64,000 nt of DNA from contig JACNKX010000068.1 in assembly GCA_014381825.1 (NCBI GenBank), forward strand, positions 1 to 64,000, given 5' to 3'. Made by a program: the position numbers and the translations under genes. Of the stretch, positions 1 to 64,000 are shown piece after piece. The notes beneath the pieces are model-generated. The model did not search any database. It was not told the DNA's origin and was given only the letters and a program-made list of their open reading frames with translations. This stretch comes from Planctomycetota bacterium. GTDB taxonomy: Bacteria; Planctomycetota; Planctomycetia; Pirellulales; Pirellulaceae. Within the stretch, counting starts at the first letter, position 1; every line of letters starts with the position of its first letter.

Positions 1-353
1 CCACGGACCAAGGCGTGCGCCGTCTCGCGAGCAGCTTCCAACAAGTACAAATCGCCAGTTGCTTCGTAGGCCAAGAGATACGCGCCACCGATCGTTGGTG
101 TGCCAGGTGGCTGGACCCAAGCCGTCGTATTGGAGGCCAGGCGCTCGCCTTCCTGTCGCGCAAGGTCATCGCTGTACCGCCAGAGGTATCCGCCGCTGGC
201 GGAAACCTCCGTGCGAAAAAAGTCAACCGCTTCGCGCAACGCGATCACAGCCTCCGCCTTCGTTGGCGACTCCGCCGCCGAAGAAGGCGTAAGCTCGTCC
301 GCAAAGCTCGCCGCAGTCAACGCGCACACCCAAACGGCCACTCTAAAACTCAT
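1..353 (-). CDS. Pectic acid lyase-like secreted protein, 5' part only (runs off left edge)
   Basis: The minus strand reads openly from an ATG at 353 to the window edge (117 codons), preceded by a good Shine-Dalgarno GAGGAG. It starts with a short signal peptide (MSFRVAVWVCALTAASFA), followed by an alanine/serine-rich stretch and then motifs typical of PL10-type pectate lyases of Planctomycetes: SGGYLWRYSDDLARQEGE, WVQPPGTPTIG and AYEATGDLYLLEAARE. These enzymes cleave polygalacturonate in the periplasm or outside the cell, and the motifs belong to the (alpha/alpha)-barrel N-terminal half. The catalytic region lies beyond the window, so activity cannot be judged. The family call is from recalled motifs; a general alpha/alpha-barrel protein is the alternative. 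Confidence 0.75.
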   Translation of the reverse strand, partial: MSFRVAVWVCALTAASFADELTPSSAAESPTKAEAVIALREAVDFFRTEVSASGGYLWRYSDDLARQEGERLASNTTAWVQPPGTPTIGGAYLLAYEATGDLYLLEAARETAHALVR

Positions 354-517
354 AACACTCTCCTCAGCAAGCTGTGGACTCGTGGGTAGCAAAATAAAGG
401 TAGGAGCTACCAAAGCGAGAGCATAACGAAACAGGTGGGCGGTTGCACGTATTCGAGCCGCTCGGCCTCTTATAGACGCTGGACTGACGTGCGGCGGGCA
501 GGATCGTTTCCGAGGAA

Positions 518-859
518 CTATCGACGGAAGCGACGGGTACGGTAGGTTCGGTTCGAAGTTTGGTAATTCAAACCGTTTCGAGCGACACTTGTCGCGGCGG
601 GCTCGTTTGTCGGAGTATCGACAACATCTGGCTGAACCGGCGCTTCGATCGCCGTCTCAGCAACGGTTAGTGGCTCGCCCGGGAGTACCAGCGGCATTAG
701 CACGGAAACCGGGGTGACTTGAGGCGTGGTGACCACCACGCATCGCGAGCCCGATCACGAACTTCCTTTGCTCCGGCGTGCTCCGAGCACTTCTCCTGAC
801 AAACTGGTCGCGGCAAGAGCCAAAACCAGTAGTGCCTCAACTCGTCTGTTCGTTCTCAT
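518..859 (-). CDS. Small secreted protein with one in-frame TGA: possible selenoprotein, or nonsense-interrupted gene
   Basis: From an ATG at 859 the minus strand encodes a signal peptide (MRTNRRVEALLVLALAATSL, then SGEVLGA) and RRSKGSS. It then meets TGA at 757-755 and continues in the same frame with SGSRCVVVTTPQVTP to a stop at 518, 113 residues in all. The second half is low-complexity, rich in Pro, Thr and Val, and ends in a basic RTYRTRRFRR tail. No known family was recognised. The TGA is followed after 13 bases by a perfect 7-bp hairpin with a GGUC loop (724-741), the spacing and loop expected of a bacterial SECIS element, and it would give a U-x4-C pair. The rival reading is a CGA(Arg)-to-TGA nonsense mutation, leaving a 34-residue peptide. 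Both remain open. Confidence 0.45.
724..741 (-). promoter_or_regulatory. SECIS-like hairpin after the in-frame TGA of the small secreted gene
   Basis: Read on the minus strand, this is a perfect 18-base palindrome, GCGTGGTGGTCACCACGC. It folds as a 7-bp stem with a GGUC loop, the loop beginning 21 nt after the TGA (757-755). Bacterial SECIS elements need a stem-loop just downstream of UGA with G early in the apical loop; the E. coli fdhF loop also contains GGUC (recalled). The sequence also encodes Val-Val-Val-Thr-Thr, so chance pairing of a repetitive coding stretch is possible. Confidence 0.4.
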
Positions 860-1227
860 CCTTAAATCCTTCTACTGATAGAAAGCACAGAAGGGGGCGA
901 ATCTAATGGATGAGCAATATGCGTCAAGTATCAAGAAAAAACCAAATAAACGTTATGTTTCGTGTATCTTCTTAATTATCACCCCAATGGGCGATCCGCC
1001 ATCCCAACACTATTCTTGTGAGCACACGAAACTAAACTGGCTCCTAAACCGTATTTACCTAGATGCACTTCACGCCATTAGACATTATCATTGAGAAGCT
1101 AACTTGAGCAGTTCTGCACGCGTCGATTCCGCGCGATTGACTCATTCGTTGGGGCTTGTGTACACCCAACGTCCTTCAATTCCGGCGAAGCTTCTCTTGT
1201 AGATATGGCTGACAGGGAGAGGCCCTG
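860..1227. other. Intergenic region without a recognised gene
   Basis: This stretch between divergent genes is clearly more AT-rich than its surroundings, especially 900-1085. A short open frame at 906-1094 has no Shine-Dalgarno, no recognisable motif and unusual composition, so I do not call it a gene. A weak promoter-like pair (TTGACT at 1137, TACACC at 1161) precedes the kinase gene, but the -10 match is poor. Otherwise I see nothing in it. Confidence 0.5.
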
Positions 1228-2634
1228 GTGGAACCAATGGACCGAGATCAAACAGCAGACGACTCGGCGAGCATCGGCGAAACAGCGATGTTCGGTGGGG
1301 ACGCTGATACTACGTTCGATTCTCGGCTCAAGGCACGATTGCCCGGTGACACATTCGGGCGTTACCGGATTCTGAAGACGCTTGGTGAAGGTTCAATGGG
1401 CTCGGTTTACCTGGCTCATGACACCCAGCTCGATCGCAAGGTCGCTTTAAAGATACCGAAGTTCGACGCTAAATCGGAATCGAAGCACATTGATCGTTTC
1501 CTTCGCGAGGCGCGATCCGTTGCCACACTGAACCATCCCAACATCTGTCAGGTTTTCGATGTTGGCGAGTTCGACGGCACGCACTTTATGACGATGGCCT
1601 ACATTGCGGGCCACACCTTGCAGGACTTCGTCAATCCGGAGAAGCCACAACGAGACCGCAATGTTGCGAATGTAGTTCGAAAGATTGCGGTGGCGCTTCA
1701 CGAAGCCCATATCAACGGTCTCGTCCATCGTGATGTTAAGCCCGGTAACGTGATGATCGACCCTCGCAACGAGCCGATCGTCATGGACTTCGGGCTCGCT
1801 CGCCAGATCGATGAAGAGGACGACGCGCGGCTGACGCGAGACGGCGCGATACTCGGATCTCCCGCTTACATGTCGCCGGAGCAAATTGAAGGCAACGCCG
1901 ACAAGCTCGGCCCGCATAGTGACATCTACAGCCTCGGCGTGATTCTCTTCGAGTTGCTAACTGGCAACTTACCGTTCCAAGGATCGGTCGCTTCGATCAT
2001 CGGACAGATCTTGGCCAAAGATCCGGACAGCCCGCTGAAATACCGCCCCGACATGAGTCCGCGGCTCGCTGAAATTTGTATGAAAGCGATCGAGAAGAAA
2101 CCTAAAGACCGTTACCCATCGATGCAGGCGATGGCAAATGACCTGATGGAGTTTCTCAAGTCGAAGCCAGAAGACGATAAGAAGACAAAGCTTGAGCGGA
2201 CATCGCCGAAATCGACCGCTAAGAAGAAGCCGGGGACCGACACGGACGCTGGGTTGAAGCTGAACACAACAAGTGTCTCAGCAACTTGCACCTGTGGGCA
2301 ACGGCTCGTGGCCAAGAAGGAAATGGCTGGCAAGACCGTCCGCTGTCCGCGATGCAGTAACCCACTGTCATTGCCTGGACCGGTCAAAATCGATACTTCG
2401 TGCGGACACTGCGGACAACGCTTCATGGCGGACGAAGACCTCGCTGGAAAGGCGGTGAAGTGCCCGATGTGTACCCGCCCGATCACCGTGCCGGTTTTGG
2501 GCGGAGTACCAGCCACAACTCCGCAAATTGAAGTCACCTGCAGCTGTGGGCAACAATTTGTTGCCACACGCGATCTTGCCGGGCGCAAGGTGAAGTGCAC
2601 GGCCTGCGGATCGGCTATCGTGGTCCCACACTGA
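1228..2634 (+). CDS. Serine/threonine protein kinase with three C-terminal zinc ribbons
   Basis: This 468-residue Hanks-type kinase phosphorylates Ser/Thr on unknown partners. The kinase domain spans about residues 46-311: glycine loop GEGSMGSVY (53-61), ATP-binding Lys75 in VALKIPK, catalytic HRDVKPGN (167-174), DFG (187-189) and SPAYMSPEQ. A Lys-rich linker (313-335) leads to three repeated zinc-ribbon modules (about 354-383, 392-422, 438-467), each with a CxCG or CxxCG pair, a GQ-F/L-x4-LAGK-like core and a CxxC pair. There is no transmembrane segment, so it should be cytoplasmic, unlike most planctomycete kinases. The GTG at 1228 is chosen because GGGAGAG lies about 7 nt upstream; an ATG at 1237 is the alternative. 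A second kinase gene follows. Confidence 0.93.
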   Translation: MEPMDRDQTADDSASIGETAMFGGDADTTFDSRLKARLPGDTFGRYRILKTLGEGSMGSVYLAHDTQLDRKVALKIPKFDAKSESKHIDRFLREARSVATLNHPNICQVFDVGEFDGTHFMTMAYIAGHTLQDFVNPEKPQRDRNVANVVRKIAVALHEAHINGLVHRDVKPGNVMIDPRNEPIVMDFGLARQIDEEDDARLTRDGAILGSPAYMSPEQIEGNADKLGPHSDIYSLGVILFELLTGNLPFQGSVASIIGQILAKDPDSPLKYRPDMSPRLAEICMKAIEKKPKDRYPSMQAMANDLMEFLKSKPEDDKKTKLERTSPKSTAKKKPGTDTDAGLKLNTTSVSATCTCGQRLVAKKEMAGKTVRCPRCSNPLSLPGPVKIDTSCGHCGQRFMADEDLAGKAVKCPMCTRPITVPVLGGVPATTPQIEVTCSCGQQFVATRDLAGRKVKCTACGSAIVVPH

Positions 2635-2832
2635 ATCGCCGCGCCGCGATCGTGTAATTGCTGCAAGTAGCCGCCGAATCCAGCTTGCAACATGATTACG
2701 AAAATCGAGCGAACTGCCAGTGAGCGATTTTCGTTCTCTCGCCATTCGATCTTGTTTGCCCAAGCTGATACAATCGCACGACCGGGGCCGTAATCACGGC
2801 ATCTTCTTTCTCACTCTTCAGCGAGCGAACGC

Positions 2833-5800
2833 GTGGATACAGATCGCAACTTGCTGTTCGGCATATTGGCCCTCCAGCTCGAATATGTCGATTCGACGCA
2901 ATTCACCGAGGCGTGTGGTGCTTGGGCCGTTGCGAAGCAGAAATCGCTTTCGGAGATCTTTATCGAACGAGGCTGGATGACGGCGGACGAATCGGCTGAA
3001 GTCGAGCAACTCGTGGAACGGAAGATCGAAAAGCACTCGGGGGACACGCACAAGTCGCTTGTCATGGAGGCGACAGGTGAGATGCCGCCTTCTCCCAGTG
3101 CTTCCGCGCAGTTCGAAGCCACCATCGACAGCTCCGTCAAGTCACGCGATGCCGGTGACATCGAAGATACACATGCCTCGACGCCCACCGGCTATGAGCA
3201 GTTGGAGACCATTCAATATGAGGAGTCCGAGGAACGAACTCGATACTCACTGACGAAGATGCATGGAGAAGGAGGCATCGGTCGCGTCTGGCAAGCTCAC
3301 GATCAACGCTTGAATCGTCAAGTCGCCTTGAAGGAGATTCGCCCTGATCGCGAGGTGAGCGCCTCGGCCGCGAAACGTTTCGCGAAGGAAGCGCAAATCA
3401 CGAGCCAGTTGGAACATCCGAATATCGTACCTGTGTATAAAATGGTTGGCGGGGCCAACACGACGCGTTCTTTCTATACGATGCGGTTCGTTCGTGGCGA
3501 CACGTTTCGCGACGCAATCGACGCGTACCACCGTCATCAGCGAGACGGGAAAGCGACCGAACTTGAGCTGCGTGAATTGCTGCATTCGTTCATCGCGATC
3601 TGCAACGCGCTCGGATACGCCCACTCGCGTGGCGTCGTACATCGCGACCTGAAGCCAAGCAACGTAATGGTCGGTTCATTCGGCGAAGTGATTGTTTTGG
3701 ATTGGGGTCTCGCCAAGATGATCGATCAACCGGATGACGACGACGAACACTTGTTAGAAAGCGGGCCGATCTCGGTGACGGACGACGTCGGAATCGACGA
3801 AACGATGCAAGGTGCCGTACTCGGCACGCTGCCATATATGGCACCTGAGCAAGCGGCGGGCCGTATCGACAAGATCAATGAAAAGACCGACATCTATGGC
3901 CTGGGCGCGATTCTGTTCGCAGTTCTAACCGGAAATCATCCGCATCGCGGAACTTCGACTCGTGAGGTGCGATCGCACATCCTGAACGAACCGACGCCGC
4001 GTGTCAGAACGGACGACGCGAAGATACCTCCGATGCTAGATGCGATTTGTGCGAAGGCGATGGCAAAGAAGCGAACCGAGCGATACGACAAGGCGCGCGA
4101 CTTGGCCGAAGACGTGCGTCGCTGGTTGGCGGACGAGCCAATCGATTGTTATACGGAACCGCTGACAACGCGAATCGGGCGTTGGCTAAGGCGTCATCGC
4201 ACGTGGGCGCAAGCCATCAGTGCATCGTTGTTGATCATTACCGCTGTGTCCATCGCGTCCGTGATGATCGTCGATAACGCCAGACGAGCAGAAAGCCTCG
4301 CGAAGCAGGAAGCCGAAGACTCGTTGGTTGCCGAACAGCAAGCGAAGGTCGAAGCGACACGTCGATTCGAAGAAGCGCGCGACGCCGTCGATACGATGAT
4401 GACGGGAGTCAGCGAAGTGTTGGCTTACTTTCCGGGTATGCAATCGCTTCGCGAACAGCTATTAACACAAGCTGTCGAACGATACGAACAGTTCACGGCG
4501 GATAAGAGCGACGACCCCGAACTGCAAGCGGAAGCAACACGAGCCATGATTCGTCTGGGCGACGTGTTCCGCGGCTTGTCGAAGTATGACCTTGCACAAT
4601 CGACCTACGAGGAAGCCGCGGAGCGGATGCAATCGCTGCTCGATGGCGGCTCCAACTCGCAGAGCGCTCGCATCCAGCTAGCTTCCGCCAAGTCAAAATT
4701 GGGCGTACTCCAAGCGGAGTTGGGCGACTACGAACAATCGATCACGTCCTACGACGAGTCGTTGCAGCTGTATGACAAGCTGCTGGAGACGGAAACGACT
4801 GCCCTTCTTTTGCGAGAGCGAACGGGAGCGGTCGTGAATCGCGCCATGTTGCTGAGCAAGCATGGCGCGACCGAGGAGGCGTTGACGGAATTGGAGACAG
4901 CAGCCAGCGTGTTCGAGGAGTTGGCCGAAGGGGGCACGGACCCCGGCTTTGTGGCAGGACTCGCAATGACAGAGGCGAACATCGCCAATGTACTGATCAG
5001 TGTCGGTCGCAACCGCGATGCGATCTCGCATGCCGAAGAGGCGATCGCGCTGTACGGAACACTCGCCACCAATTTCCCGGACCATCCACCTTACCTTGAG
5101 TCGCTCGCCACAACGCGGCTCAATTTGGCGGCGGCGTACCGAACGTCCGGACTCGATCGCGAAGAGCTTTCGACTTACGAAGCGGCGCTGGGCGACTATG
5201 ACTTGCTTGTCAGTAGCCGGTCGGACGTGCCGGTCTATCGCGAGCGACAGGCTAGCACCGAACGCGAAATTGCGACCTACTTACATACACTGGGCGACAA
5301 CCGCACTGCCCACGAAGCGATCGGAATGGCGATCAACACGACCGAAGCGCTATTAAGCACTCAAATTCCGTTGGCGGGATATCACGAACAGTGGGCGCTG
5401 GAGCAAGCTACATTAGGTCGCATTTTGAGCGACCTAGGTCAAGATGAAGAAGCGGCGCTCCATCTCGGCGCGGCGATCGGACGCTACGACGCGCTTATCG
5501 AGAGTGATCCTGACTTCTCCTCCAGTTACAGAACGCAAAGAGCTGCCTGTCGAAGCGCGTTAGGAAACCTCTATCGAAAGACAAATGATCATGAACCTGC
5601 GCTTGTTACCTTAAAGCAAGCCATCGGAGAATTTGAAAAGTTGTCCGACGAAGATCCCGGCAACGCGATCTATCAAAATGGTCTCGCTTGGAATTACTCG
5701 TACATCGCGGACTTGCATTGGCAACTGGAAATGCCAGAGGCGGCTCGCGACTCCTACCAGAAGGCCGTGCAGATAAGATTGAAGCTCGTCGACGAGCCAG

Positions 5801-6243
5801 AGCATTTAAACAGCTTAGCGCGACTGATCGTCGGATGCGGCGATCCGGAACTAGCGACCGCCGAGCGCGCGATCGAAGCCGCGAAACAAGCAACGACGCT
5901 GGCCCCAGAGAACACTCGATTCGCAACGACCCTGGGTAGTGCGTACGCCCAATTCGGTCAGTACGACGACGCAATCGATACCTTGCGTTCTGTCGACCAA
6001 CTCAATCCTAGAGGCGGAACGACTCATGAGTTCTGGCTCGCGTTTGCGTTGGCGAAGCGAGGCGGCGAAGGGGATCAGAATGAAGCGCGCAATCGGTTCA
6101 AACAGGCTGTCACGCGCATGGAACTCCACGCACCTGGGAGAAGTGCGTTACTGCGCCTCCGCACGGAGATCGAACCGCTGGTCGCAGATCCGATTCGGTC
6201 TGACGCTGAGCCTACGAATCCCGACTCGCCGGCTGGGACATAG
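2833..6243 (+). CDS. Membrane-anchored serine/threonine kinase with TPR tail
   Basis: This 1136-residue protein has a GTG start. Residues 1-135 form an N-terminal region with no motif I know. The kinase domain (about 138-433) carries GEGGIGRVW (145-153), Lys in VALKEI, HRDLKPSN (270-277), DWG (290-292, the DWG variant of DFG common in Planctomycetes) and GTLPYMAPEQ. A single membrane segment lies at 459-480 (AQAISASLLIITAVSIASVM). Beyond it is a long TPR-rich tail of about 600 residues (repeats such as ELGDYEQSITSYDESLQLYD and LGRILSDLGQDEEAALHLGAA). By family analogy the kinase is cytoplasmic and the TPR array periplasmic, acting as a sensor or docking surface. Residues 482-520 are charged and probably helical. 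Substrates are unknown. Confidence 0.93.
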   Translation: MDTDRNLLFGILALQLEYVDSTQFTEACGAWAVAKQKSLSEIFIERGWMTADESAEVEQLVERKIEKHSGDTHKSLVMEATGEMPPSPSASAQFEATIDSSVKSRDAGDIEDTHASTPTGYEQLETIQYEESEERTRYSLTKMHGEGGIGRVWQAHDQRLNRQVALKEIRPDREVSASAAKRFAKEAQITSQLEHPNIVPVYKMVGGANTTRSFYTMRFVRGDTFRDAIDAYHRHQRDGKATELELRELLHSFIAICNALGYAHSRGVVHRDLKPSNVMVGSFGEVIVLDWGLAKMIDQPDDDDEHLLESGPISVTDDVGIDETMQGAVLGTLPYMAPEQAAGRIDKINEKTDIYGLGAILFAVLTGNHPHRGTSTREVRSHILNEPTPRVRTDDAKIPPMLDAICAKAMAKKRTERYDKARDLAEDVRRWLADEPIDCYTEPLTTRIGRWLRRHRTWAQAISASLLIITAVSIASVMIVDNARRAESLAKQEAEDSLVAEQQAKVEATRRFEEARDAVDTMMTGVSEVLAYFPGMQSLREQLLTQAVERYEQFTADKSDDPELQAEATRAMIRLGDVFRGLSKYDLAQSTYEEAAERMQSLLDGGSNSQSARIQLASAKSKLGVLQAELGDYEQSITSYDESLQLYDKLLETETTALLLRERTGAVVNRAMLLSKHGATEEALTELETAASVFEELAEGGTDPGFVAGLAMTEANIANVLISVGRNRDAISHAEEAIALYGTLATNFPDHPPYLESLATTRLNLAAAYRTSGLDREELSTYEAALGDYDLLVSSRSDVPVYRERQASTEREIATYLHTLGDNRTAHEAIGMAINTTEALLSTQIPLAGYHEQWALEQATLGRILSDLGQDEEAALHLGAAIGRYDALIESDPDFSSSYRTQRAACRSALGNLYRKTNDHEPALVTLKQAIGEFEKLSDEDPGNAIYQNGLAWNYSYIADLHWQLEMPEAARDSYQKAVQIRLKLVDEPEHLNSLARLIVGCGDPELATAERAIEAAKQATTLAPENTRFATTLGSAYAQFGQYDDAIDTLRSVDQLNPRGGTTHEFWLAFALAKRGGEGDQNEARNRFKQAVTRMELHAPGRSALLRLRTEIEPLVADPIRSDAEPTNPDSPAGT

Positions 6244-6425
6244 CCCGCCGCCGATCAGTGGCAAGAAAACGACGTCAGTGCCACCTGTGGCCCCCCACTT
6301 TTCGACGGGTTTTCTTGGAACTTGCGTAAGATGGGAACTATATTAGAGGATCGTCTCTTCGAACGCCGGGGCAGGCCGAGGCGTGCAATGTTAGACGAAT
6401 TTCGAACTATCTGCTGGCATCGGTC

Positions 6426-8660
6426 GTGTCCACTTCTCAAACAGACTCTTCAACAATGTTGCAAGACCCCGCGCAATGTGAGGCCGTAAGTACCGTTGCG
6501 CACTCGCCGAAGATCGAACCCTTAGCGAGCCAGCTGCCAGGTTTAGAGCAACTTTGGGCGCGCACTTCAGGCGACCCACGAATCTGTATTGCGGTTCTTG
6601 ATGGTCCCGTTGACCTCACCCACCCGAGCCTGCGTGAAGCTGCGATCACACAGATCAACCTTGACGAAGTGAAGGACAGCGGCACGACGGCACTTTCCGA
6701 CCATGGAACCCACGTCACCAGCATCATCTTCGGCAGCCACGATGGACCGGTGAAAGGTATCGCCCCGAATTGTCGCGGCTTGATAATCCCCATCTTTCGC
6801 TACGCATCCAACGGCTCCTTAGAGCCCTGCAGCCAACAGCGTTTGGCCAAAGCAATTCGCGCGGCAGTTCGCTTTGGCGCGAACGTGATCAATATCAGCG
6901 CAGGCCAATTCACCTCGCGAGGCGAATCAAGTCCCGAGTTGCGAGAGGCGATCGAGGAATGTGGCGAAGACGTTCTCATTGTTTCAGCTGCCGGAAACGA
7001 TGGCTGCGATTGTTTACACGTGCCCGGCGCGTTGCCCTCGGTGCTTGCCGTCGGTGCGATGAACTCCGAGGGTCGTCCACTGCCATTTAGCAATTGGGGC
7101 GAGGCCTACCAAGAGCAGGGCGTTCTTGCGCCTGGTGAGAAGATTCTTGGTGCTGCTGGCGACGGGGGTGTTAGGGCTCAATCGGGAACCAGTTTTTCGA
7201 CGCCGATTGTCAGTGGCGTCGCTGGGCTGTTACTTAGTTTACAACAGCAGTTGGGAACCGTTCCCAGCTCGAAATCGATACGAAATGCCATTTTGGAAAC
7301 CACTCACGGTTGCGATCCGCAGACGGAAACTCAATGCGAGCGCGTGCTCGCCGGTCGGCTGAGTATTAGCGGTTCCGTATCCGTTGTCACACAAGGAACG
7401 AACATTATGCAAAACGCACCGAACGGTCCCGCCCCTGCGGATGTAGTTGTTCCACCATCTGTTGATTCAGCAACTTCGGAGCCGGGACAAGCGACTCCGT
7501 CCGCCGCCGAATCGGTCGAAGCCTCGGCTTGCTGCGGAGGTTGTGCCGGAACGAACAAGCAACTCGTCTATGCAATCGGCGAGTTGTGTTACGACTTCCC
7601 ATCGGTTTTGCGCGAGTCGTCGCTCCAGCAAAACATGGATCCGTTGGATGCGGTAACCCGCCATGTTCCACTAGCTCGCAATCCTATCGATTTCCTTCGG
7701 CACCTCTTCGGATATGAGGAGATCTTAGTGTCCGATATGAACGTCGGACATATCGACGGGCTCGTGGCTAAAGACGCGATTTATCAGCTCGAAATCCAGC
7801 GAAATCCACATAACTTCACCTTCAAACTCTGCTACGCAGGCCAAACAACTCTCGAGTTGCCAGCGCTCGCGACTGCCCAAGCGATCGAAGACGCCCTAGC
7901 CACATTCACGGGGCTTGAGGGCAAAGTACATGTGACTGAAAACGACACCAAAGGTCACCCGAAACGCGACTTGGAGATTGAGTTTGATCGAGGCGTTCCT
8001 CAAGGCAAACTCACCGTCACGGATGTCGATCCGAAGCGTACGACCGTCAATTATATCGGGCAACTTCGCCTGACGTCTTCTGACGGCGCAATGACAGACG
8101 AAGACTTAGGACGCCAAGTCGGCTTCAGCGGCATCGGTATCGGCAAAGGCCACCTCCACGAACCATCGCTACTGAACCAAGCCACTTGGATGCGGGTCCG
8201 GCATATCCATACTCCACACGGTGGCAAACAAGCTGTCTACGTGGAAACCTCTGTGCTAGACGAGAGCTCGGAGTTTACACTACGCGAAGCCCACTGGTAC
8301 GTTCCACATGTATGCGAGGCGAAATCGACCCATCGGCCCAACATGTACGATGCGGGTGCAGTGATTTGGAAGCTAAATCGCGGCCAAATGGAAGTCTACG
8401 GAATCACACCCGACGGAACGTTTGCGGAGGAGTGTTATAAGGAACTTGCCGAGTTCTACCTCAGTCAATCCGGGCTCACTCACTTAGGACTCAACTACTA
8501 CTACTACGACGGAGGCGGGCGGAACCTCCCATGGGACTTTGGCTGGGATCCCTCGTTTAACTCTAAGTCGGATGGCAGTAACTACCAAAACTCTGAAGGA
8601 GGCGGGAAACCGCTTGTCCAAGAGCGGGCAGAACGAGTCGCTATCCCCGGCCATTTGTAA
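6426..8660 (+). CDS. PatA/PatG-family (cyanobactin-type) subtilisin-like protease
   Basis: This 744-residue protein belongs to the S8 branch typified by the cyanobactin proteases PatA and PatG, which cut RiPP precursor peptides. The triad is visible: Asp59 (AVLDGPVDLTHP), His93 (DHGTHV), Ser256 (SGTSFSTPIVSG), with oxyanion Asn191 (SAAGNDGCDCLHVP). The phrases GIAPNCRGLIIPIF, LPSVLAVGAM and FSNWGEAYQ-QG-LAPGE are hallmarks of this branch. A Pro/Ala linker (329-366) and a CCGGC cluster follow, then a YAIGELCYDF segment like the PatA/PatG tail. About 450-540 is a beta-rich insert, and a second conserved block (GIGKGHLHEP onward) completes it. No signal peptide is seen, so it should be cytoplasmic. 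It heads a three-gene cassette ending at a terminator at 9501. No heterocyclase or oxidase gene is nearby. Confidence 0.85.
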   Translation: MSTSQTDSSTMLQDPAQCEAVSTVAHSPKIEPLASQLPGLEQLWARTSGDPRICIAVLDGPVDLTHPSLREAAITQINLDEVKDSGTTALSDHGTHVTSIIFGSHDGPVKGIAPNCRGLIIPIFRYASNGSLEPCSQQRLAKAIRAAVRFGANVINISAGQFTSRGESSPELREAIEECGEDVLIVSAAGNDGCDCLHVPGALPSVLAVGAMNSEGRPLPFSNWGEAYQEQGVLAPGEKILGAAGDGGVRAQSGTSFSTPIVSGVAGLLLSLQQQLGTVPSSKSIRNAILETTHGCDPQTETQCERVLAGRLSISGSVSVVTQGTNIMQNAPNGPAPADVVVPPSVDSATSEPGQATPSAAESVEASACCGGCAGTNKQLVYAIGELCYDFPSVLRESSLQQNMDPLDAVTRHVPLARNPIDFLRHLFGYEEILVSDMNVGHIDGLVAKDAIYQLEIQRNPHNFTFKLCYAGQTTLELPALATAQAIEDALATFTGLEGKVHVTENDTKGHPKRDLEIEFDRGVPQGKLTVTDVDPKRTTVNYIGQLRLTSSDGAMTDEDLGRQVGFSGIGIGKGHLHEPSLLNQATWMRVRHIHTPHGGKQAVYVETSVLDESSEFTLREAHWYVPHVCEAKSTHRPNMYDAGAVIWKLNRGQMEVYGITPDGTFAEECYKELAEFYLSQSGLTHLGLNYYYYDGGGRNLPWDFGWDPSFNSKSDGSNYQNSEGGGKPLVQERAERVAIPGHL

Positions 8661-8672
8661 GGCGAGGTTCGG

Positions 8673-9188
8673 TTGATCACCGGCGTCGTGCTTCCCGCGA
8701 TCAATCCTGATATGCGCGGGACGGCGGATTGGTCCAAGTCCAAGATGCTCGATTTATTGGTCGAGGGTGTCCGACATGCTTCCGGGATTTTGCTCGACGA
8801 GGAACAACAGAAGCTGGTTAGAAAAAAAATCGAGTCAGTCATCGAACGTCTGGACGATGCGGTTCGCAATCCGGGCTTGACGTCCCAGGATCGCGCGGTG
8901 AACCATGCTGCGACAAAACTGTTCAGTGTTCTGGCGGAGGTTGCTTCAGAGCTGGTAATGAACGATCCAGCTGCAATTGGCAAAGCAGCAAAGACTTACG
9001 AGTTGAACGATATCACCGTAAATCGCAGCCAAATCGGCTACGCGGGCTCGGATTGCTGGGACGTCGAATTCTCGTTCTTCAATCCCGAAAACCATCAAGA
9101 GGCCTTGGTAATTGTGTCCCAACCGATTGACGTGAACGACGCCGTGCCAGCTTTGGTAGATAAACCTCGCAAATTCCGTCGCCGTTGA
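8673..9188 (+). CDS. Small protein resembling a detached PatG C-terminal domain
   Basis: This 171-residue protein starts with TTG 12 bases after the protease stop, with AAGGCGAGG about 5 nt upstream as ribosome binding site. Residues 15-110 are charged and probably helical. The C-terminal part (about 108-160: YELNDITVNRSQIGYAGSDC, then WDVEFSFFNPEN) matches, from memory, the end of cyanobactin PatG proteins, which read like ...V-RT/S-IC-P-SDCWDVK-FFDPEN. This suggests a domain that is fused in PatG is here a separate subunit acting with the upstream protease. Its biochemical role is unknown even in PatG. The tight spacing implies co-translation. Confidence 0.65.
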   Translation: MITGVVLPAINPDMRGTADWSKSKMLDLLVEGVRHASGILLDEEQQKLVRKKIESVIERLDDAVRNPGLTSQDRAVNHAATKLFSVLAEVASELVMNDPAAIGKAAKTYELNDITVNRSQIGYAGSDCWDVEFSFFNPENHQEALVIVSQPIDVNDAVPALVDKPRKFRRR

Positions 9189-9269
9189 TTACCCTGGATG
9201 GGTGCCCGACATCGGCTCGTTGGGCATGTCACTGACAACTGACAACGCGAAAAGTCCGGAGACCAAACG

Positions 9270-9470
9270 ATGAAGCTTCCAAAGCAAGTTCGACCTGAAA
9301 TGTTAGAGCGGTCCAACACCACCGTGCGAAACGCGGCGATCCAGAGTTCTGCCAATGGCGTCACGCCACAAGGCTGCGGCGATCCCGGAGTCGTCTGTGC
9401 ACCATGCGTTGGCGGAATGAAGTGGTGTACCGAAACTGGAAAGGCCTTTCCATTCCAGTGCCCATGCTAG
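9270..9470 (+). CDS. Cys-rich 66-residue peptide, candidate RiPP precursor
   Basis: This short gene has an ATG start preceded by a CGGAGA Shine-Dalgarno. The product splits into a leader-like half (MKLPKQVRPEMLERS to about residue 29) without Cys and a C-terminal half with six Cys (36, 43, 46, 53, 64, 66) plus Gly/Pro turns, ending FPFQCPC. The opening LPKQ-x2-P-x4-R recalls the LPQQ-x2-P-x-R start of cyanobactin precursors (PatE), and NGVTPQ at 29-34 lies where those carry the GVEPS/GLEAS cleavage signal. It is the last gene before a strong terminator and follows a PatA-like protease, so precursor is the natural reading. The modified product, if any, is unknown. A small unmodified Cys-rich protein is the alternative. 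Confidence 0.65.
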   Translation: MKLPKQVRPEMLERSNTTVRNAAIQSSANGVTPQGCGDPGVVCAPCVGGMKWCTETGKAFPFQCPC

Positions 9471-9500
9471 AGTACACCAACTAGGTTTGACGAACGAATC

Positions 9501-9535
9501 GGCGGCACGGACTCAAAGTTCCGTGTCGCCTTTTT
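9501..9535 (+). terminator. Intrinsic terminator of the PatA-like cassette
   Basis: GGCGGCACGGA pairs with TCCGTGTCGCC as an 11-bp stem with one G-T wobble and an 8-base loop, and is followed at once by TTTTT. It lies 31 bases after the stop of the Cys-rich peptide gene and separates the protease cassette from the broken receptor gene. Confidence 0.88.
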
Positions 9536-9741
9536 CATGCGCTATTGCTACCGCAGTCAGCCCAACCGTTAAAGTCTGCGCGATCGTTTCAACAGGAACA
9601 GAATTTCTTCTCGCACGACACGCACGTCATCTCCGCTTGAATCACTCGTAACGATTGTGCCGAAGAACCATCTGTTCCAGTTCTCCGGAATGGGCCGTGT
9701 CAGGTCTATTTCATACTCCTCACATCCACGGATGGATTCCC

Positions 9742-12189
9742 ATGCGTCTCTCTGAGTTTTGGCGGCTCTGCCTCGCTAGCGTTGTTGCGTGTTCACTACT
9801 TAATGGTCGTGTTTCGAGTGCTGATGAGCACGACGAGCCGATCAAAGTTTCGATTTCTAGCGACTCAGAGATCGAAACCGAGTTTGCCGTTGACTCAGAC
9901 CAAGATGTTGAAGAGACCGATTTTGAGCTGAGCAACTGGCTCCAGGATGCCTAGCCTCCCGCGATCATCTTCGACCCCTCGGTTCAATCGCCGACTGCGG
10001 CAACCGACTTGGCGGCGACTGTTTTCGGCGACGGTGAATCGAGCCGCAGCTTGTTGAGCCAAGCTCGCCGAGCGCGAAGCTACGGCCCTGGCACGAACGT
10101 TGTCATCGGATCGGAAGGCCGTTTCCGAGTTTCCTCTGATGCGGGCAGTCTGCTCGGCAAGTCTCATTCATCCAGCGGCATCGCCATTTAAAAGCGAACC
10201 CCGATCGTTTCAGACCCTCGAATTCGGGGTGATCGCATCGGTCGACTCGTTGCATCGGGCTCCTACTGGTTCCCGGCTCGCCAAGATCTTGATACGGCAC
10301 TGAGCAAAATCGATTCGCGAATTATCAGTGATATGATCGTGATCAAAGGCCCATACAGCGCCCGCTACGGACCGGGTTTCGACTTTGTTGACTTCCAGTT
10401 AATGCCCACGCCGCGATACTTGGATGGCCCAGAACGTCACGGGAGTACGAGCCTCGAGTATCTGACGAACGGCCAGCAGTGGTACGGTCGGCAATCGGTG
10501 TGGGGTGGCAACGAGTCGTTTGGCTACCGCGTGAGCTACGGTCATCGTACAGGCAGCGATTACGAAACCGGCAATGGATCTCGCCTGCCGACCAGCTATA
10601 ACTCGCGGGATTTGGACGTGGCACTTGGCTACGACATCTCGCCGGACAGCCATCTAGAGTTCACCTACTTACGGCTAGATCAATCCGACGTGGAGTTTCC
10701 TGGATTGGTGTTCGACATAAACGCGTTGGAAACAGACGGACTCACGTTGCAGTACACGTTGGAGAACCAAGCCGAGTTCGACTTATTGACGGTCGAAGGG
10801 TGGTACAATCGAACAGCGTTCGATGGCGATACGTTCCGGTCAGGAAAGAATATTCAGATCCCAAGCCTCGTCGATCAACTGCAGCCAGCAGGTTCCGGTT
10901 CCGCGGCCACGAACGTCGATGCGTACTCCTCTGGATACCGATTGGCAACGTCATGGGGCGATGCAGAAGTTTCACAGGTAACGGCGGGTACAGATCTAAT
11001 TTACCTTGGGCAGCAGTTGAATGAAATCGAAGATCCCACCGGCTTGGCGCGCAACTATCCAATTCCGCGGTCCCATTCGAGTGATATTGGATTGTTCGCG
11101 GATTATACAACCGTGGCAACGGACCGACTTAAAGTCAATGCTGGCGGGCGAGTCGATTTCGTATCGACGGACGCTCGCAATCTAGCTGCGGGCGAATTCT
11201 TTGACCTCCTTCTTCCTGGCGTCACTGATTATTCTTCCTTCAAACAGGCCGGGCTAGACCAAAACTTTGCGTTGTGGTCACTGTTCACGACAGCAGAATA
11301 CGAGATCAACGATTGCTGGACGGCGACTGGCGGAGCCGGGTACGGTCAGCGCCCTCCGTCGCTGACCGAACTATACGCTGGTGGTTCCTTCATCGGTTCG
11401 ACGCAAGCTGGTCTATCGTTCCTGGAAGGCGATCCAGAACTCGATGCCGAAAAACGATTGCAGATCGATCTCGGAATTCAAGGCGATCTCGGCTGCACGC
11501 GTGTCGCTTTGAACGGCTACTATGCTTGGATCAACGATTACATCACGTTCGAGGACATCGAACGGAACGCGATTAACGACTTTTTTAACATGTTCTTTCC
11601 GACGCCACAGTTCGTACCGGGGCAAGATTTTCAACGTCTCGCCTATACCAACACGGACCTGGCGACCCTTGCTGGATTCGAGTTCGCTGTCGAGCAAGAT
11701 CTTGATGAAGGTGTAATTGGCTTTGCAACGGTCAGCTATGTTGAGGGACGTGATCACACTCGAAATGAAGTTTCACGACTTGCAGCAATTCGACGAGCTC
11801 CATTTACGCCGCCGTTCTTCACAGGAACTGAGAACCGAAGTCTAGTCGACAACGACGACGAACCGCTGCCCGGTATCGTTCCGCTTGAAGCTCGCGTCGG
11901 CCTGCGTTGGCGAGAGCCAGTGGCCGATCCAAGCTGGGGGCTCGAACTAGAGGCGCGTATCGTCGATAACCAGGACCGCGTCGCGACAAGCTTGTTCGAG
12001 CAAGTGACTCCTGGGTTCACGATTTGGAACTTGCGAGGCTTCTGGCGTCCGTATGATGACTTCACCGTCATCGCTGGCGTCGAGAACTTTACCAACAAGT
12101 ACTATCAAGAGCATCTCGACTATCGAAGTGGACTGGGTGTCTATCAACCCGGAGCCAACTTCTACTGCTCGACTGAGTTGACTTACTAA
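9742..12189 (+). pseudogene. TonB-dependent receptor gene broken by two in-frame stops
   Basis: One reading frame from ATG 9742 to TAA 12189 encodes an outer-membrane TonB-dependent receptor of about 815 codons but contains TAG at 9952-9954 and TAA at 10189-10191. Before the first stop are a signal peptide (MRLSEFWRLCLASVVACSLL) and an acidic stretch. After the second, the plug domain continues without loss (TPIVSDPRIRGDR, ALSKIDSRIISDMIVIKGPY, SARYGPGFDFVDFQL). The beta barrel fills the rest, ending in a C-terminal YCSTELTY. Both stops are one C-to-T change from Gln (CAG, CAA). The part from 10333 could be made only as a barrel without signal peptide. It is therefore a recent pseudogene or contains sequence errors. 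The ligand (siderophore, glycan or other) is unknown. Confidence 0.85.
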
Positions 12190-12218
12190 GCAGAGTAGAT
12201 CCTGAACTCACCCGAACT

Positions 12219-13004
12219 CTACAACAAGCTTCTCAGGTACTGAACCGCCTGCCCTACTTCGAGAACAGGGTCGTTGGCCCGTTGCCGTTCGATGGTGAAG
12301 TAACCGCGGTACTCATGCTCTTCGAGAATCGCGAGAATCTCAGGGAAATCGACGGCACCTCGACCCAGTTGCGTTTCAAGACCGCGCCCTTGCGCTAGGT
12401 CACGCACAGCGTCTTTTGCGTGTACATGGATCACGTGTTCACCGAGTCGCTTCGCGGCGTCACTCGCCGAAAAACCGTTCACGATCAGATTGCCCGGGTC
12501 GAGATTGATGCCGATCGAACCAGTTGGCAGCGCTACGAGCAGTTGCTGCAGCGACTCTGCGTCTTCGGCACCAGTTTCTACGGCAAGCGTTGCCCCGACG
12601 CGTTGTCCAAAGCGGCCAATATCACTTAGCACCTGGACCAACAAATCCCACTCCGTGCCGCTCGGCTCGACGGGGATCTGCCCGATCTGATTGACGACAA
12701 CCGACGCACCAAGGTCGTAAGCAAACTGCATCGCCTGCTTCGTGGCTTCCACACGTTGGTCGAGATCTTCCAAAACGTTGTAGCCACGTCGCGTCTGAAA
12801 CCCAACCGCGCAAATCCGCAGATTCCGATCATCCAGCGTTTTCCGAAGCTGACGGAGCCCAGTGCGCGATAATTCCTGCGGCTTCAAGTCATTACGCGCA
12901 TCTATTTCGATCCCATCGGCTCCCAATTCCGCTGCAGTATGCAAGGCTTTCTTGAAGGGAAGCTGCAAACTAGCCAGTTGAATGCCCACCTTTAGTTCCA
13001 GCAC
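12219..13004 (-). CDS. Sugar phosphate isomerase/epimerase-like TIM-barrel protein
   Basis: This 261-residue protein of the xylose-isomerase-like TIM-barrel family (AP endonuclease family 2 fold) carries the barrel motifs GADGIEIDA near the start, AVETGAED in the middle, INLDPGNLI, HVIHVHAKDA and a C-terminal RGYFTIERQ. The acidic and His residues in these strands normally bind a divalent metal. Members isomerise or epimerise sugars or inositols; the exact substrate cannot be read from the sequence. There is no signal peptide. It is transcribed divergently from the large secreted protein gene starting at 13040 and convergent with the broken receptor. Confidence 0.85.
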   Translation of the reverse strand: MLELKVGIQLASLQLPFKKALHTAAELGADGIEIDARNDLKPQELSRTGLRQLRKTLDDRNLRICAVGFQTRRGYNVLEDLDQRVEATKQAMQFAYDLGASVVVNQIGQIPVEPSGTEWDLLVQVLSDIGRFGQRVGATLAVETGAEDAESLQQLLVALPTGSIGINLDPGNLIVNGFSASDAAKRLGEHVIHVHAKDAVRDLAQGRGLETQLGRGAVDFPEILAILEEHEYRGYFTIERQRANDPVLEVGQAVQYLRSLL

Positions 13005-13039
13005 GATTATGTCCTACTCATGCGATCGCAATCGATTTA

Positions 13040-15679
13040 ATGATTCACTGCTTGTTACCTCTGTTGATTCTATCCGCTGACGCGTCGGCGCATACGGCGA
13101 GTTCACTGACGCACGCGCAAGAAGTACGACACTGGGACTTCGAAGGTGGAGACGACAAGAACTACGATCGCTGGCCCGATGATTGGACTCGCCGACGCGG
13201 CAAGGGCTATCCGCTCTATCTGGACGTCGCGATCGCGGAAGACAAGCAGTCTCGTCTTGATCGCCAACAGGTTGAGACCGACAGCCCGGACGCACTACGA
13301 ATGGAACTCGATGGCGGAGCCGCTCTGCTGTACAGCCCGCTCGTCGAAATCAGTCCGCTGTTTAGTTACGTTTTGAACGAGTACATCAAAACGGAGGCGC
13401 TCACCCACGATATCGCCTACGCCTCTGTGATGTTCTACGACAAGGATCGTAAGCTCCTGGAAACAATAGAATCCACGCCTCATCGTCATTCGGTCGATTG
13501 GACCCCCTTCCACATTGGCCCCGTGACTCCATCGAGTGATCAGGTGCGTTGGGCCGTCATCGCTCTACACTTGGAACCAACGGCCAAGGCCGACCTAACT
13601 GGCGCGGCAATGTTTGACGAGTTGTGGTTTGCCAAGTTGCCGCGAGTCTCGATTGAGACACCCAGCCCGAACAATATCTTTGCACACCCCAAAGACGTCC
13701 AAATCACGTGTCAACTTTCGGGCATCTCGCAACCAAACCCGACCGTGCGATTCGAACTGCAGGACGTCGATGGCAAGACGCTATTCACACATCAAACCGC
13801 GATGCAGGCCAATAACCAAAAGCAGGCACCTGCCAGTGTGTTTTCGGGGTCGGCGACGTGGCATCCGCCGCTCGACGACAATGCATTCGGTTTCTACCAC
13901 GTACGAGTCTCGATGTCGGATCAAGCCAGTGATCCGATGGCGACCAATATCGCGGTGCTACAACCGCTTCCCAAGAGTGAAGTCGGCGAATTCGGTTGGT
14001 CGTTGCCTCGCGGTGATGCACCGGTCGCGCTAACGGATCTCGTAGGCTTGCTCGAAAACGCGGGAGTTCATTGGGTAAAATTCCCCGTGTGGTACGGCGA
14101 CGAAGACACGGGCCGAGCAGACGAACTGGCTTGGTTCGCCGAACGTCTGTCTGCTCGAAATATCAACATGATTGGTATGCTCGACGAACCTCCCAAAGCC
14201 GTTCGTGAGCTGTTTGGCGAGCAGAGCAAGCTGCCAAATGGAGAAAAGAACGAGTTGCCCGTTGCGTCTGTCTTCGTCGAGCCAGAGGTATGGCGTCCGG
14301 CGGTGGATCCAGTCATGACTCGGCTGTCGTTGAAGATTCGCTGGTGGCAGCTTGGTGGCGACCGTGACACAAGCTTCGTCAACTTCCCGGATCTTGAACA
14401 AAAGCTTGGCTCGATCCGCGAGGGATTCAACCGATTTGGCCAGCAGGTCAGGCTTGGCATTCCGTGGCGACTGATCGACGAAACTCCCGTCGCCGAATCT
14501 CCACCGTGGACCTTTTTGTCATACATCGCAAGCCCTCCCATGACGTCGGAAGAGTTGTCGCTGTACATGTCAACCCAACCCAACTCCAATGCCAAGCGTT
14601 GGTTGATCATGGAACCGCTTGCCAAATCGGAATACAGCCTCGAGACCCGTGCCCGCGATCTCGTGTCCCGCATCCTCACAGCCAAAATAGAAGGTGCAGA
14701 CGGTGTGTTTGTGCCCGATCCATTTGATGCTGAGCATGGACTGCTGAACGAAGATGGATCACCAGCTAGAATGCTCCTTCCATGGCGAACAACCTCTCTG
14801 ATGTTGGCGAATGCCACTCCAATCGGGAGTATTCGATTACCGAATGGCAGCTCGAATCAGATCTTTGCTCGTGGTGACAAAGCCGTCATGGTTGTCTGGA
14901 GCGAAGAGCCGGTCGACGAAGTAATTTACCTCGGCGAGCAGGTCGAGCAAGTCGACGTTTGGGGAACGAAACACGGACTTAACGAAATTCGTAACGGCAG
15001 TTTTGTACGGCAACAAATCAAAGTCACGCGACTACCTACCTTTATCACTGGCGTCGATCCTCTAGTCGCCCGTTGGAGAAAGCAGTTCCAATTCGACGAA
15101 GACAGAATCGCCAGCGTGTTCGGACAGGAGCAGAATCTCAGCTATTCGTTCACGAACACGTTCGACCAAGGAGTTGGTGGGACCGTCAACTTACATATCC
15201 CTGATCTCTGGGAAGCTTCACAACAATCCGCAACGTTCAAGCTTTCGACCAACGAACGGCATCGTCGAGGCCTTCAAGTTACTTTGCAACCAAGCGTCAG
15301 CAGTGGTGAACAGCCGATTCAAATTGATTGCGAGTTTAACGCGTCACGCGAGTACAAGTTCAGTATCTACCGAACGCTGACGGTTGGACTAGGAGACATT
15401 TTCGTCGAGCTAACATCGCGATTGGACGAAAACGGGTATCTCGTCGTCGAACAACAGCTGACGAACGCGACCGATCAGTTCGTCAGCTTCAACTGCATCC
15501 TAACAACGAAAGAGCGGCGTCGAGAACGCCACCAGATCTTCAATCGTGGTCGGGGGACGACGACGGTTCTGTTCATGTTCCCCGATGGAGAGAAACTGCT
15601 CGGCGAAACGATGTGGCTACGGGTTGAAGAGATCGACGGTCCGCGGATTCTGAATCACCAGATCATTGCGCACGAGTAG
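13040..15679 (+). CDS. Large secreted protein with a glycoside-hydrolase-like barrel region
   Basis: This 879-residue protein starts with MIHCLLPLLILSADASAHT, a plausible signal peptide. Residues about 28-205 look like a jelly-roll carbohydrate-binding domain (RHWDFEGGDDKNYDRWPDDW, and later DELWFAKLPRV). Residues 215-310 resemble an Ig-like beta domain. About 330-590 resembles a TIM barrel (GVHWVKFPVWYGDED, RNINMIGMLDEP, WWQLGGDRDTSFVNF), with further beta domains after it. This architecture recurs in planctomycete secreted proteins annotated as hypothetical; a glycoside hydrolase is likely, but I cannot point to catalytic acids with certainty. No clear Shine-Dalgarno precedes the ATG. Confidence 0.7.
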   Translation: MIHCLLPLLILSADASAHTASSLTHAQEVRHWDFEGGDDKNYDRWPDDWTRRRGKGYPLYLDVAIAEDKQSRLDRQQVETDSPDALRMELDGGAALLYSPLVEISPLFSYVLNEYIKTEALTHDIAYASVMFYDKDRKLLETIESTPHRHSVDWTPFHIGPVTPSSDQVRWAVIALHLEPTAKADLTGAAMFDELWFAKLPRVSIETPSPNNIFAHPKDVQITCQLSGISQPNPTVRFELQDVDGKTLFTHQTAMQANNQKQAPASVFSGSATWHPPLDDNAFGFYHVRVSMSDQASDPMATNIAVLQPLPKSEVGEFGWSLPRGDAPVALTDLVGLLENAGVHWVKFPVWYGDEDTGRADELAWFAERLSARNINMIGMLDEPPKAVRELFGEQSKLPNGEKNELPVASVFVEPEVWRPAVDPVMTRLSLKIRWWQLGGDRDTSFVNFPDLEQKLGSIREGFNRFGQQVRLGIPWRLIDETPVAESPPWTFLSYIASPPMTSEELSLYMSTQPNSNAKRWLIMEPLAKSEYSLETRARDLVSRILTAKIEGADGVFVPDPFDAEHGLLNEDGSPARMLLPWRTTSLMLANATPIGSIRLPNGSSNQIFARGDKAVMVVWSEEPVDEVIYLGEQVEQVDVWGTKHGLNEIRNGSFVRQQIKVTRLPTFITGVDPLVARWRKQFQFDEDRIASVFGQEQNLSYSFTNTFDQGVGGTVNLHIPDLWEASQQSATFKLSTNERHRRGLQVTLQPSVSSGEQPIQIDCEFNASREYKFSIYRTLTVGLGDIFVELTSRLDENGYLVVEQQLTNATDQFVSFNCILTTKERRRERHQIFNRGRGTTTVLFMFPDGEKLLGETMWLRVEEIDGPRILNHQIIAHE

Positions 15680-15753
15680 CCTGGGTTGTCGGCACGACCG
15701 GTTCGCGTTAACGTCTGCGAGAGAACAAACCCATTCTGAACCGAGACCAATCG

Positions 15754-16560
15754 ATGGCGACCGTCCAAGACGTTAGCGACTTTCTCGAAGGATTCGCCCC
15801 CAGCCGACTAGCCGAGGATTGGGACAACGTCGGGCTGCTGGTCGGTGATCCGTCACTTGCCGTCCAGCGGGTGATGACTTGCCTGACGGTAACTCCCGGA
15901 AGTGCCAACGAAGCAACCCGAGAAGGTGTCGATTTGATCATCAGTCACCATCCGCTGCCATTTCGCCCGGTGAAACGACTGACAACCGAAACGGTCCCAG
16001 GAAGGCTTCTGTGGCAATTGATTCGTGACGGCGTCTCAATTTACAGCCCCCACACTCGCTTCGATTCCGCCGCGATGGGAATCAATCAAAGTCTCGCCGA
16101 AGGACTCGGGCTGACCGGTATTCAGCCGCTCGTGCCTGACAACGACCAAAACGGCAACGATGATCCCAACGGCCTAGGGGCCGGACGCTTCGGACGCCTG
16201 CACGCTCCGTTATCACTCACCGAATGTGCTGATCGCCTGAAGAAGTTTCTGGCCATTGAAGGATTACACGTGGTCGGCCCGACAACGCGTTCGATCCATC
16301 AAGTTGCAGTCGCTTGCGGAAGTGCCGGTTCGTTCCTCGAAGTCGCTCGAAGGAAGGGCTGCGACCTGCTAATCACGGGTGAAACAACGTTTCACACCTG
16401 TCTCGAAGCCGAAGCGACGGACATTGCGTTGCTACTTCCCGGCCATTACGCCAGCGAACGATTTGCTGTCGAATTGCTCGCCGACGTCCTAGTAAAACAA
16501 TTCAGCGACATCGAAGTTTGGGCCAGCCGCGATGAAGCCGATCCCTTGCGTTGGATCTAG
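15754..16560 (+). CDS. Nif3-like dinuclear metal-centre protein
   Basis: This 268-residue protein of the Nif3/YqfO (DUF34) family forms hexameric toroids with a two-metal site. Metal-binding motifs are visible: His65-His66 in LIISHHPLPF, the SPHTRFD motif near residue 105, and HYASERFAVE near the C-terminus, where the His and Glu complete the site. The start ATVQDVSDFLEGFAP with DNVGLLVGDP fits the family. The biochemical function is unsettled; GTP cyclohydrolase I type 2 is an older name for the family. It ends 5 bases from the convergent dehydrogenase gene. Confidence 0.9.
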   Translation: MATVQDVSDFLEGFAPSRLAEDWDNVGLLVGDPSLAVQRVMTCLTVTPGSANEATREGVDLIISHHPLPFRPVKRLTTETVPGRLLWQLIRDGVSIYSPHTRFDSAAMGINQSLAEGLGLTGIQPLVPDNDQNGNDDPNGLGAGRFGRLHAPLSLTECADRLKKFLAIEGLHVVGPTTRSIHQVAVACGSAGSFLEVARRKGCDLLITGETTFHTCLEAEATDIALLLPGHYASERFAVELLADVLVKQFSDIEVWASRDEADPLRWI

Positions 16561-16565
16561 CGTCG

Positions 16566-18146
16566 CTAACCAACGTCGCCTTGCGACCACGCTCCATCGA
16601 TCATTCGCCACGTCTTACCGGTCGGATTTTTGTCTCGCAGGTTCGCAGGCAAACGATGAGGACGCACGTTATCGTAACACTGAAGCATCGCGAAACGGAT
16701 CAGCGATGCGGGAATCCCGACTGCTGTAACGCCGGGATGTCCGGTCGCCGGAAACGGCCCGCCGTGATTCATCGCGGGGCTGACCGCAACGCCTGTTGGC
16801 ATCTTGTCGTTCAGCAACCGACCGACTCGCACTCGCAAACGTGGAGCGATCTGATCGTAGGCAGCGTCATCCTTGCCGTTCGACTCCGAATAAATGCATC
16901 CGGTCAGATTACCTTCCAGACTATCGACTATTACGCCAACTTGGTCCACATCGTCCGCGATCACCAATAGCGATGCATTGCCGAACGCTTCCGCCTGGAA
17001 CGATGCCGGACTCTTCAGAAATTCGCTTCCTTCAACACGGAGCAACGTGTTCGCATGGCAATAGCCATTGCCGCTTGCTGTCGCATCTGGCGTCAGATTC
17101 TCAGCACCGGCAGCTTGTAACGCAGCGAGGTTCTCCGCGAGACTCTTCTCGACGCCACTTGAAAGCAGCGTCCCAACGGATGCACCACTGAATTTCTCCG
17201 CAACGGCACTGACGAATGAGTCCGATCCTCCGCCCTTCAAAAGAACGACTAGGCCGGGATTGGTGCAAAACTGGCCAGCTCCCATCAGACAGCTGCCCGC
17301 AAATTCATCGGCGAGCGCGTCGCCCCTCTCTTCCAGAACTCCCGGCAAGATCACGACGGGATTGATGCTCGACAACTCAAGATAGATCGGCTTGCCCACC
17401 GCGTCAGCTGCTGCCTTGAGCTTCAAGCCGGCATGCTGGCTGCCCGTGTAACCCACAGCTCCGTTGCGCGAGTCTGCGATTAATCGCTCGCCATCGTCGT
17501 GGCCCGTCCGATAGATCAATTGAACGATTCCAGCAGGCATTCCTGTCGATTGGGCTGCCGCACGAGCCTCCTCGGCGAAGATTCGCGTGGTGCCCGGGTG
17601 CGACGAGTTGGCCTTGGCAATGACCGGATTTCCAGCCGCGATCGCTGCCGCAAAGTCGCCACCCGAGATGCTTCCAAAAGCGAACGGAAAGTTATTGGGG
17701 CCGAAGACACAAACCGGCCCGATCGCTTCGAGACACGAACGAATTCCAGTGCTCGTGTCGATGGTCACATTGGCCCACGACCCGTCGCGCGCTGCAGCTG
17801 CCGCCAGCCGCAACTGATTGGTCGTTCGAGGCAGTTCGACATCGCCCAATCGCGGAGCCTCGGGAAGCGCCGTCTCGACGTGAGCCAGTTCGACTAGCTC
17901 GTCTTTACGCTGCTCGATACGATCGGCGTAAGCTTCCAAAAAGATCGCAATCTGATCCCCGGTCAAACCGCGCATCACGACCGACGCCGCAGCAGCGGCT
18001 TCTAGAGCGGCATCGCAGTCGTCCCAAGAGCTGACTGGATACTCGTCGGCCAACGGTTCCTTCGTGGCAGGATTATTTGCTCGAAACGTCTTCGTTGAAT
18101 GAGCATCCCGCCAATTGCCTGCAATCAATACCTGCTGTAACGCCAT
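16566..18146 (-). CDS. Aldehyde dehydrogenase (NADP+), alpha-ketoglutarate semialdehyde dehydrogenase type
   Basis: This 526-residue protein would oxidise 2,5-dioxopentanoate (alpha-ketoglutarate semialdehyde) to 2-oxoglutarate. Motifs seen: FGPNNFPFAFG at 148 for cofactor binding, NPVIAKANSSHPGT, catalytic Glu257 in YLELSSINPV (Ser-Ser replacing the usual Gly-Gly, as in this subfamily) and nucleophile Cys294 in GAGQFCTNPG. The ATG at 18146 is preferred because GAGGT lies 4-5 nt upstream; an upstream start at 18170 (8 residues longer) has no such site. Downstream on the same strand order comes the FAH-family gene at 18233-19087, whose likely product is this enzyme's substrate, so the two form the end of a Weimberg-type sugar-acid pathway. 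Confidence 0.88.
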   Translation of the reverse strand: MALQQVLIAGNWRDAHSTKTFRANNPATKEPLADEYPVSSWDDCDAALEAAAAASVVMRGLTGDQIAIFLEAYADRIEQRKDELVELAHVETALPEAPRLGDVELPRTTNQLRLAAAAARDGSWANVTIDTSTGIRSCLEAIGPVCVFGPNNFPFAFGSISGGDFAAAIAAGNPVIAKANSSHPGTTRIFAEEARAAAQSTGMPAGIVQLIYRTGHDDGERLIADSRNGAVGYTGSQHAGLKLKAAADAVGKPIYLELSSINPVVILPGVLEERGDALADEFAGSCLMGAGQFCTNPGLVVLLKGGGSDSFVSAVAEKFSGASVGTLLSSGVEKSLAENLAALQAAGAENLTPDATASGNGYCHANTLLRVEGSEFLKSPASFQAEAFGNASLLVIADDVDQVGVIVDSLEGNLTGCIYSESNGKDDAAYDQIAPRLRVRVGRLLNDKMPTGVAVSPAMNHGGPFPATGHPGVTAVGIPASLIRFAMLQCYDNVRPHRLPANLRDKNPTGKTWRMIDGAWSQGDVG

Positions 18147-18232
18147 CGTAACCTCATGAATTGTAAACACGACCCGCGTGCAATGGTTTTGAACTGTGTT
18201 TGTGGATGAGTGTTAAACGACGAAAAAGCGGC

Positions 18233-19087
18233 TTATCCCTGAACAATCGGATTCGACAACGTTCCGATGCCATCAATTGTGATGTCGACGACATCGCCCG
18301 CGATCAACGTAAAATCGCTGTCGGGAACGACCCCAGTGCCCGTCATCAGCATGGCTCCAGCCGGGAAGGAATTGTCTCGGCCAAGCCAGCCTATCAACTC
18401 CTCGAACGTGCGCGCCATTTGATCGATGCCAGTCTTCCCTTCGAATACGACTTGGCCATCGCGTTGTATTGACAAGACGATCCCAATTTCTTCACGCGGT
18501 GGCATCGCGGTCGCCAAAGCTATCCAAGGACCAACTCCAGCACATTGGTTGTAGACTTTGGCCTGCGGCAGGTAGAGCGGATTATCGCCCTCGATGTCAC
18601 GCGAACTCATATCGTTACCGATGGTGAACGCGACCAACTTCAGTTGTGAGTTCATCACGAGCGTCAATTCAGGCTCCGGCACATTCCATTCTGCGTCCTC
18701 GCGAATCCGCAATGGTTGCCCAGGCCCACTCACTCGATGTGGCGTGGCCTTCATGAACAGTTCCGGACGCGGCGACTCGTACACCCGATCATAGCAAGAG
18801 GCCGCTGCTTCCGACTCTTCCATTCGCGCCGTCTTGCTGCGTTTGTACGTCACGCCCGCCGCCCAAACTTCTTGGGCATCGATCGGCGCGAGTAAGGTCA
18901 CGTCAGCCAAGGCGACTTGCGACGAAGAGTCCGTTAAGTCGCCAGCGACTTGGCCAGGAATTTCCGCCTCTAAGATGTCGGTTAAGGAAGCATAGACTTC
19001 GTTCAACGCAAGCGGCACCAATTGATCACCGACGACGGAACCGACGCCGTGTTCACCAGCGGCGGTTCGATACTTTGCAAGCTTCAT
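18233..19087 (-). CDS. Fumarylacetoacetate hydrolase-family protein, probable 2-dehydro-3-deoxy-sugar-acid dehydratase
   Basis: This 284-residue FAH-fold protein contains EDAEWNVPEPELTLVM, whose Glu residues form the metal site, then FTIGNDMSSRDIEGDNPLYL and KVYNQCAGVGPWI. The FAH fold covers hydrolases, decarboxylases and the 2-keto-3-deoxy-D-arabinonate dehydratases. The neighbouring ketoglutarate-semialdehyde dehydrogenase favours the dehydratase role, giving alpha-ketoglutarate semialdehyde from 2-keto-3-deoxy-pentonate. That is inference from context. ATG 19087 has GGGATGAG about 8 nt upstream; ATG 19099 (4 residues longer) is the alternative. Confidence 0.85.
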   Translation of the reverse strand: MKLAKYRTAAGEHGVGSVVGDQLVPLALNEVYASLTDILEAEIPGQVAGDLTDSSSQVALADVTLLAPIDAQEVWAAGVTYKRSKTARMEESEAAASCYDRVYESPRPELFMKATPHRVSGPGQPLRIREDAEWNVPEPELTLVMNSQLKLVAFTIGNDMSSRDIEGDNPLYLPQAKVYNQCAGVGPWIALATAMPPREEIGIVLSIQRDGQVVFEGKTGIDQMARTFEELIGWLGRDNSFPAGAMLMTGTGVVPDSDFTLIAGDVVDITIDGIGTLSNPIVQG

Positions 19088-19139
19088 ACGTAATCTCATC
19101 CCTACGGGGTTCGCTGGTGGGTGCAGCTCAACCTGCGAG

Positions 19140-20207
19140 CTAACTCCAGATTTCGTTCAGCCGACGAATCCAATTGCCGTGCATAATAGCTTCTATATCT
19201 GCTTGGCTGTACCCGCGGTCGGCGAGGATCGTCGTCAGACATTGCAGATCAGCAATTGATTCGAGATCCATGGGCGTCTGTTCTGTGCCGTAACCTCCGT
19301 CGAGATCGGAACCGACGCCGACATGTCGAGCGTCGCCCGCCAGTTGGCAAATATGATCAATGTGTAACGCGATTCGTTCGATCTTCAATCCCGTCTCCTG
19401 CGGCGTCGTGGTACCTCGCACCCAATTTGAGTGCATCATCCATGCATCAAACGCCATACCGATCACTGCGTCGCGTTCGATGAGCGCATTCAGTTGCTCA
19501 TCACTGAATTGTCGTTGCGCCGGCACCAAGGCTCGGCAATTGTTGTGGCTGGCCCAAACCGGTCCGTCCCAAAGCTCAAGCGATTCCCAAAACGCTTCAT
19601 CGGTGAGATGAGTTGCATCGAGGACGATCCCCAACTCTCGCATCTGTTTGAGTAAATCGCGACCGAGCGGCGTCAGGCCACCTTCGGCTCCGGTGCCTGG
19701 AGCGTAGCGTCCCTCGCCGTAATGAGCCGGACCGAGGGCTCGCAGACCATACTCGAACGCTCGCTCCAGGTGAGCTGGCGAACAGATCGAATCGGCCCCT
19801 TCCAGACTTAAGATGTATCCTATCGGAGCGTCGGCAGGTGGGTCGTTTAGCCAAAGTTCGACATGTCGGTTCAAGCCTTCTCGATCAACAATTTGAACCA
19901 TCTGCCCGACGCGTTCCATCTCGCGATACCAAACCAACTGACCCTGCGTGATGGACCACGCGATCTCTGGGCTGTGCCAACCCGGCAACGGATTATCAAG
20001 ACTCACATAGCGAGCAATCTGTGTGGCAACGCAGATACCGATATTCCCCCGCCGCATCTCGTCGAACGTCAACACTCCTTTCGCACGGTCAAGTTTGTCG
20101 GTCATACCTTCTTCGCGGTAACGAACTTCGTCGAGCGAACGTGTAAGATCGCGATTCCACTCAACGGCGTTCATCGAGAGGTCTAGGTGGGCGTCAAAGA
20201 GTAACAT
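19140..20207 (-). CDS. Membrane dipeptidase (peptidase family M19)
   Basis: This 355-residue zinc-dependent renal-dipeptidase-like enzyme cleaves dipeptides, often including D-amino-acid ones. Metal-site motifs are clear: DAHLDL at 5-10, ILSLEGAD with the bridging Glu, DATHLTDEAFWE, SHNNCRALVPAQRQFSDEQL and GVGSDLDGG near the end. No signal peptide is present, as the coding begins almost at the first metal motif. It lies upstream of the FAH-family and dehydrogenase genes on the same strand and may share their transcript (spacing 52 bases), though a dipeptidase is not an obvious partner for sugar-acid breakdown. Confidence 0.92.
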   Translation of the reverse strand: MLLFDAHLDLSMNAVEWNRDLTRSLDEVRYREEGMTDKLDRAKGVLTFDEMRRGNIGICVATQIARYVSLDNPLPGWHSPEIAWSITQGQLVWYREMERVGQMVQIVDREGLNRHVELWLNDPPADAPIGYILSLEGADSICSPAHLERAFEYGLRALGPAHYGEGRYAPGTGAEGGLTPLGRDLLKQMRELGIVLDATHLTDEAFWESLELWDGPVWASHNNCRALVPAQRQFSDEQLNALIERDAVIGMAFDAWMMHSNWVRGTTTPQETGLKIERIALHIDHICQLAGDARHVGVGSDLDGGYGTEQTPMDLESIADLQCLTTILADRGYSQADIEAIMHGNWIRRLNEIWS

Positions 20208-20278
20208 GTCGGGCTCCTGGTGGGCGGTCGGCGGGATCGCTATTGTCGGCGTTGATCAGACTGGATCGCAAGTAGGGG

Positions 20279-20341
20279 TCTCACGCGAAGGCACAAAGAT
20301 TTCTTAGGAAGTCCTTTGCGCCTTGGCACCTTTTCGTGAGA
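20279..20341. repeat. Imperfect inverted repeat between divergent genes
   Basis: The left arm TCTCACGCGAAGGCACAAAG (20279-20298) pairs imperfectly with the right arm ending CACCTTTTCGTGAGA (20314-20341). The outer TCTCACG/CGTGAGA and inner CAAAG/CTTTG segments match, while the middle carries an 8-base insertion. The phrase type (GCGAAGG, CTTTGCGCC) resembles dispersed palindromes seen in planctomycete genomes; whether it is multi-copy here cannot be seen. Confidence 0.5.
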
Positions 20342-20349
20342 ATGATCCC

Positions 20350-21165
20350 ATGTCCTCTGATCCACACACACCCGCCCACGACCACAACCGTCGAGCGTGG
20401 GACCAAATGGTCCGCGACAAGCAACGCTTTACCCAACCGGCATCGGACGACAGCTTTTCCGACCCGTTAAAGACCGTCGACGGACTCGGTTGGCTCGGCA
20501 AAAGCATTCGCGGCCAGAAGCTGCTGTGTCTGGGTGCGGGAGGAGGGAAACACGCGCCGCTGTATGCCGCCGCTGGTGCTGAAGTAACCGTCGTCGACAT
20601 CAGTCCGGCTCAATTGGAACTCGATCGCGAAGTCGCCGCCGCACGGGAGCTTTCGCTTCAAACTGTCGAAGCGTCGATCGACTACATGCCGATGTTCGCG
20701 GACGGCGCGTTCGATATAGTCGTTCATCCTGTCAGCAGCTGCTACGTGCCGAAGATCGAGCCGGTTTATCGCGAAGTCGCTCGAATCATGCGAGGCGGCG
20801 GGTTGTACATCAGTCAACATAAGACGCCGACGAGCTTGCAGGCCGATACGCGACCTTCAGCAAGCGGCTACGAACTGATCGAACCCTACTATCGCGATGG
20901 CCCGCTACCGGCGGTCGTCGGCAGCCGACATCGCGAAGAAGGGACACTCGAGTTCTTGCATCGCTGGGAAGAGCTTATCGGGTTAATGTGTCGAGCTGGG
21001 TTTGTGATCGAAGATTTGGTCGAACCACTCCACGCGAAGAAAGACGGGGAAGTCGGCAGTTTCGGGCACCGAAGCCAGTACGTCGCACCGTACGTCCGAC
21101 TCAAGGCTCGGCGCGTTGGTCCACAGATTCCGACTCTGAAGCGCCCGACGATTCTGATGTCGTAG
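20350..21165 (+). CDS. Class I SAM-dependent methyltransferase
   Basis: This 271-residue protein has a Rossmann methyltransferase fold. Motif I is LLCLGAGGGKHAPLYAAAGA (about 56-75), where GxGxG is GAGGG; motif II VTVVDISPAQLELDRE follows, then the FADGAFDIVVHPVSSCYVP segment in place of motif IV, and REVARIMRGGGLYISQHKTP. Target molecule unknown; it resembles UbiE/Methyltransf_11 small-molecule enzymes. The ATG at 20350 is chosen over an upstream TTG because GTGAGAATG lies just before. Its last 65 bases overlap the convergent membrane-protein gene. Confidence 0.85.
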   Translation: MSSDPHTPAHDHNRRAWDQMVRDKQRFTQPASDDSFSDPLKTVDGLGWLGKSIRGQKLLCLGAGGGKHAPLYAAAGAEVTVVDISPAQLELDREVAAARELSLQTVEASIDYMPMFADGAFDIVVHPVSSCYVPKIEPVYREVARIMRGGGLYISQHKTPTSLQADTRPSASGYELIEPYYRDGPLPAVVGSRHREEGTLEFLHRWEELIGLMCRAGFVIEDLVEPLHAKKDGEVGSFGHRSQYVAPYVRLKARRVGPQIPTLKRPTILMS

Positions 21166-21949
21166 TGCTGCTTACGGTCGCTTCACGAACCAGTCGGAAT
21201 CCGCTCGACCTGAGAACGATTGCGGCAGAAAGCAGCGCGAACCCCTGGGTACACGTCATCATCGTAAATTCTAGTGTGCCCTCCGCGGGAGCAAGACCAG
21301 TGACCGCGAGGAGGAAACCAACGCTGGGACAGACAACGGCTGTCGCAATAACGGCGAAGATCACGTGCCGCAGGAACAGCGACAGCAAGAGGACGAGGCA
21401 ACCAGTTGTAGCGAGAAGCGAGAGGAATGCGGCCATCTCCAACAATTCCGAGATCGGAAACTCGGCGAACTTAACGACCGTCAACGCAATTCCAATGGCC
21501 GTCATTAAGGACAAGAGGCCCCAAATCGTAAATTGGTTTGAGCGCGTTCGGTGGCGCGCAAGATACTGGCCATCTGTTGCATGGTTGGAAAGTTTGTATC
21601 CCGCAGATCCAGCGATCATGCACGCGACGAGGGAAACTCCGCAGTAAGTCAACAATAGGCCAAACCACGGCCCAGCTCCGTCCGGTCGACCTACTGCGCT
21701 GTAACTTCCGAGAACGCTCAACGCCCAAACGCTCAGTAGCGAGCTGATAACGCGGACGATAAGATTCTTGAGTCCCCAAACCGTCCACAACGCCACCAAA
21801 GCAATTTGAGCAAGCGTAAGGCCAAGTCCGATCACACCACCCGCCTCAGGCCACTCATTCCGCCGAATTTGCAATTCGCCGATCATTGCGAGATTTATCG
21901 CGACACAAGCAGCAACGAGAAGCCAGACGATTAAGGTCGACGATTTCAT
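21101..21949 (-). CDS. Multi-pass membrane protein of unknown function
   Basis: The 282-residue product shows about seven hydrophobic segments: STLIVWLLVAACVAINLAMI at the start, LGLTLAQIALVALWTVWG, LLSVWALSVLG, FGLLLTYCGVSLVACMIAG, IWGLLSLMTAIGIALTVVKF, MAAFLSLLATTGCLVLLLSL and VIFAVIATAVVCPSVGFLLAV. The phrase FTIWGLLSLMTAIGIAL recalls a short membrane motif that recurs in planctomycete proteins. The tail is Ser/Glu-rich and probably cytoplasmic. No function is recognised. The start is uncertain: an in-frame upstream ATG at 22030 would add 27 residues, and neither start has a convincing ribosome site. Convergent overlap of 65 bases with the methyltransferase gene. Confidence 0.65.
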   Translation of the reverse strand: MKSSTLIVWLLVAACVAINLAMIGELQIRRNEWPEAGGVIGLGLTLAQIALVALWTVWGLKNLIVRVISSLLSVWALSVLGSYSAVGRPDGAGPWFGLLLTYCGVSLVACMIAGSAGYKLSNHATDGQYLARHRTRSNQFTIWGLLSLMTAIGIALTVVKFAEFPISELLEMAAFLSLLATTGCLVLLLSLFLRHVIFAVIATAVVCPSVGFLLAVTGLAPAEGTLEFTMMTCTQGFALLSAAIVLRSSGFRLVREATVSSTTTSESSGASESESVDQRAEP

Positions 21950-22172
21950 GGGAAGTTTGATGAGATAATACTTGCTACCTGTTGTCGCTACGCGCAGAAT
22001 GTTGACGATTCGGACTCGAAGAAGGCGCATTACGTTCGCCAGCTCTTCGGAAGAATCGGTCGAGCGGCTCGGTCCGATCGGAAGCCACGTTGCAATAGAA
22101 CCGAGCCTCCCTCAGAATATACGGCTTCCCTTCATTAATTGGTACGCATCACTTCAGGAACGGAGATGAGAC

Positions 22173-23024
22173 GTGTCGAATAGCGATTCGCTGCAAGACA
22201 TGGTTACCTGCATGGGGCAGCCGGTCGCAGGCAACCCGACGCAATTCATGATCGAACGAGCCTTCGCGGCTGCCGGGCTCGATTGGCGGTATTTAACGCT
22301 TGAAGTCCCTCCCGAGAATCTTGAAGACGCTCTTCGCGGACTCCGGGCAATGGGCTTCAAAGGCGGAAACTTCACGATTCCGCACAAGGTCGCGGTGATT
22401 CAGTACTTGGATGAGCTGAGTGAGGCTGCGGAATTGATGGGAGCTGTGAATTGCATCAACCGCGTCGGAGACAAGCTGATTGGCGAGAACACGGACGGCA
22501 AGGGATTTGTGCAATCACTTCGCGGGATCACATCACCTGAGGGGAAAAGAGTAACAATTCTCGGCGCTGGCGGAGCCGCTCGAGCAATCGCCGTCGAGCT
22601 AGGGCTATCCGGGGTGACGGGTATCACGATCGTGAATCGCTCACCCGAGCGAGGCGAAGAACTCGTAACCTTGCTCAACGAACGAGCGAAAGTGGCTGCG
22701 AAATTCGCTCAATGGGAGGGAGATTACGCAATCGAAGAAGCAACCGACATTGTCATCAATGCAACTTCAATCGGCCTGGGAGACGCCGATGCCCGCGCGC
22801 CGCTCGATTACAACACGCTAACATCAGAGATGGTCGTGGCGGATGTGATCTTCAACCCACCGCAAACAATCTTTCTGACCGAAGCGGGAAAGCGCGGCTG
22901 CAAGACGCTTGATGGCCTGGGAATGCTCGTTAACCAAGGTGTCATCGGCTTTAAAATCTGGACCGGTGTCGATCCCGACGCGACCGTCATGCGAGAGGCC
23001 TTGGAAGAGTACTTGGAGCTTTGA
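22173..23024 (+). CDS. aroE: Shikimate dehydrogenase family protein
   Basis: This 283-residue, GTG-initiated protein would reduce 3-dehydroshikimate to shikimate with NADPH in aromatic amino-acid synthesis. Visible: NFTIPHK with the catalytic Lys, ENTDGKGF with the catalytic Asp, the nucleotide loop ILGAGGAARAIAVEL, IVNRSPERGEEL and NATSIGLGD. The odd point is the N-terminal shikimate loop, usually G-x-P-x-x-H-S-x-S-P, here GQPVAGNPTQ: both substrate-binding Ser and the His are replaced. I recall similar loops in other planctomycete homologues, so it may be a lineage form or use a related substrate such as quinate. No other aro gene is adjacent; argH follows 163 bases later. Confidence 0.88.
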   Translation: MSNSDSLQDMVTCMGQPVAGNPTQFMIERAFAAAGLDWRYLTLEVPPENLEDALRGLRAMGFKGGNFTIPHKVAVIQYLDELSEAAELMGAVNCINRVGDKLIGENTDGKGFVQSLRGITSPEGKRVTILGAGGAARAIAVELGLSGVTGITIVNRSPERGEELVTLLNERAKVAAKFAQWEGDYAIEEATDIVINATSIGLGDADARAPLDYNTLTSEMVVADVIFNPPQTIFLTEAGKRGCKTLDGLGMLVNQGVIGFKIWTGVDPDATVMREALEEYLEL

Positions 23025-23187
23025 ATCACTGAACTCCGCCGATCGGCTCCGGACAACCGGAAGACTGCCTATTTCGTGTGCAACCTGCATAATCAGCTCG
23101 TTGACAATTCGCCGTAAGCCATTTAGCATAAAGAGTTTGGCAGCTCTTTGCGAGAGCTGCGACGCAAGCTAGAACACGAGGCAGCGG

Positions 23188-24573
23188 TTGAGTACTCCGT
23201 CCCGATCGGGCGTCTTCGGCGAAGGTCCGAATCGCCTTGTTGAACAGTTCACCGAAAGCGTCAGCTTCGATCACCGGCTGTACGCGCAGGATGTGGCCGG
23301 ATCGATCGCGCACAGCCAAATGCTCGCCGCCAACAAAATCATCTCCGAAAATGAACAGCAACAGATTGAGCAAGGGCTGCTCGAAATCTGCGCAGAAATT
23401 GAAGATGGCGATTTTGAGCTGCGATCGGACCTTGAAGATATCCACATGCATATCGAGAAGGCTCTGATCGATCGCTTGGGAGATGTTGGCAGAAAGCTGC
23501 ATTCGGGCCGCAGCCGCAACGACCAGGTGGCGACAGACTTCCGATTATGGGTTCGTGACGCAATTGACGGCATCGACGAAAAACTCGTCAATCTTCAACG
23601 AGCCTTCGTCAGCCGCTGCGAACGCGATGCCGATGTAATCCTGCCCGCTTATACACACCTTCAACGAGCCCAACCTGTACTCGCGCCACACTACTGGTTG
23701 GCTTATTGCGAGAAATTCGAGCGCGATCGACAGCGGCTGAGCGATTGTCGACGTCGCGTAAACGTGTCGACTCTTGGAACGGCTGCCGCGGCCGGAACTT
23801 CACTCCCGATCGATCGCGAAGACGTCGCTCGTCGTCTGGGTTTCGAAGGCGTCTCCGCGAATAGTATCGATTCGTCGAGCGACCGGGACTTCGTTCTTGA
23901 AACAGCGTTCGCATTGACGATGATCGCGGAACATCTCAGCACGCTGGCTGAGGAATGGGTCTTGTGGTCAACCGTCGAATTCAACTTTATTACGCTGCCT
24001 CAGGACTTCTGCACAGGCTCGTCGATCATGCCACAGAAGATCAATCCTGACGTGATGGAATTGATACGAGGCAAGACAGCGCGAGTCGTTGGGAACCTCC
24101 ATGCTTTGCTCGTGTTAATCAAGGGTCTGCCGCTCGCGTACAACCGTGATCTCCAAGAGGACAAACCACAACTGTTCGATTCCGTGGACACGGTGGCGGC
24201 GTGCCTTGAGATCGCCGCGCCGATTGTGGAAGGAGCCGAATTGAATCGCGAGGAGGTCGCCTCGGGACTCGAGCGAGGCTACCTGGATGCAACGACGTTC
24301 ATGGAGTACCTGATTCGACGTAACATCCCTCAGCGAACCGCTCATCACCTGGTCGGTGAACTCGTGCGTAAGGCGATCGACCGACGTGTTGCGCTGGCGG
24401 AGCTGCCCTTGAGTGACTATCAGGAAGCACACGGTGATTTGGACGAGAGCGTCTACGAAGTTCTCGGCGCGAGCAAGGCGATTGACGCATTTGTCAGCTA
24501 TGGTTCTACGGCTTCCGCCGAAGTCGCAAAGCAAGTCGAACATTGGAAGGCGAAACTGAGGACGATGGAGTGA
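23188..24573 (+). CDS. argH: Argininosuccinate lyase
   Basis: This 461-residue protein (family about 460) splits argininosuccinate into arginine and fumarate, the last step of arginine synthesis. The fumarase-superfamily signature GSSIMPQKINPDVMELIRGK is intact and supplies the catalytic Ser loop; HSGRSRNDQVATDFRLW, THLQRAQPV and ESVSFDHRLYAQDV are also typical of ArgH. The start is TTG at 23188 by the position of the conserved SRSGVFGEGPNRLV opening; no strong Shine-Dalgarno is seen. It stands in a co-directional run from aroE to hemA. Confidence 0.96.
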   Translation: MSTPSRSGVFGEGPNRLVEQFTESVSFDHRLYAQDVAGSIAHSQMLAANKIISENEQQQIEQGLLEICAEIEDGDFELRSDLEDIHMHIEKALIDRLGDVGRKLHSGRSRNDQVATDFRLWVRDAIDGIDEKLVNLQRAFVSRCERDADVILPAYTHLQRAQPVLAPHYWLAYCEKFERDRQRLSDCRRRVNVSTLGTAAAAGTSLPIDREDVARRLGFEGVSANSIDSSSDRDFVLETAFALTMIAEHLSTLAEEWVLWSTVEFNFITLPQDFCTGSSIMPQKINPDVMELIRGKTARVVGNLHALLVLIKGLPLAYNRDLQEDKPQLFDSVDTVAACLEIAAPIVEGAELNREEVASGLERGYLDATTFMEYLIRRNIPQRTAHHLVGELVRKAIDRRVALAELPLSDYQEAHGDLDESVYEVLGASKAIDAFVSYGSTASAEVAKQVEHWKAKLRTME

Positions 24574-24611
24574 GACTGGTGGAATTGAGATAACTATCTG
24601 TGAGTAACATC

Positions 24612-26918
24612 ATGTTGAGCAAGACAATATCCTTGATTGCGTGTCTGGCAGGCTTCGGTTTGTTGGTGGCGTCGGCACAAGCGCAAGATGTGTTTAGTGG
24701 TGACATCGATCCGTTCGGAGGCGCCGCAGAAGCGTTGCCGCTTGACACGAGCGGCGCTCCAACTGCGAAAAAGGCCCAGCCCGATGATGACGGCGAAGCG
24801 GATCCGGTTATTCTCGCGATCCGCAAGTCGAATCCAAAATCTGCGATCGAGCTCGGGCGGGCAATTCGAAACGTCGTGAATCTCGGCCGACCTGCCGAAG
24901 CCAAGAAGTACATCACTCTACTTCTCGATAGCAGTCCCGATGAAGGCACGCTCGTCGAGCTGCATCGCGAACTCGGATCGGCGATCTTTATGCGGATGTC
25001 GCGTGATAGCCGCTTTGCTCCCGAAGGCTCCGCGTTAGGCAAGGCGGTACTCGACGCTTCGTTCACTGCGGCACACGACCCAACGCGTCTTGCGGGCCTG
25101 ATCGCCAAACTAAGCGATGACGACGTCGCTGTTCGACATTCTGCGCTGGTTGACCTTCGTGCTGGTGGAACGGATTCGGTGCTTGCCTTGATTGGTGCCT
25201 TGGCGGACAGCAGTCGGGCGAATGAGCACGCAGTAGTTCGCGCGACTCTCGTCAACCTGAAAGAGCTATCCGTCGGACCGCTCGTTGGCGCTTTGGAGAC
25301 GCGTGACGAAGACTTACTGCCGCAGATCATCGTTGTACTGAGCCGACTCAAGGCCTCGCAGGTGACTCCACATTTATTGCGTCCCTACTTCGCGAGCGAG
25401 CCCGATGCTCTGGTACGACGGGCCGCCGAGTATGGCTTGACGAAACTTCTCGGAGAACTCCCATTGCTGGCTCAGGCGGAGCAGTACCTCGCCCGCGAAA
25501 CGCAAGCGTATCTCGACGGCAAGTTACTCGGGCGTCTCGACTACGAGGATATGATAACGTTCTGGAGTTGGGACACGACGAAGAACTCACCGGTGGAACG
25601 CCGCTTTCCTGGGAAAACCGCCTCGCTAATGATGGCGGCCCGCTTGGCTGGCGACTTGTATGCGATCTCTCCGAATAATTTGAATCACAAGCGGCTATAT
25701 CTGACTGCATTGCTGGAGTCATCAAAGCGAGCCAACGGTCTCGATCAACAGCTTCCAACGGGAGACGCCACGGCTCATGCGATCTCAGCCTCGTTAGGCG
25801 TCGAAGCGATAGCCGATGTCCTAGAGTACACGCTGCAACAAAAGCAAACGGCGGCTACGATCGGAGCGCTCGAAGTGCTGGCTGAGATCGGCGACGCGAA
25901 GTTGCTGCAAAGCGTCAACGGTCGACCGAGTCCACTTGCCTCGTGCCTGAGACACACCGACCGGCGAGTTCGCTTCGCTGCTGTCGAAGCGATTATGAAG
26001 ATGAATCCCGTCGAACCTTTTGCCGGTTCGAGCTATTTGTCTGAAGCCCTTGGATACTTCTCAAGCACTGTGGGTTCTCGTCGAGTGTTGGTTGCACACC
26101 CTCGAACCGATCAATCGCAAACGCTTGTCGGCATGTTGAATGAGATCGGCTTCGAAGCGGATACCGCTCAGACGGGACGTCAGGCATTACGGCTCTCCGT
26201 CCAGTACCCTGATTACGAATTCCTTTTGATCAGCGACGCCGTTGATCACCCGGCAGCCGGCGAGTTGATCCAGCAACTGAGGCGAGATCCGCGCACCGCA
26301 ATCGCACCAATCGGACTGATGGCACGCGACGAACGCTTTGAACAGATGGAGCGATTTACCGAAAGTGATCCACTCGCCGAAACATTCCCGCGACCACACG
26401 ACGTCGCGGGAGTATCGCTGGCCGCCCGCCGGCTGCTCACACGTGGCGGTGACGATATCGTTGGGTTTGACGAGCGAATGCATCACGCGGCAACTGCACT
26501 GGATCATTTAGCCCGGCTCGCTGAACAAAGCAAAGACTACAACTTCTACGATTTACTACGAACGGAACGGGCAGTCGAACAAGCGGTTAATACGCCTCAG
26601 CTTACCGATCAAGCCGCTCGTGTCCTCGGCCTCTTTGGCACTCCTTCAGCACAGCGTTTGTTAGTCTCCCTGGCAAGCCAGAACGCGAGAAGTTTAAGTG
26701 ATCGACAAGCCGCCGCTTCGGCTTTTGATACGGCGATCTCACGTCGAGGATTGCTCCTTGCGCGAAACGATATTCTGATACAGTACGATCGCTATAACCA
26801 AAGCAAGATCCTCGATGGCGAGACACAGGCGGTACTCGGTTCGCTACTCGATTCAATCGAGCTACCCACGCGCCTATCATCCGACCAAGGAGAGGAGAGC
26901 GCTGCCGAAGCTGAATAG
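24612..26918 (+). CDS. Exported HEAT-repeat protein with an embedded receiver-like domain
   Basis: This 768-residue protein begins with the signal peptide MLSKTISLIACLAGFGLLVA, cut near AQAQD. Residues about 60-340 are HEAT-like helical repeats (LSDDDVAVRHSALVDLRAGG; GALADSSRANEHAVVRATLV), with more around 400-480. About 490-600 reads like a CheY-type receiver (RRVLVAHPRTDQSQTLVGML, YEFLLISDAVDHPAAGEL) but lacks the paired N-terminal acids and the conserved Lys, so phosphorylation is doubtful. Further helical repeats follow. A receiver fold on an exported protein is unusual. A sigma-54 activator gene lies 45 bases downstream and may be co-transcribed. GTG at 24600 is an alternative start. Function unknown. 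Confidence 0.75.
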   Translation: MLSKTISLIACLAGFGLLVASAQAQDVFSGDIDPFGGAAEALPLDTSGAPTAKKAQPDDDGEADPVILAIRKSNPKSAIELGRAIRNVVNLGRPAEAKKYITLLLDSSPDEGTLVELHRELGSAIFMRMSRDSRFAPEGSALGKAVLDASFTAAHDPTRLAGLIAKLSDDDVAVRHSALVDLRAGGTDSVLALIGALADSSRANEHAVVRATLVNLKELSVGPLVGALETRDEDLLPQIIVVLSRLKASQVTPHLLRPYFASEPDALVRRAAEYGLTKLLGELPLLAQAEQYLARETQAYLDGKLLGRLDYEDMITFWSWDTTKNSPVERRFPGKTASLMMAARLAGDLYAISPNNLNHKRLYLTALLESSKRANGLDQQLPTGDATAHAISASLGVEAIADVLEYTLQQKQTAATIGALEVLAEIGDAKLLQSVNGRPSPLASCLRHTDRRVRFAAVEAIMKMNPVEPFAGSSYLSEALGYFSSTVGSRRVLVAHPRTDQSQTLVGMLNEIGFEADTAQTGRQALRLSVQYPDYEFLLISDAVDHPAAGELIQQLRRDPRTAIAPIGLMARDERFEQMERFTESDPLAETFPRPHDVAGVSLAARRLLTRGGDDIVGFDERMHHAATALDHLARLAEQSKDYNFYDLLRTERAVEQAVNTPQLTDQAARVLGLFGTPSAQRLLVSLASQNARSLSDRQAAASAFDTAISRRGLLLARNDILIQYDRYNQSKILDGETQAVLGSLLDSIELPTRLSSDQGEESAAEAE

Positions 26919-26963
26919 CACCGACACTGCGGTCTTTCGGCAACGTGTATCCTTCGACTTTCG

Positions 26964-28019
26964 ATGTCCGCCGCTAACTTAAACCACCCGTCCGACAGTG
27001 GCCCTCCGATCCCGGGAATCATCGGGTCGAGCCCCGCGATGCAAGATGTGTATCGCCTGACGCGCCGCGTCGCGCGAAGCAACGCATCCGTGTTGCTCTT
27101 AGGGGAGACCGGTACTGGCAAAGAGATGATCGCGACGGCGATTCATCGCTTGAGCGATCGCGGGTCGGGGCCATTCGTGAAGGTCAACTGCGGAGCGCTC
27201 AGCGAAAGTTTGCTGGAAAGCGAGCTGTTTGGACATGTCCGCGGATCGTTTACGGGCGCTATAAACAATCGAACCGGAAGGTTCGAGGCGGCCCACACCG
27301 GAACGATTTTTCTGGATGAAATCAACTCGACGACGTTACACCTACAAATAAAACTGCTGCGAGTACTTCAAGAACGCGAGTTCGAACGTGTTGGCGATAC
27401 GGAAACCGTACATGTCGACACTCGCGTCATTGCAGCCAGTAACCGCGATCTGTTAAACGAGGTCGAAGAAGAACGATTTCGTGAGGATCTCTACTGGCGG
27501 CTCAATGTCGTGCCGATAGATATTCCGCCATTGCGAGATCGTCGCGAAGACGTCCCAGAACTCGTGGCCTATTTTTTGAATTTCTATAGTGATGTAAACG
27601 AGCGTTTCGTCGCGCATATCCAACCTGCAGCAATGGAGGCGTTGCAAGAACACCATTGGCCCGGCAATGTTCGCGAATTGCAAAACTACGTCGAGCGGGC
27701 GGTCGTCATGGCCGAGACAGACGAATTGACTCTCGACCTCCTACCCCACTCGGTCACCGGCTCCGAACGCCTAACGGGCAGTCGAGTCCGCGGGGCCGAC
27801 CACGAGACGCTTACCTACGAAGTCGTGCAACAAGGACTCGCCGCCGCGGGGCCTGCGGAAGACAGCTTGCATACGAAGATCGTAAGTCGCGTCGAACGTG
27901 AATTGATCGCGCAGGTGATGCTTGAGTGCGGCAACGTGCAAACCAAAGCCGCGGCGAAGCTCGGCATTAATCGAAATACACTGCACAAAAAGCTGAAAGA
28001 ATACGATTTGGAATCGTAG
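26964..28019 (+). CDS. Sigma-54-dependent transcriptional activator without sensory domain
   Basis: This 351-residue AAA+ enhancer-binding protein remodels sigma-54 RNA polymerase. Motifs: Walker A GETGTGKE (47-54), sigma-54 contact loop GSFTGA (94-99, a variant of GAFTGA), Walker B GTIFLDEI (113-120), DTRVIAASNRDL sensor I, FREDLYWRLNVVPIDIPPLR and WPGNVRELQNYVERA sensor II, then a Fis-type helix-turn-helix at about 322-348 (NVQTKAAAKLGINRNTLHKK). The AAA+ domain starts at about residue 17, so there is no receiver, GAF or PAS input domain; control must come from partner proteins or from expression. The upstream neighbour is the exported receiver-like protein. Confidence 0.93.
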   Translation: MSAANLNHPSDSGPPIPGIIGSSPAMQDVYRLTRRVARSNASVLLLGETGTGKEMIATAIHRLSDRGSGPFVKVNCGALSESLLESELFGHVRGSFTGAINNRTGRFEAAHTGTIFLDEINSTTLHLQIKLLRVLQEREFERVGDTETVHVDTRVIAASNRDLLNEVEEERFREDLYWRLNVVPIDIPPLRDRREDVPELVAYFLNFYSDVNERFVAHIQPAAMEALQEHHWPGNVRELQNYVERAVVMAETDELTLDLLPHSVTGSERLTGSRVRGADHETLTYEVVQQGLAAAGPAEDSLHTKIVSRVERELIAQVMLECGNVQTKAAAKLGINRNTLHKKLKEYDLES

Positions 28020-28088
28020 CGTCTGCCAAAGTCAGGTATCGGCGCAAGACGCATCACAACCGTAACGAAGTGTGTCGGAAGTTACCGT

Positions 28089-29051
28089 ATGCTTTCACTC
28101 TCTGAAATGACGATCACATGCTTTGCCGCGTGCTACGTAATGGCGTTGGTCGTGGAATTGTCGCGACTATTCTTCCGGTGGCGAGTCTCAACGATCGTAC
28201 CGCTTGCACTTTCTACAATCGGGCTGCTTGCCCATTCGCTCTACTTAATTGGACAGGCTCAGCACGAACTGTCGCAGCGTGTAACTTCTCCACTATCAAG
28301 TTGGTACGATTTTTGTCTGCTTGCGGCATGGGTCGTTACCGGTGCCTACCTGGGATTGATGATTCGTCGTCGCGAAAATGCACTCGGCGTTTTCTTACTT
28401 CCGCTTGTGCTGGGACTGATCGGTGTCGCGGCATTCTTCCAAGATGCAACTCCGTTCCCCGCACGAACGGCTCACAATGTTTGGCGACTCGTCCACGGAT
28501 TGACATTGATGCTGGGCACCACCGCAGTGACACTTGGCTTTGCGACAGGATTGATGTATCTCCTGCAGGCCTATCGCTTGAAAAGGAAGCTGCCACCAAC
28601 AAGAGGCTTCCGTATGCCTAGCCTCGAATGGCTTCAGAAGTTCAATCGAGAAGCGCTGTTCCTCTCAACTTTCCTACTCGCCATTGGGCTCGTATCAGGC
28701 GTCGCGTTAAATCTGATCAGCAAATCAGGCGACGGTGGCCGAGTCAGTTGGACCGATCCCGTGGTCCTATCATCGGGCATTCTTTTCCTTTGGCTGACTG
28801 CGGTCACAGTATTCGAATCGCTCTACCGCCCCGCACGCGAGGGCAATAAAGTCGCCTACCTTACACTCGCTAGTTTCGTGTTTTTGGGACTTGCGCTCTA
28901 TTTCGTCCTCGCCGAATCACACGCAACCGCGGACGCGACACTTCCGTCGGCAACGCGAAGCGTAAGCGCGGCGCCTCAGCATGCTTCCTCGCTTACCCTT
29001 CACGTTGTCTGTTTCTGCCAAGACCGCGTTTCCGACGGGAGTGTGGCATGA
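28089..29051 (+). CDS. HemX/CcsA-like cytochrome c assembly membrane protein
   Basis: This 320-residue protein has about eight membrane segments. The heme-handling core of the CcsA/HemX family is seen as SSWYDFCLLAAWVVTGAYLG, then NVWRLVHGLTLMLGTTAVTL with a conserved His, and GFATGLMYLLQAYRLKRK. The family works in system II cytochrome c maturation (CcsA) or, when next to hemA, as the regulator HemX. Its gene overlaps the hemA start by four bases (ATGA), which indicates translational coupling and favours the HemX reading. The last 40 residues are poorly conserved-looking. No ccsB/resB gene is adjacent. Confidence 0.85.
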   Translation: MLSLSEMTITCFAACYVMALVVELSRLFFRWRVSTIVPLALSTIGLLAHSLYLIGQAQHELSQRVTSPLSSWYDFCLLAAWVVTGAYLGLMIRRRENALGVFLLPLVLGLIGVAAFFQDATPFPARTAHNVWRLVHGLTLMLGTTAVTLGFATGLMYLLQAYRLKRKLPPTRGFRMPSLEWLQKFNREALFLSTFLLAIGLVSGVALNLISKSGDGGRVSWTDPVVLSSGILFLWLTAVTVFESLYRPAREGNKVAYLTLASFVFLGLALYFVLAESHATADATLPSATRSVSAAPQHASSLTLHVVCFCQDRVSDGSVA

Positions 29052-30322
29052 AGTTGCAAGTCGTCGGTTGCAGCCACCATAACGCTTCGGTTGAGATGCG
29101 AGAACGGCTTGCTTTCAGCCCCGAACAAGCACGCGACGCGTTGTCACGATTGCGGCATCTGTACCCAGGGACGGAAACCGTTGTCCTGTCGACATGCAAT
29201 CGAGTTGAGCTGTACTTTGCAGCGGAAAGCGCCGAGCAATTTCCTTCGCACCATGACATCGTCGAATTCATCGCCGCGTTTCACGGACTCGACCCGCTTA
29301 TTGTGTTCAACGAACTGTTTGAGCGAACAGGTGAGGACGCAATTCGGCACCTGTTTACCGTCGCGGGCAGCCTCGACAGCATGGTCGTTGGCGAAGCGCA
29401 GATACTTCCCCAAGTCAAAGAGGCATACGAGCGGGCAACGGCTGACGACGCGACCGGTCCGCTGACGCATTCGGCGTTCCAAGCCGCGATCCGAGTTGCA
29501 AAACGAGTCGCGCGCGAGACCGCGATCAATCAGAAGCGAGTCTCCGTGCCGAGTGTTGCTGTTGCGGACTTTGCCAAACAGTTCTTCGAGCGATTTGATG
29601 ACAAGCAAGTGTTGTTGATCGGCGCAGGAGAAATGGGCGAAGAAACGCTCCGTTATCTCATTGACGAGGGAGCAGAATACATCACGATCGTCAATCGCAG
29701 CCCCGACCGCGCGAAAGAGCTAGCCGAACGCATCACCGGTGAAGTCGCGCCATGGAGCGACTTGACACAGTTGCTCGTCAAGGCGGACATCGTCGTGACA
29801 ACTACCGGTGCCACAGAGCCAATCATCACGGCGCAAGACTTTCGACAGATCCACCACGATCGTGCTCAGCATCCGATCTTCATCCTCGACCTTGCAGTCC
29901 CACGCGACATCGAACCAACCGTTTCCGAGTTCTCCGGCGTCTATCTCTATTGCGTCGACGACCTCAAAGAAACGTGTCAATCGAATCAACGAGCTCGTGA
30001 GAAGGAATGGCCCAAAGCGGAACGCATCATCGAGGATGAAACCGCGAAGTTCATGGCCGAGCTACATCACAGGGCGACAGGCCCTACGATTCGCCGACTG
30101 AAGGAGCAAGCAGATCGCGTTAAAGCGGATGAGCTTGAACGATTGCTAAAGAAAATTCCCGACCTCGACGACACCGCAAAGTCTGAGATTACTCAGACAC
30201 TCAATCGCGTTGTCAACAAGCTTCTGCATCCGCCGTTGGAATCCCTGCGAGACGAAGCTAACAGCGACTCACATCACGGATTGCTCGACGCGTTGAAACG
30301 GTTATTTCAGCTCAAAGAATAG
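29048..30322 (+). CDS. hemA: Glutamyl-tRNA reductase
   Basis: This 424-residue protein reduces glutamyl-tRNA(Glu) to glutamate-1-semialdehyde, the first step of C5-pathway tetrapyrrole synthesis. The catalytic Cys50 sits in VVLSTCNRVELY; the N-terminal His motif is GCSHHNASVEMRE. HLFTVAGSLDSMVVGEAQIL is the family signature, followed by the NADPH fold (VLLIGAGEMGEETLRYL, ITIVNRSPDRAKELA) and a C-terminal helical dimerisation domain (about 325-424). Length is as usual. Its ATG overlaps the stop of the HemX-like gene. Confidence 0.96.
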   Translation: MKLQVVGCSHHNASVEMRERLAFSPEQARDALSRLRHLYPGTETVVLSTCNRVELYFAAESAEQFPSHHDIVEFIAAFHGLDPLIVFNELFERTGEDAIRHLFTVAGSLDSMVVGEAQILPQVKEAYERATADDATGPLTHSAFQAAIRVAKRVARETAINQKRVSVPSVAVADFAKQFFERFDDKQVLLIGAGEMGEETLRYLIDEGAEYITIVNRSPDRAKELAERITGEVAPWSDLTQLLVKADIVVTTTGATEPIITAQDFRQIHHDRAQHPIFILDLAVPRDIEPTVSEFSGVYLYCVDDLKETCQSNQRAREKEWPKAERIIEDETAKFMAELHHRATGPTIRRLKEQADRVKADELERLLKKIPDLDDTAKSEITQTLNRVVNKLLHPPLESLRDEANSDSHHGLLDALKRLFQLKE

Positions 30323-30345
30323 TAAGCTGGGCGGTGCTCACGCCG

Positions 30346-31140
30346 CTAGAAGCCTTTCGGTGGATCAGGCTGCTGCCAGACGCTCATGCCACCATCGACC
30401 AGCAACATCTGGCCGTGAATGTGCCGAGCGGCATCACTCACCAAAAACGCAGCGGCCTCGCCACAGACTTCAGGACCCGGGACTTGGCCGTTGGGTGTGT
30501 GAAGCTTCATCCACCGATCGAGAGCGGGATCTTCGTCAAGAACCTTCGTGAGCGGAGTTCGAACTAGTCCGGGTGCCAAACCGTTGACGCGAATGTTATG
30601 CGGGGCCAAGGAAACGCATAACGTCTTCACCATCGTGGCGACTGCGCCTTTCGAAGTGTCATACGCCGTGTGGTCGGGTTCTGCGAGCGCGCCGTTGATC
30701 GAACCCGTGAACAAGACTCGCCCAGCAACGCCTTGTTCAATCCAACGCCGCGCGAATGACTGTGTCAGGAAGTAGCCCGCGGCGACATTCAATCGCATCG
30801 TGTACTCGAAACGCTCGAGGTCCATGTCCAAGAATGGCGTGTCGATAAATGTTCCTGCATTATTGAGCAAGATGTCGATGTCGGGCATGATCGCGACGGC
30901 TTGGTTGAAAAGTTGCGATACACATGTCTCGGTTGGACCGCTCAGGTCGCCTGTCACAAGCTCGGCGGCGACGCCCGCATTCCGGCAAGCGGCGATCGCT
31001 TCGCGAGCCATTTCGTCAGCGTTAAGCCCGTGAATTAGTACGTCGGCACCCGCTTGCGCTAAAGCCTCGGCCATTGCTTGACCGACACCCTGCGTCGCAC
31101 CAGTGACAAGGGCCTTGTGTCCGCGAAGATCGATCGTCAT
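30346..31140 (-). CDS. SDR-family oxidoreductase
   Basis: This 264-residue classical short-chain dehydrogenase has the cofactor motif TGATQGVGQAMAEAL (14-28), the NNAG motif in DIDILLNNAGTF, the catalytic Ser in RVLFTGSINGAL and Tyr-x3-Lys in AYDTSKGAV, with the usual C-terminal VDGGMSVW. It would oxidise a sugar or alcohol or reduce the matching ketone; resemblance is to gluconate 5-dehydrogenase-type enzymes, but the substrate is not readable. It faces hemA tail to tail (23 bases apart). Confidence 0.9.
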   Translation of the reverse strand: MTIDLRGHKALVTGATQGVGQAMAEALAQAGADVLIHGLNADEMAREAIAACRNAGVAAELVTGDLSGPTETCVSQLFNQAVAIMPDIDILLNNAGTFIDTPFLDMDLERFEYTMRLNVAAGYFLTQSFARRWIEQGVAGRVLFTGSINGALAEPDHTAYDTSKGAVATMVKTLCVSLAPHNIRVNGLAPGLVRTPLTKVLDEDPALDRWMKLHTPNGQVPGPEVCGEAAAFLVSDAARHIHGQMLLVDGGMSVWQQPDPPKGF

Positions 31141-31294
31141 GTCGTATCCTTATCTGCTTTAAATCACCTGAAGCGGTGATTCAGCAACATAGCAAATGCA
31201 GCTGCCACTTGTGAACCATTCAGGGTTCGCAATAATCCTGTTGCGAGGATCTTCCTGCTTTCGCCAGCTCCCGATGTCCTGTTTCTGGATCGAT

Positions 31295-33136
31295 ATGACT
31301 TACCGTTCGCTCCGACAATGCGTTGATGACCTCGCACAGAGCGGGCACTTGGTCCGCATTGAAGAGGAGATCGATGCAAAGCTGGGAGCAGCTGAGATTC
31401 AGCGGCGAGTTTACCAATCGGGCGGCCCGGCCGTAATGTTCGAGAACGTCAAAGGATGTAAGTTTCCAATGGTGTCGAATCTGTTCGGCACCATCGAGCG
31501 CGCACGATTCATCTTTCGAGACACCTACGAAGCCGTTCAGCGTGTCATCGAATTGAAGATCGAACCAAACAACTTCTGGAAGCATCCAGCTCGATATTGG
31601 AAGTCTCCGTTCACAGCAATCGGAATGTTGCCGCGAAGATGTTCTCGTGGGCCCATACTCGCCAACGAAACGACGATCGCGCAACTGCCACAACTCGTGT
31701 CGTGGCCCAACGATGGTGGAGCGTTTATTACGCTGCCGCAAGTTTATTCCGAGGATGTTGGACAGCCGGGTCTCATGCACTCGAACCTCGGCATGTACCG
31801 CATTCAGCTCTCGGGAAATCAGTACGAAGTCGATCGCGAAGTCGGACTGCACTATCAAATCCACCGAGGCATCGGGGTGCATCAAACGAAGGCGATTCAA
31901 GCTGGAGAGCCATTCAAGGTGAACATCTTTGTCGGCGGTACGCCAGCTATGACGCTTTCCGCAGTGATGCCTCTGCCAGAAGGGATGTCGGAGCTGACGT
32001 TCGCCGGGGCGTTGGCAGGCCATCGGATTCCGATGATCACTCGCAAGAATCAACTGGCCATCTACGCCGACGCCGATTTTTGCATTTCTGGGACCGTTCA
32101 CCCAAACAAGAAACTGCCAGAAGGTCCTTTCGGCGACCATCTAGGTTACTACAGCCTCGCCCACGACTTCCCAGTGCTGACCGTCGACAGGGTATATCAT
32201 CGGACCGGCGCGATATGGCCGTTCACCGTGGTTGGCCGTCCGCCGCAAGAAGACACTGTGTTCGGCCAATTGATCCATGACTTAACAGGGCCGATCATTC
32301 CGACGGTGATCCCGGGTATCCATGCGGTTCACGCCGTGGACGCCGCTGGTGTGCATCCTTTGATGTTGGCGATCGGCAGCGAACGATACACGCCGTATCA
32401 AGAGCAACGAGAACCAGCGGAACTTCTCACTCAAGCCAATGCGATCTTGGGCCAAGGGCAGATGTCTCTGGCAAAATACTTGTTAATCGTCAACCGCGAA
32501 GATGATCCCGATTTGGACATTCACAATATCGAATCGTTTCTGGCTCACGTGTTGAAACGAATCGATTGGCGTCGCGACTTGCACTTTCAAACGCGGACAA
32601 CCATCGACACACTCGACTACTCAGGCAGCGGTCTCAATCAGGGCTCGAAGCTCGTGATGGCGGCTGTCGGTTTGTCGGTGCGCGAACTGCCAAGTTCCAT
32701 CGAAGGTGATCTTCGATTACCGGACGGCTTCTCCGATCCTAATGTCTGCATGCCTGGCGTGTTGGCCATCCGTGGACCGGCTTTTTCGGCGGATACGAGC
32801 GGTAGCGATGTTGCGGTCGAGAAGTTTTGCGACGGTTTTCGGGATGGTGATCCAATCAACCGGTTCCCTCTAATCGTAATAGTCGACGAAAGTGACTTCA
32901 CTGCCGGCACGCTTAGCAACTTCCTATGGGTCGTCTTCACACGCAGCGATCCCGCCGCCGATGTTTATGGAATTGGCGTATCGACGCACCAGAAACATTG
33001 GGGTTGCCACGGCAGCTTGGTTATCGACGCCAGAATCAAACCGCATCACGCACCACCGTTGCTCGAAGACGCAGAAGTCACCAAGAAGATCGATGCCATG
33101 GCAGCTCGCGGCGGCCCGCTGGCGAAATACCTGTAA
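31295..33136 (+). CDS. UbiD-family decarboxylase
   Basis: This 613-residue prenyl-FMN-dependent (de)carboxylase belongs to the family of UbiD and of the planctomycete menaquinone-pathway decarboxylases. The start is placed at ATG 31295, where the family's DL...G-L-RI-E-E opening begins (MTYRSLRQCVDDLAQSGHLV, RIEEEIDAKL); an upstream open stretch to 31196 does not look conserved. Seen are GGPAVMFENVKG, the prFMN/metal region NLGMYRIQ, IHRGIGVH, FGDHLGYYSLAHDFPV and PQEDTVFGQLIHDLTG with the catalytic E..R..E-type acids. The prFMN synthase UbiX is not in the window. The next gene begins directly after its stop codon. Confidence 0.9.
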   Translation: MTYRSLRQCVDDLAQSGHLVRIEEEIDAKLGAAEIQRRVYQSGGPAVMFENVKGCKFPMVSNLFGTIERARFIFRDTYEAVQRVIELKIEPNNFWKHPARYWKSPFTAIGMLPRRCSRGPILANETTIAQLPQLVSWPNDGGAFITLPQVYSEDVGQPGLMHSNLGMYRIQLSGNQYEVDREVGLHYQIHRGIGVHQTKAIQAGEPFKVNIFVGGTPAMTLSAVMPLPEGMSELTFAGALAGHRIPMITRKNQLAIYADADFCISGTVHPNKKLPEGPFGDHLGYYSLAHDFPVLTVDRVYHRTGAIWPFTVVGRPPQEDTVFGQLIHDLTGPIIPTVIPGIHAVHAVDAAGVHPLMLAIGSERYTPYQEQREPAELLTQANAILGQGQMSLAKYLLIVNREDDPDLDIHNIESFLAHVLKRIDWRRDLHFQTRTTIDTLDYSGSGLNQGSKLVMAAVGLSVRELPSSIEGDLRLPDGFSDPNVCMPGVLAIRGPAFSADTSGSDVAVEKFCDGFRDGDPINRFPLIVIVDESDFTAGTLSNFLWVVFTRSDPAADVYGIGVSTHQKHWGCHGSLVIDARIKPHHAPPLLEDAEVTKKIDAMAARGGPLAKYL

Positions 33137-35152
33137 ATGAATCTTTTCGCTACGGCCATCGCCTCGCTCCTGCTTGCTCGCCTTGGCTACGAATACGTGC
33201 CGTGGTGGGGCAATATGCTGCTCGCTCTGTGGATCTGGAGCTTTGGTGCAAACGTCGGCAGCTTTATGAACGTTGTGATCTTTCGCGTTCCAGCCGGGAT
33301 GAGTGTTGTCTATCCCGGGTCGAAGTGTCCGAAGTGTTTGAATCACATCGGATGGTACGACAACGTTCCCGTACTCAGTTGGTTGTGGCTGAGAGCCAAA
33401 TGCCGCTACTGCGCGCTGCCGATCTCTTCGCGATACCCAACGATTGAAGCCGTTGTCGCGGCCGCGTTCTTAGTCCTAGCGTTTATGCAGCCCGTTACGG
33501 GCGGCGTGAACTTGCCCTACGTTCGCGAGCATTTTCGAAGCGGACTCGAGCTTCCGCTCTGGTTAATGTACGGCTACCACGTGCTACTGCTCTGCGTCCT
33601 AATCTGCGCGGCGATGATCCGCTACGACCGACAACGAACGCCAAGACGCCTTTATGTACCAGCGTTATTCATTGGCGTCGTCGCACCGTCGGTCTGGGCC
33701 ATGCTGTCGCCGCTGCAAGCGAAATTCCAATTCGGCTGGATCCCGCTACGACCGGTGGCGTTTCATTCCATCGCTCACTTGGGCAGGCAAGACGGATTCG
33801 CGCTACTGCCGTGGCAAGTAAGTCTTCTCAACAGTTTGATCGGGCTCGTCGTTGGGCTATCACTGGGGCTACTCATTTCCCACCTGGGCAATTCAAAGCG
33901 ACGACGTTTGATCTCCGCCGAGGTCCCGGTCACGGCTCTCGCCGGGTTGTTCCTCGGTTGGCAAGCGGTCTGCGCCCTGGTCGCTGCCGCGGCTGTCCTT
34001 GATTTCGTTTTCGTCGCCGTGGCCCGCGTAGGCTCACGTGGATCGCGCATTCCCTGGACTGGTCACCTCGCGGCGGCGAGCTTTCTATATTTGTTAACTT
34101 GGGGTGGGCTAGTTACACATTGCACCTGGATTGGTACGAACGCCGACATCAGGACTTTCGGAGTCGCCGCCGCGATTAGCATCGTCTTTGGCACGCTGTC
34201 AGCTCGTCTTGCCACGCCCAATGAATTTGTCAAATCGAATTACTTCGCGAACGATCAGAAGTCATCTCCGAACACCAACAGGAGTGAATACGCCATGCCA
34301 AGGCCCATCGAAGGCAACACCCACGCGATCTTGAACTCGCCGAGCTATCGACTCGCGGAAGAGGACACAGAGTTTCTCAAGCAAGACGCGTTACGCCCCG
34401 TGCGCCTCCAGCTGGAATTACTCAAGCCCGAAATGACGCTTGCCGAGCATGGAGTTCATTCGACGATCATTGCGTTCGGCGGAACGCAAATTGTCGAGCG
34501 ACAAGAAGCCGAAGAGCGACTTGCCAAGGCGCAACAGTTAATTGCCATCGCACCCGATGATCCTGCCGCCAAACGAACGGTCGACCGCGCGGAACGTGTA
34601 CTCGCCAAGTCGAAATACTACGACGCGGCGCGTGAGTTCAGCCGACTCGTTTCGTCTAGCTGCCAGAGCGACGGCAATTGTGACTACGTAATCACCACCG
34701 GCGGCGGTCCGGGTGTGATGGAAGCGGCAAACCGTGGTGCTTACGACGTCGGCGCGAAATCCGTTGGCTTGAACATCACGCTCCCGCACGAACAAGCTCC
34801 CAATCCGTACATCACGCCCGATCTATGCTTCCAGTTTCATTACTTTGCGTTGCGGAAAATGCACTTTCTGTTTCGAGCCAAGGCGCTCGTTGTATTCCCT
34901 GGTGGCTTTGGGACCATGGATGAGTTGTTCGACGCGCTGACGCTGCGGCAAACACATCGCATGCAAGCGATCCCAATCATTTTGTTCGGCGAGGATTACT
35001 GGACTCGCGTAATCGATTTCCAGTTTCTCGCTGACGAGGGAGTGATTGCCGACGAGCATCTCGATCTGGTTGACTTTGCCGAGACACCGGAAGAGGCCTG
35101 GAAGATCATCACCAAGTTCCACGGACAGGGCGTTCCCGATGAGCAAGCTTGA
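33137..35152 (+). CDS. Prepilin peptidase-like membrane domain in one frame with a LOG-family hydrolase
   Basis: One open frame of 671 codons joins two unrelated parts. Residues 1-365 resemble A24 prepilin peptidase: GSFMNVVIFRVP (41-52), two Cys pairs (Cys64/67, Cys89/92) in the N-methylase loop, then several membrane segments. The first catalytic region reads AAMIRYDRQRTPRRLYVPAL, but the second, normally GGGDVK, is ISAEVPVTALAGLFLG with Glu for Asp, so peptidase activity is doubtful. Residues about 387-671 are a LOG-family (TIGR00730-like) domain with TTGGGPGVMEAANRGA and FPGGFGTMDELFDALTLRQ, which hydrolyses nucleoside monophosphates to base and ribose phosphate. An ATG at 34295 with AGGAG 10 bases upstream could start the LOG part alone, so this may be two genes lacking an intervening stop. 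Confidence 0.75.
   Translation: MNLFATAIASLLLARLGYEYVPWWGNMLLALWIWSFGANVGSFMNVVIFRVPAGMSVVYPGSKCPKCLNHIGWYDNVPVLSWLWLRAKCRYCALPISSRYPTIEAVVAAAFLVLAFMQPVTGGVNLPYVREHFRSGLELPLWLMYGYHVLLLCVLICAAMIRYDRQRTPRRLYVPALFIGVVAPSVWAMLSPLQAKFQFGWIPLRPVAFHSIAHLGRQDGFALLPWQVSLLNSLIGLVVGLSLGLLISHLGNSKRRRLISAEVPVTALAGLFLGWQAVCALVAAAAVLDFVFVAVARVGSRGSRIPWTGHLAAASFLYLLTWGGLVTHCTWIGTNADIRTFGVAAAISIVFGTLSARLATPNEFVKSNYFANDQKSSPNTNRSEYAMPRPIEGNTHAILNSPSYRLAEEDTEFLKQDALRPVRLQLELLKPEMTLAEHGVHSTIIAFGGTQIVERQEAEERLAKAQQLIAIAPDDPAAKRTVDRAERVLAKSKYYDAAREFSRLVSSSCQSDGNCDYVITTGGGPGVMEAANRGAYDVGAKSVGLNITLPHEQAPNPYITPDLCFQFHYFALRKMHFLFRAKALVVFPGGFGTMDELFDALTLRQTHRMQAIPIILFGEDYWTRVIDFQFLADEGVIADEHLDLVDFAETPEEAWKIITKFHGQGVPDEQA
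34280..34284 (+). promoter_or_regulatory. Internal ribosome binding site before the LOG domain
   Basis: AGGAG lies 10 bases before the in-frame ATG at 34295 (MPRPIEGNTHAIL), where homology to stand-alone LOG proteins starts. It supports separate translation of the hydrolase even though the upstream frame runs straight through. Confidence 0.55.
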
Positions 35153-35915
35153 GCGTCTGTTTGGAACGGTACACCCGGTCGCGCTCGTCACCGGCAGTGG
35201 CTCGCCGCGACTAGGTAACGCGATCGTGCGCGCGCTTGCCGAACGCGGCTACAGCGTCGCGATTCACGCGTATCAATCGAGTGAGGACGCGGAGCAAACC
35301 GCCGAAGTAATGCGGCGTGAGGGCACCAACGCGCTTGTCGTGCAAGCCGACGCCAGCGACGAGCAACAAGTTCGCAACATGGTCACCCGCGTCAACGCTC
35401 ACTTCGGTCGCATCGACGCGCTGGTCAATTGCGCCGCTATCTGGAAGAAAAAGCGGTTAGAAGACGTAACCGCCACCGATGTGCGCCACAACTTTGACGT
35501 CAACACGCTCGGCACGTTTCTTTGCTGTCAACAAGTTGGTTTCGTGATGACCTCTCAAGCGACAGGCGGAGCCATCGTCAATATCGGCGATTGGGCAATC
35601 GCCCGCCCGTACCTGGATCACGCAGCCTACTTTCCTTCGAAAGGAGCGATTCCGACGTTGACCCGCAATCTTGCGGTCGAACTCGCAAGCCGAAATCCTC
35701 GTGTTCGAGTCAACGCAATCCTACCGGGGCCAGCGATGTTGCCAGAGGCACTCTCCGAAACCGAGCAACAAGATGCGATCGATGGCACTCTCGTGAAACT
35801 ACGTGGCTCGCCGAGTTACGTCGCGGAGGCCGCCATCTTTCTGATCGAACACGAGTTCATCACGGGCGCCTGCCTACCAGTTGATGGTGGCAAGAGCATC
35901 TACGCCCCCTCCTAA
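35139..35915 (+). CDS. SDR-family oxidoreductase, pteridine-reductase-like
   Basis: This 258-residue short-chain dehydrogenase starts 14 bases inside the LOG-domain end. Seen are LVTGSGSPRLGNAIVRALAE for the cofactor (TGxxxxxG with an Arg typical of NADPH-dependent pteridine/3-ketoacyl reductases), LVNCAAIWKKKRLEDV in place of NNAG, GAIVNIGDWA, and Tyr-Phe-Pro-Ser-Lys (AAYFPSKGA) as catalytic YxxxK. CLPVDGGKSIY ends the protein. By resemblance it could be a dihydropteridine or folate-type reductase, but substrate is uncertain. The overlap suggests translation is coupled to the upstream gene. Confidence 0.87.
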   Translation: MSKLERLFGTVHPVALVTGSGSPRLGNAIVRALAERGYSVAIHAYQSSEDAEQTAEVMRREGTNALVVQADASDEQQVRNMVTRVNAHFGRIDALVNCAAIWKKKRLEDVTATDVRHNFDVNTLGTFLCCQQVGFVMTSQATGGAIVNIGDWAIARPYLDHAAYFPSKGAIPTLTRNLAVELASRNPRVRVNAILPGPAMLPEALSETEQQDAIDGTLVKLRGSPSYVAEAAIFLIEHEFITGACLPVDGGKSIYAPS

Positions 35916-36095
35916 CAGCGGCCCGATAAACTCCCGCTACTGTGAACCAGCCCACGGTCGGGCCACGTACCAGTGCTACAATGCAATCTGTCGCCTATTG
36001 CCAGCACGCACCGCCGGTTGTTCACCAACTGCTGCCATGCAATACTTGGAGTTCCCACCCTAACACTGAATTCCCCGCCTCAAAGGAAGATCCTC

Positions 36096-37121
36096 ATGTT
36101 TCGTCGATGCTTTTCTGCGCTCGTGATTGCGGGGTATGTCGCCACCGCCACCGGACCGGTCGTCGTCAATGCCCAGGACGAGGTCGCGAAGCCTGCCGGT
36201 CGCTACGCAGTTCCCGAGGGTGATGTCGCGGCATTGGTGAAATTTCTGGCGGGACTCGAATCCTACCGACCGACAACAACTGACGAAATTCTGGCGTATC
36301 GTCAATACGCCAGAAAGGCGTTAGAAACCGCAGCCGTCAGAATCATCAAGTTGGAAGAAGACAAGACTTCGGAAGCGTACCGCAAGGCCAACTCAATCAA
36401 ACTGCAACTCGGCTTGTCGGAACTTCAAGGCGGGACCGCTGACTCGCAACGCGATTTCTACAAAGCCGTCCTTACTCATTTGAAATCGGCGAAAGACGCT
36501 TCGCAGCAAGACCTCGCATTGGCATACACGTTCGGTCAGCTGATCGAACAAGTCGACAACTTAGACCTCGCGATAGAAGCCTATGGCGAGTTTGGAAAGA
36601 TCTTCTCCGTCAACAAGGATAAAGAGTTGGCCGGGTTCGGCGTGATGATGTCGGGCATTGGGCGTCGCCTGGATCTACCAGGGAAGCAGATGAAGATCGA
36701 AGGTTCGACCGTTAGTGGAAAAGCATTTGACTGGAAGTCGTATCGCGGCAAAGTTGTGCTAGTTGACTATTGGGCAACGTGGTGCGGTCCTTGTATCGAG
36801 GAGTTACCGAATGTCAAAGCGAACTATGAAAAGTACCACGACAAGGGATTCGAAGTCGTCGCGATCAGCCTAGACTCAAACGCGGGGCCTCTCCGACGAT
36901 TTCTCGCGGAAAACAAAATCCCTTGGGTCTGCCTGTTCGAGAAAGATGCGGGCGTGAACCACCCGATGGCCCAGTACTATGGCGTCATGCAGATCCCGTC
37001 GACGATGCTCTTAGATCGTGACGGAAAGGTTGTTTCGATGAACGTCTACGGTCGCGAACTCGGTCGAGAATTGGCAACGCTTCTCGGCCCCGCCGCAAAA
37101 GCTGCGGCATCCCCCGAATAG
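36096..37121 (+). CDS. Exported TlpA/ResA-like thioredoxin-fold protein
   Basis: This 341-residue protein has a signal peptide (MFRRCFSALVIAGYVATAT, cut near VNAQD). A helical segment (about 45-200) is followed by a thioredoxin-like domain: YRGKVVLVDYWATWCGPCIE with the WCGPC redox pair, then YHDKGFEVVAISLDSN and the cis-Pro loop MQIPSTMLLDRDGK. Such proteins reduce or oxidise disulfides outside the cytoplasm, for instance during cytochrome c maturation. The ATG at 36096 has AAGGAAGA 5 bases upstream and begins the signal peptide, so the longer open stretch upstream is not used. A second, related thioredoxin gene follows 128 bases later. Confidence 0.9.
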   Translation: MFRRCFSALVIAGYVATATGPVVVNAQDEVAKPAGRYAVPEGDVAALVKFLAGLESYRPTTTDEILAYRQYARKALETAAVRIIKLEEDKTSEAYRKANSIKLQLGLSELQGGTADSQRDFYKAVLTHLKSAKDASQQDLALAYTFGQLIEQVDNLDLAIEAYGEFGKIFSVNKDKELAGFGVMMSGIGRRLDLPGKQMKIEGSTVSGKAFDWKSYRGKVVLVDYWATWCGPCIEELPNVKANYEKYHDKGFEVVAISLDSNAGPLRRFLAENKIPWVCLFEKDAGVNHPMAQYYGVMQIPSTMLLDRDGKVVSMNVYGRELGRELATLLGPAAKAAASPE

Positions 37122-37249
37122 GAATGCTCCACCACCCGTGACGCAAGGCATCTCATTGGTATGCCGAGCGCCAATCACGCCAAATCCGCGCAGCCGTCCG
37201 CTCGTATATTGCATAGAATGCGGGCAACTCAATCCAACGAGGTAAATGC

Positions 37250-38938
37250 ATGTCTTTCAAAATCACGACTGTTACGGCGACTGCGTTCTGCGCTCTGTTA
37301 CTCGGATGCGGAACAGATTCGGCGCCCATTACGTCCCAATCAACGAATTATGAAGTCGGCGATGATACGAAGCCTGAAGCGGCGCCGCTAGCTTCGAATG
37401 CGGACTCAACGCCGCAAACCACGGGCCAAATTCCGCCAAGCCGCCCCACGCCCATGAACCAAACGCCGGATGTCGCATCGAATTCGGGCGATGTTGAACA
37501 ACCAACGGCGGAAGAAATCTTAACGGCGCTTCGCCGATTGCGGCAACAACAGCCGAAACAAGGAAATGAAGAGGAGGTGATCGCAGACTTCATTAACATC
37601 CAGTCTCAAGTCATGCAAGCCGCCGACATGCTGATCGCGTTGAAGCCCGACGATGATGTCGTGACCGAAGCTGCCTCTGCTAAGATCGAGGCGCTTACGG
37701 CGATATCGCAACTGGGTGCTAACGACGCAATGGACCAGTTGTTTGCCTTCACCGAAAAGCTTGAAAGTCATCCTAGTGAGAAGATCAGCGCCTTCGGTCG
37801 CCAACAGTCTTTCCTGACGCTGTTAAACGCCTTCTCAACGAATCAAGTGACAGATGCGCAGCAAGTAATCGACAGTTTTAAAAAGCTGGCGGAAGAGCAA
37901 CCGAAGGAAGGCGGAATATTGACGTTTGGCCGAGACGTGGCGTCGCGTTTCATCGAGAAGGGGATGAACAAGGAGGCAGCCGAATTATTGCGTTACACAG
38001 TCGGATTGGTTCAGCCAACCGAGGACCCGCGACTGAGCGCGGCGGCGAATTCGTTGCTCGAACAAGCAAAGTTCGCTGAGGTCGACTTGGGAGCCAAGTT
38101 AAATGCCGTTGCCACAATGGAAGACGGCGCGGTTGAAGAATTTACTGCGATGCTCGGCGAATTAACTTCAGGCGAAACTGTTGGTGCAACGACGCTCCAA
38201 ACGCTGATGCAAATCGGGGGCATGCTAGAGGGTCAGCAGTTGGACGACGCCGCTGCAAAAGTCTACGACGTCCTCGAAGCATCTTCCGGAAGAAGCTCCG
38301 ACGAAGAGTTCGTGTCGATCATCAAAGAAACGGTCGATAAATACCGTCTGCGATCGGCAATCGTCGGCAAACCGTTCACTATTGAGGGCAATTTGATCGA
38401 TGGGACGCCGTTCGATTGGAAGCAGTACACCGGCAAGGTTGTATTAGTCGACTTTTGGGCCACTTGGTGCGGACCTTGTCTGCAAGAGATGCCCAACATT
38501 CGCGCAAACTATGAGAAGTACCGCGAACGTGGGTTTGAGGTCGTCGGCGTCAACATGGATGACACTGCCGAGGAATTAGAGCAGTTCTCGAAGCTGCAGC
38601 CGCTGCCGTGGCCGAGCGTCTTGAGTGCCGATCCAGAAGCAGTTGGCTGGAATCATCCGATGGCCGTGAAGAACGGCGTCGCAGCAATACCGTTCCTTGT
38701 GCTTGTCGATCAAAAGGGAACGGCGATCGCGTTGAACACTCGCGAAGAGGCACTCGGCGAGAAACTCGCTGAACTGTTCCCGGAAGCTGCTGCTCCTAAC
38801 GAGACACCGGCGGAAACTAATCCCGCGGAGGAAGAGAAGCCGGTCGACAATACTCCAACGCCAACCAAGGCCGATCCGGCTCCAGCGCCTCCGGCAGAGA
38901 CGAGTGCGGGCGAAGCGACACCGGAACCATCTGAGTAG
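37250..38938 (+). CDS. TlpA-like thioredoxin lipoprotein
   Basis: This 562-residue protein opens with a lipoprotein signal: MSFKITTVTATAFCALLLGC, with lipobox Cys20 followed by GTDS. Residues about 30-85 are a Thr/Pro-rich linker, 85-360 are helical, and about 370-505 form a thioredoxin domain with VVLVDFWATWCGPCLQEMPN (WCGPC), FEVVGVNMDDTAEEL and the cis-Pro loop AAIPFLVLVDQKGTA. The last 50 residues are a Pro/Glu/Thr tail. It shares the Y-GKVVLVD-WATWCGPC core with the gene before it, suggesting duplication. Likely a membrane-tethered thiol-disulfide exchange protein; partner unknown. Confidence 0.9.
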   Translation: MSFKITTVTATAFCALLLGCGTDSAPITSQSTNYEVGDDTKPEAAPLASNADSTPQTTGQIPPSRPTPMNQTPDVASNSGDVEQPTAEEILTALRRLRQQQPKQGNEEEVIADFINIQSQVMQAADMLIALKPDDDVVTEAASAKIEALTAISQLGANDAMDQLFAFTEKLESHPSEKISAFGRQQSFLTLLNAFSTNQVTDAQQVIDSFKKLAEEQPKEGGILTFGRDVASRFIEKGMNKEAAELLRYTVGLVQPTEDPRLSAAANSLLEQAKFAEVDLGAKLNAVATMEDGAVEEFTAMLGELTSGETVGATTLQTLMQIGGMLEGQQLDDAAAKVYDVLEASSGRSSDEEFVSIIKETVDKYRLRSAIVGKPFTIEGNLIDGTPFDWKQYTGKVVLVDFWATWCGPCLQEMPNIRANYEKYRERGFEVVGVNMDDTAEELEQFSKLQPLPWPSVLSADPEAVGWNHPMAVKNGVAAIPFLVLVDQKGTAIALNTREEALGEKLAELFPEAAAPNETPAETNPAEEEKPVDNTPTPTKADPAPAPPAETSAGEATPEPSE

Positions 38939-38948
38939 CGTCGTCAGG

Positions 38949-39548
38949 TCAGACTTGTGCGGAGTCGACGGCGGACACAACCGACTCGACGTTTACGGCG
39001 ATGTCCAGTGGACGATTGAGTTTGACCGGATTGACCACAGACAGAAACCGCCCTCCGTTTTCGTACCAACCGTGCCCGTTAAATCTGCACCACGTGAGAT
39101 CCATCAGCATCTCGACGTCGTCGGCCAATTCGCAATCAAAGCTCGCAATTACACGACGGTGCGAGACCGGGTGTTGACAGTAGAAATCGAGTCCCTGGTT
39201 CGTAAGGTGTTTGCCGAGTACAACGAGCGGTTCGTCGATTGCTTCACCCCGCGCGTTCACAGGGATCAAGCGAACTGGATACGGAAACGGGTGCCTCTGT
39301 TGCCTTCTTCGCTCGTCGTGCGTGCGGTCAGGCGCCGCTCCGCGCAATGCGAACTGGACGCACCTTTCGAGCTGTTCATCGACGCTAGCCCGATGATGTG
39401 CTTTGCCTGAAGAATCTTTTCGCACAGATATGCCCCTGTTCGTGGCGAATCGCCGAGAGATTGCGTAACCGGTCACGGTACTCGCCAAATTGGCCACAAC
39501 AAGACGGTGTGAACTTCGCAACGAAGTCCCATTAGTCATATACGTCAC
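38949..39548 (-). CDS. PilZ-like domain protein
   Basis: The product (199 residues from the GTG at 39548) has a basic N-terminal half leading to DERRRQQRHPFPYPVRLIPV, which looks like the RxxxR motif and first strand of PilZ domains. It is followed by PLVVLGKHLTNQGLDFYCQH and a beta-rich C-terminus (DLTWCRFNGHGWYENGGRFL). PilZ domains bind cyclic di-GMP; the canonical (D/N)xSxxG is here LTNQG, so binding is uncertain. The GTG overlaps the stop of the upstream TPR gene (GTGA), which supports coupling; a GTG at 39425 with AGGGG upstream would give a shorter 158-residue protein starting at RKDSSGKAHH. Confidence 0.65.
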   Translation of the reverse strand: MTYMTNGTSLRSSHRLVVANLASTVTGYAISRRFATNRGISVRKDSSGKAHHRASVDEQLERCVQFALRGAAPDRTHDERRRQQRHPFPYPVRLIPVNARGEAIDEPLVVLGKHLTNQGLDFYCQHPVSHRRVIASFDCELADDVEMLMDLTWCRFNGHGWYENGGRFLSVVNPVKLNRPLDIAVNVESVVSAVDSAQV

Positions 39549-40807
39549 AGATTGGCACTCGTCAATCGACGGACCGCCTTTAGGAGCGGCGGATCAGCTG
39601 GATCACGCTCTAAGGCCCAATGAATTAGGCTGTTTGCTTCCTCGTTGCGACCGCTGTGCTTTAACTGTTCGACTGCCGTCTGGATCGCGACCGATTGATA
39701 ACGCGACACCTCGGACGAATTCTCAAACCAGTCGCTTGCCGCAGCAAACAGGTTATCGGCTGCTTTGAGATTGCCACTTTCGAGTAGCGACACGGCCCAC
39801 TGGCCGTACACCGCGAATCGCCCTCGGTGAAATAGGAGAACATCTGCCCGCCGCAAATGAGCGGCGTGCAGCGATTGCATTGCCTTGGCAAATCGAAGCT
39901 GATCACACAGCGAAGCGGCGTATCGTTGATGAACGTGCACATCGTTCGCCAGCAAGGGCGCAAACTCGGGATAGTCGTCCAGACCTGCTGCGATTAGTCC
40001 GACGGCGCGATCAAAGTTCCCAGCGTCGCATTCCGCCAACGCCCAGTTGTTCAAGCCAGCAGCCATATTCGCGCGTGTTGGTTCGTCAGCTGGATCGAAC
40101 TTCTGGCTGATGCGTAGCAGTGCGATCGCTTCCGCGAAGGCCTTCGTTTCCAAAAGTGAAACGCCTCGGTTGTAGTAGATTTTGGCTAACAGCTCGACAT
40201 CAGATAACTCACGAGTACCGGGCTGTTTCGCACGCAACGCTTGCGAGCGTGGATCGCCTGCCGCGAGATCGAACCATTCTCGACAGGTCGTTTCGACATC
40301 GAAAGGACGTTCTTCCAAGAGGCGGCTTCGAACATGCGTCTTGGTGGCAACGGCGACCGGCGACAATCCGTGCCATTTGCAGATACATTGATACAAGACG
40401 GTTGCCGTAACGCAGTTGTAGTCGCCCGCGTCAAACGCTCGGTCGATCTCAGTACAAGTGCTGTGATACGAACCAATCAAGAATTCGTCATGTAGTAATT
40501 GGTAAGCACGTTCGGGTTCCGTAATTCCAGACGACCGGTGGTCCCCGCTCGCGGAAAGCCTCCCGATTCGGTGTGCAAACTCCGAAGAATAGCGTTCGAT
40601 CGCCCTTTCATCCTTCACGCCGCTCGCTATCAAACTAGCTTCCAACAACGAGAATTCGTCCAATGTTCCATCGGCAGCGTCCGCCAGCAGCCGTTGCTCC
40701 ACGACCGCAAGATCATCCGCGCAGACCCGCCCTAGAGCTGCAAATGATATGAGCAGGATCGATGCTACAACGATCGGCGAGATACGAATTGTGGGCTGCA
40801 AAACCAC
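39545..40807 (-). CDS. Exported TPR protein with transglutaminase-like core
   Basis: This 420-residue protein begins with a signal peptide (ISPIVVASILLISFAALGRV, cut near CADD). Residues about 105-175 contain AGDYNCVTATVLYQCICKWH and VATKTHVRSRL, resembling the Cys...His core of SirB1/transglutaminase-like proteins. From about 205 onward come TPR-like repeats (KIYYNRGVSLLETKAFAEAI; NWALAECDAGNFDRAVGLIA). The combination is known from bacterial SirB1-like proteins, whose role is not settled. It shares a four-base overlap with the PilZ-like gene downstream. Confidence 0.75.
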   Translation of the reverse strand: MVLQPTIRISPIVVASILLISFAALGRVCADDLAVVEQRLLADAADGTLDEFSLLEASLIASGVKDERAIERYSSEFAHRIGRLSASGDHRSSGITEPERAYQLLHDEFLIGSYHSTCTEIDRAFDAGDYNCVTATVLYQCICKWHGLSPVAVATKTHVRSRLLEERPFDVETTCREWFDLAAGDPRSQALRAKQPGTRELSDVELLAKIYYNRGVSLLETKAFAEAIALLRISQKFDPADEPTRANMAAGLNNWALAECDAGNFDRAVGLIAAGLDDYPEFAPLLANDVHVHQRYAASLCDQLRFAKAMQSLHAAHLRRADVLLFHRGRFAVYGQWAVSLLESGNLKAADNLFAAASDWFENSSEVSRYQSVAIQTAVEQLKHSGRNEEANSLIHWALERDPADPPLLKAVRRLTSANL

Positions 40808-40990
40808 TACGACCGTTCCAACTAGTTTCCAGTGGCTAATAAAGACCGTCGTGACGGGTCACTTTGGAAACATAGGTTGCAAAAACGCACCAAGCAGCGA
40901 AGTTTTCGCAATTCGCCCAGTTGACAGGGTGACTAGAATTGAGCCTGATAGGGGAACTCGCCGAAGTTCCCCCCTCGCTTCCTTCCTAGG

Positions 40991-42556
40991 ATGGTGCATT
41001 TCCACGTGAATCACTTGTTGGCGTCAGGCCTGACCGACATGATTGGCAGCCACTGGTCAATCGTACTGGCCGTTGGTCTATTGTTTTTTGCGATGCAGAT
41101 CGCGCTTTGCTTCCGTTTCTTCCGCTGGCTGAGTAATTACGAACAGACGCTAACCACGCTGAACGACGACGTCGAGAAGGGCGGCGACGGACGAAGGGAC
41201 ATCGAACAGCATTCAGCGAAGTTTCCGTGGTTGAAGTGGGTGAACAGCAATTTCCCAGCTGGCGCGACCACGCCAGGCAATTACACTCGCGAGGATGTAC
41301 TCCACGAACTCGATGCACGAATCGCCAGCAGTTCCGACTACTTGCTATTACAACGAATGGGCGTGATGGCCCCGCTGTTGGGCGTGATATTGACTGTCCT
41401 TGGGTTTCCATTTATCGAATTGCCCGAGACGGAAGATCCTAGCCTCGATCAAATGCTCGAAGTTGTCACACCGCTCGTTGCCGGTGTCGGTACCGGCGCC
41501 GTGCTCGCCTTGATCAATCAGTGGCTCTTACATATGGCCGGTCGGCGCGCCGAAGCCATGCGAACGATCGGTCGAACTTGGTTCGATGCTGCGATCTGGT
41601 ATTCGGTCGGTTTGGACACCCAGGCTGCCACGGTCAAGGCAATTGCGGCCATCGAACGGATGGCCAAGTCCGTTTCTGAATCGGCGGATCATCAATTGGA
41701 AAACGCTCACCGCTTGGTCGAATCCACGTCTGCCATACAACATGCGGCGGCCGAGTTCCGCGAAATCGTTCAGGTGTTTGGGGCCGATATAAAAGATCTT
41801 CCCGATACGCTCCGAGATTTACGAGACGCAACGGCAGCCTCTGCCAAGACTCTTGACGCGCTAATTCCCGTCGGCCAGCGGGCGGTCGCAGGACTCGACG
41901 TATCCGTCTCAGCATTTCGCACGTCAATTGAACAAGACTTTATCACGTCCGCGGCCCGCCACCGCGAGTCAATTGACTCGTTGTCCGACTGCAATATAAA
42001 GGCGCTTGGCGATTCTTCGTCACGGATTCAGGACGCGGCAAAGTCGGTTACCGAAGGAACTGTGCTGTTCAGCAAAGTGTTGGAAGAGCAATCGGAGTTC
42101 TCCGAGCTGATGAGTCCGGTTCAACAGACGCTGCACGAGTCGATCGATCGCCTTGCGAAATCCGGAGTACAGCTGCAAGCAACCGTCGACACCGACATGA
42201 ATCCATCGCAACGAGCGTTTAGTGACGCGGCTGCGTCCTTCACGAAATCCGCCTCCCAATTGGCGAACTTCATCGAGAAAGGCGTCGAACCGGCAACGCG
42301 GCGGCTCGCCGAACTGCATAGAACGCTCGCTGGACTCGAGCAAACCGCGAAAGCGATGCACGACTTTGGCCGTGCGGGAGGTGACGTCAATCGCATTACG
42401 AGAGCGTTGTCCGACGCAGCCGACGTTGCAGATGCCATCGCCGCTTTGCCAGAGAGAATTCGTGACGTACTGGAAGAACATGCCGACGACCAGGCCGAAG
42501 TTGCTGGTTCCGGTGGCAAGTTAATGGGTTGGCTCCGCAGCCGTGCGGTTGAATAA
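40991..42556 (+). CDS. MotA/TolQ/ExbB-like membrane protein with long coiled tail
   Basis: This 521-residue protein has three membrane segments: about 22-43 (WSIVLAVGLLFFAMQIALCF), 118-141 (LLLQRMGVMAPLLGVILTVL) and 158-180 (VVTPLVAGVGTGAVLALINQ). The last two fit the paired helices of MotA/TolQ/ExbB proton-channel subunits: GVMAPLLGVILTVLG matches the usual GLLGT-VG-- phrase and GVGTGAVLALINQ the A---G--A-- one. Residues 190-505 form a long helical, Ala/Ser-rich tail like that of ZorA or of methyl-accepting proteins. It would form a pentameric ion channel. The partner gene follows 27 bases downstream, making an operon of two. Confidence 0.78.
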   Translation: MVHFHVNHLLASGLTDMIGSHWSIVLAVGLLFFAMQIALCFRFFRWLSNYEQTLTTLNDDVEKGGDGRRDIEQHSAKFPWLKWVNSNFPAGATTPGNYTREDVLHELDARIASSSDYLLLQRMGVMAPLLGVILTVLGFPFIELPETEDPSLDQMLEVVTPLVAGVGTGAVLALINQWLLHMAGRRAEAMRTIGRTWFDAAIWYSVGLDTQAATVKAIAAIERMAKSVSESADHQLENAHRLVESTSAIQHAAAEFREIVQVFGADIKDLPDTLRDLRDATAASAKTLDALIPVGQRAVAGLDVSVSAFRTSIEQDFITSAARHRESIDSLSDCNIKALGDSSSRIQDAAKSVTEGTVLFSKVLEEQSEFSELMSPVQQTLHESIDRLAKSGVQLQATVDTDMNPSQRAFSDAAASFTKSASQLANFIEKGVEPATRRLAELHRTLAGLEQTAKAMHDFGRAGGDVNRITRALSDAADVADAIAALPERIRDVLEEHADDQAEVAGSGGKLMGWLRSRAVE

Positions 42557-42583
42557 TGGATTAACCAACGGGAGGACACGATC

Positions 42584-44032
42584 ATGCAACTTGAAAAAGC
42601 ATCGTCGAACTCTGGCGAAGCCGGTCTCGCTGGTTGGATTTCCACCAACGATGTCACGCTGTTCACGATGGTCTTGGTGGTGCTAATCGCGCTGTTGCTG
42701 AATAGCAACTTGCTAAAGAAGTCGAAGGCACTTAACCAGAAGTCTGCGGAAGCGAGTGCGTTGCTAAAAGACCTGGACTCGACCAGCGCCGAACTCGGCG
42801 CGACTTCGCAGCAACGCGATTCTCTTGATGAACTACTAGCGGCCAGCAAACGGTCCCTAAACAGCGCTTCCGAGAAGCTGCGAATCACTCAAGATGAACG
42901 TACAGCGTTGAGGAAGCAGCTCGACAGCACGGTGGCCATGGTCGCGACGCTGAATACAAATCTCAAAGGGCTGAACGTCGAAAAGTCACAATTGGAAACA
43001 GCAAAGTCCGACTTGGAGAAACAAACAAAAGACTTAACTGCACAGGCAGGAACGCTTACAAAAGAAAAGACAACCCTCAGCGAGCAACTGGCGGCACTGG
43101 GAAAACAGCTTGAAGAGAAGCTTGTGGCGCTGAAGGACGTCGGAGCGCAACGACAACGCCTAGAGAAGCGGGCTGATGACCTCGACGAAATTGTTGTGGC
43201 ACTGCAAGCAAAGCTTAACGCCGCCGGAATCGATCTCGCCGCCGTGAAGAAGCTAAGCGAGCAAGAGAAGGCGTTGGCGGCTGCTCAACTCAAGGCCCTC
43301 GAAGTAAAAGCTGCTGCCGATTCCGCGAAGGTCGAAGACTACTTGGCCCGTTTACGACGCGCGGCTGAACTCTTCAAGGGCCTGCAAACAGACAAGAAGA
43401 ACCTCACCAATCAGCTAACCGACGCTGAACGGAAATTCCAACAACAATTGCTCGTCGAGACTCGGATCAATCGCGAGCTGATTGGAATCAACGGCAAACT
43501 GCAACGAGTGGCCGTGGTGTTCGACGCGTCGGGCAGCATGAAGGAGGCGGCCGGCAACGGTGGCGGCGGCGACCGCTGGCAAGAGGCACAACAGATCGCG
43601 CGGACCTGGTTGCAACACTTGGACGTCGATGAATGCGTCCTAATCGTCTACTCGTCCGACGTACGTACGTTCCCCGAGGATGGGAGCCTTGCGAAAGTCC
43701 GGGGAGACGGCGGCGAGACCGCCCGCAACCAATTGCTTGAGCACCTGACGGGAGTCGAGCCAAAGGGTTGGACCAACACACTCGAAGCGTTGCGAAAGGC
43801 GTACACCTACGAAGATGTCGATTCGATGATCCTGTTCTCCGACGGAGCCCCCACCAATCCGAACCTCGGTCGCTTCGACCAAGGCGTCGCTGACGAAATC
43901 TATGCGTTGTGCCGAGATCACGAAGGAATTCCAATCAACACCGTCGGCCTGGGAAACTATTTCGACGCCGACCTCGGCACGTTTCTGCGCACTGTCGCCA
44001 GTACAACGGGTGGCACATTTCTCGGACGCTAA
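42584..44032 (+). CDS. Single-TM coiled-coil protein with C-terminal von Willebrand A domain (MotB/ExbD-like position)
   Basis: This 482-residue protein has one membrane helix (about 23-44) beginning with Asp23 in STNDVTLFTMVLVVLIALLL. An Asp at the start of the single helix is the proton-carrying residue of MotB/ExbD/TolR proteins. Residues about 45-300 are a continuous coiled coil. The C-terminal 305-482 is a VWA domain with MIDAS motif VVFDASGSMKE (Asp314, Ser316, Ser318), then MILFSDGAPTNPN and a final GGTFLGR. Usual partners end in an OmpA peptidoglycan-binding domain instead. Lysines follow the helix (KKSK), so topology is unclear. GGGAGG lies 8 bases before the ATG. Confidence 0.8.
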   Translation: MQLEKASSNSGEAGLAGWISTNDVTLFTMVLVVLIALLLNSNLLKKSKALNQKSAEASALLKDLDSTSAELGATSQQRDSLDELLAASKRSLNSASEKLRITQDERTALRKQLDSTVAMVATLNTNLKGLNVEKSQLETAKSDLEKQTKDLTAQAGTLTKEKTTLSEQLAALGKQLEEKLVALKDVGAQRQRLEKRADDLDEIVVALQAKLNAAGIDLAAVKKLSEQEKALAAAQLKALEVKAAADSAKVEDYLARLRRAAELFKGLQTDKKNLTNQLTDAERKFQQQLLVETRINRELIGINGKLQRVAVVFDASGSMKEAAGNGGGGDRWQEAQQIARTWLQHLDVDECVLIVYSSDVRTFPEDGSLAKVRGDGGETARNQLLEHLTGVEPKGWTNTLEALRKAYTYEDVDSMILFSDGAPTNPNLGRFDQGVADEIYALCRDHEGIPINTVGLGNYFDADLGTFLRTVASTTGGTFLGR

Positions 44033-44871
44033 GTCTCCGAAGTACTCTCGATCAAGCCAAACAATCGGCAACCAGCAAGCACTCCGCTTGTCGCACGGTC
44101 TTTTGCCACGAACAGCCGATCATACCAACCGGAGTTCTGATGTGCGTCGCGAACTTGTTCGACGAGTGCGCGATGGGCGTTTCCGACGACGATGGTTCGA
44201 TAGCCGGCTGTGAACGCCGCCAAATCGTTTCCCGAATCGCCAGCGTAGACAATCGCGTCGTCAGCGATACCTAGATGGCGACTCCACCAGTTCAATGCAT
44301 GCGCCTTCGACACACCACTTGGCAGACAATCGATGAGACCGTCGCCGTTAAACGGGTCGACGCTATGGATTACCGAGTACGGAGCACCACACTCTGAAAA
44401 CAACTGGCCGATCTCTGCTTGCAACTCGTCTATTTCGTCGGCATTCGCGTAGTAGCTAAGCTTGAAAGCACCCTGCTTTTCCGATTGTTGTTCTCGAAGT
44501 CGTTCGATGACCGAAAGCCGAGAGCGAAGTTCATCGATCGAAAACTCGGCGGTAATAACAGCGAGATGTTCGTAGTAGGCACGCAACTGAATGAATTCGC
44601 CAGCGTTCCCGCGCTGGTAGATCGTCGTTCCCACATCGCAGATGATCCAGTCGGGACTGGGCAGACGATGTTCCGTGATCGCATCTCGTACCGAGTCGAA
44701 ATGGCGTCCTGTTACAAAGACAAGTTCAACACCGTGCGTGCGAAGTTGCTCGTCAAGCGTCGCCAGATCGGATACATGGCGTCCACATCCGTCTAGCGGA
44801 ATCAGTGTGCCGTCCAAATCTGTTGCCAACACTTGCGAGTTGGACGAGGGGCCTCGTTTCAAGACAGTCAT
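44029..44871 (-). CDS. Sucrose-6-phosphate phosphatase-like HAD hydrolase
   Basis: This 280-residue HAD-IIB phosphatase has the nucleophile motif QVLATDLDGTLIPL (Asp18, Asp20), motif II ELVFVTGRHFDSV, the Lys-containing segment KLSYYANAD and motif IV VYAGDSGNDLAAF, with PDWIICDVGTTIY typical of sucrose-phosphate phosphatase and mannosyl-phosphoglycerate phosphatases. Divergent from the sucrose-phosphate synthase gene at 45120, it fits the second step of sucrose synthesis (sucrose-6-phosphate to sucrose). ATG 44871 (MTVLKRGPSS) is chosen over one six codons upstream (44889) by conservation. It overlaps the VWA gene end by four bases in convergent orientation. Confidence 0.85.
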   Translation of the reverse strand: MTVLKRGPSSNSQVLATDLDGTLIPLDGCGRHVSDLATLDEQLRTHGVELVFVTGRHFDSVRDAITEHRLPSPDWIICDVGTTIYQRGNAGEFIQLRAYYEHLAVITAEFSIDELRSRLSVIERLREQQSEKQGAFKLSYYANADEIDELQAEIGQLFSECGAPYSVIHSVDPFNGDGLIDCLPSGVSKAHALNWWSRHLGIADDAIVYAGDSGNDLAAFTAGYRTIVVGNAHRALVEQVRDAHQNSGWYDRLFVAKDRATSGVLAGCRLFGLIESTSET

Positions 44872-45119
44872 GCCTCTACAATAAAGCAAACGACGTGATC
44901 ATCACAGTTCGTTCCGCCGCTGTCATCCCGCCTCCGCGAGTATCGTGCTTTTATCCGTCCCACATTCGGCTTGGTTATCGCTGATCATTGGGACGAAGAT
45001 GCACAAGTGGCGATTCGCCGAACGAACGTCTTCTGCCATTGATCGATCGTGCCAAGCGTTCGTGGACCTCTCCGCGACGCCCGCTTCACGGACCACGTTA
45101 GCAATTGCGAGGTGAGTCG

Positions 45120-47282
45120 ATGACTGAAATGAAACCAGGCTCGGGGCTGCGCATCGTCATGATTAGCCTGCATGGGCTGATTCGTGCCCACGACGCAGAA
45201 CTCGGTCGAGATGCTGATACCGGCGGGCAAGTTAAGTATGTACTTGAACTAGCGGCCGAACTTGGGCGGCATCCCGAGGTCAGCCAAGTCGAATTATTGA
45301 CACGCCAGATCTGTGACGACCGTGTTGGGTCTGATTACGCTCAGCTAGAGGAGCCAATCTCCGAGAATGCCAAGATCGTGAGAATCCCATTTGGCCCGAA
45401 ACGCTATCTGCGCAAAGAAGCCCTCTGGCCGTATATGGAGGCGTTCATCGACCAGACGATCAACTATTTCCGTCGCACGGGACTGCCGCATCTAATCCAC
45501 GGCCACTATGCCGACGCCGGTTATGGCGGGGCGCAACTCGCAAGACTTCTGCACCTACCGTTTGTCTTCACCGGCCACTCGCTAGGTCGTGTTAAGAAGC
45601 AGCGATTGTTGGATCTCGATTCGGAAGCCAAGAATCTCGAGGAAACCTATCGCTTTACGACGCGCTCCGAAGCGGAGGAGATGGCTCTCGAAACTGCCTC
45701 CTTGATCGTGACTAGCACAAGCCAAGAAGTGGAACAACAGTACGAGGTTTATGAGGCGTATATGCCTGAGCGGATGGAAGTCATTCCACCCGGGGTCGAT
45801 CTGACCGAGTTTCACCCACCTGCTGCAGACGAGTCGCATGCACAGATTGCCGATGCGTTAACACCGTTTCTGCAAGATCCGACCAAGCCGATGATCCTGA
45901 CGATGGCGCGACCGGATGATCGCAAGAATCTTGAAACGCTGGTGCGTGTTTATGGCGAATCGACTGAGCTTCAGCAACTCGCAAATCTCGTCTTGGTGCT
46001 GGGAACACGTGACGATCTTCGCGAGTTAGCTCCTGGCCAACGTCGCGTGTTGTTGAATGTGCTGACGCTGATCGATGTATACAATCTGTATGGCAAGGTC
46101 GCCTACCCGAAGACACATGTCCCGTCTGATGTACCCGCGCTGTATCGCCTTGCCGCGACATCACGCGGCGTTTTTATCAACCCCGCACTTACCGAGCCCT
46201 TCGGACTGACGTTGCTCGAGGCCGCCGCGAGTGGTTTGCCGCTGGTGGCGACGAATGATGGTGGTCCTCGCGACATCATCGCCAATTGCCAGAACGGGCT
46301 GTTAGTCGATCCGCTTGATCGAGATGCGATCGAAAAGGCATTGCTACGAACTTTGACGGAACCGGAGCAGTGGGCAACGTGGTCCGACAACGGCATTACC
46401 GGCACGCGCGAACACTACTCGTGGAAGCGTCATGCTGATCGCTACTTACGCGACGTGATGGAACTCGTCGAGGCAGCCGCAGAGCCCGCACTGACAGAAG
46501 ACAGAAGACGGCGACGAATACCCCAGTTCGATCGCCTGATCCTGACGGACTTGGACAACACGTTAACCGGTGATGATGACGCTCTGGCGGAATTTGCCGA
46601 CCTATTGCGTGCACAAGGTGACCACGTCGGCTTTGGCGTAGCGACAGGCCGGAGGTTGGATGATGCTCGCACGTTGATCGAGCAACTCGGATTGCCGATG
46701 CCTGATTTGTTGAGTACGTCTGTCGGTACGGAAATTCACTATGGCGAGCATCTGACACCTGACCGAAGCTGGCAGAAACAGATCGCTTTCCAATGGAAGC
46801 CCACCGAAGTGCGAAAAGTACTCGCCGACCTTGAAGGGCTCTATCCTCAAAGCGAAAAGGAACAATCACAATTCAAAATCAGCTATAAGATCGATCCGAA
46901 GGTGGCACCGAAACTCGGGATGATTCGGCGAGTGCTCCGCGAGGCTGGACTCCGCGTAAAGGTGGTTCTCTCGCTGGAGATCTATCTCGATATCATCCCG
47001 GTGCGCGGCGGTGATGATCTATCGATTCGACATATCCTCTACAAATGGGGCTTCCGACCCGAACAGGTTTTGGTGGCGGGCGACTCGGGAAATGACGAAG
47101 GGATGTTGAAGGGACGTACGCTTGGAGTGGTTGTAGGGAACTACAGTCCAGAACTAGAGAAACTACGAAAGCTGCCGAGGATCTACTTCGCCGAAGGCAC
47201 ACATGCTCGGGGTATCATTGACGGTGTCAACTACTACAACTTTCTCGACCACATCACCATTCCCAATGATCGTATCGACTGA
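45120..47282 (+). CDS. Sucrose-phosphate synthase with C-terminal HAD domain
   Basis: This 720-residue protein has a GT4 glycosyltransferase part (about 1-465) opening with [20 protein letters not shown] and [18 protein letters not shown], the family start, and carrying the nucleotide-sugar motif [20 protein letters not shown] and NDGGPRDI. It joins a sugar nucleotide and fructose-6-phosphate into sucrose-6-phosphate. The HAD-type end (about 475-720: [43 protein letters not shown]) resembles sucrose-phosphate phosphatase, as in bidomain synthases. The first HAD Asp-x-Asp (TDLDNT) is retained, so the tail could be active. ATG at 45120 follows GAGGTGAG. It overlaps the amylosucrase gene start by 17 bases. 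Confidence 0.93.
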
Positions 47283-49248
47283 TGGCGGGCCTCCTCACCA
47301 ACCGCCTCGTGAAGGGATCGAATACGAGGCGGATCTCAGTCTTCGCCGCTTGCGCCCCCGTCTGAATGCCGAATGGGAGCGTTCGCAGACACCGGTTGAA
47401 TCGATCAATCACTTCGAACTGCGGCTGAAGCAGCATTGGCCCAAGCTGTTCACATTGCTCTTCGAACTATACGGCCAGCGTTACGATTTTTTCTATCACT
47501 TGGAACAGATCCTGCTCACGGCCGCGCGGGGTTGGGCCGATCGACCTGAAACGCTCCGCGAGCTCGACACTCACCGGATCAACGAGCCGCAGTGGTTTCA
47601 GTCGGAGAAACTTGTTGGAGGCGCACTGTATGTCGATCTCTTCAGCGAGAATCTCGGCAAGTTGCGTGCGCAGATCCCCTACTTTCAGAAGCTTGGGCTG
47701 ACTTACTTGCACTTGATGCCATTGTTCGCTGTGCGACCGGGCGACAGCGACGGTGGATATGCGATCAGTAATTACCGCTCCGTCGATCCACGCATTGGAA
47801 CCATCGATGATCTTCGCGCACTGGCCGACGACCTAAGTGAAGTGGGCATCGTGCTGGTTCTCGATTTCGTCTTCAATCACACAGCGGACGACCATCACTG
47901 GGCTCAGCGCGCCCAAGCTGGTGAACGTGAGTTTCAGGACTACTACTACCTTTTTCCCGATCGTACGTTGCCTGATCAGTATGAGCAAACGCTTCGCGAG
48001 ATCTTCCCGACCGTTCGCCGAGGTAACTTTACTTGGCACGACGGAATGAGACAGTGGGTGTGGACGACGTTTAACAGCTTTCAATGGGATTTGAACTACG
48101 GGAATCCAGCGGTCTTTCGCTCGATGCTCGACGAACTGCTGTTCATCGCGAACATGGGAGTGGACATCTTGCGGCTGGATGCTGTCGCCTTCATCGGGAA
48201 GAAGATGGGAACCGGTTGCGAGAACTTGCCCGAAGCACACACCTTGATTCGAGCTTTCAATGCCATCATTCGAATCGCGGCACCAGGGTTGCTGTTCAAG
48301 TCCGAAGCGATCGTGCATCCCGACGAAGTCGTGCGCTACGTGGATACCGAGGAATGTCAAGTTTCGTACAACCCAACTCTGATGGCTTTGCTGTGGGAGT
48401 CGCTCGCCACTCGGAAAGTCACATTGCTGACTCGTTCTCTTTCGCATCGCCATCAACTTCCGGCGGGAACGACTTGGACGAACTACTTACGTTGTCACGA
48501 CGACATTGGCTGGACCTTTGATGATAACGACGCAGAAGCAATCGGCATCAATGCTTACAACCATCGTCAGTTCCTAAATGCGTTCTACACTGGCCAGTTT
48601 CCCGACTCGTTTGCTCGAGGTGTTCCTTTTCAACACAATCCCGAAACCGGCGACATGCGGATTTCCGGGACGATGGCTTCGTTGGCGGGCTTGGAACAAG
48701 CCATTGAGGCGGACGACGATGATCTGAAAGAGCTGTCGATCCGCCGCATGCTGCTGCTCTATGCGGTAACGCTCAGCATCGGGGGCATTCCGCTGTTGTA
48801 TCTCGGCGAAGAGTGGGGCATGTTGAACGACTACGATTTCGTCAACGATCCCGCGAAGGCGGGTGACACGCGTTGGATTCATCGACCTAAGATGCAATGG
48901 GAATTCTTGGAAGAACTGCACGACGATGGTTCTATCAGAACGCGAATCTTTACTTCAGCGCAACGATTGATTCAGCTTCGGAAGGAGCTGCCAGCGCTAG
49001 CTGGTCTGCACATGGAGTTGGTCGCAACCGAGAACCCGCACGTTCTCGGCTATCTTCGTTCTCATGAAGGCAATCGGATCCTTGTACTCGCCAACTTCTC
49101 AGAAGAACCGCAAACCGTTACCGGCAACGGTCTACGGACAGCGGGTCTGGGACGCTTCTTTCAAGATCGAATCAGCAATGTAACGCTGGGCACTTCAACG
49201 GATGTTCGTCTGGAACCGTACGGCTTCGTGTGGCTCGAACGAGTTTAG
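47266..49248 (+). CDS. Amylosucrase (GH13 family)
   Basis: This 660-residue protein matches amylosucrase, which uses sucrose to extend alpha-1,4-glucan and releases fructose. GH13 motifs: [13 protein letters not shown] (region I), [14 protein letters not shown] with the nucleophile Asp (region II), [13 protein letters not shown] with the acid/base Glu (region III) and [13 protein letters not shown] with the third Asp (region IV). [14 protein letters not shown] near residue 110 and the phrase [13 protein letters not shown] are typical. The ATG at 47266 is used, overlapping the synthase gene. Together with the synthase and phosphatase genes it forms a sucrose-cycle cassette that I recall from Rhodopirellula. 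Confidence 0.93.
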
Positions 49249-49430
49249 TCCGCATCAAGGCTTCACGCTTCGTCTTCTGCGTGGCTGCCGCGCATCTTCG
49301 GTTAACTCCCAACCAGAAACGCCGGAATCATTGATACGTGCCGGTGCGCCTTCGGGAGGCTCAGCGTTAATCAACTTTGGATGTGGCTGACCGTCCAGCG
49401 ATGGCGACGCGAAGAGGCTGTGAATAAATC

Positions 49431-49504
49431 GTTGGAGTCCAGGCTTTAGCCTGTCTGCGCGGGCTATCGCCCGTTAATAAGCACGCTAAAGCGTGGGCTC
49501 CAAC
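49431..49504. repeat. Palindromic intergenic repeat
   Basis: GTTGGAGTCC at the left pairs with GGGCTCCAAC at the right (one mismatch region), enclosing two small hairpins: AGGCTTTAGCCT and CACGCTAAAGCGTG, with CGGGCTATCGCCCG between them. The nested inverted structure and the GGCTTTAGCC-type phrase resemble dispersed repeats known in Pirellulaceae (from memory). It occupies the 352-base gap (49249-49600) before the sulfatase gene; the rest of that gap shows nothing recognisable. Confidence 0.65.
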
Positions 49505-49600
49505 AAATCGCATCAATTAGTTCACAGCCTCGAAGTGACTATAATGTCTCCACCTGTCACAATCGTATTGTTCTTTTTGCTACTCACGGATCCTCCTGCT

Positions 49601-50983
49601 ATGAATCGCTTCGGCTTCGCTTTCTTGACGGTAACACTTTGGATTCCTTTCGCGGAATTGACGCTTTCGGCGGCGGACCGACCTAACTTCGTTGTCATCC
49701 TGGCCGATGATTTGGGCTGGGGCGATGTTGGTTATCATGGCAGTGCGATCGCGACGCCCAATATCGATCGACTTGCCCAGCGGGGGACGCAACTCGATCA
49801 GTTCTACGTGCAACCGGTCTGCTCGCCCACGAGAGCGAGTCTGCTGACGGGGCGGTATCCAATCCGATGCGGCATGCAATGCGGAGTCGTTCGACCGTGG
49901 GCTCAACATGGATTGCCGCTCGACGAACAAACCCTTCCTGATGCACTTCGTGGAGCAGGTTACGTCACGGCAATGTGCGGCAAGTGGCATCTGGGGCACT
50001 TGTCACAAGAATATCTGCCGACGCACCGTGGCTTCTCGCACCAATACGGTCACTACAACGGAGCGTTGGACTACTTCACGCATATCCGCGACGGCGGTCA
50101 CGATTGGCATCGCAACGACAAAGCGTTATACGAAGAGGGCTATACGACAGACCTGATCGGGCACGAAGCGGCCCAAGTACTGGCGTCACACGACAAACGC
50201 AAACCGCTGTTTCTTTACGTCCCCTTCAATGCTCCGCACACGCCACTGCAAGCTCCTGACGAAACGATTGCGAAGTACGCAGGCATGAAGAACAAGCAAC
50301 GCCGTACTTACGCAGCCATGGTCGATCAGATGGATCAAGCCGTCGGCTTGATCGTATCGGCGTTAGAGAGGCATCACTATTCGGCGGAACCGACGTTGAT
50401 CTTCTTTTGTTCCGACAACGGCGGAATCCGAAAGCTCGGTTCAAACCGCGAGCTTCGAGCCGGCAAAGGCACGTTGTACGAGGGGGGCGTCCGAGTTCCC
50501 GCCATCGCCGTTTGGGACGAAGTCTTGTCGGCCAACTCGCATGTCAACGAAGCGCTTCATATCGTCGATGTCTATCCGACACTGCTAGGTCTTGCTGGCG
50601 CGAAGCCAAAACAACTCAAGCGTCTCGACGGACACGACGCCTGGGCAACGATTGCCGACAAGCAACCTTCTCCACACGACTTTATCTTGCACAACGCAAC
50701 ACCCTTTCACGGTGCCATCCGCGTCGGCGACTGGAAGCTGATCCACAACGGTCACGTCAGCGCCAACGCAACCGCAGCGTCACCGGACGAAACGTGGGAG
50801 CTGTTTAACATTCGCAAAGACATCTCCGAGGCGACGGACCTGAAGGACCAAGAGCCCGCAACGCTCAAGCGACTGCAAAAACAACTCGCGAAGCTATCTC
50901 GCGAAGCAGTTCCCGCGAACATCCCGCCGAACAAAGCCCCAGCCAACTTTCTCGTGCCCAAGGTGTGGGGCGAGTTTGAGTAG
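49601..50983 (+). CDS. Secreted sulfatase (arylsulfatase type)
   Basis: This 460-residue formylglycine sulfatase has a signal peptide (MNRFGFAFLTVTLWIPFAEL, then TLSAAD). Following are the metal-binding ILADDLGWGDVGYHG, the Cys-x-Pro-x-Arg site VCSPTRASLLTGRYP (Cys converted to formylglycine), GKWHLGH, and FFCSDNGGIRKLGSN. These cleave sulfate esters from polysaccharides or small molecules; glycan specificity cannot be told. ATG 49601 begins the signal peptide; an ATG at 49543 would extend it by a hydrophobic stretch. Two more sulfatase genes lie within 10 kb. Confidence 0.93.
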   Translation: MNRFGFAFLTVTLWIPFAELTLSAADRPNFVVILADDLGWGDVGYHGSAIATPNIDRLAQRGTQLDQFYVQPVCSPTRASLLTGRYPIRCGMQCGVVRPWAQHGLPLDEQTLPDALRGAGYVTAMCGKWHLGHLSQEYLPTHRGFSHQYGHYNGALDYFTHIRDGGHDWHRNDKALYEEGYTTDLIGHEAAQVLASHDKRKPLFLYVPFNAPHTPLQAPDETIAKYAGMKNKQRRTYAAMVDQMDQAVGLIVSALERHHYSAEPTLIFFCSDNGGIRKLGSNRELRAGKGTLYEGGVRVPAIAVWDEVLSANSHVNEALHIVDVYPTLLGLAGAKPKQLKRLDGHDAWATIADKQPSPHDFILHNATPFHGAIRVGDWKLIHNGHVSANATAASPDETWELFNIRKDISEATDLKDQEPATLKRLQKQLAKLSREAVPANIPPNKAPANFLVPKVWGEFE

Positions 50984-51064
50984 CAATGGGAGAACGAGAT
51001 GGAGACAGAGTTCCTTCTATCCCGTGCGGCCGCGTCCGACTAGGACAAAACTGCGGAGATCTCG

Positions 51065-52744
51065 ATGGAAGTCGATGGCGAGGTACTAGCCGAGGCGATG
51101 ATCCTCGGGCTGTTGGTTGGAGTTGGATTGGCGTGTGTTGCCGTGATCGGACTCGCGCGAATCAATTGGTTTTACCGCGCCGCTTCGCCGATCGCGTTCG
51201 CTTGGTTGCTTCTGCCGACGAAAGCTTTCCCACCGATTATCTATTTCCTATTCATGGCTGTTGAAGTTCTGGCAGTACTCACGGTCGTCCGATGGTGGCG
51301 AACTCGGCACGACGCCGACAGTCCACCGAAAGGAGCGTCCACATTCACCTTGCGTTCGCTGCTGGGTGCAATGGCGTTAATAGCTGCGTCGATTGGTGTC
51401 GGTGTAGTCGCAGTGGATGACAACATCGACATCGTCTCGCAGATCGTGTCAAGCATCGCATCAAGCTCGATTGTTCTGTCGGCAAGTTGGTATGCGCTAG
51501 CTGAAAAAAGGAAGCTGTTGCGACTTTCGGTACTGGTCACAACATTGGTCGCTGCGACCACGACCTGGCACTTCATCTCTTTTTTTGAGTTTGACATCAT
51601 GTTTCCAGGAGTTCACTCGACCGGGACATTGACGGTGTGCAACGCAGTTTTCGGCGTGATTCTGGCATTTTGCACCTTGGCGATAATCGTAGCGTCTCGC
51701 GGTGGAGTAGTGATGCCGTTGTGGAAGATGCGGGCTGTCCGCTGCACAGCCGCTTCACTCACACTTGCTGCGATGTTGTTGGGCGGTTTCTTCTACTATC
51801 GGCTGGCGATACCACTCGCGATTCCGCTGACTGAGTTGCCGAATCCGAATGGGCACACGCAGTTCGCCCAGGCTGGCAAGTTGCTGCGTTCGGTTCGAGT
51901 GCCAGACGTCGAGTCGGACACTCCAGTCGTCGTTTTACAATTCGTAAAGGATCATCCTACGGTACTGTCACTCGTCCGGAAGGGCTTGGAGCTGGAATGC
52001 CAGACGCCGCTCGTGTGGAAAGAAGGATGGGAATGGTACGATAAAGAAATGGAGTGGACGCAGGACACTCGACAAATTGGGCGGACATTCCAAGCGGAGG
52101 CGTTCTCGTATGTCGCGTCGAAGGAATACGAGCAAGCCGCTCAAAGTTGCGTGGACTCCATCTGCTTTGCGCACGAAGTGTCACGAGGTGGTGTGGTGGT
52201 GCATTTTCTTGTTGCAACTTCGATTGAGAGGGCTGGGACACACGAACTGGAGCGTCTCCTCCCGAAGCTTGATCCATCTGTCTGCCGTGCGACAACTGCA
52301 CAACTGCTCAGTGTTGATGCCAAGCGAGAGCCTGTAAGCGAGATCGTACAACGCGATGATCTATGGACCCAAGTTGTGTTTGGTTGGACAGCCCGGCTGC
52401 CATCGGCCATGGACGAGCTCTTCAACCGTCCGCCATGGTTTACATCCGATCTTCATAGTTTCCAAAGCATACAAAAACGCGACGACACGTTTCGACGCTT
52501 GTTGATTGCTCGGTTAGCAATTCGCGCCTTCACCGTGGAACAAGGAACGCCACCACGTCACTTGAACGAACTTGTCCCTGAGTATCTAGCGAGAATCCCC
52601 AATGATCCTTACGGCGATGCGCCGTTGAGATTCTTCGCCGACGAGACCGCTTCCGTCGTCTACAGCATTGGACCGGACCTAGATGATGACGCGGCGGGTG
52701 ACGGCGACCTTGTGCTTAGACAACTCGTCGAGTCTGGTAGGTAA
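51065..52744 (+). CDS. Membrane protein with pseudopilin-like C-terminal segment
   Basis: The 559-residue product has about seven hydrophobic helices in its first 260 residues (e.g. AMILGLLVGVGLACVAVIGL, RSLLGAMALIAASIGVGVVA, RCTAASLTLAAMLLGGFFYY) and a soluble remainder. The last 75 residues (LAIRAFTVEQGTPPRHLNEL, IPNDPYGDAPLRF, YSIGPDLDDDAAGDGD) read like the C-terminal lobe of type II secretion pseudopilins or DUF1559-like planctomycete proteins. Function unknown. GGAGA sits 5 bases before the ATG. A small membrane-protein gene follows 24 bases later. Confidence 0.75.
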   Translation: MEVDGEVLAEAMILGLLVGVGLACVAVIGLARINWFYRAASPIAFAWLLLPTKAFPPIIYFLFMAVEVLAVLTVVRWWRTRHDADSPPKGASTFTLRSLLGAMALIAASIGVGVVAVDDNIDIVSQIVSSIASSSIVLSASWYALAEKRKLLRLSVLVTTLVAATTTWHFISFFEFDIMFPGVHSTGTLTVCNAVFGVILAFCTLAIIVASRGGVVMPLWKMRAVRCTAASLTLAAMLLGGFFYYRLAIPLAIPLTELPNPNGHTQFAQAGKLLRSVRVPDVESDTPVVVLQFVKDHPTVLSLVRKGLELECQTPLVWKEGWEWYDKEMEWTQDTRQIGRTFQAEAFSYVASKEYEQAAQSCVDSICFAHEVSRGGVVVHFLVATSIERAGTHELERLLPKLDPSVCRATTAQLLSVDAKREPVSEIVQRDDLWTQVVFGWTARLPSAMDELFNRPPWFTSDLHSFQSIQKRDDTFRRLLIARLAIRAFTVEQGTPPRHLNELVPEYLARIPNDPYGDAPLRFFADETASVVYSIGPDLDDDAAGDGDLVLRQLVESGR

Positions 52745-52768
52745 CGCAATTGTTCACGGAGGTGTCGC

Positions 52769-53008
52769 ATGATACGAGATGGATCGATGCAAATCCTTTT
52801 GGCTTATTGCGTCCTTACTTCCGCACTAGTTTACGTTCTGTACTCTGGCGGTAGATGGGCAATCAAAGGCACAGGCTACTGGCCTAGCGGACTCCTCGGA
52901 GTCGTGCTTATCGTCGTACTTTTGCTCGGTCCCACTTTGTTCGGGTTTGCCTTTCTGACGGCTATGAAACAAATAGCGCCGTTCTTTTGGTTTGCCCCTC
53001 CCTCTTAG
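52769..53008 (+). CDS. Small membrane protein of unknown function
   Basis: This 79-residue product has two or three hydrophobic segments (MQILLAYCVLTSALVYVLYS; LLGVVLIVVLLLGPTLFGFA; and a Phe/Pro-rich end). GGAGGTG lies 7 bases before the ATG, a strong ribosome site. It is positioned as a second gene of an operon with the larger membrane protein. No family recognised. Confidence 0.65.
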   Translation: MIRDGSMQILLAYCVLTSALVYVLYSGGRWAIKGTGYWPSGLLGVVLIVVLLLGPTLFGFAFLTAMKQIAPFFWFAPPS

Positions 53009-53072
53009 GCGGATGTTGCCGGACACGATGATCGATTTCTGACTGATAACAGTAGATCGGCTTCGTCCTCGA

Positions 53073-54485
53073 TCACAATGTCTTCAACACCGGATCACTG
53101 ATCTCTTTCATCCGAGCCACGATCTTCGCGTGTAAATCGGCAATGATCTTTTGCACTTTGGCGTCGTTGGAGGCGATTAGATTGGTTGATTCGGCGGGGT
53201 CGTTGGCGAGATCGTACAGTTCGTCGCGCTCAGGATTGAGGAAGTCGCGGATCAGCTTCCATTTCGGAGTGCGATACATTCGCATGTGTGTGTGGGACTG
53301 GTGATGCGTGCTGTATTCGGCGTAGAAATCGTCGGTCCATTCAGCATCATTACCACGCAGGAGCGGCGTTATACTTTGCCCTCGAATTGTCTCGCTGCCA
53401 GGGAGCGTTGCCCCGGCAATGTCGACCAAGGTTGGATACCAGTCGAGATTCGAGACGGGTTTTGTCACGACCGAGCCAGGTTGGACGACGCCGGGCCAGC
53501 GAACCATCGTCGGCACTCGGATCGAATGATCGTACATGTTCGGGCGTTGTCCCTTTGGAATGTTGGCCTTGGCCGCAGGCGGCTCGGTTAATACCCAGTG
53601 GCCGTTGCCTTTGTGCCAGATGCCGTTGTGGCCCATGCTGTACCCGTGGTCGCTGCTGTAAATGACGACCGTGTTGTCGGCAAGCTTCAACTCGTCGAGC
53701 AGATCGAGAATCCGACCGACATTGCGATCGACGCTGTGAACGCTCGCCAGATACTCGCGCGTCATTTTCTTGACGCGTGGAACGTCGAGCTTCGCGTAGT
53801 CCGGGTTCGGAATCGTGGGGTCAAGCGACTCGAAAAGCTCCCAATCCTCTTCGGCGACCGGCAGCCAGCGCGTGTGAGGCGCTCGATAGTGCACGGCGAG
53901 TGCGAAACGTTCCTCTTGGTTCACGGTCAGGAACTCAACGGCATGATCGGTCAAGATGTCAGGTGTTAAGCCTTCGAACTTTTGCTCCTTGCCATCCTTC
54001 TCGAGCGTTGGATTCTTCGGCGCGTTGCCGCCGCCTAAAAACCCCATGAAATAGTCGAAGCCAGTCTTGTGCGGATGAAATTCTGGCGTCAGACCCAAAT
54101 GCCACTTGCCGACCAAGCCGGTCTTGTAGCCGTGCTGTTGCAGAACTTCAGGCCAAGTGACCGTACTCGGATCAAGTCCCATCTTCGGTTCGACGCGAGG
54201 ATTGATCCAATCGGTGATCCCGAGTTCACTGCCGTAGCGACTCGTCATGAGCGACGCTCGTGAAGGGCTGCAAACTGGGGTCGTCGTAAACGAGTTAACT
54301 AGATACGCACCTTCTTTGGCGATGCGATCCATGTGAGGCGTCACGGCATGCGGGTGGCCAGATGCTCCGAGCGCCCAAGGCGCTTGGTCGTCGGTAAAAA
54401 GAAACAAGATGTTCGGAGTCGCCGCGAAAGCAGCCTGAGTGGCGAAGCAAATGATCGCGATGGCGACCGTAGCTGAGCGGAGCAT
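53073..54485 (-). CDS. Secreted sulfatase
   Basis: This 470-residue sulfatase has a signal peptide (MLRSATVAIAIICFATQAAF, cut near AAFAAT). NILFLFTDDQAPWALG carries the metal-binding Asp pair, PVCSPSRASLMTSRYG holds the Cys converted to formylglycine, and VGKWHLGL, YRAPHTRWLP and VIYSSDHGYSMGHNG complete the site. It resembles iduronate-2-sulfatase/choline-sulfatase-like planctomycete enzymes; specificity is not readable. ATG 54485 begins the signal peptide; the 36 residues upstream to 54593 lack any such feature. Confidence 0.92.
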   Translation of the reverse strand: MLRSATVAIAIICFATQAAFAATPNILFLFTDDQAPWALGASGHPHAVTPHMDRIAKEGAYLVNSFTTTPVCSPSRASLMTSRYGSELGITDWINPRVEPKMGLDPSTVTWPEVLQQHGYKTGLVGKWHLGLTPEFHPHKTGFDYFMGFLGGGNAPKNPTLEKDGKEQKFEGLTPDILTDHAVEFLTVNQEERFALAVHYRAPHTRWLPVAEEDWELFESLDPTIPNPDYAKLDVPRVKKMTREYLASVHSVDRNVGRILDLLDELKLADNTVVIYSSDHGYSMGHNGIWHKGNGHWVLTEPPAAKANIPKGQRPNMYDHSIRVPTMVRWPGVVQPGSVVTKPVSNLDWYPTLVDIAGATLPGSETIRGQSITPLLRGNDAEWTDDFYAEYSTHHQSHTHMRMYRTPKWKLIRDFLNPERDELYDLANDPAESTNLIASNDAKVQKIIADLHAKIVARMKEISDPVLKTL

Positions 54486-54727
54486 GATGTATGATTCTCG
54501 AAGTGATTTGGAATGAGTTCGATGTCGGAGTGGAACGAATGCCTTTACATTTTCGCGCCGCCCGTTTATCAACGTTCCTGCAATATGTGACAAGTACCTT
54601 CGCTATTTGTTTCAGTTCGTTTTATGGCGAGCCGAAGGCGCTCGTTCATGAGTTCGTGAAGCGCAGTCGCCTGCGGCTTGCCGTTAAACGGCGAAGCTGA
54701 TTATCTGCGGCAAGTAAGGTTTGAATT

Positions 54728-55597
54728 ATGGAATTCCTGATCGCTCTATTGGCTCTCTCCGCGATGGAGATCGTCTTAGGCATCGATAACATTGTCTTCA
54801 TTGCCATTGTGACCAGCCGCCTGCCAGCCGCTCAACAGCCCAAGGCTCGAAAGATCGGTTTGTTGATGGCAATGGTAATGCGAATCGCGTTACTTTTCAC
54901 GATTTCGCTGATCCTACAAGCAGACGAGCCGTTCTACGACTTGACTGACCTGGGCTTTCCCAAGGACGAATGGATCTCGACTGCTCAGGCTGAGATCGAT
55001 TCGCTCCCACTCGAAGGCAGTCACGAAGCACACGACACACACGAGCAGCGATTCAGGCTGACCATATGGATTCACACCGTCGAAGAAATGGCGGGAGTTT
55101 CGTGGAAAGACATCATTCTGTTTGCAGGCGGCCTGTTTCTAATCCAGAGCAGTATTCGGGAAATCCACGAAGCATTCCACGATGGGAGTGAACATCAAAC
55201 AACGAAAGCGGCGACGAGTTTTGGGGCGGCGATCGCGACAATCACTGGGATGGATATCGTATTCTCCATCGACTCAGTGGTCACGGCCGTCGGCATGGTT
55301 GAGGCGGAAGGGGAGAAATATGTGGCTGGGCTTAGTGTAATGATCACTGCGATCGTCCTATCGGTTGGCGTGATGATGATCTTCGCCGAGCCCGTCAGCA
55401 AGTTCGTGGAACAAAACCCAACGCTCAAGATGCTGGCCTTGTCCTTTCTGATTTTGATCGGTGTCATGTTGGTCGCGGAAGGAATTGGCACGCATTTCGA
55501 CAAGGGATACATCTACTTCGCCATGGCGTTCGCGATCGCGGTCGAAGTTTTGAATTTACGGATACGCCATGCTGTGAGGCAGGAAAAATCCGCCTGA
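54728..55597 (+). CDS. TerC-family integral membrane protein
   Basis: This 289-residue TerC/Alx family protein has multiple membrane helices. The conserved Asp motifs are EIVLGIDNIVFIAIVTSRLP near the start and TGMDIVFSIDSVVTAVGMVE in the middle. A soluble insert at about 65-115 rich in Glu and His (HEAHDTHEQRF) separates the first helices. Members export manganese or protect against tellurite and pH stress; planctomycete members lack direct tests. The 242-base region before the start holds small palindromes (for example GCCGTTAAACGGC near 54682) but no gene I can support. Confidence 0.9.
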   Translation: MEFLIALLALSAMEIVLGIDNIVFIAIVTSRLPAAQQPKARKIGLLMAMVMRIALLFTISLILQADEPFYDLTDLGFPKDEWISTAQAEIDSLPLEGSHEAHDTHEQRFRLTIWIHTVEEMAGVSWKDIILFAGGLFLIQSSIREIHEAFHDGSEHQTTKAATSFGAAIATITGMDIVFSIDSVVTAVGMVEAEGEKYVAGLSVMITAIVLSVGVMMIFAEPVSKFVEQNPTLKMLALSFLILIGVMLVAEGIGTHFDKGYIYFAMAFAIAVEVLNLRIRHAVRQEKSA

Positions 55598-55772
55598 TCG
55601 CTCCGATCGGTGAATGCAGCTGTTGCCCGCCTGTAAAAGCCCCCGAATTGAGCCGGTTCGGCCCCGTGCATTCGATCGCCGATTCGTTTATGATGGCTCC
55701 GACACCGTTCGAGGTGCCCCGGAACTGCGATGCTCCGGAACGCAGGACTCATCATTAGTAGGATCATCGGCG

Positions 55773-56975
55773 ATGCGCGTACTCGTAGGCTGGGACGACG
55801 AGGTCGAAGCAGAAACACTCAGTTTGATTCTTGATGTCGACGAGGTCGAGATTGAGATCGCTACTGATCCGGCGGAGTTCGAGCGATTAGCGAACGAGCA
55901 GACTTGGGACGTGCTCTTGGTAGCGACCAACTTCCCGAACGAGGACGATGCACTCGATTTGTTCCTGAAGGTCCAGGAAGCTCAGACCAACATTCCAACG
56001 ATCGGAGTGTGGAAGCAGGGTGAGTTCACGAACTTGGCTAAGTTCATCTCGAACGGGCTCCATTCGCACTTAATGCGAGATCCCGAGGGCGATTACATCT
56101 TTCTGTTGCCCTCGATGATCGAAGCTGCTCAGGCGGCGGTCATCGCGCAGCGTTCGCGAATGCTTGCCGAGCGTTTGACTGAAGAAGTCGATTCGGTCCG
56201 CCGCTTGCAAGAGTCCGTGATCCCCAAAGACCTGCCTGCGCCGGTCGGCTACGAAGTGGTAGGCAGATATGAGCCTTCGCAAATTCGAGTGTCCGGCGCA
56301 AATCCAGTGATCATGGCGGGTGGCGATTACTACGACGCATTCAATCTGAACGACACCGAGCTGATATTACTCGTCGGAGACGCATCGGGACACGGTGTGA
56401 AAGCGTGTATGTCGATCATGACGATGCATACATTCATCCGGATGATTCGTGACCAACGATATCCGAATACAGCTGACTTTGTCTCGGAGGTTAACCGCCG
56501 ACTTTGCACAAGTGATATCGTGCAAGACGAAGGCGGGTTCATTACGCTGCTGTACTCGACGGTTGATCTTGCAAATCACAAGTTGAAATGGACGGCAGCT
56601 GGCGCTCCTATGCCGATCATTCTGGATCTTGAGACGAATGAAGTTCGCGAATTAGGCGGTGAAGAAGAAGGCGGATTGCCGCTGGCTATCGACGAAGATT
56701 GGGAATACGAAGAAATCATCAGCGATATTCCAGAGAACTCGCGATTGCTGATCTTTACTGATGGTCTCGACGAAGCATTTCCTGCCGATGGCGATATGGA
56801 GCACGACCAATTCGGCATCAAAGGCATTATGAAGTCGCTGCAAGACAGTCGCGAGTTGCCTCTCGCCGAGGCGCTCGAGAGATTGTTTGACGAATCCAAC
56901 GCGGCGACGAAGGGAAGCGGTCGCCACGACGATACTTCCGTGGTGTTGCTCGAACGCCGTAAGATGTCACCGTGA
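55773..56975 (+). CDS. Receiver-like domain fused to PP2C (SpoIIE/RsbU-type) phosphatase
   Basis: This 400-residue protein starts with a receiver-like domain (about 1-125): MRVLVGWDDEVEAETLSLIL keeps the acid pair, but the strand that should end in the phospho-Asp reads WDVLLVATNFP with no Asp, so classical phosphorylation is unlikely. A short helix then joins a PP2C phosphatase (about 155-395) with metal sites AGGDYYDAF, LLVGDASGHGV, LIFTDGLDEAF and GRHDDTSVVLLE. RsbU/SpoIIE-type enzymes dephosphorylate anti-sigma-factor antagonists; no STAS or kinase partner gene is nearby. The ATG at 55773 begins the receiver strand; the upstream open frame is not conserved-looking. Confidence 0.9.
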   Translation: MRVLVGWDDEVEAETLSLILDVDEVEIEIATDPAEFERLANEQTWDVLLVATNFPNEDDALDLFLKVQEAQTNIPTIGVWKQGEFTNLAKFISNGLHSHLMRDPEGDYIFLLPSMIEAAQAAVIAQRSRMLAERLTEEVDSVRRLQESVIPKDLPAPVGYEVVGRYEPSQIRVSGANPVIMAGGDYYDAFNLNDTELILLVGDASGHGVKACMSIMTMHTFIRMIRDQRYPNTADFVSEVNRRLCTSDIVQDEGGFITLLYSTVDLANHKLKWTAAGAPMPIILDLETNEVRELGGEEEGGLPLAIDEDWEYEEIISDIPENSRLLIFTDGLDEAFPADGDMEHDQFGIKGIMKSLQDSRELPLAEALERLFDESNAATKGSGRHDDTSVVLLERRKMSP

Positions 56976-57004
56976 CGGGACCTCGCGCCAGTTGGCTACG
57001 CCCT

Positions 57005-57568
57005 TCACACGATCTCGCGGATGTCGACGCAATCCATTCCCGCACGTCGTGCAGCTTCAATTCCAGGCTCGCCGTCCTCGTAAACACGACACGCTGACGG
57101 CGCGACGCCAAGTCGACGAGCTGCTTCGAGGAACACGTCTGGATCGGGCTTATGACGTTCGGTATCTTCGGACGTGACAATGGTCTCAAACCAATCGAAG
57201 ATATTAATCTGCTCGAGCTGACGGTGAACAAGATGCCGAACGCCGCCGCTCGCAACCGCCATCTTCAGCTTTCCGCGGTTCTGTTCAGCGATCTGCACAA
57301 CGGGTTCGATGGAGTTCAGCAAGTGAATCGAGTCTAGAAATGCGTGTTCTTTGGCTTCATTCGCGCGTTCAAAGTCGATTGTGACACCCTGTTCCTCCGC
57401 CAACATCGGGATCACACGACGCGAAGGTGTACCAGAGAAGCTGTAGAAACGCTGCTCGTTCAACACCATCCCATGAGCAGCTAGTACGTCTCGCCAGGCG
57501 ACGTAGTGCGCATACATCGAATCGACAAGTGTGCCATCGCAATCGAAGATCAAAGCTTGAATTGTCAT
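57005..57568 (-). CDS. HAD-superfamily hydrolase, beta-phosphoglucomutase-like
   Basis: This 187-residue HAD protein has motif I LIFDCDGTLVDSM, the cap start AHYVAWRDVLAAHGM, motif II KLKMAVASGGVRHLV, Lys in TERHKPDPDVFLEAARRLG and motif IV VYEDGEPGIEAARRAGM. Overall it resembles beta-phosphoglucomutase/fructose-1-phosphatase YqaB-like enzymes, which move or remove phosphate on a sugar phosphate. Specific substrate is unknown. Confidence 0.88.
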   Translation of the reverse strand: MTIQALIFDCDGTLVDSMYAHYVAWRDVLAAHGMVLNEQRFYSFSGTPSRRVIPMLAEEQGVTIDFERANEAKEHAFLDSIHLLNSIEPVVQIAEQNRGKLKMAVASGGVRHLVHRQLEQINIFDWFETIVTSEDTERHKPDPDVFLEAARRLGVAPSACRVYEDGEPGIEAARRAGMDCVDIREIV

Positions 57569-57833
57569 TAGTACATTTCTAGGTTACTGAGCCTCGAGGA
57601 CTTCTGACAAGGCGGCAAGAGCGTTTCAGCGCGGCATGGCTAAAGTCGCAGGAACGCAGTTTTGTGGGGCGTCTGAAGTCTTGCGACTTCAGCTACGGCT
57701 TTTTCCGGATCAGACTCGTTACTCTACAAACTTACCTGGAAGACCGATTCGATCAATCGGTGTATGATGGCAAACTGATCAGTTTCTTCTAAGAACGAGT
57801 TCGAATTAACAAATAACGGAACGATCGGCTTGT

Positions 57834-57838
57834 GGAGG
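57834..57838 (+). promoter_or_regulatory. Ribosome binding site deciding the TTG start of the DsbA-family gene
   Basis: GGAGG with five bases to the TTG at 57844. It fixes a start upstream of the in-frame TGA and shows that translation is meant to begin before it; a GTG at 57832 overlaps this site and has none of its own. Confidence 0.7.
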
Positions 57839-57843
57839 TCGAC

Positions 57844-58458
57844 TTGCCAATTCTCGAACTATTTTCGGACTACATTTGACCGTGGTGCTACCTCTGCACC
57901 GGGCGTGTGGAACGACTGCGAAGAGCATTCGAGATCGAAGTGGTTTACAGGCACTTCCCTTTGCACCCCGAAACTCCTTCAGCAGGCATGACCCTTGAGG
58001 AGTTGTTCGCGGGTCGTGGCATCGATATTGACGCCGCCAATGCTCGCATGGTCGCCTTGATGGAACAAGAAGGCTTGCCGTACGGCGACCGGACTATGAC
58101 GTACAACAGCCGCATGGCTCAAGAAGTTGCCGTATGGGCGATCACGCGGCCGAACGGGGCGGCGATCCACGACATGCTGTTCCGCGCGTATTTCGTTAGC
58201 GACGTAAATCTGGCCGAAGTCGACAACTTGCTTGCCATCGTAGAACGTATGGGGCTTTCCGGTGAGCAAGCGAAAGAGGCTCTTCAGCTGCGACAGTTTC
58301 GAGAAGCAGTTGATGCGGATTGGCAACGATCGCGTGACCTAGGAATTACGAGCGTCCCGACCTTTGTGATCGGAAAGAACGGACTTGTTGGGGCGCAACC
58401 TTACGAGCAGCTGGATCGATTTCTCACAGAATCCGGAATCGCGCGGCGAGAAACTTGA
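57844..58458 (+). CDS. DsbA/FrnE-family oxidoreductase with TGA at the first active-site Cys: probable selenoprotein
   Basis: From TTG 57844 the frame reads LPILELFSDYI, TGA (57877-57879), PWCYLCTGRVERL and continues to 58458, 204 residues if TGA is read. In DsbA/FrnE/HCCA-isomerase proteins this place holds FSD-x2-CPWCY, so the TGA stands precisely at the first catalytic Cys; reading it as selenocysteine gives U-P-W-C. The rest is intact: FEIEVVYRHFPLHPETPSAG, LFRAYFVSDVNLAE, the cis-Pro loop ITSVPTFVIGKNGLVGAQPY. A GGAGG site precedes the start and a SECIS-like hairpin follows the TGA. It would exchange disulfides in the cytoplasm. Without Sec insertion only an 11-residue peptide, or an enzyme restarted at GTG 57907 lacking the motif, would be made. 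Confidence 0.82.
57893..57911 (+). promoter_or_regulatory. SECIS-like hairpin after the DsbA-family TGA
   Basis: TCTGCAC (57893-57899) pairs with GTGTGGA (57905-57911) over 7 bp (two G-U) leaving the loop CGGGC. The loop begins 21 nt after the TGA and has G at its second position, within the bacterial SECIS rules I recall (loop 16-37 nt from UGA, G among the first two loop bases). It sits in coding sequence with geometry equal to the hairpin at 724-741. A competing 5-bp stem (57884-57888 with 57896-57900) exists. Confidence 0.5.
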
Positions 58459-58543
58459 GTGAACGTTTCGTTGTTACCGGTTGCGTCATCAGGTATCGTC
58501 AGCTTCTCGCTCACGTTTAAAACGAACGCCTTGAGAGGCAAGC

Positions 58544-60109
58544 ATGAAATCCAAGCTTCGAATCGCGCTGATCACGGTGGCCTTACTGAGCCTCGGCATT
58601 CCTACGGCAAGAAGTTACGCAGATGCTAAGCTCCCAAACATCGTCTATATTCTCGCGGACGATCTTGGGTACGGTGATGTTAGTTGCTACAACTCGAAAT
58701 CAAAGATCGTGACGCCGCATGTCGATCGGTTGGCGTCGGAAGGAATGCGGTTCGCAGACGCACACACGCCGTCCGCCGTTTGTACACCCACGCGTTACGG
58801 CATCCTAACAGGTCGATATTGCTGGCGGACGCGGCTGAAGTACCGCGTGTTGGACGGATTTGATCCGCCGCTGATCGAAGAGGGGCGATTGACCGTCCCC
58901 AGCTTGTTGAAGCTAGCCGGCTATGCAACCGCCTGTGTTGGCAAGTGGCATCTAGGCATGCAGTGGACGGACAAAGAAGGCCGACAAGTCCCTGCCGTGC
59001 CCATCGACCGCAAGACTCGTCCACGTGTCGGCAACAATGTCGACTACGCGCGACCGGTCACTGGCGGGCCGACGGATCGAGGCTTCGATTGGTACTTCGG
59101 CATCTCGGCATCGCTCAACATGTCCCCTTTCTGCTACTTGGAGAATGATCGTCCAGTGCGTCTGCCAGTACTCAAACAAGCACGGACCCAAACCGAGTTC
59201 ATCAGCGTCGACGAGGGCGTACGATCGCCGGATTTCACGATCTACGGAGTGATGCCACGACTGGCTGGCGAAGCAGTAGGTTACATCGAGCGGCATGCGG
59301 AGAAGAACGCCGACCAACCGTTCTTCCTCTACGCTCCACTCACGGCTCCGCATCTTCCGGTTGTTCCCAACGAGGAGTATCGCGGCACCAGTACCGCCGG
59401 GCAATACGGTGACTTTGTCGTGGAGACCGATGCGTTCGTGGGCGCGGTGTTGGAGACTCTCGATCGCACCGGCCTTACAGACAACACGCTTGTCATCTTC
59501 ACGTCCGACAACGGTGGACTTTATCACTATTGGGACGCGAAGGAATCAGATGATGTCAAGCATTACAAACCGAGCGCGCGGGGTCGTTTTGTGCGCGAGT
59601 TTGGGCATCAAGGCAATGCTCATCTCCGCGGCACGAAGGCAGATATTTGGGAAGGCGGTCACCGCGTTCCGTTTGTTGTACGTTGGCCCGGCAAAACACC
59701 GAGCGGCGCGGTCAGCGACGAGATGATCGAGCTAACTGATCTATTGGCAACTTGTGCCGCAATTGTCGATGTGGAGTTGCCTGAAGGCATGGGCGGGGAC
59801 AGCCGCAATGCTTTGCCGGCATTATTGACACCCAAGCCCGCCGACCCAGTTCGTAACTTTGCGGTTCACCATTCGCTGTGGGGCACGTTTGCTATTCGGA
59901 AGGGGCCGTGGAAGATGATTCCGCATCGAGGTTCTGGCGGGTTCACCTTTCCAAGGGAAATCGATGTAGGAAAAGTCGGCGGCCCACCTGGGCAACTCTA
60001 CAATCTTGCGAACGACCCGTCGGAAACACAGAATGTCTGGGATGAGAATCCGGGCGTCGCGGCAAGCCTCGCGCGGTTACTTGCCGATGTGCAAGCGAAA
60101 GATCAATAA
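58544..60109 (+). CDS. Secreted sulfatase
   Basis: This 521-residue sulfatase has a signal peptide (MKSKLRIALITVALLSLGIP, then TARSYAD). Seen are NIVYILADDLGYGDVSCYNS for metal, AVCTPTRYGILTGRY with the Cys for formylglycine (CTPTR), VGKWHLGMQW, PLTAPHLPVVPNEEY and IFTSDNGGLYHYW. It resembles arylsulfatase A/GalNAc-6-sulfatase-type planctomycete enzymes; substrate unknown. It starts 86 bases after the DsbA-family gene and may follow it on one transcript. Confidence 0.93.
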   Translation: MKSKLRIALITVALLSLGIPTARSYADAKLPNIVYILADDLGYGDVSCYNSKSKIVTPHVDRLASEGMRFADAHTPSAVCTPTRYGILTGRYCWRTRLKYRVLDGFDPPLIEEGRLTVPSLLKLAGYATACVGKWHLGMQWTDKEGRQVPAVPIDRKTRPRVGNNVDYARPVTGGPTDRGFDWYFGISASLNMSPFCYLENDRPVRLPVLKQARTQTEFISVDEGVRSPDFTIYGVMPRLAGEAVGYIERHAEKNADQPFFLYAPLTAPHLPVVPNEEYRGTSTAGQYGDFVVETDAFVGAVLETLDRTGLTDNTLVIFTSDNGGLYHYWDAKESDDVKHYKPSARGRFVREFGHQGNAHLRGTKADIWEGGHRVPFVVRWPGKTPSGAVSDEMIELTDLLATCAAIVDVELPEGMGGDSRNALPALLTPKPADPVRNFAVHHSLWGTFAIRKGPWKMIPHRGSGGFTFPREIDVGKVGGPPGQLYNLANDPSETQNVWDENPGVAASLARLLADVQAKDQ

Positions 60110-60459
60110 GATCAGAGTTTGATGGGCACTGGTAAGTTGTCGTGTCGGCGCGAAGTGCGGTGAGTGTCGGACGCGAGCGTTGACAAAACGGCATTCAACT
60201 GGCGATCACGCGACGGATCTAATAAACTCATCTGGGCAATTCGTGTCGGCAACTGTTTCACGTGTGCCGACGAATGCTCTCCCCGAACGATACGTTCCAG
60301 GAGAGGTTTGCTCCTAGGATCGTTCGCCGAAACCTCTGCTCGCCCTGCATGGGGCACGCCGCAGAATCCAGCAACCCGCATAAGACTCAACAACTCATTC
60401 TACCATCTGTTTTTGAAACGCCGTTCAGACCGGACCGCGGTTTACATCGGAATAACTGC
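60110..60459. other. Intergenic region without a recognised gene
   Basis: A 93-codon open frame on the minus strand (60112-60393) has no Shine-Dalgarno, signal or known motif, so I treat it as chance. No terminator hairpin or promoter consensus stands out in this stretch. Confidence 0.5.
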
Positions 60460-61218
60460 ATGAAAATAAAGGTCATTGGATCTTCCGTCGACGGGAATCC
60501 TTGCCAGTATGCCGCTTCTTATGTGATTAATGATCACCTGGCCATCGATGCTGGTTCGATCGGGTTCATGTCGGTTGCTGCACAGAAACAGATCCAACAC
60601 ATACTGATCTCGCATTCGCATCTAGATCACATCGGTTCGTTGCCCATCTTTATCGACAACGTATACGCCCCGGGTCCCGATTGCGTAAAAGTCTATGGTA
60701 GCGAGTCGGTCGTCGATTGCCTCAAATCAAACTTCTTCAACGATTGCGTCTGGCCTGATCTGCTCCGTTTATCTCGCGAGGAATCGCCCTTTCTCGATTT
60801 CGTGACGCTCGAAAATGCCGCGACGATTCAACTTGGCGACATCAAGGTCACGCCGATCGCACTCGATCATGTCATTCCTACGTTTGGGTTCGTGATTGAC
60901 GATGGCGAGTCGGCCATGGCCGTTGTCAGTGATACGGGCCCGACTGAGAAAGTGTGGGAAGTAGCGAATCAAAACGAACACTTAAAATGTGTGATTATCG
61001 AAGCGGCCTTTCCCAACTCGATGGCTTGGCTCGCCGAGAGGGCCAAGCATCTTACGCCGGAGTTGATGCATCGCGAATACGACAAGCTCGACCGGCAAGT
61101 CCCGTTGATGGTAGTGCATATTAAACCCGCCTATTACGAGGAAGTAACGACGGAGCTGCGGGCACTACGGCTACCGTTACTCGAGATCAGCGCGCCTAAT
61201 TGCGAATACGAAATATAA
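60460..61218 (+). CDS. Class II 3',5'-cyclic-nucleotide phosphodiesterase (metallo-beta-lactamase fold)
   Basis: This 252-residue MBL-fold protein has the metal motif ILISHSHLDHIGSLP (HxHxDH) and the class II cyclic-AMP phosphodiesterase signatures: a His in TPIALDHVIPTFGFVIDD, AVVSDTGPTEKVWEVA, CVIIEAAFPNSMAWLAE, KHLTPELMHREYDKL and PLMVVHIKPAY. It would hydrolyse cAMP or a related cyclic nucleotide. The ATG at 60460 begins the first strand (MKIKVIGSSVDGNPCQ); an upstream extension to 60262 is not conserved. A nucleotide cyclase gene starts 104 bases downstream, so making and breaking of the signal are paired. Confidence 0.87.
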   Translation: MKIKVIGSSVDGNPCQYAASYVINDHLAIDAGSIGFMSVAAQKQIQHILISHSHLDHIGSLPIFIDNVYAPGPDCVKVYGSESVVDCLKSNFFNDCVWPDLLRLSREESPFLDFVTLENAATIQLGDIKVTPIALDHVIPTFGFVIDDGESAMAVVSDTGPTEKVWEVANQNEHLKCVIIEAAFPNSMAWLAERAKHLTPELMHREYDKLDRQVPLMVVHIKPAYYEEVTTELRALRLPLLEISAPNCEYEI

Positions 61219-61322
61219 AGGCTTCCGGTGTTCCGTTGCGGCGCGATGTCGTTCATGACCGCTGCACGCCCGCAGCTCGATTGCCGAAGACTCGATCCTG
61301 AAACCTCGGAAAGACGCTTTCT

Positions 61323-63179
61323 ATGGCCCAAACTACAACGTCCACACTTCAAATCAGTATCTCAGGTCCAGATCCGTCGCAGAGAATTCAGAAAGTCCTC
61401 GTCGAAGGCCAAGTTGTCCGTTTCGGTCGAGCCCCGCAAGACGGCTGGGCAGTTCCGTGGGATCCAGCCATGTCGCGCGAACAAGCAGACCTTTCGTGGG
61501 CTGATGGCAAGTTGCGAGTCGTCATGACTCCGACCGCGCGTAATCCTATCGTTTACCGAAATCGAACGACCAAGGAGTTGTTCATCCCCCCCGGCGACTG
61601 GTTTCAGATTGGTGCCACAACGTTTCATACGATTGGCTCACCAAGTCGACTGACCGACCAAGTGTCAGACGATACGATTGGGCTCAACTTTGACAAAGAA
61701 CCCGACTCTGTCTTAGAGGAACATGCGTACTCCGAAGCTGACTTGCGGAAAATCGAGTTTCGCAATACCGATCAGCAGATGGAGATCCTCGCGCAGCTGC
61801 CGCGAATGATTTCAGGCTCTCATTCGGATGAAGATCTGGGAGGGTTGCTGTCTCGGCTACTGTTGGATGCCATCGCTCCCGCAGAGGCGATTGCCGTGGC
61901 GCACTTTGACGAGACACAGCTGCCAACGGATGGAGCCGCGATCGAAGCCTTTCCGAAGCCACTGACGGTGCGAGTCGAAACTCGCGATGGGCTAACGGGA
62001 AGATTCACTCCGAGTCGGCGCATGATCCTAAACTCGTTGAAGCAACAAGCGAGTGTCATGCACATCTGGGACATCGACCAGACGCCTGATGATTTTACGA
62101 TAAGCGAGGGGCTCGGTTGGGCGTTCTGCGTCCCGGTTCGCGGTGAATCCTGTAAAGGCTGGTGCATGTATGTTTCCGGGAAAGGAACCAAGGGCGGTGG
62201 GCGGGTTGTTTCAGAAAAAGATTTGGCGAGTGATCTGCGTTTCGTCGAATTAGTTGCCCAGTTCATTGGTTCGGTGCGGCACGTTCGGTTACTCCAAGAA
62301 CAGAAGACACAACTCAGCGCCTTCTTTTCACCCAAAGTGATCGAAGGCCTGATCGATGTGAACTCACAGGACGCGCTTTCACCTTCGGAAAAAAATATCT
62401 CCGTACTATTCTGTGACGTCAGAGGGTTCTCGAAGAAATCCGAGAAGCTTCAGGACAACTTACTCGGCTTGTTGCAGAGTGTTAGCGCTGCCTTAGGTGT
62501 CATGGCTGGTGGAATCCTCGAACGGGATGGAGCTATCGCCGATTTCCAAGGCGATGCCGCATTGGGCTTTTGGGGCTGGCCCACCGAACTTGACGATGGT
62601 CCGGTGCCGGCGTGTCGAGCTGCCTTGACCATTTACAACGAGTTCTACAGAGAGATCGCCATCGAAGGCAGTCTGCTGGAAGGGTTCTCCGTTGGATTGG
62701 GAGTCGCCCACGGACGCGCTTTGGCGGGGCAAATCGGTACGGACCAACAGGCCAAAGTCGGTGTCTTCGGTCCCGTGGTGAACCAAGGTGCGCGGCTGGA
62801 GGCACTGACAAAGCAATTCGCCCTGCCAATCTGTGTCGACGAAGCGACGGCTGAATATGCAGCGAAATATCTACTGCCCTCGGAAGGGCGAACAAGACGA
62901 CTGGCGAGAGTCCGCCCAAAGGGAATGGACGCGCCAGTTAACGTCTATGGTCTGCTACCGCCAGCCGATCAAATGCCGAAAGTGACGGATCAAATGTTGA
63001 TCGAGTATGAAGCTGCATTGGACGCTGTCATCAATGGGAAATGGGATTCAGCGATCGAATTGCTGAGTAAGATCCCTGACCAAGATGGACCGAAACAGTT
63101 TCTAATTCGCCACATGGCCGAATCTCACAACAATCCTCCATCCAATTGGGATGGCTCGTTTACTTTATCCGATAAATGA
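61323..63179 (+). CDS. FHA-GAF-adenylate/guanylate cyclase
   Basis: This 618-residue protein has three parts. An FHA-like domain (about 5-105) has VVRFGRAPQDGWAVPWDPAM and SREQADLSW, for phosphothreonine peptides. A GAF-like domain (about 150-320) has LLSRLLLDAIAPAEAIAVAH. A class III cyclase domain (about 345-530) has metal Asp residues in VLFCDVRGFSKKSEKL and the DGAIADFQGDAALGFWGWP segment, then GLGVAHGRALAGQIGTDQQA. The last 90 residues are a helical tail. It makes cAMP or cGMP in response to kinase signals (FHA) or ligand (GAF). No membrane segment. Downstream of the phosphodiesterase and co-directional. Confidence 0.9.
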   Translation: MAQTTTSTLQISISGPDPSQRIQKVLVEGQVVRFGRAPQDGWAVPWDPAMSREQADLSWADGKLRVVMTPTARNPIVYRNRTTKELFIPPGDWFQIGATTFHTIGSPSRLTDQVSDDTIGLNFDKEPDSVLEEHAYSEADLRKIEFRNTDQQMEILAQLPRMISGSHSDEDLGGLLSRLLLDAIAPAEAIAVAHFDETQLPTDGAAIEAFPKPLTVRVETRDGLTGRFTPSRRMILNSLKQQASVMHIWDIDQTPDDFTISEGLGWAFCVPVRGESCKGWCMYVSGKGTKGGGRVVSEKDLASDLRFVELVAQFIGSVRHVRLLQEQKTQLSAFFSPKVIEGLIDVNSQDALSPSEKNISVLFCDVRGFSKKSEKLQDNLLGLLQSVSAALGVMAGGILERDGAIADFQGDAALGFWGWPTELDDGPVPACRAALTIYNEFYREIAIEGSLLEGFSVGLGVAHGRALAGQIGTDQQAKVGVFGPVVNQGARLEALTKQFALPICVDEATAEYAAKYLLPSEGRTRRLARVRPKGMDAPVNVYGLLPPADQMPKVTDQMLIEYEAALDAVINGKWDSAIELLSKIPDQDGPKQFLIRHMAESHNNPPSNWDGSFTLSDK

Positions 63180-63288
63180 GCGTTCCGGTTAGGGGTCACT
63201 CGAGAACGTGTTATCGTGCCATCGGTGTGACACTTTCCCTACCCGCAGAGATTTCACGCGAAGGCGGGATTTCGGGTGTCGCGATCGC

Positions 63289-64000
63289 TCACGGTCGCTG
63301 ACTGCCATCTTGTCCCTCTTGATGCAGTGGCCACCATACGCCAAGTTCCGCATTGCAGTGGTCTTGGCCGATCTGTCTCGCTTCCGCTACACCGTCGAAA
63401 TCAGCAATATCGATGTGATCAACGGGCGGTTGAATGTAGAGATCCGCAATCTTTTGATCGATCAGCTTTTGGCGTCCATAGACACTTCCCAGCTCGCCGG
63501 CGCGGTGCAGAATAGAAACGATGTTTGGCAGATGAACCGTCTTCGCGAAAGGATTTAGTTTTTTCCAAAGCAGCCACCATCCAGACGGGCTTTGCACCTC
63601 CGGGATGCAAACCTTCAAGTCATGCGGAGGAACGACATCGACGGCGATGACGGTCGACGTGCCAAGTCGCTCGCGCATAACATCCATTGGTAGGTTGTCT
63701 AATAGGCAACCGTCGAAGAGCAAACTCTCTTCGTAGATGACTGGCGAGGAGAGTCCCGGCAAGGTTCCGCTTGCGCGTACCGCCCACCATAGCGGACCGG
63801 CTTCATGGACCACCGTGTCTGCTTCTGTGAGATTGCTCGAAACACAAAAATAGGGCATCCACAAATCCTCGATCAGCGTGTCGGCACCAAACCAGCTTCT
63901 TAAACGCCGATCAAATCTGCGACCACGAGCGATAGACACAACGGGTACCGTGATGTCGAGGAGCGCACCTTTCAATTGCGATTCGACCCTCTTGATCGTC
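63289..64000 (-). CDS. Patatin-like phospholipase, 3' part (runs off right edge)
   Basis: The minus strand is open from the right edge to the stop at 63289 (about 237 codons), and a TTG at 63975 is not needed as start since the frame stays open beyond it. The product resembles bacterial RssA/NTE-type patatins: DLWMPYFCVSSNLTEADTVV, VRASGTLPGLSSPV and LLFDGCLLDNLPMDVM, the catalytic Asp lying in DGC where DGG is usual. The nucleophile GxSxG and oxyanion region lie beyond the window. It would hydrolyse membrane lipids. Confidence 0.85.
   Translation of the reverse strand, partial: TIKRVESQLKGALLDITVPVVSIARGRRFDRRLRSWFGADTLIEDLWMPYFCVSSNLTEADTVVHEAGPLWWAVRASGTLPGLSSPVIYEESLLFDGCLLDNLPMDVMRERLGTSTVIAVDVVPPHDLKVCIPEVQSPSGWWLLWKKLNPFAKTVHLPNIVSILHRAGELGSVYGRQKLIDQKIADLYIQPPVDHIDIADFDGVAEARQIGQDHCNAELGVWWPLHQEGQDGSQRP

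Follow-up and report, generated by a model that had tools for sequence, protein, structure and literature searches.

The question raised by this locus is whether an in-frame TGA, standing where a DsbA/FrnE-like gene would be expected to encode the first cysteine of its active site, is read as selenocysteine (Sec) or marks a break in the gene. The gene lies in the window, by which the whole analysed stretch of 64,000 nucleotides is meant, and its parts are collected in Table 1.

Reading frame and predicted enzyme

The frame holds a single internal TGA besides its terminal stop, and translation across it yields LPILELFSDYI-U-PWCYLC... From the TGA onwards, that codon counted, 193 codons are open, and in most relatives the start codon lies 10-13 codons upstream of the TGA. 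The residues upstream of the UGA and the PWC downstream of it are conserved among relatives, and the part downstream of the UGA is under purifying selection (dN/dS against four relatives, one of which gave no dS). Apart from U12, the protein has two cysteines only, at residues 15 and 18.

A preliminary description of this DNA had placed the TGA exactly at the first Cys of CPWC in FSDYI-U-PWCY, with a GGAGG site upstream and an intact enzyme downstream, and had expected standard annotation to begin at 57907 and to lose the active site. Direct reading agrees on all these points: the frame is open to 58458 with a match to the Pfam domain DSBA (PF01323; 109.5 bits over residues 4-194, cut-off 25.6), and the mechanical list of open reading frames contains 57907-58458, from its GTG, alone (183 codons). 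The start expected from a gene caller drops both the Sec and the Cys, and the enzyme vanishes from the annotation; as no NCBIfam model was passed by the protein in a scan of that collection, the same loss may occur in other genomes.

Table 1. Positions of the gene and its elements in the window
Feature	Position	Strand	Remarks
Shine-Dalgarno-like GGAGG	57834..57838	+	read directly; 5 nt between its end and the TTG at 57844
Putative selenoprotein gene, DsbA/FrnE family	57844..58458	+	204 residues plus stop; TTG start (read directly), alternative GTG at 57832
TGA, presumably read as selenocysteine	57877..57879	+	residue 12, first position of UPWC; from direct reading and conservation
TGC, putative resolving cysteine	57886..57888	+	residue 15, in UPWC; invariant alignment column
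Candidate bacterial SECIS hairpin	57893..57911	+	arms 57893-57899 and 57905-57911, loop CGGGC 57900-57904; coordinates from the alignment of TGA rows
GTG, start expected from a standard gene caller	57907..57909	+	within the 3' arm of the hairpin, downstream of the active site
Proline 172 of VPTF	58357..58359	+	invariant across the alignment
TGA, true stop	58456..58458	+	open frames of relatives end nearby with TGA, TAA or TAG

The UPWC of the read-through protein conforms to the UxxC motif of PF01323 selenoproteins. Its nearest solved proteins by sequence are FrnE of Deinococcus radiodurans and SCO1869 of Streptomyces coelicolor, both of which align their CPWC with UPWC, and the predicted fold, like the sequence, resembles FrnE of the D. 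radiodurans type. FrnE presumably belongs to COG2761, and the proline of VPTF is taken here to form the cis-proline loop typical of thioredoxin folds. Judged by its sequence, this is very probably a selenoprotein gene of the DsbA family, FrnE branch, with the UGA at 57877 read as Sec.

Such a protein could arise and act in the following manner: SelB and Sec-tRNA(Sec) would decode the UGA as Sec owing to the hairpin just 3' of it, which would give the active site Sec-Pro-Trp-Cys. Sec12 would attack a substrate disulfide, Cys15 would resolve the resulting mixed selenenylsulfide, and the enzyme would be recycled by a reductant of the cell, either the thioredoxin system or glutathione. The 11 residues ahead of the Sec are too few for an export signal, and the protein is therefore probably a cytosolic thiol/disulfide oxidoreductase; by analogy, its probable role is that of a FrnE-like disulfide reductase or isomerase. 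We infer all parts of this proposal: that Sec is inserted, that the protein is cytosolic, in which direction it catalyses, and which reductant and substrate it uses. The enzymatic role is taken from a homologue at 30% identity that carries a C-terminal CXXXXC. This motif, present in many, but not all, FrnE proteins, is found in D. radiodurans FrnE (DR_0659; PDB 5cnw, 5co3, 5coh, 5cp1, 5e59, 5xwh), which has Cys where the window protein has Sec; the window protein is without CXXXXC.

A rather unlikely alternative is that the product contains Sec but acts differently from FrnE, for instance as a glutathione-dependent enzyme resembling GST-kappa or HCCA isomerase, which share the fold superfamily. 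Beside the Cys forms of SAR116 and similar loci (e.g. L136, L137 and L138), genes were named by eye as GST-like (seven loci, one of them Sec), flavodoxin-like (seven) and glutathione-reductase-like (six); these neighbours give a hint of a glutathione-linked role in SAR116-type loci.

The active-site codon in relatives and the selenocysteine machinery

If the UGA is decoded as proposed, as a Sec codon, the genome should hold the means to do so. In the assembly (9.69 Mb in 238 contigs, 99.93% complete), all four components that the preliminary description had wished to see, selA, selB, selD and a tRNA-Sec gene, were found: selB (352 bits, cut-off 242) and selA (565 bits, cut-off 268) adjoin on contig 59, the tRNA-Sec has the anticodon TCA and scores 67 bits (gathering score 47), and two selD-like genes exceed the cut-off. 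The higher-scoring of the two (345 bits) has its own in-frame TGA in SCAG-U-AGK. The second selD (L013; G000:C45:42491-43399; 284 bits) lies in an open frame of 741 residues with no TGA within the match and is possibly a fusion.

Homologues were sought in 147 genomes, the own one included, and 25 of these matched with an E of at most 0.001. Seventeen places share at least 49% identity, one of which (L037) breaks off at a contig end ahead of the site; the remaining 16, own gene included, all have TGA there and come from 15 genomes, i.e. 14 besides the present one. One TGA form, L032, has an additional TAA near its end. Below 49% identity, there are eight Cys forms (27-34%) and a single TGA form, L042 (28%, UPFC). 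The latter (L042:1501-2064, in the family relative G009) has its own GCGGA/TCCGC hairpin with a GTT loop, as read directly, and perhaps represents a second Sec-FrnE branch. Another genome, G018, carries two TGA-form copies that are 65% and 49% identical to the window gene (L029 and L048). In a sample of the phylum, 11 of 392 genomes gave a match at E 1e-25 or better, three of them with TGA, the own genome included.

A genome-wide scan with one genome per species gave at least 501 relatives, the best 80 loci of which were analysed; many lie in the same genomes as the matches of the 147-genome search, so that the two sets are not independent. Among these best 80, the site reads TGA in 44, TGC in 20 and TGT in 15, and one locus is cut off. 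L101, like L037, breaks off at a contig end ahead of the site. The column is thus a TGA or a Cys codon in 79 of 79 readable loci, which answers the earlier question whether homologues have Cys at this column; the share of 44 in 80 is no frequency, as one of the two peptide patterns used for searching names Cys at the site. By record title, 25 of the 44 TGA forms among the best 80 belong to Planctomycetota, L065 is titled only 'bacterium', and 18 carry other titles (Rhodospirillales, Granulosicoccaceae, Chromatiales bacterium, Filomicrobium, Proteobacteria, Acidobacteria, Gemmatimonadetes and Deltaproteobacteria); nearly all of these records are metagenome bins, and single titles may be wrong. 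Two TGA forms, L077 and L108, have one further stop each inside the matched stretch. Alignment A2 was built without L032 and L037, and alignment A4 comprises the window gene and 35 of the 80 loci.

The TGA form goes together with selA. In the 147-genome search, selA exceeds the cut-off in 15 of the 15 genomes that have a close TGA form covering the site (own included), versus 84 of 147 overall (hypergeometric 1.3e-4, relatedness ignored); the eight Cys-form genomes have it in two cases (G021 and G070), with G022 just below the cut-off. For the best 80 loci of the at least 501 relatives, selA was sought in 40, comprising 17 of the 18 TGA forms titled outside Planctomycetota (L089, a near-copy of L086, was excluded) and 23 of the 35 Cys forms. 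Outside Planctomycetota, 16 of 17 TGA-form genomes have selA, versus 3 of 23 Cys-form genomes (Fisher 3e-7). The only TGA form without a selA match is L104 in G540, a genome that may be incomplete.

Trees computed with the site masked require six Sec/Cys changes (86 rows) or four (80 rows), at least three of the latter being forced by starred branches. Forcing the Sec rows into one clade costs 42 log units (p-AU 0.005), and a history with only one Sec/Cys split was therefore discarded. Repeated exchange of Sec and Cys is thus supported. A Cys clade of 30 rows (Rhodospirillales, SAR116 and other alphaproteobacteria) lies among proteobacterial Sec rows, with support of 87-91 for the enclosing forks, and this nesting suggests a change from Sec to Cys; Gly at residue 18, common to this clade and to distant Cys forms, would agree with an earlier Cys state. 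The 44 Sec and 35 Cys loci among the best 80 (of at least 501), with selA sought in 40, amount to a natural experiment, both on the exchange and on the limits that a coding-region RNA element sets to an active-site helix.

The hairpin downstream of the UGA

The hairpin begins 13 nt after the TGA, and its loop lies 20 nt from it. In an ungapped alignment of TGA rows (A3; 16 rows, 15 of them distinct), columns 18-23 pair with columns 29-34 around a 5-nt loop. Pairing is possible in 93.3% of the cells versus 79.7% in shuffled alignments, a value reached by none of 500 shuffles, and falls to 12-61% when the stems are slid by one to three columns. Sixteen cells are changed on both sides (shuffled mean 4.5; again reached by none of 500), and the covariation score, too, was matched by none of 500 shuffles; the number of pairs with changes on both sides (two) and that of further pair types (six) do not exceed those of shuffles of A3. 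Unprompted, RNAalifold recovered five of the six pairs. A seventh, between columns 17 and 35, is T-A in 40 of 43 rows and T-G in one.

When identical 54-mers were entered once, at least five of the six pairs were formed in 42 of 45 TGA rows (mean 5.76) versus 0 of 40 Cys rows (mean 2.65); L042, which does not share the hairpin register, is counted among the 45, and L035 and L036 form four pairs each. Position 2 of the loop is G in 43 of 43 rows and is followed by U (35) or G (8); one row containing an N was excluded from the counts of loops, of the seventh pair and of pair probabilities. According to a figure legend in a 2026 review, bacterial SECIS elements have a loop of 3-9 nt, a stem of 4-16 bp, a G in the first two loop positions, a distance of 16-37 nt from the UGA and an energy of -7.5 kcal/mol or lower (PMC13188914). 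With a loop of 5, a stem of 7, G at position 2 and a distance of 20 nt, the window hairpin conforms to the first four; as to energy, its 27-nt region gives -6.9 kcal/mol, a 54-nt stretch constrained to form the hairpin -12.2 kcal/mol, and a competing fold -15.3 kcal/mol. The competing fold pairs nucleotides beside the UGA, which a ribosome positioned at the UGA would presumably cover. The mean probability of the four core pairs exceeds 0.5 in 26 of 44 Sec rows unmasked and in 34 of 44 when the first 13 nt are masked, and in none of 40 Cys rows unmasked.

Folded alone, the stretch 57877-57920, for which a SECIS prediction had been recommended, adopts another minimum-energy fold from which the hairpin is absent (z -0.29). 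The SECIS-like hairpin of the preliminary description is retained as to its place; it is conserved in TGA forms, with compensatory changes, but is not the minimum-energy fold of its own sequence, and it rests on covariation and not on single-sequence energy. A search of 57600-58700 against Rfam, with E up to 10, gave one match, on the opposite strand and far under the gathering score.

These results also bear on the readings in which the UGA does not encode Sec. Were it a real stop, the product would be a truncated protein started at GTG 57907 and devoid of the active site; the corresponding open frame exists, but the residues before the UGA and the PWC after it are conserved, and a start inside a hairpin arm that yields no active site needs no UGA linked to selA, so that this reading is very unlikely. 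That a plain CPWC gene was hit by a nonsense mutation or misread in sequencing, and is thus a pseudogene or artefact, is more improbable still: although TGA is one base from both TGC and TGT, the same codon recurs in 14 further genomes of relatives and in 44 of the best 80 loci, and the long open frame, the purifying selection past the TGA and a hairpin paired in TGA forms only all speak against such damage. A general reassignment of UGA to another amino acid, e.g. Trp (code 4), would account for a UGA in frame and has next to no probability, since the gene itself and several open frames of relatives end in TGA and the internal UGA stands at a Cys, not a Trp, column and tracks selA. The replacement of an active-site Cys by Sec, which the preliminary description had considered likely, is supported by the machinery, the conserved TGA and a covarying hairpin confined to TGA forms.

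The hairpin is reflected in the protein, as codon counts in 44 TGA rows (L042 excluded) and 40 Cys rows indicate. Residue 18 is Ser in 30 TGA rows (AGT in 30/30), Cys in 13 and Val in one; in Cys rows, it is Gly in 37 of 40. Arg21 is encoded by CGT in 43 of 44 TGA rows versus 1 of 40 Cys rows, and column 31 is A in 29 of 30 Ser18 rows versus 3 of 14 others (Fisher 5e-7, relatedness ignored). Protein residues here follow the stem, and the third Cys of the window's UxxCxxC may therefore be explained by the hairpin as readily as by catalysis. We consider it somewhat probable that the RNA hairpin dictates, via the codons in its arms, how residues 18 and 22 co-vary (Ser-Ile, Cys-Val, Ser/Cys-Thr), and that in the course of repeated Sec/Cys switches nearly all Cys forms, released from the hairpin, have Gly18, with Ser or Cys18 in Sec forms. 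If true, residues 18 and 22 of the active-site helix would be encoded by the two arms of a SECIS stem.

Known selenoproteins and genomic surroundings

Selenoproteins of this kind are already catalogued (DsbA-like, COG2761/PF01323, UxxC), and by its sequence the window gene is a predicted new member. Nine 'DsbA-like protein' selenoproteins with COG2761, UXXC and predicted SECIS elements were described from the Sargasso Sea in 2005 (PMC1088965), and the family was kept in a table of 2006 (PMC1794560), comprised 45 selenoproteins from 41 organisms in 2016 (PMC5029168) and was listed with PF01323 and UxxC in 2022 (PMC9312934) and in 2026, then as 'DsbA-like protein form 1' (PMC13188914). The window protein shares with it the PF01323 domain, the UxxC active site and a putative bacterial SECIS after the UGA, and no defining difference is apparent. 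The parts of PMC1088965 and PMC13188914 available to us do not name planctomycetes for this family, and a literature search of partial coverage gave no report of a planctomycete selenoprotein of FrnE type. A 2016 paper describes planctomycetes that have both Sec machinery and selenoproteins (PMC4807772). Sec-containing FrnE is reported from green algae, namely Mamiellophyceae and M. viride (PMC6627142); it agrees with the window protein in family and in Sec and differs in its algal host. The thioredoxin-like (seleno)lipoproteins of the Rcas_1661 family (NF041057, DsbG-like) are UxxC thioredoxin-like selenoproteins, too; membership in that family was rejected at 38.3 bits (cut-off 190).

UxxC or CxxU frames occur at eight places in the window, the selenoprotein gene included. 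Of the other seven, the place at 33445 is followed by the longest open stretch; it was discarded, having no Pfam match on either side and overlapping open frames in other frames. PADLOC gave no match. The neighbours of the gene are a HAD-family hydrolase on the opposite strand and a sulfatase, and therefore provide no operon argument. Among the best 80 of at least 501 loci, no neighbour cluster is common to more than 12, and none recurs at a fixed place and orientation in more than four Sec loci. Four Sec loci (e.g. L083) have, directly 3' and in the same orientation, a gene judged by eye to be aldo/keto-reductase-like, and four (e.g. L062) have a co-oriented alpha/beta-hydrolase-like gene on the 5' side.
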